Shown: positions 1-36,202 of the stretch, piece by piece
Position numbering within the stretch: the first letter of the stretch is position 1
How the letters are laid out: each line of letters begins with the position of its first letter
NCBI GenBank assembly: GCA_002861535.1
Contig: PHFO01000007.1
Span: 1 to 36,202, forward strand
Length of the DNA stretch: 36,202 bases
Reading direction: 5' to 3'
Origin: Cyanobacteria bacterium M5B4
Lineage (GTDB): Bacteria > Cyanobacteriota > Cyanobacteriia > Pseudanabaenales > Pseudanabaenaceae
Program-made: the position numbers and the translations under genes
Notes under the pieces: model-generated
What the model saw: only the letters and a program-made list of their open reading frames with translations
Told to the model about the DNA's origin: nothing
Database searches by the model: none

Positions 1-1160
1 CTGCCCACTGCACGATCGGGGCGCTGGGTTTCCAAATGGTGAATTTACCGATCGGTTCGGTATTTTCGATGGTGATGCGGGTAAGTTTCCCGCCCAACTG
101 TTGTTGCCATTGGTAAACTAGGGCTTGGCTTTCTAGGGTGACAGCATTGGCGACTAATCTGCCGCCAGGAAGTAGGCTCTGCAAACAAGTGCTAATCAGG
201 TCTGGTGTGGTGATGCCGCCGCCGATAAAAACGGCATGGGGCGGGGGCAGGTCTTGGCAGGCTTCTGGGGCTTTACCGGCGATGATTTGTAGTTGGGGTA
301 CGCCCAGGGCATGGGCATTTTCGCTGATGTATTCTGTTCTGGTAGGCTCGATCGCTATGGCTTGACAGCGGGGGTCTGTCCGCATCCACTCAATGGCGAT
401 GGAACCACAACCGGCTCCCACGTCCCAGAGTAGTTCTCCAGGGGCGGGGCTGAGGGCGGATAGGGTGAGGGCACGCACTGCCTGTTTGGTGAGTTGTCCA
501 TCATGGCGGTAGGCGCTGTCGGGCAGACCAGGGATACGGGAACGAAGGAGGGGAGTGCCCTGGGGCATACATTCAATGGCAACTAGGTTGAGGGGGGGGG
601 AGGGGATCAGGGCTGGGCAGGGTCACGATCGTTTCTTGCCTGCCTCCCAGGTGGGATAGAACGGTGATTTTGCTTGCCCCGTAGCCGGTCTGTTGCAACA
701 GGGAGGCAATTGCTTGGGGCGTGTCCCCATTGCTGCTTAAAACCAGTAAACGGGCTTGGGGGGCGAGATAACTGCGCAGTAAGTCTACAGGTCTGCCGCA
801 GAGACTGAGGGTATCTATATCTTCTAGGCACCAACCGAGGCGGGCGCAGGCGAGGCTAAAGCTGGAGGGAGCGGGCATGATCAGGGGTTTTAGCCCCTGG
901 TTGAGAATGAGTTTGCCGATGCCGTACCAGAGGGGATCGCCGCTGGCTAAAATGCAAACGGGCTGATCTACATACTGCTTGATTACATCGATCGTGGCGG
1001 TGATTGGTTTCTGCCAAGGGATGGCGATTTTGTTGGTTGTATCCACCAGAGCTAGATGCCTTTCCCCTCCCACCAATACTGCCGCTGTCTCCACTACCGA
1101 TCGGGCAGCGGGGGGCAGACCGGCGATGCCATCTTCTCCAATGCCCACGATCGTGATCAA
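1..1160 (-). CDS. cobL: Precorrin-6Y C5,15-methyltransferase (CbiE-CbiT fusion, CobL), 3' end outside window; apparent frameshift between the CbiE and CbiT halves
   Basis: ORF 573-1160(-) MITIVGIGEDGIAGL...LASGDPLWYGIG is CbiE-like. My translation of the minus strand below ~600 gives ...RSRIPGLPDSAYRHDGQLTKQAVRALTLSALSPAPGELLWDVGAGCGSIAIEWMRTDPRCQAIAIEP..., a CbiT methyltransferase, in another frame. The frames meet at a C9 run (plus-strand G9, 592-600). Confidence 0.85.
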
Positions 1161-2433
1161 TCAGGCAATTCCTCTAACTGGGGCGGCGGCGCTCCAGGGG
1201 ACAGCCGCAGGGTGTTGACAACCTCGGCAAAAATCCGATCGGCGAGGTACTGATTACCTTCTGCAGTGAGGTGGATGGGGTCAACAAAGGCGGGGGGGGA
1301 AAACTTCTGGAAGATATTGTAGTAGTTGCGAATGGTCGCCTGGGGTAAGTCAGCTTTGAGGTTATCGGGATTCAGGCTCCCCAAGGACTGACTGATCACT
1401 TGACGGTAGGACTGATCGAGGTTGTTGAGAATTTTCTGCTCTTCTGGGGCAGTACGGGGGGCATTGCCAGTAATTTCTGGCTGGATGATGATTAGCAGGG
1501 GCTTGCCCTGGGACAGTTTCGCAATTTGTTTGAGGTGAAAGCGGTATTGTTGCCAGCGATCGAGCCAGTTGGGATCAAGTTTTTGCGCTGTGAGGGGCAA
1601 GGGGGCAGGAGGGGAGAGTTTTTTAACTAGGCGGACGAGCGCCAGTTGTTCCCAGGCTTGTGCCATACGTTTCATGAGGGTTTGGCGGAAGTGAATACCC
1701 GGATGCTGGAGCCAAAAATCTAGCTGACTGCTTAACACCTGGGGCTGGAGCAGGTCGGCATAGCCATCCAAAATAATTAGGTAATCGGGCTGGAAGCGTA
1801 AAATTTCATGGGAGACGAGGGACAGCTCCTCTTTAGAGGTATAGCCGGGTACAGCGCTGTTAATGACGCGGTAAGTACGATCGGGGATACGGGGGGGGAG
1901 ATTGAGAGCCGCTTCCACCTGCTCAATAAAAAAGGGCAGGACTGGGGGTTGAAATTTCTGGGGAAATTGGCGTTGTTCCGCGACCCTAGTTTGGAGTTTT
2001 TGCTCTAGTAGTTCCCCGATCGTGGTTTCGTTGTTAGGAGCATAGTTACCGAAAGCCGTAGACCCTCCCAACAAAAAATGCGTAGCTCCTGGGGGGGCTT
2101 TGCCTGGGGCACTGGTTCCTTGTCCCGCATGCCCTGGGAGTTAATCTGCCAGTAGGGGCTACTTTGATTGGGAACTAATTGATAGGGCAAGGGAGAGCTA
2201 AATTTTACCTTCAGTCCCTGGGGGGGACTACCCACGATCGGTTCCCCCTGGGCAGTGGCTAGGGTTAGTTGATATTGTTCCCCTAAAGTCGGATTTATAG
2301 TGAGGAAATTCCCCCCGAACAAGCGCAGGAGTATCTCGAGGAATAAAACTAGTGCCAAACAGCCGCCCATGATTAGGAGTGCTCCTTGCCACCAGGGTCG
2401 TTGGGGCGAACGGTAGTAGTAGTTTCTTCGCAT
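1157..2433 (-). CDS. Membrane-anchored SGNH/GDSL-hydrolase-like protein, apparent frameshift
   Basis: ORF 2005-2433 has an N-terminal TM segment (GALLIMGGCLALVLFLEILL) ending ...PPQELRIF; ORF 1157-2074 continues with LLGGSTAFGNYAPNNETTIGELLEQKL and ends with a DPIHLTAEGNQYLADRI catalytic-type motif. Join at a T6 run (2073-2078). Confidence 0.75.
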
Positions 2434-2443
2434 TCTTATCAGA

Positions 2444-3375
2444 CTAGCACAGAGGGGACAGTCCCAACTGGTCGAATAATTGCCGATCGTTGTCCGTGCC
2501 TGGGTTGGGGGTAGTCAGGAGTTTTTCCCCCGTAAAGATGGAGTTGGCTCCCGCCAAAAAACAGAGGGCTTGGTCACTGCTACTCATCCGTTGCCTGCCC
2601 GCCGATAGACGGATGACCGCCTGGGGCATAACAATCCTGGCAGTAGCGATCATGCGGGCTAAATCCAAAGCACTTACAGGGGGGCAATCTGCCAAGGGCG
2701 TACCTTCTACAGGAACCAAGGCGTTAATGGGCACAGAAGCAGGTTGGGGGTCAAGATTGGCTAGGGTATGCAACAGTAGTACGCGATCGTGGTGGCTTTC
2801 CCCCATGCCGACAATGCCACCGCAACAAACTTGAATACCCGCCTGAGCGATCGTTTTGATCGTTTCCAACCGATCGGTGTAGGTGCGGGTAGTAATAATT
2901 TGGGGATAGTAGTCCGCCGAAGTATCCAAATTGTGATTGTAGGCAGTCAAACCCGCCTCTGCTAGCGCCTGGGCTTGATGGGGCTTTACCATGCCCAGGG
3001 TGACACAGGCTTCTAATCCCAGGGCAACCACGCCCCTGACCATTTCCAGTACCTGCTCAAATTCTGCACCGTCTTTGACCTCCCGCCACGCCGCCCCCAT
3101 ACAAAACCTGGTGGAACCCTCTGCCAGGGCTTGCCGCGCCTGGGACAATACCTGATCTACCCCCAGCAAAGGATAGGTATCGATGGGGGTAGTATAACGG
3201 CGGCTCTGAGGGCAATAGTGGCAATCTTCGGGGCAATGACCAGACTTGATATTGGCTAAAGTACAGAGTTGCACCGATCGGGGGCATGATACTGGCGATG
3301 GACAGACTGCGCCGTAAAAATTAAAGACAGCAAAGGACGATCGTATATTTCTTGAACAGTAGCAAGGGCAAGCAA
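2444..3375 (-). CDS. bioB: Biotin synthase, apparent frameshift near the N terminus
   Basis: ORF 2444-3274: [26 protein letters not shown] (radical SAM CxxxCxxC). Upstream in another frame: [27 protein letters not shown], the expected BioB N terminus. Start (TTG near 3375) uncertain. Confidence 0.9.
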
Positions 3376-3504
3376 AACTAAACCTCAGTAAGAACAGGAT
3401 ACTTTAGATAATCTTAAAGTCTGAACTTCACTCTCTAGTTGATTTTCTCTCCCCTAAGTTCGTAACAAAGTGTAAACTTGTAGAGTAACCCACAAATTTA
3501 GGTC

Positions 3505-3792
3505 ATGGTGAATCCCCTCCTTCATGCTTTCTTTATTGGCAGAGCCACCGCCGAAGTTCTAACCGATCGGTTTGAAGACGCTCTAACCGATTTCTTGAGC
3601 GCCCTGGGCAAATTCGATGCCGAGCAACGGGAAAAACTGCGGGAATTTACGGCAGAAGTCATGGCAAAAGCCAGCCAAGAAGAAAAGACAGTCACCGTTA
3701 TCGATCTCCAAGAGACCTTAGACAATCTCAGGGCAGAAATCGCCCGCCTCAAGGGTGAGTTACAGTTGTATCGCTCCCAGAATGTTAACTGA
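3505..3792 (+). CDS. Conserved cyanobacterial small protein (DUF6825-like)
   Basis: 95 aa [41 protein letters not shown]..., C-terminal coiled coil; 11-nt overlap with the next gene. Confidence 0.7.
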
Positions 3793-5469
3793 AACCAACT
3801 ACCGCTGGAGTAGGGACAACTACTCCGAGGTCGCCCGCTCCATAGATATATGGCGCATGGTGCTTACCTTTTTCTGGATGATTTGGCTAGACAGCAAAGA
3901 CTGGAGTTACATCGGCGGCAAAACCCCCCAAAAAATCAAAAACGTACCCGCGATCGCGCCAGATGGCTGCGGGAAGCCCTCCTAGAACTGGGACCCACCT
4001 TCATCAAAGTAGGGCAACTCCTCTCCACCAGAGCCGACATTTTGCCCACAGAATCGGTGGAAGAACTAAGCAAACTCCAAGATAGCGTCCCCGCCTTCCC
4101 CTACGAAAAAACAAAGCAGATCATCGAAACCGAACTAGGTAAACCGATCGGGGAAATCTTCCCCCAGTTTGAACCCATCCCCCTCGCCGCCGCCAGTCTA
4201 GGACAGGTGCACCGCGCCCGCCTCACCACTGGCGAAGAAGTAGTAGTCAAAGTACAACGCCCAGGCTTACTCAAACTATTTGCCATTGACCTGGGTATCC
4301 TGCGCAAAATCGCCCAATACTTCACCAATCATCCCCGTTACGGTAAAGGCAGAGACTGGCTGGGCATCTACGAAGAATGCCGCCGTATCCTCTACCAAGA
4401 AGCCGACTACCTCAACGAAGGCAAAAACGCCGATACCTTCCGCCGCAACTTCCGCCAAGACGATCGGATTTTGACCCCCCGCATCTACTGGCGCTACTCC
4501 ACCAAACGGGTACTCACCCTCGAATACCTACCCGGCATCAAAATCAGCGACTACGACCAACTAGAAGCACACCACCTCGATCGTAAAACCATAGCCCGCC
4601 TGGGAGCCGAATCCTACCTGCAACAACTACTCCACCACGGCTTCTTCCACGCCGACCCCCATCCCGGCAACCTAGCTGTCACCCCCGAAGGCAGACTCAT
4701 ATTTTATGACTTCGGCATGATGGGACAGATCCCCATCCTCACCCGCGACAAATTAGTGCGCACCTTCTTCGGCATTGCCAAAAAAGACGCAGAAGCTGTA
4801 GTCAACGCCCTAGTAGAATTGGGCGTCCTAGAACTAAGCGGCGATCCTGGACCAGTGCGCCGATCGGTGCAATACATGCTCGATAACTTCGTCGGTCAAC
4901 CCCTTGGTCCCCAATCCCTGACAGCCATTAGCGATGACCTCTACGAAATCGCCTACGAACAACCCTTCCGCTTCCCCGCCGCCTTTACCTTCGTTCTGCG
5001 CGCCCTCTCCACCCTAGAGGGGCTAGGAAAAGGACTAGACCCCGACTTTAATTTTATCGAAATTGCCAAACCCTACGCCCTTAACATCATGGAAAATCGT
5101 AATGGACAAGAAATAGGAAATTTTTCGAATGGTTTTTTAGGGGAAATCGGCAAACAAGCCGCCCAGATGAGCACCTCCGCCCTCACCCTACCCCGCAAAT
5201 TAGAAGACACCATCCTCAAATTAGAGCGCGGGGACATCAGACTGCGTGTACGTTCCCAAGAAACTGATAGAATACTAAGGAAGATTAGCGGAATCGCCAA
5301 CGCTATAGCCCTGGCAATTTTAGGTGCAGCTTTTTTATTGACCGCTACTGCACTGTTCATAGCTGGCTGGCGCTGGCTTGCCCTGGTTCCCCTAGTCCTT
5401 GCCCTCATCTTTGTGGTCAATACCCTTAGACTATTGCTCCGCCAAGATAAACTCGATCGATCGTTGTAA
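3782..5469 (+). CDS. ABC1/AarF/UbiB family atypical protein kinase, apparent frameshift near the N terminus
   Basis: Frame 1 from 3782 [53 protein letters not shown] joins frame 2 [35 protein letters not shown] (ABC1 signature), [23 protein letters not shown]. Join at A5 3938-3942. Confidence 0.9.
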
Positions 5470-5475
5470 TATCCT

Positions 5476-6198
5476 ATGAAGTTATTATTTGCCGGTGACA
5501 CAGACCCAGGATGCGTCCGAAGTTCCAACCAAGACTCCTTCTACATTGACCCCGATGCTAGATTTTTTATCGTCGCCGATGGCATGGGGGGGCACGCAGG
5601 AGGAGAGGAAGCCAGCCGCCTTGCCACAGCAACTATAAGCGCCTACCTCGATCGGCAGTGGGACAAGGGATTATCCGCCGAGGAGTTACTAACAGAAGCT
5701 ATCATTAAAGCCAACTATGCCATCCTTTCCGACCAGGCGAGCCATCCTGAGCGCCAGGACATGGGCACAACAGTAGTTCTCTTGATGACCTACCAAGACC
5801 AGACCTGGTTTAGTCACATCGGCGATTCCCGCCTCTACCGCTTAAGAAACAACCGCCTAGAGCAACTGAGCGACGACCACACCTGGATCGCCCGCGCCAT
5901 TGCCACCGGCATTTTAACCCCTGAAGAAGCCCGCCGCCATCCCTGGAGGCACATGTTATTACAATGCTTAGGCAGGGAAGACATCCAACTAATTGAGACA
6001 TGCAGAATTGATGTAGAACCTGGGGATCAGTTCCTCATTTGCAGTGATGGTCTAACAGAAGAACTGACTGATGACTTAATTCAGCAAATTTGGAGCCAAA
6101 CCGAATGCAGCGCCACGCCCAAAAATATGATTGAAGCAGCTAAATCTAGGGGCGGCAAAGACAACATCACAGTAGTTGTAGTGCAAAATAAAGGGTAG
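5476..6198 (+). CDS. PP2C-family Ser/Thr protein phosphatase (Stp/PphA-like)
   Basis: 240 aa; GDTDPGCVRSSNQDSF, VADGMGGHAGGEEAS, HIGDSRLYRLR, GGKDNITVVVV motifs. Confidence 0.92.
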   Translation: MKLLFAGDTDPGCVRSSNQDSFYIDPDARFFIVADGMGGHAGGEEASRLATATISAYLDRQWDKGLSAEELLTEAIIKANYAILSDQASHPERQDMGTTVVLLMTYQDQTWFSHIGDSRLYRLRNNRLEQLSDDHTWIARAIATGILTPEEARRHPWRHMLLQCLGREDIQLIETCRIDVEPGDQFLICSDGLTEELTDDLIQQIWSQTECSATPKNMIEAAKSRGGKDNITVVVVQNKG

Positions 6199-6221
6199 TT
6201 AGCTATTAGAGGATAGAAGCA

Positions 6222-6542
6222 ATGAATCCCATGTTACAAACCAAGATTGAAGCCCAAGTTAAAAACAATAAAATTATGGTCTATATGAAGGGCACCCCTG
6301 ACATGCCCCAGTGTGGCTTTTCGGCAGCGACAGTGCAAATTTTGCGCTCCCTTGGTTATCCCTTTGCCAGTGTCAATGTCTTAGAAGACCCCGAAATCCG
6401 TCAGGGTATTAAAGAATTTTCCAACTGGCCAACAATTCCCCAAGTTTATGTCAATGGGGAGTTTATCGGTGGTTGTGATATTATCCAGGAGATGCACCAG
6501 CGGGGCGAGCTAGGAAAATTATTAGCAAGTGTCCATGGATGA
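6222..6542 (+). CDS. grxD: Grx4-family monothiol glutaredoxin
   Basis: 106 aa; [22 protein letters not shown] (CGFS), [20 protein letters not shown]. Confidence 0.93.
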
Positions 6543-7536
6543 TTATAAAAATGTCATTGAAACATTAGTCTTCCAGGAGATTAAAGAACAGGTAGAGGCA
6601 CTAAAGGAAGGCATTCGCGAGACGATTTCCCTCAATGAAGTAGCTGCCTATGCCCTTAATCGTTTGCCTACCCTCTATGCCACTAGTAGAGATGGCTGGC
6701 ATCAACAGCACGAGAGGGCGGAGAAGGAATTGAAGCCCCTAATTGTGCAGCAGGTGAAACGGGCGATTATGGCAGTGAGGCGGGATACGCTGAGGGAGCC
6801 TGACCCCATCCCCCCGGAAGAAATGGTAGGGGAAGCCCGCGCCCTCGCCCAGGTGAAGAAGGTTCTCGATCGGGCAGACCTGACCTGGAATGAAGTTCCC
6901 AAGGCGGTAGAAGAGGCAATCAAGCTGATTAAAATTCGCGGCACCCTCGACTTCAAAAAACTATCCAAAACTAGGCGCAATGCTGTGGTAGTGCAGGATT
7001 ACATCAAGCGTAAGCGCAGGAAAGAAGGGGATTGGAAGAGAGAGGAATCCCTTTCTTATTTTGGTCCTAAGAGCACGACGCAAGAGCGGGAGTTTTCTAC
7101 TTTTTTGGAGGCGGAGGCGGCGGACTTTGTCAATGTGCTAGAGCGTCTTGTCCATTCTCTGACGGAACAGTATTTGCAACGCCTTAGCCCCCAGGTGAGA
7201 CAGAAGGTGGTGCTTCATGAAGTGGTGGCTTACACCCTCAATCGTGTTCCCCCCATGTATGCTACTACTGCCAAGGGTTTGAAGCAGTTACGCCTCAAGG
7301 CGAAGGAAGAATACGGCAAAAAGATCGTCACGACAATCCATGAGGCAGTGACCACGATCGTGCAGAACCCCCACCGATCGGTGTCTCCCCTACCCTTCAA
7401 GCGCAAGCAGGGGGACTGTCAGAGGGCATTAGAGCAACTAAAGCAAATACTGAACCATAGGGAAATAGACTGCAATAACGTGGCTCTTGTGATTTCCGAG
7501 GCTTTGGAGCAGACTATATCAGGGTTTCTGGCGTAA
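6535..7536 (+). CDS. Tandem ComFB-domain protein
   Basis: Two copies of the ComFB pattern: [17 protein letters not shown]...[22 protein letters not shown] and [17 protein letters not shown]...[25 protein letters not shown] at 6535 overlaps the grxD stop. Confidence 0.8.
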
Positions 7537-8516
7537 TTCTTGCCATAGTTTTTCATATGTGAGGCTAGCGGCTTGGGGCAGAGGCAGAATAGGTTCACAG
7601 CGATCGAGATAAGCTTGGTCTAATAATTTTTGTGGGTCTGTGATGCCGTTCCCGTTAGTAAGCAGGGTAATTAAGTGGCTATTTTGTGGTTCTAGGCAAT
7701 AGTTTATCCATTGGTAAGCAGAAGCAATGTCAGGCAAATTCTGGGTTAGTGCCCAACAGTCAAACCAAAGGGCGGTGCCTTCTTGGGGATAAATTATTTT
7801 TAATTGGGGATAGCGTTTGACAATTTCTAGGAAATCTCCTGACCAGCCCACAGCAACCCAAGTATCTTCATGGACGAGGGCTTGGACATAGTGATTGGAT
7901 GTATAAACTAGGGTTTGTTGATCGATGCTATCTAGGTCTTCTTGCAGTTGGGCGATGTCATTGTCTGGGATGTGATTGTAGGAAAGACCCCGCCGTTTGC
8001 AGCATAGACCAATTACTTCCCGATCGTGATCAGGCAGGCTAATTTTTCGTTTTAATTGGGGATGCCAGAGGTCTTGCCAAGTCTGGATGGGGGGATATTG
8101 TTTTTGGCAAATTTCTTTTGATTGTAGACAATTACTGTAGCGCCCCAACGATAGGGGATGGCATACAGATTAGAGTTTATTGTACCAACCGATCGCCATA
8201 GGTCAGGAATTAAATTAAAGTTAGATATTTGTTTGGGATCAATTACTTGCAACGAAGAGAATATAGAAGCTAGCCAGGCATCCCCTGTGGCGATTAGGTT
8301 TGTATTGGTAGAATTAGTAAAGGATTGGGTTAATTCATCATAATTTTTACTGATTTTAAGGGTGAGTTTAGATTTATTGATTTGGTTAAACTCTTTAATC
8401 AATTTTGCGGGAATTATGCCAGAGATTACTTCTATATTTAGAGATGGAGAGGGAAACAATTGACAGCCGCCCAGAGTGATCGCGCTTAATCCGATCGTAA
8501 AACTTCTTCTATTCAT
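7519..8516 (-). CDS. Extracellular solute-binding lipoprotein (PotD/spermidine-putrescine-like), apparent frameshift
   Basis: ORF 8052-8516 MNRRSFTIGLSAITLGGCQLF (lipobox-like) ... IPYRWGATVIVYNQKKFAKNNIPP joins ORF 7519-8148 IQTWQDLWHPQLKRKISLPDHDREVIGL... at a C6 run (8089-8094). Confidence 0.8.
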
Positions 8517-9916
8517 TGGCGGCTAAAGGTACTATTTTCAAATTTAGTAAATCGGGGATCAAAGATTAGTTTGACTGTGCCCGTTGGTCCATTGCGATGC
8601 TTAGCAATAATAACTTCCGCTATGCCCCGATCGGGGGTATCAGGATTATAGTATTCATCTCTGTAGAGCATAATGACAATGTCAGCATCCTGCTCAATAC
8701 TACCACTTTCTCGCAGGTCTGACAGCATAGGTCGCTTATTATTTCTTGCTTCTACCCCCCGACTAAGCTGGGACAAAGCCACGATCGGTACTTGTAATTC
8801 TCTCGCTAGACCTTTAAGAGACCTAGTAATTCTTGATATTTCCTGGACGCGATTATCTGACCCGGAACCTTCCATTAGTTGCAAATAATCGATTAAAATC
8901 AGACCTAATTTTCCCCCTTTTTCAATTTGTAATCTGCGGGACTTCGATCGGAGTTCGTTAATAGAAGGATTGGGAGTATCATCGATATAAATAGGCAACT
9001 CTGATAATGTACTGACTGCCATGGCGATCGTTGACCATTCATCGTCCCTGAGTTGTCCCGATCGCAGTTTATGACTATCTACTCCCTCTTTACCTGGGCG
9101 CTTTGTTTGACTAGAAAGGAGACGATAAACTAACTGTTCCTTCGACATTTCTAAACTATAAATTGCCACGGGGAGGTGATGATTTTCGGCAATTTTTTTG
9201 CTTAGTTCCAGCCCAAAGGCAGTCTTGCCCATTGAGGGTCTTCCGGCAATAATAATTAAATCCGATCGTTGTAGTCCCTGGGTCATAGCATCTAAATCAT
9301 AGAAACCTGTACTCAATCCAGGTAAGTTTTCTCCCCCTTCTCCCAGGGTGTTATAGCGATTTTCTAAGTCAAAGAATGCCTGGGTCAAAATATCAGCAGC
9401 AGGGGTCAAACCCTGGAGGCTGCGGGACTGAGTAACAGCAAAAATTTTTTGTTCGGCACTATCTAATACTTGGCTCAGGGACAGGGAGTTATTCTGACTG
9501 AGATTGATAATTTCCCTGCCTGCCTCCCCTAACTTCCTCCTTGTAAATTTCTCTGCTACTAATTGGGCATAGTAATCAATATTGACCGCACTTAAAGTAG
9601 CATCACACAGCCTGACTAATTTACTCTGACCTCCGACTTTTTCTAATAAATTCCGATCGTTTAACCAAGCCGCTACACTCATTAAATCCGTAGGGAAGGA
9701 TTGGGCATGGAGGCTAATACAAGCACGATAGATTTCTTGGTGAGCCATGACATAGAAAAATTCTGGGCGCAGTTGATCGCCAATCCGCGTAATAGCCCCA
9801 GAGTCAATTAAAATCCCGCCTAAAATTGCCTCTTCTGCTTCAATATTTTGGGGAGGAATATAACTGGAGCCCTCTTCATCAAAACTATAACCATATTCTT
9901 CTGTTGTCATAAGCAA
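8513..9916 (-). CDS. dnaB: Replicative DNA helicase
   Basis: 467 aa; PPQNIEAEEAILGGILID, IIAGRPSMGKTAFGLELS, LILIDYLQLM, LSQLSRGVEARNNKRPMLSDLRESGSIEQDAD. No intein. Confidence 0.97.
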   Translation of the reverse strand: MLMTTEEYGYSFDEEGSSYIPPQNIEAEEAILGGILIDSGAITRIGDQLRPEFFYVMAHQEIYRACISLHAQSFPTDLMSVAAWLNDRNLLEKVGGQSKLVRLCDATLSAVNIDYYAQLVAEKFTRRKLGEAGREIINLSQNNSLSLSQVLDSAEQKIFAVTQSRSLQGLTPAADILTQAFFDLENRYNTLGEGGENLPGLSTGFYDLDAMTQGLQRSDLIIIAGRPSMGKTAFGLELSKKIAENHHLPVAIYSLEMSKEQLVYRLLSSQTKRPGKEGVDSHKLRSGQLRDDEWSTIAMAVSTLSELPIYIDDTPNPSINELRSKSRRLQIEKGGKLGLILIDYLQLMEGSGSDNRVQEISRITRSLKGLARELQVPIVALSQLSRGVEARNNKRPMLSDLRESGSIEQDADIVIMLYRDEYYNPDTPDRGIAEVIIAKHRNGPTGTVKLIFDPRFTKFENSTFSRQ

Positions 9917-10626
9917 ATTTCTCCTAATCCTAAATAATCAATTCCTTGGGGAGACTGACGGAAGCGGCAGGCGAGAATTTCTAATCCTTTCTCCAGGGCA
10001 TCTCGTAGTAATTTGCCGTAGCTGGGATCGGCTTCATCTCCTGGCGCAAATCGGCTGCAATCTCCCCGATTGATAAAGTAAATTATGGTAGATTTATGCT
10101 TGCTATCTATAATATTTGTTAGCTCCCGAAGATGTTTCTGCCCCCTGGTAGTAATGGTGTCCGGGAAGAGAGCTAAGCTTCCCTTAGACCAGGTGGTATT
10201 TTTAATTTCTACATACCGATCGGTGTCATTGCCTAATAGTAAAAAATCGATTCTACTTTTTTCATTACCGTAGGGTACTTCTGATTTATAGGTGTGATAA
10301 AACTCTAATTCAGGAATTAAATGCTCCGCTATCATCTGCCCAATTACGCGATTAGGCAAGGCAGTATTTATGCCGATCAACTCCCCATCAATTTCAATTA
10401 TTTCCCAAGTGTAGGGCAGTTTGCGCTTAGGATTATCACTTATCGACAGCCACACGCGACTACCAGGGAGACAAACCCCTGTCATCGGACCCGTATTAGG
10501 ACAGTGAGCAACGACAATTTCGCCGCAACTAAGTCTTACATCAGCAAAGAATCTCTGATAGCGCTGGATTAAAATGCCCTCAACTAAGGGGGGATAGCTA
10601 TAAACCCGCATTGTAGAATAGAGCAA
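9907..10626 (-). CDS. sfsA: DNA/RNA nuclease SfsA
   Basis: 239 aa; IQRYQRFFADVRL, AHCPNTGPMTGVCLPGSRVWLS, RIDFLLLG, YVEIKNTTWSKG. Confidence 0.93.
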   Translation of the reverse strand: MLYSTMRVYSYPPLVEGILIQRYQRFFADVRLSCGEIVVAHCPNTGPMTGVCLPGSRVWLSISDNPKRKLPYTWEIIEIDGELIGINTALPNRVIGQMIAEHLIPELEFYHTYKSEVPYGNEKSRIDFLLLGNDTDRYVEIKNTTWSKGSLALFPDTITTRGQKHLRELTNIIDSKHKSTIIYFINRGDCSRFAPGDEADPSYGKLLRDALEKGLEILACRFRQSPQGIDYLGLGEICL

Positions 10627-10644
10627 TATTAAACAATATTATCA

Positions 10645-11877
10645 ATGGTAAAGACCTTAGCATCCTTTGTCCTACTCTTCTTATTTTGGCTGGGGATTGG
10701 TAGCCCTGCTGCCGCTGATATCACTGACTACTTCCAAGAACGGGAGTTGTTTAACCATGCCTGGCAGATAGTACAACGCACCTATGTCGATCCTACTTTT
10801 AATCACCACGACTGGGGCAAGGTCCGCAAAGAGTTCTCTAACCGTAAATTTGAATCTAGGGAGCAGACCTACAAAGCGATCAAGGAAATGTTGGCAGTGT
10901 TGGACGACCCCTATACCCGCTTCCTTAAGCCAGATGAATTCCGCACAATGCGGACTAGCACGAACGGCTCCCTATCTGGAGTAGGCTTGCAAATTGGGAT
11001 CGACCCCGATCGGCAGAGTGTGGTGGTCATTTCCCCCGTGGAAGGTTCCCCCGCGGATCAAAAGGGACTGCGCCCCCTCGATCGGATTTTGGCAATTGAT
11101 GGGGTATCTACCCAAGGTTTAAGCTTAGACGAATGCGCCGATCGGATGCGGGGGGAGATTGGCACGGATGTCACTCTGTTGATAGAACGGGAAGGGGAAA
11201 CTCCCTTTACTGTCACCATTACCCGCTCTCTAATCTCTGTTAATCCTGTGGTTGCCAAACTTGATACCGTAGCTGACCACAAAGTAGGCTATTTACGCCT
11301 GAGCCAGTTTAATGCTAATGCCGCCCATGATATGGCTGCCGCCCTGACTAACCTGGAAGCCCAGGGTGCCGATGCCTATGTCCTCGATCTGCGCGGTAAT
11401 CCAGGTGGTCTGCTGGATATAGCAGTGCAAGTTACTAAACTTTGGCTCGATCGGGGAGTGATCATCTACACAGTCGATCGGCAGGGCATCGAAGAAAGTT
11501 TCACCGTGGGCGAAGATAACCATGCCCTCACCCATGACCCCCTGATTGTTTTGGTCGATCAAGGCTCTGCCAGTGCCAGTGAAATTTTAGCGGCAGCCCT
11601 CCACGACAATGCCCGTGCCAAATTGCTAGGCAGTCGCACTTACGGCAAGGGGCTAGTCCAGTCAATATTTGAATTGGAAGACGGCTCCGCTATTGCAGTC
11701 ACCATTGCCCGTTACCAAACCCCCAGCCACCTCAACATCAACAAAATAGGTCTCAAGCCCGACATCGAAGTCAAGCCGAGCCATCCCCTGCAAAGGACAG
11801 AAGTTGCCACTGCCAAAGATGAACAATACGATCGGGCGGTAAAACTGCTGATGGCGCAATTAGACTCCCCTTCGTGA
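10645..11877 (+). CDS. S41-family carboxyl-terminal processing protease
   Basis: 410 aa with signal peptide; PDZ GVGLQIGIDPDRQSVVVISPVEGSPADQKGL; DQGSASASEILAAALHDNARAKLLGSRTYGKGLVQ catalytic region. Confidence 0.93.
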   Translation: MVKTLASFVLLFLFWLGIGSPAAADITDYFQERELFNHAWQIVQRTYVDPTFNHHDWGKVRKEFSNRKFESREQTYKAIKEMLAVLDDPYTRFLKPDEFRTMRTSTNGSLSGVGLQIGIDPDRQSVVVISPVEGSPADQKGLRPLDRILAIDGVSTQGLSLDECADRMRGEIGTDVTLLIEREGETPFTVTITRSLISVNPVVAKLDTVADHKVGYLRLSQFNANAAHDMAAALTNLEAQGADAYVLDLRGNPGGLLDIAVQVTKLWLDRGVIIYTVDRQGIEESFTVGEDNHALTHDPLIVLVDQGSASASEILAAALHDNARAKLLGSRTYGKGLVQSIFELEDGSAIAVTIARYQTPSHLNINKIGLKPDIEVKPSHPLQRTEVATAKDEQYDRAVKLLMAQLDSPS

Positions 11878-11882
11878 ACGAG

Positions 11883-11945
11883 GGCACCCTAGCCCTCTCA
11901 AAAATAGGCGAGAGAACAAGAAAAGTTGCTGTATCCTCGCAAAAG
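11883..11945 (+). repeat. Degenerate partial copy of the AGGACTTACG-family element (internal part)
   Basis: caccctagccctctc...gagagaacaagaaaagttgctgtatcctcgc resembles caccctagccctctccccc...gggaacaagaaaaaattgatacactcgc at 21431-21485. Confidence 0.5.
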
Positions 11946-12052
11946 AAAACGTCAGTTCGGGGGGAGGGAGCTTGGGATGTATCAACCCCTGACTTTGTCA
12001 CGCATTCCTCCCGACGCTCAATCAAAGATTAGAGCACGGGACTCCTGGGAAT

Positions 12053-12655
12053 TTATTTGATCGACTGCCATGTTTTGACAGTGGGCGTATCAGGACGGTA
12101 TTGGGCTAGAGTTTCAGTCATTTTTTCTTTTGCTTTAGCGGACTTTTTTAGGTCTTTTAACACATCTCGCCGGATTGCTTCTACTTGATTATCTAAAACA
12201 TTAACCACTGCTACTCCATTAGCAACCACGATCGCTTCTAAAGCCTCGATCGTGGTTGTTTTTAATTCGTCTTTTGCTCCCTTATACAAAAAATAAACTA
12301 ATTGTTCTACTGCCTTTGTGTCTCCTGCCATGCCGCGCATCTTGAGGCTATTGACATTGGCGGTCTGGTCGGTGCTAGTTTCGCCACAAAAGGTGGTAAT
12401 TGCCTTGAGGGGTAGCCACCCGATCGCTGGTTGATTGATTTGTAGCCAGTTTTCTTTCCCTTGAGACTGGGTTTTGATGCCCCGCACGATCGTCTTGGGG
12501 GCTAGTTGTGTCAAAACTGTACCGTTACTATCGGGCACACTGCGCAGTGCAACCGAACTACGTCCACTTATTTGTAAGAGACACTCTGCGGAACTAGCAA
12601 AACCGATCGTTAAACCCACTAGGGCAATGGCGATAGCTTTCATACCCAGCCTCAA
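12053..12655 (-). CDS. Secreted protein with SH3-like domain, function unknown
   Basis: 200 aa; signal peptide, then SSVALRSVPDSNGTVLTQLAPKTIVRGIKTQSQGKENWLQI (bacterial SH3 pattern). Confidence 0.6.
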   Translation of the reverse strand: MRLGMKAIAIALVGLTIGFASSAECLLQISGRSSVALRSVPDSNGTVLTQLAPKTIVRGIKTQSQGKENWLQINQPAIGWLPLKAITTFCGETSTDQTANVNSLKMRGMAGDTKAVEQLVYFLYKGAKDELKTTTIEALEAIVVANGVAVVNVLDNQVEAIRRDVLKDLKKSAKAKEKMTETLAQYRPDTPTVKTWQSIK

Positions 12656-12708
12656 TATTTGTCACAGTTGATCTTACTATTTTTTAGGCTAAGACGGAAC
12701 TATTAAGA

Positions 12709-14016
12709 TTATCGCTGTATTTGTAAAACTACGATCGTCATGTCGTCTTCTTGTTTTTGCAAAGGCTGAATGAAATTGTGCACAGACTTAAATACTTCAT
12801 CTAAAACCGATTGGGCGCTAAAACCCGATCGGGAACAAGCTCTCTGAATTGCCAGACGGAGGTTTTCTTCATCAAAGCGGGCACCGTAGGGATTGGCGGC
12901 ATCGGTAATGCCATCAGTATAAAAAAAGACGACATCCCCTGGTAGCAGTTGGACTTGGTCTTGGACGTATTCGGAGTTAGGAGCCAAACCGATGATCGAC
13001 CCGATCGTGTCTAGGGTCTGGAGGGTTTTGCTCTGGTAGCGCCACAGGAGGGCGGGCATATGGGCGGCATTGCTAAAGGTAAGGGTCTGGTCAGAAGCAT
13101 CATACTCGGAATAAAACAAGGTGACAAAGCGGCGGGATCGATCGAGGTCGTCGTACATAATCTGATTGAGGTGCTCTAAAATGCGGGCGGGACCATGCCC
13201 ATTCAATACTTCAGCGCGGAGCATCCCCCGCGTCATCGTCATAATTAAACCGGCAGGTACTCCCTTGCCCATGACATCGCCGATGACAAACGCCCAGCGA
13301 TTCTTGTTAGGGATGGCAATAAAATCGTAGTAGTCCCCACCCACCCGATCGGCAGTGTAATACTGCGCGGCAATCTGCACCCCAGGGATTTGCGGGAAGT
13401 TGTGGGGAAATAGTTGGTGTTGAATTTCGGCGCTGATTTCTAGTTGTTGATCCTGGCGCTTCTTCTCCTGTACCGCCAGGGCTAGGGCTGTGTTTTCTAA
13501 ACCCAGGGCAGTCTGGTCGGCAATGAGCCGGATCAAACGATGACGGGTATGGGTCCAAGTATAGTGGGGATTACGGCTGTAGACGTACAAGCGTCCGTGG
13601 CATTCCTCCCCCAACAGGATCGGTGCCCCAAAGACTTGGGTATGAAAACCAACTTCTGTCCCTACCTGCCGGTCCCATGCTTCTTGGCTGTCGATATAAC
13701 CTTCTTGGTAAGCCCGCTCTAGGGATGCTTGTAACTGGGCAGAGGGTCTGCCCTGCCGATCGAGGCAATGGATACTGCGCAGATGACGGGGGTCTTGGTG
13801 TTTGAACAGTAATAAAATACTGCCGTCGGCTTCGGTGACTGTACTGGCAATGAGGGGAACCAGTTCTAAGAGTTGGTTTATATTGCCGATGCTCCTGAGG
13901 GCATAGCCCAAGAAGCTCAGTAGTTCTTGGATGCGGTTTTGCTCCCGATCGATCGTGGCAAGGAGTTGGCGCAGTTCCTGAATGTTGACGGGGCGCAGGT
14001 TCGCTGTCATGGTCAA
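12709..14016 (-). CDS. GAF-domain SpoIIE/RsbU-type PP2C phosphatase
   Basis: 435 aa; GAF-like N-terminal half, then EIQHQLFPHNFPQIPGVQIAAQYYTADRVGGDYYDFI...GDVMGKGVPAGLIM...FYTDGITDAANPYG. Confidence 0.88.
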   Translation of the reverse strand: MTMTANLRPVNIQELRQLLATIDREQNRIQELLSFLGYALRSIGNINQLLELVPLIASTVTEADGSILLLFKHQDPRHLRSIHCLDRQGRPSAQLQASLERAYQEGYIDSQEAWDRQVGTEVGFHTQVFGAPILLGEECHGRLYVYSRNPHYTWTHTRHRLIRLIADQTALGLENTALALAVQEKKRQDQQLEISAEIQHQLFPHNFPQIPGVQIAAQYYTADRVGGDYYDFIAIPNKNRWAFVIGDVMGKGVPAGLIMTMTRGMLRAEVLNGHGPARILEHLNQIMYDDLDRSRRFVTLFYSEYDASDQTLTFSNAAHMPALLWRYQSKTLQTLDTIGSIIGLAPNSEYVQDQVQLLPGDVVFFYTDGITDAANPYGARFDEENLRLAIQRACSRSGFSAQSVLDEVFKSVHNFIQPLQKQEDDMTIVVLQIQR

Positions 14017-15353
14017 CTGAGAAGAGCTTCGACAAATTCATAACTGGAGAAGGGGCGGAGGTCTTCGATCCCCTCTCCCGCACCGATAAAGCGAATGGGC
14101 AAGCCCAGGCTGTCAACTACGGCTAGGGCAATGCCCCCCTTGGCAGTACCGTCTAGCTTGGTTAAAACTACACCGGTGATGTGGGCAGATTGGGTAAAGA
14201 TTTCGGCTTGTTTTAACCCGTTTTGTCCCAGAGTTGCATCTAACACCAAGAGGGATTCCACTATTACATTTTCTTTTTGTTTGTCGATCACACGCCTGAT
14301 CTTTTTTAGTTCTTCCATGAGGTTCTTTTTGTTTTGCAGGCGACCGGCAGTATCGACCAATAATAATTCAGTCTGGCGGGCTTGGGCGGCACTGAGGGCA
14401 TCGAAGACTACGGCGGCAGGATCGGTGTTTTTTCCCGGATTGGCAATGACTTCGACTTGGGCACGATTGCCCCACACTTTGACCTGCTCTACGGCAGCGG
14501 CTCTAAAGGTGTCCGCAGCAGCGATGAGGGTACGATAACCGGACTTGCGGGCAAGATGGGCAATTTTACCGATCGTGGTGGTTTTACCTGCTCCGTTTAC
14601 ACCGGTGATTAACCACACATTGAGCTGATTGGGACGGGGGAACAGTCTGGGGGCACAGGGCTGGCTGGTTCTGGTGACGGGTTGTTCTAAAATTTCCCGC
14701 AAAATTTGCTTGAGGTAAGCGATCGCTTCTTCGGGGGGCAGTACTTCCTGGCGGAGTTTCTGTTGCAGAGCGGCAATAATCCGATCGGTGGTGCCTACGC
14801 CTACGTCGGACTGGAGCAGGAGGGCTTCAATCTCTTCGACGCTGTCGGGGCTGAGGGGACCCTGTCCCACCAGGGCTTTAAGTTGATTGACTAGGCTAAG
14901 GCGGGTTTTAGTCAGTCCCTGGCGCAGGCGCTTCAGCCAGGTAATCTCTTCGATGGAAATATCCTCTGGGCGGCGACCCTGGGCGGCTAATACTTCCGCT
15001 GACCACAAAAAGCCGTCGTCAAAGGGCACGATCGCTGGTGGTTCTTCCTCCTGTTTTGGTTCAGGGGTAACGATCGCTTGGGCGGCTAGGGCTTCGATCC
15101 TTGCCTGGCGTTCTTGTTCTGACTGCATCCAGAAGGGGACTTCTGCAGCTTCTTGGGTTTCGGGAATGTCTGCGCTCGGCTCTGGTATCGTTTCCTCTAC
15201 GAGCTGGGGCTGTTGTTTTTGGATGTTGGCGTAGGCAGTTTTTGCCCATTCTAATAACTCTGCGGGGTGGGCATCAGAACTTGCCTCGATCGGCTTTTTG
15301 TCCTCGATCGGGTCTGATGAGTCGGCAGGAGAGCGCTGAAACCAGTTAAACAC
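14013..15353 (-). CDS. ftsY: Signal recognition particle receptor FtsY
   Basis: 446 aa; acidic N terminus; NVWLITGVNGAGKTTTIGKIAHLA, AADTFRAAAVEQ, LLVDTAGRLQNKKNLMEEL, LTKLDGTAKGGI. Confidence 0.96.
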   Translation of the reverse strand: MFNWFQRSPADSSDPIEDKKPIEASSDAHPAELLEWAKTAYANIQKQQPQLVEETIPEPSADIPETQEAAEVPFWMQSEQERQARIEALAAQAIVTPEPKQEEEPPAIVPFDDGFLWSAEVLAAQGRRPEDISIEEITWLKRLRQGLTKTRLSLVNQLKALVGQGPLSPDSVEEIEALLLQSDVGVGTTDRIIAALQQKLRQEVLPPEEAIAYLKQILREILEQPVTRTSQPCAPRLFPRPNQLNVWLITGVNGAGKTTTIGKIAHLARKSGYRTLIAAADTFRAAAVEQVKVWGNRAQVEVIANPGKNTDPAAVVFDALSAAQARQTELLLVDTAGRLQNKKNLMEELKKIRRVIDKQKENVIVESLLVLDATLGQNGLKQAEIFTQSAHITGVVLTKLDGTAKGGIALAVVDSLGLPIRFIGAGEGIEDLRPFSSYEFVEALLS

Positions 15354-15416
15354 AGGGTCAGAAATTTAATTTCGTTTAGTTTATGCCAAATTTCCTCTAA
15401 TGGCGCAAATATTTTG

Positions 15417-15480
15417 GGACTTACGCTTCTCCCACAGGGGGGACTTTTTGAGAGAGGGTTTCCGCAAAAGCAACGTAAGT
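15417..15480 (-). repeat. AGGACTTACG-family short element
   Basis: ggacttacgcttctcccac...gagagagggtttccgcaaaagcaacgtaagt; its right end reverse-complements to acttacgttgcttttgcggaaaccctctct, matching the left end of the 17735 copy. Confidence 0.7.
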
Positions 15481-15521
15481 ATAAGCACAGGGAGCGGTCT
15501 ATCGAGGGCTGAGGGTATCAA

Positions 15522-16615
15522 CTAGTCTTTCTTGAGGACTAAAGTAGCATCGCCAAAGGAATAAAAGCGATAACCATGCTCCAGGGCAACTTGATAGGTG
15601 TGGAGTAAAAAAGCTCTGCCTTCATCTCCCAAAAAAGAAGCAACTAACATCAACAAACTCGATCGGGGTAGATGAAAATTGGTAATCAGCCCATCCAAAA
15701 CTCGCCATTGATAGCCTGGGTAGATCATCAGATCTGTTTTGCCCTGAAAAGCCCTACCGCCCGTACTTTCCAATGCCCGCGCTACGGTAGTGCCTACGCC
15801 AATTACCCGCTGTCCCCGATCGCGGGTCGAGATGATCGCCTCTTCTACTGAAGGCGGAATGTGCATCCATTCTTGATGCAAAGTGTGATTAGTGATGTTA
15901 TCAGTTTCTACCGGACGAAAGGTGCCGATACCGACATGGAGGGTCAGCCAGGCTAATTTTATGCCTTGGTTTTGCAGTTCTGCCAACAACCGATCGGTGA
16001 AGTGCAATCCTGCTGTGGGGGCTGCCACTGCCCCTGGATTTTTAGCATACACTGTCTGGTATTGGGCGGCTGTAGAAGTAGAACTGGTAATGTAGGGAGG
16101 CAGGGGCACCACGCCTAATTGTCCCAGCAGGTTTTCCATAGTTTGGTCTGACGGATAAAAGAACTTTAATATTCTTCCTTTCGTTTTTTCCTCTCTTGCT
16201 AATACTTGCGCCCATAGTTCATCACTAAAATAAATCTTTGTCCCTTCTGGTAGTCTTCTGCCAGGTTTTACTAAAGCTAACCACCGATCGTCTGCCAGAG
16301 GTTCGAGCAGTAAGACTTCTACTTTAGTACCGGTGGTCTTATAGCCATAAAGACGGGCAGGAATGACTTTAGTATCGTTGAAGACTAATAAATCTCCTGG
16401 TCGCAAAAATTGGGGCAGATCGAAAAATGATGATGATGAATCTGTCGTTTGGAGTCAATCACTAACAGACGGGAATGATCCCTGGGTACGGCGGGGTTCT
16501 GAGCAATAGCCCCATCAGGCAAATTGTAGTCGTAGTTGGGCAAAAAAGATCGGCGGGGGAAGGCAGATTGTCTGGTCGCATTTTCCAAAAACAGGGAAAA
16601 AAACATGACTATCAT
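15522..16615 (-). CDS. queA: S-adenosylmethionine:tRNA ribosyltransferase-isomerase, apparent frameshift
   Basis: ORF 16385-16615 YDYNLPDGAIAQNPAVPRDHSRLLVIDSKRQIHHHHF joins 15522-16406 (DLPQF)LRPGDLLVFNDTKVIPARLYG...PTAGLHFTDRLL. Join at/near A5 16423-16427. Confidence 0.9.
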
Positions 16616-17601
16616 ACTGAGGATATTGGCGAAATTCCATTAGAACTTCTCCCTTCTTTGACAAGCTCAGGGAGAATGAAAGTAGATTCTCCTCTCCCAT
16701 GTTTGGCTCTCCCTGCTTCATCAGCAGTTTTTTGCAGTAAGACAGTGAAACAACCAGCGCCAATCTTACTTTGGGGCATCAGACGATAGCAGGGTATGTC
16801 TGTCAAATGGGATTGATAATCTTGTAAACAATTGACCCCGATCGCCCTAAAGTTAGAGAATTTCTTGAGGAACCAATTGACGTTGTCTTCATTTTCCGCT
16901 GGTGCATAGGTGCAGGTCATGTAGGCTAAATAACCTCCTGGAGAAACGATCGTAGCCGCATGGGCTAATATCCTTCTTTGTCGTTGGGCATTGCGATTGA
17001 TCAATGTAGGATGAAAACAACCATCATTTTTAGTGTTTTTAGCTAACAAAGACTGACCGCTACAGGGGGCATCTACGATGACTAAATCCCCTTGTCCGCT
17101 ATACTGTTGGGCGAGGACTGCTACATCAGAACGCAAGACCTCCCAGTTGTTGATCTTACAACGTTTGAAATTAGCGAGCAAAGCCGCCGATCGTTTGCCA
17201 ATTACTTCGTTAGCGTATAACATTTCTGGATAAAAGGTGCGCCAGGCAAAAATGGATTTGCCACCAGGAGAGGCGCAAAGATCAAAAATAGTTTTGATAG
17301 GTGTTGCGATCCCTAACAAGACGGTGGCGGCAAAAATGGAAGAAGAGTCTAAACAATAGTAATAACCCTGATCATGTAATTCATGTTTACCTGGTCTGCT
17401 ATGAAGTTCTAACCGATCGGTAAAACTGGGTTGCCAAGGGAGGGGTTCAAGGCAGGGAAAGGGTTTGGGCTGATAATCTTGACACCAGACAATGGCGGGA
17501 TGGATGGGGACAGGCTCTAATAAAGACTGAATGAATTGTTCCCGATCGTTGTCATCTGTATAAAGTTGACGACTAAGTTTAAGTAAAAGATTGGAGACCA
17601 T
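16612..17601 (-). CDS. RsmB/NOP-family RNA (cytosine-5) methyltransferase with repeat-derived C-terminal tail
   Basis: 329 aa; IFDLCASPGGKSIFAW, VDAPCSGQSLL, GGYLAYMTCTYAPAENEDNVNWFL. Confidence 0.85.
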   Translation of the reverse strand: MVSNLLLKLSRQLYTDDNDREQFIQSLLEPVPIHPAIVWCQDYQPKPFPCLEPLPWQPSFTDRLELHSRPGKHELHDQGYYYCLDSSSIFAATVLLGIATPIKTIFDLCASPGGKSIFAWRTFYPEMLYANEVIGKRSAALLANFKRCKINNWEVLRSDVAVLAQQYSGQGDLVIVDAPCSGQSLLAKNTKNDGCFHPTLINRNAQRQRRILAHAATIVSPGGYLAYMTCTYAPAENEDNVNWFLKKFSNFRAIGVNCLQDYQSHLTDIPCYRLMPQSKIGAGCFTVLLQKTADEAGRAKHGRGESTFILPELVKEGRSSNGISPISSV

Positions 17602-17734
17602 TGCTGACAGATAGTAAGTCGAACTTCATTATTAAAAGTGGTAGTTGTTCAGTAACCCCGATCGTTATTGGAGTTGTTGTTTAGATGTTTTGATACATTC
17701 GCCTGTCCTAGCTGAGTTTCTTTCCTTATTTTGC

Positions 17735-17805
17735 AGGACTTACGTTGCTTTTGCTGAGACCCTCGCCCTAGCTCTCTCCCCAAAAGGGGGAGAAAAAATT
17801 GATCT
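17735..17805 (+). repeat. AGGACTTACG-family element (left end and body; no clear right end)
   Basis: aggacttacgttgcttttgctgagaccctcgccctagctctctccccaaaagggggagaaaaaattgat. Confidence 0.7.
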
Positions 17806-18045
17806 ACATTTTGGTGACATTTTTTGCGCCCGACTTGAGACTGCAAAGTAATTGCTACACTTACACCTATTTACAGCACTTCTCATGACTAATCAAGACA
17901 ATAACAGCAATGAGTAAAGAAATTAAGAGATGCCATTATCTCATGTACTCTACCCATTAAGGGATTTATCTCCCTCTTAGTCTATTTTTCGCGGTGCCCT
18001 AGAGTTTGTGATAGTCTAGGGGATCAAGTGCGCAAGTCTAACACC

Positions 18046-18597
18046 ATGAGAATCCTACGATCGTTAGTCAGCTTAGCAATACTGGCAGGATGGAACTACC
18101 CCCTATTAGCTCAGGAACCTGAATGTTTCATCCAGAACTCTAAGGGGACTAAGGTTGATCTAGCTCACATTTGTGGTAAAAATTCAGTCCCCGTTGCTTT
18201 ACCAAAGTCTAATTCGCCCCAATCGCCTCAATTTATTACTATTCCAATTAAAAATCGGCGCGGTAATACTCCTGTGATTGAGGTTGTCTTTAATGGTAAT
18301 CAAACCTTTGATATGATTCTTGATACCGGCGCAACTGGCACTGTAATTACGGAACAGATGGCAGCAGCTCTTAAAGTGCGTCCTTTTACTAGCATCAAAG
18401 CCCAAGTTGCTGATGGCTCTTTTGTCGTTTTCCCTGTTGGTCTAGTGGAATCGATCGGGGTAAATGGGGCAACTGTTAACAGAATTCCTGTAGCGATCGC
18501 GCCTCAAATTCGTCTTGGCTTGTTGGGTAATGATTTTCTCAATAGTTATGATGTAAAAATCAAACGCGAAACGATCGAACTTTATCAGCGAAATTGA
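18046..18597 (+). CDS. Secreted retropepsin-like aspartic protease (clan AA)
   Basis: Signal peptide; VIEVVFNGNQTFDMILDTGATGTVITEQMAAALKV...LLGNDFLNSYDVKI. Track ORF starts at GTG 18028; ATG at 18046. Confidence 0.8.
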   Translation: MRILRSLVSLAILAGWNYPLLAQEPECFIQNSKGTKVDLAHICGKNSVPVALPKSNSPQSPQFITIPIKNRRGNTPVIEVVFNGNQTFDMILDTGATGTVITEQMAAALKVRPFTSIKAQVADGSFVVFPVGLVESIGVNGATVNRIPVAIAPQIRLGLLGNDFLNSYDVKIKRETIELYQRN

Positions 18598-18629
18598 GAA
18601 TTTAGACATACTTCTATGTTTATTTTTCC

Positions 18630-18719
18630 AGGACTTACGTTGCTTTTCCTGAACCCTCACCCAAAGAGGGAGAGGGATGAGGGGTAATACTCAAACCGTA
18701 CTGACGTTATGTAAGTCCT
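18630..18719 (+). repeat. AGGACTTACG-family element with both inverted termini (90 bp)
   Basis: aggacttacgttgc ... acgttatgtaagtcct; internal hairpin ccctcaccc/ggatgaggg. Confidence 0.8.
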
Positions 18720-19993
18720 GTTAGTATTTGTTTTCCTGTATTTGTGACTAACACGTCATCTTCGATGCGGATGCCAATGCCTTTCCACCGATCGGGTACT
18801 TCGGGTTGATTTTCCTGGGGTTTAAGGTCGGGGCTGATGTAAATGCCTGGTTCTACAGTGATGACCATGTGGGGTTGCAGGGTAGTCCATTCTCCTTTGG
18901 TTTTGTAGAAGCCGCTGTCATGGACATCCAAGCCTAGCCAATGGCTGGTACGGTGCATGAAGAAGGGTTTGTAGGCTTCTGTTTCTATAATCTCGGCGGG
19001 ATCGCCCTGGAGTAGTCCCAGGTCTAGTAAGCCGGCTACGATCGTTTCTAGGGCTGCCTGATGGACATCGTTGATGGTGTTTTGTGGTTTGACAGCAGCG
19101 ATGGCGTTGGTCTGGGCTGTTTGCACAATGTCGTAGATGGCTTGCTGTTCGGGGGTGAAAGTGCCATCTACAGGAAAGGTGCGGGTAATATCGGCGTTGT
19201 AGTAGTTGAAACAACAACCAGCATCAATTAAAACTAAATCCCCTGGTTGTATTTGGCGGTTATTTTCCACGTAATGCAGGATGCAACTGTTGGCACCACT
19301 GGCAACGATCGAGGGGTAGGCGAATCCCATGGCACCGGATTTACGAAAGTCGGCTTCTAAAAGGGCTTGCAGTTCGTATTCATACATGCCTGGGCGCGCG
19401 ATCGAGCGGACATGGGCGTGGGCGTGGGCGGAAATTGCCATCGCTTTGGTCATCTGGGTTAGTTCGTAGCCGCTCTTGATCTGGCGCAGGGGTGTTGTGA
19501 TAAAGCTGCTGTCGTGAATTGCTACGGGTCCTGTACCACGCTTGCTGTAGGAGCTTACTAAGCGGCGATAATGCTCTAAGACCTTTTGATTGATGTTTTC
19601 GTTGTGCCCAAAATGGTAATAAATGACATCGGCTTTTTCTAAATATTTGGGCAGATGCTGATCTAGTTCCCCGATCGGGTAGGTGGCATCAGCGCCGTAG
19701 ATGGTTTTGGCATCTTCTACGCCAATCCTTCGCCCTGACCAGGTTTCTCTTTCGGGGTCTTTAGGACGAACAAAGAGAATAAAACGATGTTCTTCATGGC
19801 GGGGGACAATCACGGCTACGGTTTCTGGTTCGGGAAAGCCGGTGAAGTAATAAAGTTCGCTGTCTTGGCGGTAGTTATGCTCTACGTCTTTGTGATGGGG
19901 CACGATCGGGGCGCTGGCAAAAATAATCGCCCCAGAGCCGACCATCTCCATTAAACGATCGCGCCGATCGGTCAGTTCTTGCCACAATACCAT
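18707..19993 (-). CDS. pepP: Xaa-Pro aminopeptidase P family
   Basis: 428 aa; FASAPIVPHHKDVEHNYRQDSELYYFTGFPEPE, DLVLIDAGCCFNYYNADITRTFPV, HRTSHWLGLDVHD, ITVEPGIYI. Confidence 0.93.
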   Translation of the reverse strand: MVLWQELTDRRDRLMEMVGSGAIIFASAPIVPHHKDVEHNYRQDSELYYFTGFPEPETVAVIVPRHEEHRFILFVRPKDPERETWSGRRIGVEDAKTIYGADATYPIGELDQHLPKYLEKADVIYYHFGHNENINQKVLEHYRRLVSSYSKRGTGPVAIHDSSFITTPLRQIKSGYELTQMTKAMAISAHAHAHVRSIARPGMYEYELQALLEADFRKSGAMGFAYPSIVASGANSCILHYVENNRQIQPGDLVLIDAGCCFNYYNADITRTFPVDGTFTPEQQAIYDIVQTAQTNAIAAVKPQNTINDVHQAALETIVAGLLDLGLLQGDPAEIIETEAYKPFFMHRTSHWLGLDVHDSGFYKTKGEWTTLQPHMVITVEPGIYISPDLKPQENQPEVPDRWKGIGIRIEDDVLVTNTGKQILTGLT

Positions 19994-21279
19994 TAGACGT
20001 TACTCCTTAAAGCTACGATCGGGTCGAGGGCGGCGGCCTGCTTCGCCGGGAATACGCCAAAGAATAGCCCAATCACACCGGAAACGCCCACCGCTAAACC
20101 GATCGCCCCCAGGGAGATGGTGGATTCGAGGGGGGTATAGGCTGCCACTACCACAATGCCGCCGATGCCCAGACTGGTACCAAGTACTCCCCCGACAATG
20201 CCGAGGATGACTGCCTCAATCAAAAACTGGGTCAAAATGTCCTTTTGGGAAGCCCCGATCGCTTTCCTTAAGCCTATTTCCTGGGTGCGTTCTGTCACCG
20301 AAACCAACATGATGTTCATAATGCCAATGCCCCCCACCAGCAGGGAAATCCCCGCAATGGCAGCCAGCATCGCCGTCAGAGCCGTGGTAACATTATCGAC
20401 AATCTCGATCGCGTCTTTTTGGGTACGGATCGTGAAGGTGTCATCCACTTGATGGCGCAAGCGCAGTAAATTTTCGATCTGAAATTTGGCGGAAGTAACA
20501 CTCTGGTCGTCTTTAGCGGAAACATTGATCACCTGAATGGCAATGCCGTAGGGAGAGGTATTGCGTCCCCCCAGGCGATTGACCATGGTCGTAAGGGGCA
20601 AAAGAATAGTGTCGTCTTGATTGAAGCCCAAAAATGCCCCCTTGGATTCCATAATGCCGATTACTTCGTAGGCAGTGCCGCGGATGCGTACCTGTTGCCC
20701 GATCGGGTTAACGACAAACTGGACGGGGTTAGGGGAGTCTGGCTTGCATTCTGGTTCTTTGTTAGGTACCTGGGAGGGCAAACTACCGAAAAACAACTTG
20801 GCGGTGTCACAACCGAGGGCTGCCACCCTGGCATTGCGCCGCAGGTCTTGGGCATCAAAAAATCTACCAATATAAGTATTAACGTCTCTGACCTGGCTAT
20901 ATTCGGGGGTAGTGCCAATCAAGGGCGTAGTCCGGAACCGATCGTTGTAGGTGGTACGTTCGGAACCCCTCACCTCTGGGGCAACGGCTTTGACGGAGGG
21001 CACCTGTTGGGCGATCGCTTCCGCATCAGCTAGGACAAGGCGGGGGGGCGGTGTGAGGATGTTTCTGCGGGTGCTGTCACTGCCAGTGATGATAAATAGC
21101 ACGTTTGTACCCAAAGACTGGAATTGGCTGGCAGCATAGCGTTTCCCCCCTTCCCCTACGCCAATCATGGCAATTACCGAGGCATTGCCGATAATAATTC
21201 CCAACATTGTGAGACTACTGCGCAGTTTATTGGCGGCCAGGGTCTGCCAGGACATTTTGATACTTTCGCCTAAATTCAC
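19993..21279 (-). CDS. MacB/FtsX-like ABC transporter permease
   Basis: 428 aa; NLGESIKMSWQTLAANKLRSSLTMLGIIIGNASVIAMIGVGEG; GIGIMNIMLVSVTERTQEIGLRKAIGASQKDIL. Confidence 0.92.
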   Translation of the reverse strand: MNLGESIKMSWQTLAANKLRSSLTMLGIIIGNASVIAMIGVGEGGKRYAASQFQSLGTNVLFIITGSDSTRRNILTPPPRLVLADAEAIAQQVPSVKAVAPEVRGSERTTYNDRFRTTPLIGTTPEYSQVRDVNTYIGRFFDAQDLRRNARVAALGCDTAKLFFGSLPSQVPNKEPECKPDSPNPVQFVVNPIGQQVRIRGTAYEVIGIMESKGAFLGFNQDDTILLPLTTMVNRLGGRNTSPYGIAIQVINVSAKDDQSVTSAKFQIENLLRLRHQVDDTFTIRTQKDAIEIVDNVTTALTAMLAAIAGISLLVGGIGIMNIMLVSVTERTQEIGLRKAIGASQKDILTQFLIEAVILGIVGGVLGTSLGIGGIVVVAAYTPLESTISLGAIGLAVGVSGVIGLFFGVFPAKQAAALDPIVALRSNV

Positions 21280-21338
21280 AACCTTGCCTCCTCCAGGCGC
21301 TATTTAACGATCGGTTCCTGTCCTGTTGTAACATATTA

Positions 21339-21540
21339 GAGCTTACGTTGCTTTTGCTCAAACCCTCACCCCAGCCTTCTCCCAAAAGGGAAGAAAAAAT
21401 TCAGGACTTACATTGCTTTTGCTAGAATCTTCACCCTAGCCCTCTCCCCCAAAGGGAAAGGGAACAAGAAAAAATTGATACACTCGCTGTGGGAGAAGGA
21501 ATTGAGGGATGGGGGGAATTTTTCCTTAGCGTAAGTCCTA
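21339..21540 (+). repeat. Composite AGGACTTACG-family element: two left ends, one right end
   Basis: agcttacgttgcttttgctcaaaccctcacccc at 21341, aggacttacattgcttttgctagaatcttcaccc at 21403, right end cttagcgtaagtccta at 21525-21540. Confidence 0.75.
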
Positions 21541-21546
21541 TCCTAG

Positions 21547-23629
21547 TTAAAAATTCCAGATTTCATAACGACCATCTAACTCCGTCAAAACTTGTCCCCC
21601 CGTACTCCCTGGCAAAATACCTACCCAGTTGCGGGGAGAAGCCTCGCGGATGGTGCTGTAGATTAAATCTCCCTCGGCATTAAATACCGCCACCATGGGG
21701 TAGTAGCGGTTGCCTAGATCGATTTGATCCTGCTGGATTTGCAACACTAACTCGATCGCGTTGTCGCCATTTATATCTACCGCTAACACCTGCCATTCCC
21801 TCAGCCGCTCCTGAAAACTAGCTAAATCGAGGGAGACCTCGCCAAAGGTGCGTAATTCGCCGTAAATCGCCCGACTGACCCGATCGGCAATGATACTGCT
21901 CAAATTCCCCAGGGGCTGGCTTGGTACTTGACTTAAACTGCCCCCGCTCACCGCCACGATCGGTAAACGATTTCCAGAAACTCCCCTGGTGATATATTCC
22001 GAGCCGCTAGCTAAAATTTCTACATTGCCCTGGTCATCTACCCAAATCGATCGGGCATTGACACTAAAAAAGGTGGGATAGTCCCTCCGATCGGTCTCCA
22101 CGATGTTGAGGATGGGACTGCGATCGAGGTTGAAAGCCTTCCACACTGTTTTGGGAGAACGTTCGCCAAATTCGGCAATGGGAGTATTTTTCCAAGTATT
22201 ACTATCCCGCACTATCATCGGGCTGACTACATACCAGGACTGTCCAGGGGTCAACTGCCCAGGGGGAATATACCACCGAGCGTCTGGCGTGCCTTCTAAC
22301 TGTTTGAGGGTACCCAAAAATTGCTGGGGTCTCGTGGTCAAAGGAGCTACATCCATCACATCTAAAACTGCCAGATTTTCGGCATTATTGCGACTCCGCT
22401 CTACCAGCCATTGGCGCGCTTGGGCAACCCATGCCTCACCATCACCATAAGCGCACCCCAGGGATAGGCTTTGGCATCGTTGTTAACCTGGAGGCTGGCA
22501 TTCATGCGGTTCCAAAAGGGCTTATCGTTTTTCTGCAAGAGATTGATGACACTGCGGGCATTGTCTTCATTGCGGATCGCTAGTTCTAAAGCTGGGGCAA
22601 ACTGTCCATCGATCAATAGATTTCTGACCCGTTCCCCCGTGTCGGCAATCTCCTGGGCGGCTTGTTTTGCCGTGAGCTGGGCATGGTACCGAATGTAAGC
22701 ATGTTGCTCCCGCACCGGAATTGATAATTTTTCGTCGGCTTTTTGCCAAATTTTGAGCGCGGGAGACCACAATCCCGATCGGGCGAGGATCAGGGCATTA
22801 CTGTAGGTCTTGCCGATTTTGCCCTGCTCCGCCAACTCGATCGTGCGTAACTCGTAGGGATTGGCAATATCTCCTGTGGGTATCACCCTTAGCATCTCCA
22901 AAAATGGCTCTGGGGCAAGACTCTGGTCGATGACAATTTCAGGGCGATCGGCTAGATCGGGTTTAGGGGGATACCGATCGTTTCCTGCCACTGGGGTAAC
23001 TTGCCCACAGGGCTGACCCACTCCTTCAGCATATACAAGCGGGGCTGGGGCGCGAGCGCCAAATGAAAGACCAACCCGTAGGCGGCATTGGGAGCATTGC
23101 CCTTAGCTAAAAACCATACCTCTCCCTCGGATTGTTCCCCCTCCAAAGCCTTTAGTTCACTAAAGGGCAAAATCGGATCGGCACTGAGGCGGTTAGCAAC
23201 GGGAGTATAGCGCTGGCGCGGGGCATCGATCGTGGACTTTCTCAGCCCCGTCACCTCCACAGCATCAGCCAAGTGCCACTTGCCCCGAAATTTTTTGCCC
23301 CCCGCCCGATAAACGCGAATTTGTTGTAATTCCTTCTTATTATTGAATACAGGATAGAGGGCTAAATCCTTCACCCCGATCGGGAAAGACTCCCCCAACG
23401 TCAATTGGGAACGCTTTAATTCTTCCTTGATTTCATTGATAGTTTGGGCAGGGGGAAGCGTCAACTCCTGCAAAATTTCTGTCTCAGAGATACCACCAAA
23501 ACTGGGGTCAACTAAAGACTGCCAGCCCCAATAACCCAAAAACACCAGGGCAGGGACACTCAGCCATAACAACAACTGACTCCAACTAAATAGAGAGCCT
23601 CCAGAATTACCCGTAACTGGAATTTTCAT
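21547..23629 (-). CDS. Large membrane-anchored protein of unknown function, split by two apparent frameshifts
   Basis: Three minus ORFs (22952-23629, 22401-23021, 21547-22359) read as one protein: ...LPQWQETIGIP / PKPDLADRPEIVIDQ...DAKAYPWG / AYGDGEAWVAQARQWLVERSRNNAENLAVLDVMDVAPL.... Confidence 0.7.
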
Positions 23630-23679
23630 AGGCTAGAATGAGAACATAATTTTTTGAACATGATCCATAGGGCAACAGC

Positions 23680-25263
23680 ATGGCAGAAAAGATTCTCATT
23701 TTTGATACTACCCTAAGAGACGGGGAACAAACTCCTGGGGCTACCCTTAATGTAGAACAAAAGCTCCTGATTGCCCAACAATTAGCCCGCCTCGGTGTCG
23801 ATATTATTGAAGCGGGGTTCCCCTTCTCCAGCCCCGGCGACTTTGCCGCCGTCCAAGAAATAGCCAGAGTGGTAGGCACTGCCTCTGGTCCCATCATCTG
23901 TGGCTTAGCCCGCGCCACCAAACAGGATATTAGTACCTGTGCTGAAGCCCTCAAACCCGCTCACCGCCCCCGAATTCATACTTTTATTGCCACCTCCGAC
24001 ATCCACCTAGAGCATAAATTAAAAAAATCCCGCGCCGATATTCTGCAAATTGTGCCAGAAATGGTAGCCTACGCCCGATCGTTAGTAGATGATGTGGAAT
24101 TTTCTCCCGAAGATGCCGGGCGCTCTGACCCCGAATTCCTCTACCAAGTCCTAGAAGCAGCGATCGCGGCGGGGGCTACCACCGTTAACATTCCCGACAC
24201 CGTGGGCTACATCACCCCCGCCGAATTTGGTGCCCTGATCAAAGGCATCAAAGATAACGTCCCTAACATCGATCGGGCTGTTATTTCCGTCCATGGTCAC
24301 GATGACCTGGGTATGGCTGTCGCCAACTTTTTAGAAGCAGTGAAAAACGGTGCCCGCCAGCTAGAATGCACCATCAACGGCATCGGCGAACGCGCCGGTA
24401 ACGCTGCCCTAGAGGAACTGGTCATGGCACTCCATGTCCGCCGTCAATACTTCAACCCCTTTCTAGGCAGAAGCCCCGACAGTGAAATCCCCCTGACCAA
24501 CATCAATCTCAAAGAAATCTATAAAACCTCCCGCCTCGTTGCTAACCTCACCGGCATCAACGTCCAACCCAACAAAGCGATCGTCGGTTCCAATGCCTTC
24601 GCCCATGAGTCAGGCATCCACCAGGACGGGGTACTCAAACACAAGCGCACCTATGAAATCATGGACGCGGAATCGATCGGGCTGACCAGCAATCAAATCG
24701 TACTGGGCAAACTTTCGGGGCGCAACGCCTTTAACACCAGACTCAAGGAACTAGGCTTTCACCTCACAGAGCAGGAACTCAACCGCGCCTTTGTCCGCTT
24801 CAAAGACCTCGCCGATAAAAAACGAGAGATTAGCGATTGGGACCTCGCCGCGATCGTGAACGATGAAATGCAACAACTCCCCGAAGCCTTCAAACTAGAG
24901 CACATCCAAGTTAGTTGCGGCGACCACGCCCTCCCCACCGCCACCGTCACCATCCTCACCCCAGAGGGGCAAGAACTCACCGATGCTGCTGTCGGTACAG
25001 GTCCCGTCGATGCCGTCTACAAAGCGATCAACCGCGTAGTGGATATTCCCAACCAACTGATCGAATTTTCCGTCCAGTCCGTCACCGCAGGCATCGATGC
25101 CCTGGGAGAAGTCACCATCCGCATCAAACACGAGAGCGGCGTTTATGCCGGGCATGCCGCCAACACCGATATTATTGTGGCATCCGCCCGCGCCTATATG
25201 CACGCCCTCAATCGTTTATATTTTGCCCTGACAAAGGAAGAAATTGCCCTCCCCGCCTCCTAA
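23680..25263 (+). CDS. leuA: 2-isopropylmalate synthase
   Basis: 527 aa; [60 protein letters not shown], LeuA C-terminal allosteric domain. Confidence 0.97.
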
Positions 25264-25369
25264 AGAGAGGGCAAATTGATCGGAAATAATCCTCTGACAT
25301 AGTTTTGACTCTGATATACTGAATGGCGATTAGCAGGACTATGATAGATTTACGCACAGGGAAAGCCAT

Positions 25370-25753
25370 ATGACTAAAGTTCTCGTTGTCGATGACAGTA
25401 GCACCATTAGAGAAGTAATGTGTGAACAACTCCGGGGCGGAGGCTTTGAGGTATTTGAAGCCAGTGACGGAGCCGAAGCCGTGGGCAAGTTAAAGGCCTT
25501 AAAAGACGATGCCCCAGAAATTATTATTACCGATGTCGTCATGCCCAACATGAACGGCTACGAATTTTGCCGCTGGGTCAAAAATAACCCCGCCACCAAA
25601 AATGTTCCTGTAATTATGTGCTCCACCAAGGGGGAAGCATTTGATGAGCACTGGGCGAAAAAGAACGGCGCTTCTGCCTACATTCGTAAGCCCTACGAGC
25701 CTGTCCAGTTAATCAATACCGTAAATGAAATTCTAGCGGCAACTAAATCTTAG
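25370..25753 (+). CDS. CheY-like single-domain response regulator (PilH/PixH type)
   Basis: 127 aa; TKVLVVDDSSTIREVMCEQL, IIITDVVMPNMNGYEFCRWVK, VIMCSTKGEAFDEHWAKKNGASAYIRKP. Confidence 0.92.
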   Translation: MTKVLVVDDSSTIREVMCEQLRGGGFEVFEASDGAEAVGKLKALKDDAPEIIITDVVMPNMNGYEFCRWVKNNPATKNVPVIMCSTKGEAFDEHWAKKNGASAYIRKPYEPVQLINTVNEILAATKS

Positions 25754-25786
25754 GGTAAGATAGTCCATGACCTCACTAACCTTTCC

Positions 25787-26296
25787 ATGCGTAGCATAAT
25801 TCTGCTTTTCCTGGTTAATCTCTGTTGTGTCCCGATCGTGGTTGCTCAATCCAACCAACCCAAGCCCAATACTCTCAACTCCAGCGTATTTAGTTTAGCA
25901 GGGGGCAATCGGCTGGTATCCGAATCGATGGAAGCAGTGAGCCAACAAAAATACGATCTGGCAATTACAAAGTTACTGGATGCGCGCCAAGTATTTAATC
26001 AACTGTCTAATTTCTATCAGGATTTGACGGCGAGCTTTGCAGGCATTGACAATCAAATTGCCAACAGTCATCGCCAAAAAGCCCTAGAGGCAGCCCAATT
26101 GCGGGACAAATCCACCTTCCAGTTGGCAGTTGTTTACCGCGCCAACAACCAACCAGAATTGGCAATCCCTTTGTTGGTGCAACTAATCAGGAGTCAGCAG
26201 CCTACCAGGGAGTTGGGACAACAAGCCTATCAACAGTTGTTTGAACTGGGATTTGTAGAGGAAGCCTTTCCCCGTCAGACCCAACCGAAGAAATAA
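25787..26296 (+). CDS. Secreted TPR-like protein of unknown function
   Basis: 169 aa; signal peptide MRSIILLFLVNLCCVPIVVAQ; helical repeats. Confidence 0.55.
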   Translation: MRSIILLFLVNLCCVPIVVAQSNQPKPNTLNSSVFSLAGGNRLVSESMEAVSQQKYDLAITKLLDARQVFNQLSNFYQDLTASFAGIDNQIANSHRQKALEAAQLRDKSTFQLAVVYRANNQPELAIPLLVQLIRSQQPTRELGQQAYQQLFELGFVEEAFPRQTQPKK

Positions 26297-26305
26297 GGAG
26301 TAAAT

Positions 26306-26530
26306 ATGGCAAAACGACCCTTAATGGATTCTTTGCAGGTAAATCGCCGCACAGAGGAACTAATCAATAAGGCACCCAACCGCTATCGCATTACTGTACA
26401 GGTGGCTATGCGGGCAAAATCTCGGTATTATCGCGATCAAGAAGACCATGACAACGGCATGAAGCCCATCCTTCAAGCAATTATGGAACTAGCAGACGAA
26501 CAAAATCAGCCTGAAATTTTGAGTGATTAA
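26306..26530 (+). CDS. rpoZ: DNA-directed RNA polymerase omega subunit
   Basis: 74 aa MAKRPLMDSLQVNRRTEELINKAPNRYRITVQVAMRAKSRYYRDQED, cyanobacterial-type omega. Confidence 0.88.
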   Translation: MAKRPLMDSLQVNRRTEELINKAPNRYRITVQVAMRAKSRYYRDQEDHDNGMKPILQAIMELADEQNQPEILSD

Positions 26531-26897
26531 AGTAGGAAAGGGCTGGCGGGCGGGCTACGGCAAGCATGCTTCCCCCTATGTCGCCCTAGTGGGCGGGGAT
26601 GCCTGGGCTTTTGAGTTAAATCAGCGGGAATGGGAAAACCTGGGACATCTCCTCTCCTCCCTGTTAGACACGATCGGGGAAATCAGCGCCGAACTTTCGG
26701 AGCAAGAAACCTTTAGACTCACGATCGATTCCGAGTGGTGGGAGTTAGAAGTAGAAGGCATACCGGAGCACTGGCAACTTAGAATGCAAACCCGCTCCGA
26801 GCGCAGAGCCGAGGGCTTTCTGCCATGGTTCGCTGTTATAGAACTAGCAACCCATCTTAGGGAGCAGCTACAACCCGATCGCGTCCCAAAGCCTTAG
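26523..26897 (+). CDS. DUF1818 family protein
   Basis: 124 aa; VGKGWRAGYGKHASPYVALVGGDAWAFEL...LTIDSEWWELEVEG; overlaps the end of rpoZ. Confidence 0.75.
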   Translation: MIKVGKGWRAGYGKHASPYVALVGGDAWAFELNQREWENLGHLLSSLLDTIGEISAELSEQETFRLTIDSEWWELEVEGIPEHWQLRMQTRSERRAEGFLPWFAVIELATHLREQLQPDRVPKP

Positions 26898-27630
26898 CGC
26901 GGAATAAAGCCTCATCGGCACTTTGGAGTAGGGCGGCAGGACTAATATCCTTATGGGGGACAGCACTTGCCAACCCGATGCTAATTGTGACTCGATTACT
27001 AATTGCTGAAGTCTCATGGAGAATTTGTAACTGCGCAATTTGAGTACGGATAGCTTCTGCCACTTTTAAGGCTCCACTCCGATCGGTGTTGGGTAACACC
27101 ACCACAAATTCTTCCCCTCCGTAGCGAGCAGCTAAATCAATGGGGCGGTGTAAAGCACTGGCAATCCCCTGAGCAACCCGATAGAGGCACATATCCCCAG
27201 CCTGGTGACCATAGAAGTCGTTGAAGTGCTTAAAAAAATCCACATCACACATGAGGATGGTGAGGGATTGTCCCTGGCGGGTCATCTGGCGCCACATCCG
27301 ATCGAGATATTCCAAAAACTGACGGCGATTGGGCAATTGGGTCAATTCATCAATGCCGGCAACGTGCCAAGCCTGCTCTGCCGCAGTGTAGAGGACTTTT
27401 TCCACCACATCCCCATGGCTCACCGCCAAATCGAGCATAATCTCCAAATCAGACTTGTCTAGTAGGGCGATTTCCAGGGCAGTCAGTAAATGTTGCTCCA
27501 TATCCCGTAGCCGCTTGTTCTCTTGGAGCAAGAAAAACTGAATCGCATAGAGACGATCGATGTGGGCACGGAGCAAATTGTTTTCTGACAAAAGAAGGGA
27601 CACCTGAGAAGATTCCATACTATGGTTCAA
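26857..27630 (-). CDS. Diguanylate cyclase (GGDEF) with N-terminal coiled coil
   Basis: 257 aa; DELTQLPNRRQFLEYLDRM, HRPIDLAARYGGEEFVVVLP (intact GGEEF, RxxD I-site RPID five residues upstream). Confidence 0.92.
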   Translation of the reverse strand: MNHSMESSQVSLLLSENNLLRAHIDRLYAIQFFLLQENKRLRDMEQHLLTALEIALLDKSDLEIMLDLAVSHGDVVEKVLYTAAEQAWHVAGIDELTQLPNRRQFLEYLDRMWRQMTRQGQSLTILMCDVDFFKHFNDFYGHQAGDMCLYRVAQGIASALHRPIDLAARYGGEEFVVVLPNTDRSGALKVAEAIRTQIAQLQILHETSAISNRVTISIGLASAVPHKDISPAALLQSADEALFRAKALGRDRVVAAP

Positions 27631-27657
27631 CCTGTCCCCCTTCTAATCACTGTGTAA

Positions 27658-27731
27658 CGGGCGAGGAGGGATTCGAACCCCCGACACCTTGATCCGTAGT
27701 CAAGTGCTCTAATCCGCTGAGCTACACGCCC
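27658..27731 (-). tRNA. tRNA-Arg (anticodon ACG)
   Basis: Reverse complement GGGCGTGTAGCTCAGCGGATTAGAGCACTTGACTACGGATCAAGGTGTCGGGGGTTCGAATCCCTCCTCGCCCG folds as a cloverleaf; anticodon loop CTACGGA. Confidence 0.95.
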
Positions 27732-27871
27732 ACAGGTTTTTTATATTAACATCTAGCTCCTAGTTTGACAAGATTTATTTTAGAAAAACTAAACTTAATG
27801 GTTCTTAACAAGGAGTCTAAGTCATTGCTCATAGACTAAAATAGGACACATTGACATTTATCTGTTTAATT

Positions 27872-28918
27872 ATGGTTGCAACTCCTGTTAAACCTGCCAC
27901 TGAGCGCAAAGAGACAATTTTAACGCCCCGCTTTTATACTACCGATTTTGCAGCGATGGCAAACATGGACATTAAAGGCAATCAAGCTGACTATGAAGCC
28001 ATTTTGCAGGAATTTAAGGCAGACTACAACCGTCGTCATTTTGTCCGCGACCAAGAGTTTGAGCAGTCCTGGGCTCATTTAGATGAGAAGACAAAGGAAC
28101 ACTTCCGCTTCTTTTTAGAGAGTTCTTGTACTTCTGAATTTTCTGGCTTTTTACTTTACAAAGAAATTGCCGTCAGAATTAAAGATAAAAACCCGATCGT
28201 GGCGGAATGTTTCAACCTGATGAGTCGGGATGAAGCACGTCATGCTGGTTTTTTGAACAAGGCAATGCAAGACTTCGATATGGTGTTAGACCTTTCAACT
28301 CTATCTAAGAGTAAGGACTATGTTTATTTTGCACCGAAGTTCATTTTTTATGCTACTTATCTGTCAGAAAAGATTGGTTACTGGCGCTATATTAAAATTC
28401 ATCAGCATTTAGCTGCTCATCCAGAAAATCGCATCTATCCTATCTTCAAGTTCTTTGAAAGTTGGTGCCAAGATGAGAGTCGCCATGGAGATTTTTGTAA
28501 CCTTTTACTGCGTACCGATCGGAAGAATGTAGAAGGTTGGCAGGCAAAACTATGGAGTCGTTTCTTCTTGTTGTCTGTATTTGCTACTATGTATTTGAAC
28601 GATCTCTGTAATCGCAAAGAGTTTTACGAAGCTCTTGGTATGAATACAGAAGAGTATGTCGTTGCTGTACTGAAAGATACCAATCGGGACTCCCAGAAAG
28701 CATTTCCAGTCGTTTTAGATTTAGACAATGAGGAATTTTGGCAGAGGCTCCGCGCTTGCATTCCATCCATGAATGCGATCAATAAAATTCAGAGTGGAGA
28801 TAGTCCCAAACTGGTTAAAGCTCTGCAGAAGTTGCCCCATCAGTTGTTTTTAGGTTGGCAGTTCCTCCGTCTATTTTTAATGAAACCTGTGGAATGTCCT
28901 AAAGGGGTTATTTTGTAA
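27872..28918 (+). CDS. acsF: Aerobic Mg-protoporphyrin IX monomethyl ester (oxidative) cyclase
   Basis: ~348 aa; ILTPRFYTTDFAAMANMDI, DEARHAGFLNKAM, WCQDESRHGDFCNLLLRTD di-iron motifs. Confidence 0.96.
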   Translation: MVATPVKPATERKETILTPRFYTTDFAAMANMDIKGNQADYEAILQEFKADYNRRHFVRDQEFEQSWAHLDEKTKEHFRFFLESSCTSEFSGFLLYKEIAVRIKDKNPIVAECFNLMSRDEARHAGFLNKAMQDFDMVLDLSTLSKSKDYVYFAPKFIFYATYLSEKIGYWRYIKIHQHLAAHPENRIYPIFKFFESWCQDESRHGDFCNLLLRTDRKNVEGWQAKLWSRFFLLSVFATMYLNDLCNRKEFYEALGMNTEEYVVAVLKDTNRDSQKAFPVVLDLDNEEFWQRLRACIPSMNAINKIQSGDSPKLVKALQKLPHQLFLGWQFLRLFLMKPVECPKGVIL

Positions 28919-28936
28919 ATCTAAAATGTCAGTGTA

Positions 28937-28961
28937 GGGGGATATTATCCCCCAATTTTAT
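28937..28961 (+). terminator. Probable intrinsic terminator downstream of acsF
   Basis: Perfect 7-bp stem GGGGGAT-ATT-ATCCCCC followed by AATTTTATT, 18 nt after the acsF stop. Confidence 0.75.
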
Positions 28962-29065
28962 TATCATTGGATGTGATGAAAAACGATGACTGTTTTTTAG
29001 TCAGTAATTAAGTATCTATCCAGCACCAGATATTAGAACCTAGTTTTGAGCAATCCGATCGGTTT

Positions 29066-29677
29066 ATGAAAAGGAGCAAAGTTATACAGATGAAAAAATT
29101 ATTGATGATAGTCGTCATATTTTGCTTAGTCTTTTCACCCATGACTTACGCTCAAGGGGCAAATGTGCAAAAAGCAACCTTCGCAGGTGGTTGTTTTTGG
29201 TGCATGGAAAAGCCCTTCGACGAAATAAAAGGAGTAATATCTACTACATCGGGTTACAGTGGCGGTCATATTGTCAATCCCAGCTACAAACAAGTAAGTG
29301 CAGGAAACACTGGTCATGCGGAATCTGTGCAGGTTGAATATGATCCTAGTCAAGTAAGTTATGAAAAATTGCTCGAAGTATTTTGGCAAAACATCGATCC
29401 AACAGTGAAAAACAGGCAATTTTGTGATGTAGGGGAGCAGTATCGCAGTGCAATCTTTTATGAGAATGAAGAGCAAAAGAAACTAGCCGAACAGAGTAGA
29501 GAAGAAGTTAAAGCCAAATTAAAAACGGTTGTCTTTACGGAAATTAGCCCTTTGAAGAACTTTTATCCAGCAGAAGAATATCATCAAGATTATTACAAAA
29601 AGAAACCGTTACTCTATAAGTACTACCGTTATCGATGTGGTAGAGATCAGAGGCTAGAAGAAATTTGGGGAAAATGA
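29066..29677 (+). CDS. msrA: Peptide-methionine (S)-S-oxide reductase A, secreted form
   Basis: 203 aa; signal peptide, KATFAGGCFWCMEKPFDEIKGV, TGHAESVQVEYDPSQVSYEKLLEVFW. ATG at 29090 also possible. Confidence 0.93.
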   Translation: MKRSKVIQMKKLLMIVVIFCLVFSPMTYAQGANVQKATFAGGCFWCMEKPFDEIKGVISTTSGYSGGHIVNPSYKQVSAGNTGHAESVQVEYDPSQVSYEKLLEVFWQNIDPTVKNRQFCDVGEQYRSAIFYENEEQKKLAEQSREEVKAKLKTVVFTEISPLKNFYPAEEYHQDYYKKKPLLYKYYRYRCGRDQRLEEIWGK

Positions 29678-30622
29678 TCATTGCCATATATCTAAGAGTG
29701 ATATAATTCTTGCCTCAGACATAACCTTGCGGTTGGCAATATCCTTTAGAGAGGAAAATTTCTGACTTTCTCTTGCAGATAAGATTTTAGTGACAATGCT
29801 TTCAGCATCTTTTTTCTTAAATCCACATTCAGATAACTTGTTCAGAATTTGTTCTCGATCTAAGCTGTTGAGGTCTTGGATGAGTTTTGTAACCCGATCG
29901 ATCGGCTTCTTCCCAGCTTTTTGTAACTCTATCTTTAGTTGTAGTATTGTTTTAACATTTTCTTCATGGAGAACCTCTAGTGTACTGATCTGGTTTTGTA
30001 GTTTTTCTGATAGCTCGTTAGACAGAACCTCTGAAACAGTCTCATCACTATTTCCCCTGGACTGTACTTGCTTGATGATTCTCTCCTCTTGTTGTCTCAA
30101 GATTTCCTCAATTGCAGATACATCTATCGCATTAGCACTAGTGTTAGAAGGAGTGATCTTTGTTTCCAGACTAGCATAATGATCTTCTAAGAAATTCTTC
30201 AAATCATCAAATATTTCTTTTCTGTTTTGATCGAGTTTAATTTGAATCTGGTCTTGAAAAATATTAATAATTTCTAGCTGGTGTTCGTCCATAAGCTCCT
30301 CAAAAGAGCTAGGATGTGTTCTTAGCTTTTCAATTTGTTCAAGTATAGCCTTCTCATTACTATCTTCCAAAATGATAGCTTGAATCATTTCTCCTTTAAG
30401 TGGAGATATTTCCCTTGCTTTTACTGCTGAATGATACTCTAAATGACCAGCAATTACTTCGTAGGATTCTAGTCCAGTGCGTCTAAGTATTATAGGATTG
30501 ATTACACCTTCCGTTTCAAGGATCAAATTGGCAATTCTCTGAATATCGTCAGCGGAAAACTTCGATTGACTCACATTGGAGGTAATCTTTTTAACAGGAA
30601 CTAGATTGATAGGCAGTTTCAT
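29678..30622 (-). CDS. Divergent ParB-like protein with coiled coil and C-terminal helix-hairpin-helix-like segment
   Basis: 314 aa; ParB/sulfiredoxin-like N terminus IQRIANLILETEGVINPIILRRTGLESYEVIAGHLEYHSAVKAREI; C terminus LDREQILNKLSECGFKKKDAESIVTKILSARESQKFSSLKDIANRKVMSEARIISLLDIW. Confidence 0.72.
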   Translation of the reverse strand: MKLPINLVPVKKITSNVSQSKFSADDIQRIANLILETEGVINPIILRRTGLESYEVIAGHLEYHSAVKAREISPLKGEMIQAIILEDSNEKAILEQIEKLRTHPSSFEELMDEHQLEIINIFQDQIQIKLDQNRKEIFDDLKNFLEDHYASLETKITPSNTSANAIDVSAIEEILRQQEERIIKQVQSRGNSDETVSEVLSNELSEKLQNQISTLEVLHEENVKTILQLKIELQKAGKKPIDRVTKLIQDLNSLDREQILNKLSECGFKKKDAESIVTKILSARESQKFSSLKDIANRKVMSEARIISLLDIWQ

Positions 30623-32116
30623 TTATGCTATTTTCCTTAAAACTTCTTGAGCAAGTTGCTTAAATTCTTTCGCTGAATCAGAATCAGGTTTGAAATCAAT
30701 AACGGATAGAGGATCAGGAATTTCTTTAATATATGAAGTTTTTTCATCGAGAATGGTCTGGGTCCTTTCAGAACATTTTGCCAGGTCTTCCTTTTCAGAA
30801 ATAATGGTTTCCATCAATTCGATTCCATAGCGTTTCATGACAGTTTGCATCCGATCTGGGAGCGTGTATTCTCGAAATTTAGCATTAGTAGAAATTTTCG
30901 TTGCCAAAACTCCCAATAACTGCAGGGGTTGCTTTCCAATAATTTTCCGAAATCCATTTACCTCGTTTATCAGGCTTTTTACATTGGTCAGTCCCTGATT
31001 AGCAAAAGGTTTTAGATCGGAGGGTATGATCAAGTAATCCGCAGCGATCAGCGCTATTCTAGCGAAAAGATTAAGGGATGGCGGCGTATCGATTATGACA
31101 ATGTCATAGTCATTTTCAACATCTAGTAGCTTTTTTATAAGAACTAATCGACTGTGATCAATATTGTTTAGATCAGACTCAGCCTTCATTAAGTCTATGT
31201 GAGAAGGGATGACATCAACTGTTGGAGTGGAGAAATTGGTAGTTTTTGCAACCTGTTTAATTGGGAAGAAATCTTCAGAGCTTAGGAGGTGCATAACATG
31301 ACAGTTTTTCAAAGTGTCGTCTGCTTCATCATCAAATTTGACTAATCCCACTGCAAAAGTGGTATTAGCTTGGCTATCTAAATCAATGATAAGAACTCTT
31401 TTCCCTTCTTTACTCAAAGCTGCCCCTAAATTGACAACGGTCGTGGTTTTACCTACTCCGCCCTTATTGTGGTAAACAGCAATCGTTTTCATCTTTTTCT
31501 CCTCAGTTGCAACTATAGGTTCAAATTCGGGAACAGGCTGGGGGGTGACTGCTAAGTCGGGAACTATTTTAACATTGTTCTCTTTATTTTTATCAATAAT
31601 TTGTGCAGATGAGCTAGTAGTCATTCTTGCTTGGGCAACTTCTGCCCAACCGATCAGGCTTTTAATTTCTGCTAAACGATCGGGTACTTCTCTGCCACTG
31701 CAACGAAAAACGATCGCTATATCTTTATCTTTTGGGGCTAGTATTCTAAAATCTTTGCCGTTAGTAAGCACTCCATAGTTGACAGATAACGATCGGATAT
31801 ATTTTTCCATCTTTCCTGTATATCTATTCAGGCTATGCTTGGGGCTTTTAGCTTCGATAATCAGAGCCAAGGGCGAATCTTTAGTAAATTTGTAAGGTAA
31901 AATCTGTTTGGTAAAGACTAAAAAATCGAGCCGAATACTACCTAAAGCTACCTCTTGATGCCAATTATGGGGACTGTAGCCGAGTGCAGGTAAAAGATAT
32001 TGGACGATGAACTTACTCTCAACTTCTGTTTCGTTACGGCAGTCATAGGGATTGAAAAATATAGGTTTATTCGGTTTATTCATCATAATTAGGCTGTTTT
32101 GGGCTAATTTCTGCAT
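30623..32116 (-). CDS. HsdR_N-like PD-(D/E)XK domain fused to ParA-family ATPase
   Basis: 497 aa; N-terminal NETEVESKFIVQYLLPALGYSPHNWHQEVALGSIRLDFLVF...LALIIEAKSPKHSL...YGVLTNGKDFRIL; C-terminal MKTIAVYHNKGGVGKTTTVVNLGAALSKEGKRVLIIDLDSQANTT...YDIVIIDTPPSLN. Confidence 0.85.
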   Translation of the reverse strand: MQKLAQNSLIMMNKPNKPIFFNPYDCRNETEVESKFIVQYLLPALGYSPHNWHQEVALGSIRLDFLVFTKQILPYKFTKDSPLALIIEAKSPKHSLNRYTGKMEKYIRSLSVNYGVLTNGKDFRILAPKDKDIAIVFRCSGREVPDRLAEIKSLIGWAEVAQARMTTSSSAQIIDKNKENNVKIVPDLAVTPQPVPEFEPIVATEEKKMKTIAVYHNKGGVGKTTTVVNLGAALSKEGKRVLIIDLDSQANTTFAVGLVKFDDEADDTLKNCHVMHLLSSEDFFPIKQVAKTTNFSTPTVDVIPSHIDLMKAESDLNNIDHSRLVLIKKLLDVENDYDIVIIDTPPSLNLFARIALIAADYLIIPSDLKPFANQGLTNVKSLINEVNGFRKIIGKQPLQLLGVLATKISTNAKFREYTLPDRMQTVMKRYGIELMETIISEKEDLAKCSERTQTILDEKTSYIKEIPDPLSVIDFKPDSDSAKEFKQLAQEVLRKIA

Positions 32117-32129
32117 CTAAGAATTGGGT

Positions 32130-33956
32130 TTAATCTAAATAAACAAAGCCATGATCATCAAATATTTTTTTGCCTTCTTGAGTCTGCAATAACCTTATGT
32201 AATTAGTAGCAGCCTGTACCGATCGGTTGTTGTTTTTATCGTAGGTGACAAACATAAAGCTGGTAATAGGATACATAGCACTTTTTATATCTGCTACATT
32301 GATTTTGCGGGGGCAATCTTGATTATTTAACACAGGAGAAATTGGTGGTTTTGACTCTGCACTAAGGGCAATAATTTTTACATTGCATTGTTTTCTCATT
32401 AAACCCAAAGAAGACCAAAAAACTGCTCCTGGTGTTTTTTGTAACAGCCTGAAGCCCTGGCTGGGATTGGAGACCCTGGTTACTGATTTTGGTAAATCCT
32501 TACTTTTAATATCTCCTAAAATAGATTTGGCTCCCTCATCTAATACTCCAGGGCGCACGATCGGTTTAATTGCTAAGTTATTCCCCCCTAATTCTTGCCA
32601 GTTTTTTACTTTGCCTGAATAAATATCTCTTAATTGCGTCAAACTTAAGCTAGAAATTTCGACACTGGGATGCACTGCTAAAGCTAAACCACCGATCGCT
32701 ACTTTTTGTTGGACTAAATCTATCCCCCTTTCTTTAGCTTTTTGCCAGATAACTTCCTCTAGGGGACGGGCAACTAGGGCAAAATCTACCTCCCCATCTA
32801 GTAACATTTGTACGGCTTTGCCACTGCTGGGCTGACCATCAATGGGATTTACATAGGACATAATCAAATCTGGATGATATTTCTTTAGCTCTGTTTCCAA
32901 GCTGTTTTTAACAAGAATCCAGCTTGTACCGCTACTAAATCTAAATGTTCCTTGGGGCAGTCCTTTACATTTTTGTATCTCTGCACAAGTATTGCGGTTG
33001 ATCAATTTAGGAAGAATAAATCCTCCCCCCAGGACTAGCATAGTTGCCATCGTTGCTAACCCGATCGGGAGCGGTTTTAATAACTTAAATAAAGGCGGAG
33101 GAGATGATACTAACTCTGTGGGTTGATGTAGCGCTACCTCTAATGTGCTGACCTCTAGGGCATTCAATACATCTTCAGCGGAAGCAAAGCGCTGTCGATA
33201 ATCCCGCTTTACCATTTTTTCTAAAATATCAATTAAATGGGGGCTAATTAAATTCAAATCTACACAAATTTGCCACTGCACTTCTCCATTACTATCTTCG
33301 CCAAAATGACTGGGCGGTACTCCCGTAAGGGCTTGAATTGCTAACATGCCTACGGCATAAATATCACTGGCAAATTTGGGTTTGCCTTGGGCTTGCTCGG
33401 CAGAAATATAACCGGAAGTGCCGATCGCTACTGATACATTGCTCCTGCCTGTGTCCTGCATTACTTGTTTAACAGCACCGAAGTCAATTAAAACTAATTT
33501 ACGATCGGATTTACGTCTAATAATGTTTTCTGGTTTGATGTCCCTATGAATTACGCCCCTATTGTGAATTGCTACTAAGATTGAGAGTATGCTTTGGAGC
33601 ATTTCTATTACTTGGGTTTCCTCCCAAGGTTTACTAGGTTCTAATTCATGACTGAGGGGATTGCCGTCTATAAATTCTTGGACTAGGAAAAATTCATTAT
33701 TTTCTTCAAAATAGGCGTAGAGTCTGGGTAATTGATCTAGGTCTCCTAGTTTTTCTAGGGTCTCTGCTTCACTGGCAAAAAGACGACGGGCTATGGCAAT
33801 AAACTCTGGGTCTTTACTTTGGGGATGGAGATGCTTGACTACGCAGGGAGGGTTGCCTGGTCGTTTTGTGTCTTCTGCGAGGTAGGTTTGTCCAAAGCCC
33901 CCTCTGCCTAGTAACTTCTTAATCCGATACCGTCCATCTAGCAGATTGTTGATCAT
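32130..33956 (-). CDS. Ser/Thr protein kinase (PknB-like) with TM helix and C-terminal PstS/PBP-like binding domain
   Basis: 608 aa; LLDGRYRIKKLLGRGGFGQTYLAEDT, GVIHRDIKPENIIRRKSDRKLVLIDFGAVKQV; TM LPIGLATMATMLVLGGGFIL; C-terminal DFALVARPLEEVIWQKAKERGIDLVQQKVAIGGLALAVHP...LTQLRDIYSGKVKNWQELGG. Confidence 0.9.
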   Translation of the reverse strand: MINNLLDGRYRIKKLLGRGGFGQTYLAEDTKRPGNPPCVVKHLHPQSKDPEFIAIARRLFASEAETLEKLGDLDQLPRLYAYFEENNEFFLVQEFIDGNPLSHELEPSKPWEETQVIEMLQSILSILVAIHNRGVIHRDIKPENIIRRKSDRKLVLIDFGAVKQVMQDTGRSNVSVAIGTSGYISAEQAQGKPKFASDIYAVGMLAIQALTGVPPSHFGEDSNGEVQWQICVDLNLISPHLIDILEKMVKRDYRQRFASAEDVLNALEVSTLEVALHQPTELVSSPPPLFKLLKPLPIGLATMATMLVLGGGFILPKLINRNTCAEIQKCKGLPQGTFRFSSGTSWILVKNSLETELKKYHPDLIMSYVNPIDGQPSSGKAVQMLLDGEVDFALVARPLEEVIWQKAKERGIDLVQQKVAIGGLALAVHPSVEISSLSLTQLRDIYSGKVKNWQELGGNNLAIKPIVRPGVLDEGAKSILGDIKSKDLPKSVTRVSNPSQGFRLLQKTPGAVFWSSLGLMRKQCNVKIIALSAESKPPISPVLNNQDCPRKINVADIKSAMYPITSFMFVTYDKNNNRSVQAATNYIRLLQTQEGKKIFDDHGFVYLD

Positions 33957-34028
33957 GGTTATGGTACTGGTACATCTATGTAAATTATGGCATTGTTCAT
34001 GCCCTCACATGGTTAAATTGTGCTCCTA

Positions 34029-35183
34029 TCAAGATTTGGTTAAGCTAGTGGGAAGGGTACTCAAATAGTGGAGCAGTATGCGGCTCTGGTGCTCGATCGT
34101 GGGCATGCGTAAAAAGTAAACCAGTCTTCTGATCCAATAGCCCAGACTGCCATCGATCCCTACTCGATCGAATAGTGCGGCTACCGCCCGATCGGTGCCC
34201 AGGCTCACCATTTCCCCCAGAGGGATGTAGGTAAAGGGCACTAGGGGCTGGTTATGGATGGAGTTATACAAATTCCAGGCGCAGTATTGGGCGGCTTGGA
34301 AGGCGGTCTGGGCAGTGGCGGGGAGGGGGGGCGTAAACCGGGCGATATCCCCCAGGGCAAAGATTTCGGGGTGATGGGGGCATTGGAGGTAGGCATTGAC
34401 GGGAATTTTTTGTCCGTCTCCGATCGGTAATTGCACTAACCAACTGGGGCTGATCGTCCCCACGGTCCACAGCACTATGTCGGTGGGGAGATGTTCCTCT
34501 TTGCCCTTTACTTCTAGGGTGACTCCCCCTGCTCTTACTGCGACTACACTGGTTTGCAGGTCAATCCATACCGATCGGCGGGCTAGCTCCTTCTCGGCGA
34601 CTTGGCGATTTACTTTGGGCGATCGGCTCAAAATTTGACTGTTGCGATCGACAATTCTAATTCTGCCCCGCTCCCCTAGCCGATCGGCTAACTTACAGGC
34701 TAGTTCTACGCCACTGGTGCCGCCGCCGGCAATCACGACGCGGATTTTTTCCCGATCGGAGTTTTCTAAGAGGGTTAGTTGCTGCTCCAGCCTTTCACAG
34801 TCTGCTAGGGTGCGAAAAGGTATGGCTTCGGTGGGTACATTAGGGGTGGTTCCCCCCAAAGCTAACACCAAGTAGGAGTATTCAAGTTGGGTGATGGTGC
34901 CTTCACTGATTATCTGCACTGTCCGATCGGGGATGTTGATCTGGGTGACATTCCCCAAACGGAAGTGAATGGGGGTATTTGCTAGCAATTCCGTAAATTT
35001 TGGCGCAATCTCCCAGGTTTCTAGCTCCGCCGTAATTTTTTCGTACAAAAGAGGCGTAAACAAAAAACGATCGTTGCGATCGATCAAAATGATGGGGGGA
35101 ATTTGCTTGCTAGGGAGTTTGGCTAGGGCGAGGGCAGTGTAGAGTCCACCAAAACCTCCCCCTAAAATGACAATAGGTTTCAT
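34029..35183 (-). CDS. Type II NAD(P)H dehydrogenase / FAD-dependent oxidoreductase (NDH-2 family)
   Basis: 384 aa; IVILGGGFGGLYTALAL, FLFTPLLYEKITAELETWEIA, VVIAGGGTSGVELACKLADRLG, IFALGDIARF. Confidence 0.9.
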   Translation of the reverse strand: MKPIVILGGGFGGLYTALALAKLPSKQIPPIILIDRNDRFLFTPLLYEKITAELETWEIAPKFTELLANTPIHFRLGNVTQINIPDRTVQIISEGTITQLEYSYLVLALGGTTPNVPTEAIPFRTLADCERLEQQLTLLENSDREKIRVVIAGGGTSGVELACKLADRLGERGRIRIVDRNSQILSRSPKVNRQVAEKELARRSVWIDLQTSVVAVRAGGVTLEVKGKEEHLPTDIVLWTVGTISPSWLVQLPIGDGQKIPVNAYLQCPHHPEIFALGDIARFTPPLPATAQTAFQAAQYCAWNLYNSIHNQPLVPFTYIPLGEMVSLGTDRAVAALFDRVGIDGSLGYWIRRLVYFLRMPTIEHQSRILLHYLSTLPTSLTKS

Positions 35184-35208
35184 GCTGTCTTACACAGTTT
35201 CGTAGAGT

Positions 35209-35610
35209 TTAGCTCAACTTGCGTACCTCTGTCCAAAATTGCGTCTGATTCAGCCCGGCGGCTGTGCGCATACATAGATTGGGGAGGGGGAACCATAGCT
35301 TTTCTTCTATTAAACAGTCTTCTTTCACAATTGTGATCGTTAAAACCCGATCGGCAGAAATCTTAAACTCTCCCTGGTATTCCCCCAAGGCATTTTGCAG
35401 TAATAGTTTGCCGCTGAAGCCTTCCCCCTGGGGCAGGGCGATCAGTTGACTGGTCTGCTGGTCTACGCAAATTTGTAACCGATCGGGGGCAACCAGTTCT
35501 ACCTTGATCTGCTGGCGCTGATTGCCCGATACCTGGGTCAGCAAATTGCGGCTAGTGCATTGGGAGAGCCAAACGCCAGCCCGTTGCTGGAAAAATTCAT
35601 AAATATTCAT
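35209..35610 (-). CDS. CpeS/CpcS/CpcU-family phycobiliprotein chromophore lyase-like protein
   Basis: 133 aa; MNIYEFFQQRAGVWLSQCTSRNL...EEKLWFPLPNLCMRTAAG. Confidence 0.65.
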   Translation of the reverse strand: MNIYEFFQQRAGVWLSQCTSRNLLTQVSGNQRQQIKVELVAPDRLQICVDQQTSQLIALPQGEGFSGKLLLQNALGEYQGEFKISADRVLTITIVKEDCLIEEKLWFPLPNLCMRTAAGLNQTQFWTEVRKLS

Positions 35611-35684
35611 AAAATCTTTGTCAAACGCTCAATAATTCTAAACTCCCTGATATAGTTTGGGGAATGAGAAGCAGAATTGGCAAG

Positions 35685-36071
35685 ATGAGTTGGCAAGTGC
35701 GGGGCGTGCGGGGTGCAACTACGATCGAGGAAAATACTGTAGAGGCGATAGAAGAGGCAACGATCGAGGTAATTACCCTGATGGAAACCGCCAATGGTAT
35801 CGATCCGATCGATATAGTCAGCGTCATTTTTTCTGTCACCCCCGACATTGATGCCGCCTTCCCTGCCCGCTTTGCCCGTACCCGCCAAGGCTGGGAATAC
35901 GTCCCCCTCTTAGATGTACAACACATGGTAGTAGAAGGCAGTTTAAGTCAGTGCATTCGCGTTTTGATGCAAGTAAATACGCCCCTGTTGCAACATCAGA
36001 TTCAACATATTTATTTGCGCCGCGCCCGGGTATTGCGTCCTGATATTGAAAGTCCCCATGGCGTAGGATAG
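35685..36071 (+). CDS. aroH: Monofunctional chorismate mutase (AroH type)
   Basis: MSWQVRGVRGATTIEENTVEAIEEATIEVI...SVIFSVTPDIDAAFPARFAR...YLRRARVLRPDI; ATG at 35685. Confidence 0.92.
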   Translation: MSWQVRGVRGATTIEENTVEAIEEATIEVITLMETANGIDPIDIVSVIFSVTPDIDAAFPARFARTRQGWEYVPLLDVQHMVVEGSLSQCIRVLMQVNTPLLQHQIQHIYLRRARVLRPDIESPHGVG

Positions 36072-36091
36072 GTTTAGCATTTTTCTAGGAT

Positions 36092-36202
36092 ATGGCAACT
36101 TCAACCGCCCCTAACTTTTGGCAAAAACTCGCAGATTGGAACGCTTCTGCCCCCCCAATCGAAACGGAAGAATCCATCCCCCTTAGAGTATTGGTACAAC
36201 TT
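36092..36202 (+). CDS. 5' end of an ORF running off the window, function not recognised
   Basis: ATG at 36092 opens MATSTAPNFWQKLADWNASAPPIETEESIPLRVLVQL with no stop before the edge. Confidence 0.5.
   Translation, partial: MATSTAPNFWQKLADWNASAPPIETEESIPLRVLVQL

Follow-up and report, generated by a model that had tools for sequence, protein, structure and literature searches.

The window, meaning the whole stretch of 36,202 nucleotides analysed here, is an entire contig of a 2.7 Mb draft genome in 389 contigs, and carries two tandem, co-directional genes on the (-) strand. Gene 1 (30623..32116, 497 aa), delimited by its open reading frame, Pfam matches and an alignment of 23 relatives, encodes an HSDR_N-type nuclease domain fused to a ParA ATPase, while Gene 2 (29678..30622, 314 aa), which occupies the +1 position in 52 loci of 21 families, encodes a partner with a ParB-like domain, a coiled coil and a helix-hairpin-helix (HhH) region. 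The ATG of Gene 2 comes directly after the stop codon of Gene 1, with no spacer; a preliminary description of this DNA had the reading frames and their coordinates right, but its term ‘divergent’ is wrong if orientation was meant. In relatives, a four-base overlap between the two genes is frequent, which suggests translational coupling. Since conserved N-terminal homology begins only near residue 21, the true start of Gene 1 may be M11 or M12.

The first domain of Gene 1 (residues 21-165; 31622..32056, (-)) is of the PD-(D/E)XK type, and its match to HSDR_N_2 in Pfam lies above the curated cut-off (E=8e-7); both HSDR_N and HSDR_N_2 are matched by all 19 N-domains sampled from the family, some of which also match other PD-(D/E)XK families. 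The residues E33, D64, E88-x-K90 and Y106 are kept in 40-41 of 41 proteins of the main subfamily and in 9/9 of a second, strongly diverged one. The best matches in the PDB are the restriction enzymes BpuSI and HsdR (3h1t), with which the E, D and ExK residues can be aligned and D and ExK are in register, the E-values of 0.37 and 0.52 being sub-significant and serving as a pointer only. Both the nuclease-type domain and the conservation of its catalytic residues, as put forward in the preliminary description, are thereby upheld. The AlphaFold2 (AF2) model of the fusion, built from a two-row alignment, reaches a pLDDT of 32, too low for the fold to be read from it. In the QxxxY motif the tyrosine is invariant, but the glutamine is present in 9/9 subfamily-2 proteins and in only 2/41 of the main subfamily, where R or K takes its place in the other 39. 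This substitution, together with the repeated loss of the domain described below, would be expected if HSDR_N were catalytically dead and served as a DNA-binding or dimerisation module; non-catalytic PD-(D/E)XK domains, however, usually lose the E/D/ExK residues, and the conservation of E33, D64, E88 and K90 in both subfamilies makes such a role very improbable.

Across 11 related genomes, the nuclease domain has a dN/dS of 0.083 and ParA one of 0.049, against 0.83 in the proline-rich, variable linker that joins them (residues 166-208; 31493..31621, (-); delimited by alignment). The linker thus evolves fast, and strong purifying selection acts on the nuclease domain and so preserves it in the copies that have it. 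The ParA domain (residues 209-497; 30626..31492, (-)) is an intact ATPase that matches AAA_31 in Pfam with E=1e-54, and its deviant Walker A motif, KGGVGKTTT at residues 218-226, is invariant among the aligned relatives (n=23).

The partner begins with a ParB_N-like domain (residues 1-101; 30320..30622, (-)) whose Pfam match also exceeds the cut-off (E=2e-7), and a profile of the partner finds matches in two CTP-switch proteins, Noc (7ng0, 2.5e-6) and ParB. When the partner was searched by fold against the PDB, no match reached significance, and the top ones were mostly ParB, Noc, PadC and SbnI. The family nevertheless departs from canonical ParB proteins, in that GxxEYxAA stands in place of the canonical GERRxRA stretch, the GxxR arginine (position 4) is found in 0/50 partners, most of which have E instead, and the ParA-binding motif (L/F/I)G(K/R)G(L/F/I) is found in 0/58, both motifs as defined in PMC12704722. 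No helix-turn-helix (HTH) is recognised in the partner, the window protein has no match in NCBIfam at 0.01, and a tested subfamily-2 partner scores 31 bits against TIGR00180, the canonical ParB model, whose cut-off is 58.

The ParB_N-like domain is followed by a predicted coiled coil (about residues 104-235; 29918..30313, (-)), proposed from the sequence and helical in an AF2 model that, coming from a two-row alignment, is poor overall and of low confidence. The C-terminal region (residues 240-314; 29681..29905, (-)) is a degenerate HhH of the ComEA type; it goes unrecognised when the window protein is searched alone, but a C-terminal profile of 11 partners, the window one included, matches the solved HhH proteins AF1531 (2e-6) and ComEA (1e-3), a relative (L039) has a clear ComEA-type HhH (6e-7), and the AF2 model has a pLDDT of 72-80 over residues 251-290. 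The ParB-like HhH partner of the preliminary description thus stands. Across partners, this end is a degenerate HhH in most and Rho_N/SAP-like in others, and from such comparisons it appears to be an exchangeable DNA-binding end. Two partners, one of the main subfamily (L092) and one of the second (L108), have in common a distinct C-terminal module of about 70 aa (W-x-NL...SKDKI.GFAQ), a similarity that suggests domain exchange between the subfamilies.

In the GTDB family of the window, the partner gene is present in 29 of 38 genomes and almost without exception follows a fused ParA. Of the 390 genomes sampled from the class, 103 give a match at E<=1e-50, and a manual count places a full-length fusion in about 60 of the 390, usually as a single copy and, for several, on multi-megabase contigs; the phylum sample adds one copy outside the class, which is frame-split. 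About 14 genomes carry the second subfamily, whose members combine HSDR_N_2 with ParA and whose partners combine a ParB-like region with a ComEA-like or SAP-like C-terminus (the latter read by eye). The partner is the next gene at 52 loci from 21 families, and because the two-gene arrangement is conserved across this number of families it is not due to chance, in agreement with the synteny that the preliminary description had looked to. At these loci, no neighbour other than the ParA gene and the partner is conserved across families. A conserved third gene was considered and rejected, coaX being found upstream only in close relatives: the operon lies behind coaX in 13 of these, where its locus is stable, and some related genomes have coaX with the operon missing at that place.

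Searches of mobile elements identified no fusion at >80% of length among the best 5000 of 72,556 plasmid records, and none in 50,697 phage records, which led to rejection of a plasmid partition module; the homologues are not confined to plasmids, and the chromosomal setting outside replicon partition suggested earlier holds. The absence of the fusion from those best 5000 plasmid records, as well as the combination of ParA/ParB-like parts with an HsdR-type nuclease, would fit a system that recognises and cuts foreign ParA/ParB replicons. Against it, the hosts are plasmid-rich: canonical, mostly plasmid-type ParB genes average 1.9 in hosts vs 0.4 in fusion-free genomes, in a sample that is hand-picked and size-biased. 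The plasmid exclusion entertained in the preliminary description thus fares badly, and an anti-plasmid role is improbable.

The evolutionary history of the operon is one of movement and loss. In a tree of the ParA domains, presence of the nuclease domain changes about seven times and families are split up; the window copy has its closest relative in a Gloeomargaritaceae MAG (L039, the same gene as L070), and not in the large clade of its own family. Judging from this tree, the copies look horizontally transferred and the nuclease domain is repeatedly lost. True N-less operons keep ParA and the partner and encode no nuclease domain anywhere else at the locus, and the nuclease is therefore not the whole function. 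The tree places the two fusion subfamilies near each other and does not require them to have arisen independently; the result of a one-clade test is void, the named group having omitted L100_p7, a nested ParA of the N-less kind. Several genomes, one of them assembled as a single contig, have frameshifted or split copies; a programmed frameshift was rejected, the break points differing between genomes, which therefore indicates ordinary decay or assembly error. Taken together, the operon behaves as an accessory but selected element.

Two further arrangements are of note. At L095:5079-12665 both subfamilies occur in tandem, preceded by DUF2779-like genes (read by eye); here the main-subfamily ParA has no HSDR_N but is preceded, in the same fusion, by the C-terminal half of an SF1-type helicase, the nuclease-like/helicase N-terminal half lying frame-split in the next upstream ORF. 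The nuclease and helicase assignments here come from reading the sequence; on that reading, the arrangement again points to DNA processing. In addition, a gene for a plain ParA (about 300 aa) of a separate lineage adjoins the operon upstream in L071 (two copies), L074, L075, L076 and L080, which represent several families.

The parA-parB gene order and the intact deviant Walker A evoke the question of whether the operon is a derived ParAB that segregates or positions the chromosome, in which HSDR_N would aid DNA binding or resolve linked DNA and nuclease action would be secondary. Most host chromosomes have no canonical ParB, which occurs mainly on small contigs, operons deprived of the N-domain persist, and the chromosomal locus is stable in close relatives, all of which would be in line with such a role. 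On the other hand, the operon is patchy, being present, N-less forms included, in no more than about a quarter of genomes, and it is scattered relative to dnaN, a rough marker of the origin in cyanobacteria, lying anywhere between about 50 kb away and almost opposite. Moreover, the ParA-binding motif, the GxxR arginine and a recognised HTH are all missing from the partner, and under such a role the active-site residues of the nuclease domain would not need to be invariant. Segregation is thus considered unlikely, if distinctly less so than an anti-plasmid role.

The surroundings of the operon in the window are of a housekeeping nature, and include genes for DnaB, an S41 peptidase, a LeuA-like synthase, an RsmB-like methyltransferase and aminopeptidase P. 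A gene for a serine/threonine kinase fused to PBP_like_2 (phosphate-binding-protein-like; 32130-33956(-)) lies 13 bp upstream of the operon, and is not conserved as its neighbour in relatives. The segment 28001-34000, which spans an acsF-like gene, msrA, the operon and the kinase gene, has a GC content of about 36-43% vs 48% for the contig, and was possibly acquired. The enrichment in defence islands that the preliminary description had envisaged did not materialise around 25 loci, and membership in such islands is unsupported. The clearest defence-type context is an exception, L099:2557-12733, where an N-less copy lies amid GmrSD-like, type IIG-like (large methylase/restriction-like) and toxin-antitoxin-like genes, identified by eye.

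A link to phages comes from a single cyanophage contig (L162:6001-6306; IMGVR_UViG_3300042471_001765), which also encodes portal, MuF-like, amidase and ThyX-like genes. It contains a stand-alone ParB_N of 101 aa that is 55-56% identical to host partners and ends where their coiled coil begins; the record encodes no ParA of the operon’s family, and a lone ParB_N of this kind was found in this one phage only. From its sequence, the gene is a candidate decoy or counter-defence factor and gives a hint of host-virus conflict. It could thus be suggested, tentatively, that the operon is an anti-phage system in which the ParA switch gates the HsdR-type nuclease and the sensor would be the ParB-like HhH partner, with cyanophages countering the system through a lone sensor N-terminal domain. 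The nuclease-type domain, the pattern of transfer and loss and the phage ParB_N argue for this idea, whereas the absence of island enrichment around the 25 loci, the housekeeping neighbourhood in the window, the stable coaX locus in the 13 close relatives and the occurrence of the phage gene in one record argue against it. The anti-phage role raised in the preliminary description is possible, the phage gene being its sole direct hint, and it is through this gene that the idea of conflict becomes directly testable.

The reading that we favour, at roughly even confidence, is that of an accessory, chromosomal two-protein module for DNA processing, in which a ParA-gated nuclease is steered by a ParB-like DNA-binding adaptor. 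In its favour are the near-invariance of the E, D, ExK and Y residues across deep divergence, the purifying selection on the nuclease domain, the accessory behaviour of the operon and the persistence of the gene pair across 21 families. In general, ParA dimerises on DNA in the presence of ATP, and PD-(D/E)XK domains frequently work as pairs. In the proposed mechanism, the partner would gather on particular DNA by means of its swappable C-terminal end (HhH or Rho_N/SAP-like) and its coiled coil and, once gathered, would engage ParA; ATP-driven dimerisation of ParA on DNA would then pair two HsdR-type nuclease domains, so that cutting or nicking would be gated by the ATP cycle of ParA and steered or triggered by the partner. 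Nuclease activity, ATP gating and DNA targeting are all properties that we infer for the module. Its likeliest use, held at slightly below even confidence, would be in genome conflict, most likely with phage rather than plasmid; maintenance or repair of the host’s own chromosome ranks behind it and seems somewhat unlikely. If this module works as proposed, the ParA switch, known for positioning, could also power an effector that cuts DNA, and a function would be assigned to an operon that a good many cyanobacteria possess, mostly ones with no canonical ParB on the chromosome.

No described system with this nuclease-ParA and ParB-like make-up was found in the open-licence literature, which agrees with the earlier suggestion of an undescribed system. 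The closest survey, that of non-canonical ParB-CTPase-fold proteins by Kaljevic et al. 2025 (PMC12704722), includes proteins that likewise join a ParB_N, its nucleotide motifs altered, to different C-terminal domains; the sole fusion that its main text gives as consistently adjoining parA is a DUF3850 fusion, and neither a nuclease-ParA pairing nor an HhH partner was found in that text. Among catalogued defence families, the one match is to the PADLOC candidate PDC-M28B, which is weak and limited to the ParA part (5e-10), with the nuclease domain and the partner unmatched. In common with ParABS, the operon has a gene for a ParA ATPase with one for a ParB_N-domain protein behind it, and its partner profile resembles Noc/ParB structures; it differs in the nuclease domain borne by ParA, in a partner that ends in an HhH or Rho_N/SAP-like region and has none of the canonical motifs discussed above, and in having no consistent link to the origin and no occurrence among the best 5000 of 72,556 plasmid records. 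By these sequence criteria, the operon is not a canonical ParABS. The N-domain has the E...D...ExK...Y motifs of the N-terminal nuclease of type I HsdR (HSDR_N, PF04313/PF13588), but is joined here to ParA and not to an SF2 helicase, and neither HsdM nor HsdS recurs at the loci, where the partner is the only recurring gene. The anti-plasmid complexes MksBEFG/Wadjet also associate a DNA-associated ATPase with a nuclease, as the proposed module would, but employ an SMC-type ATPase and an unrelated nuclease subunit, with no ParA or ParB.
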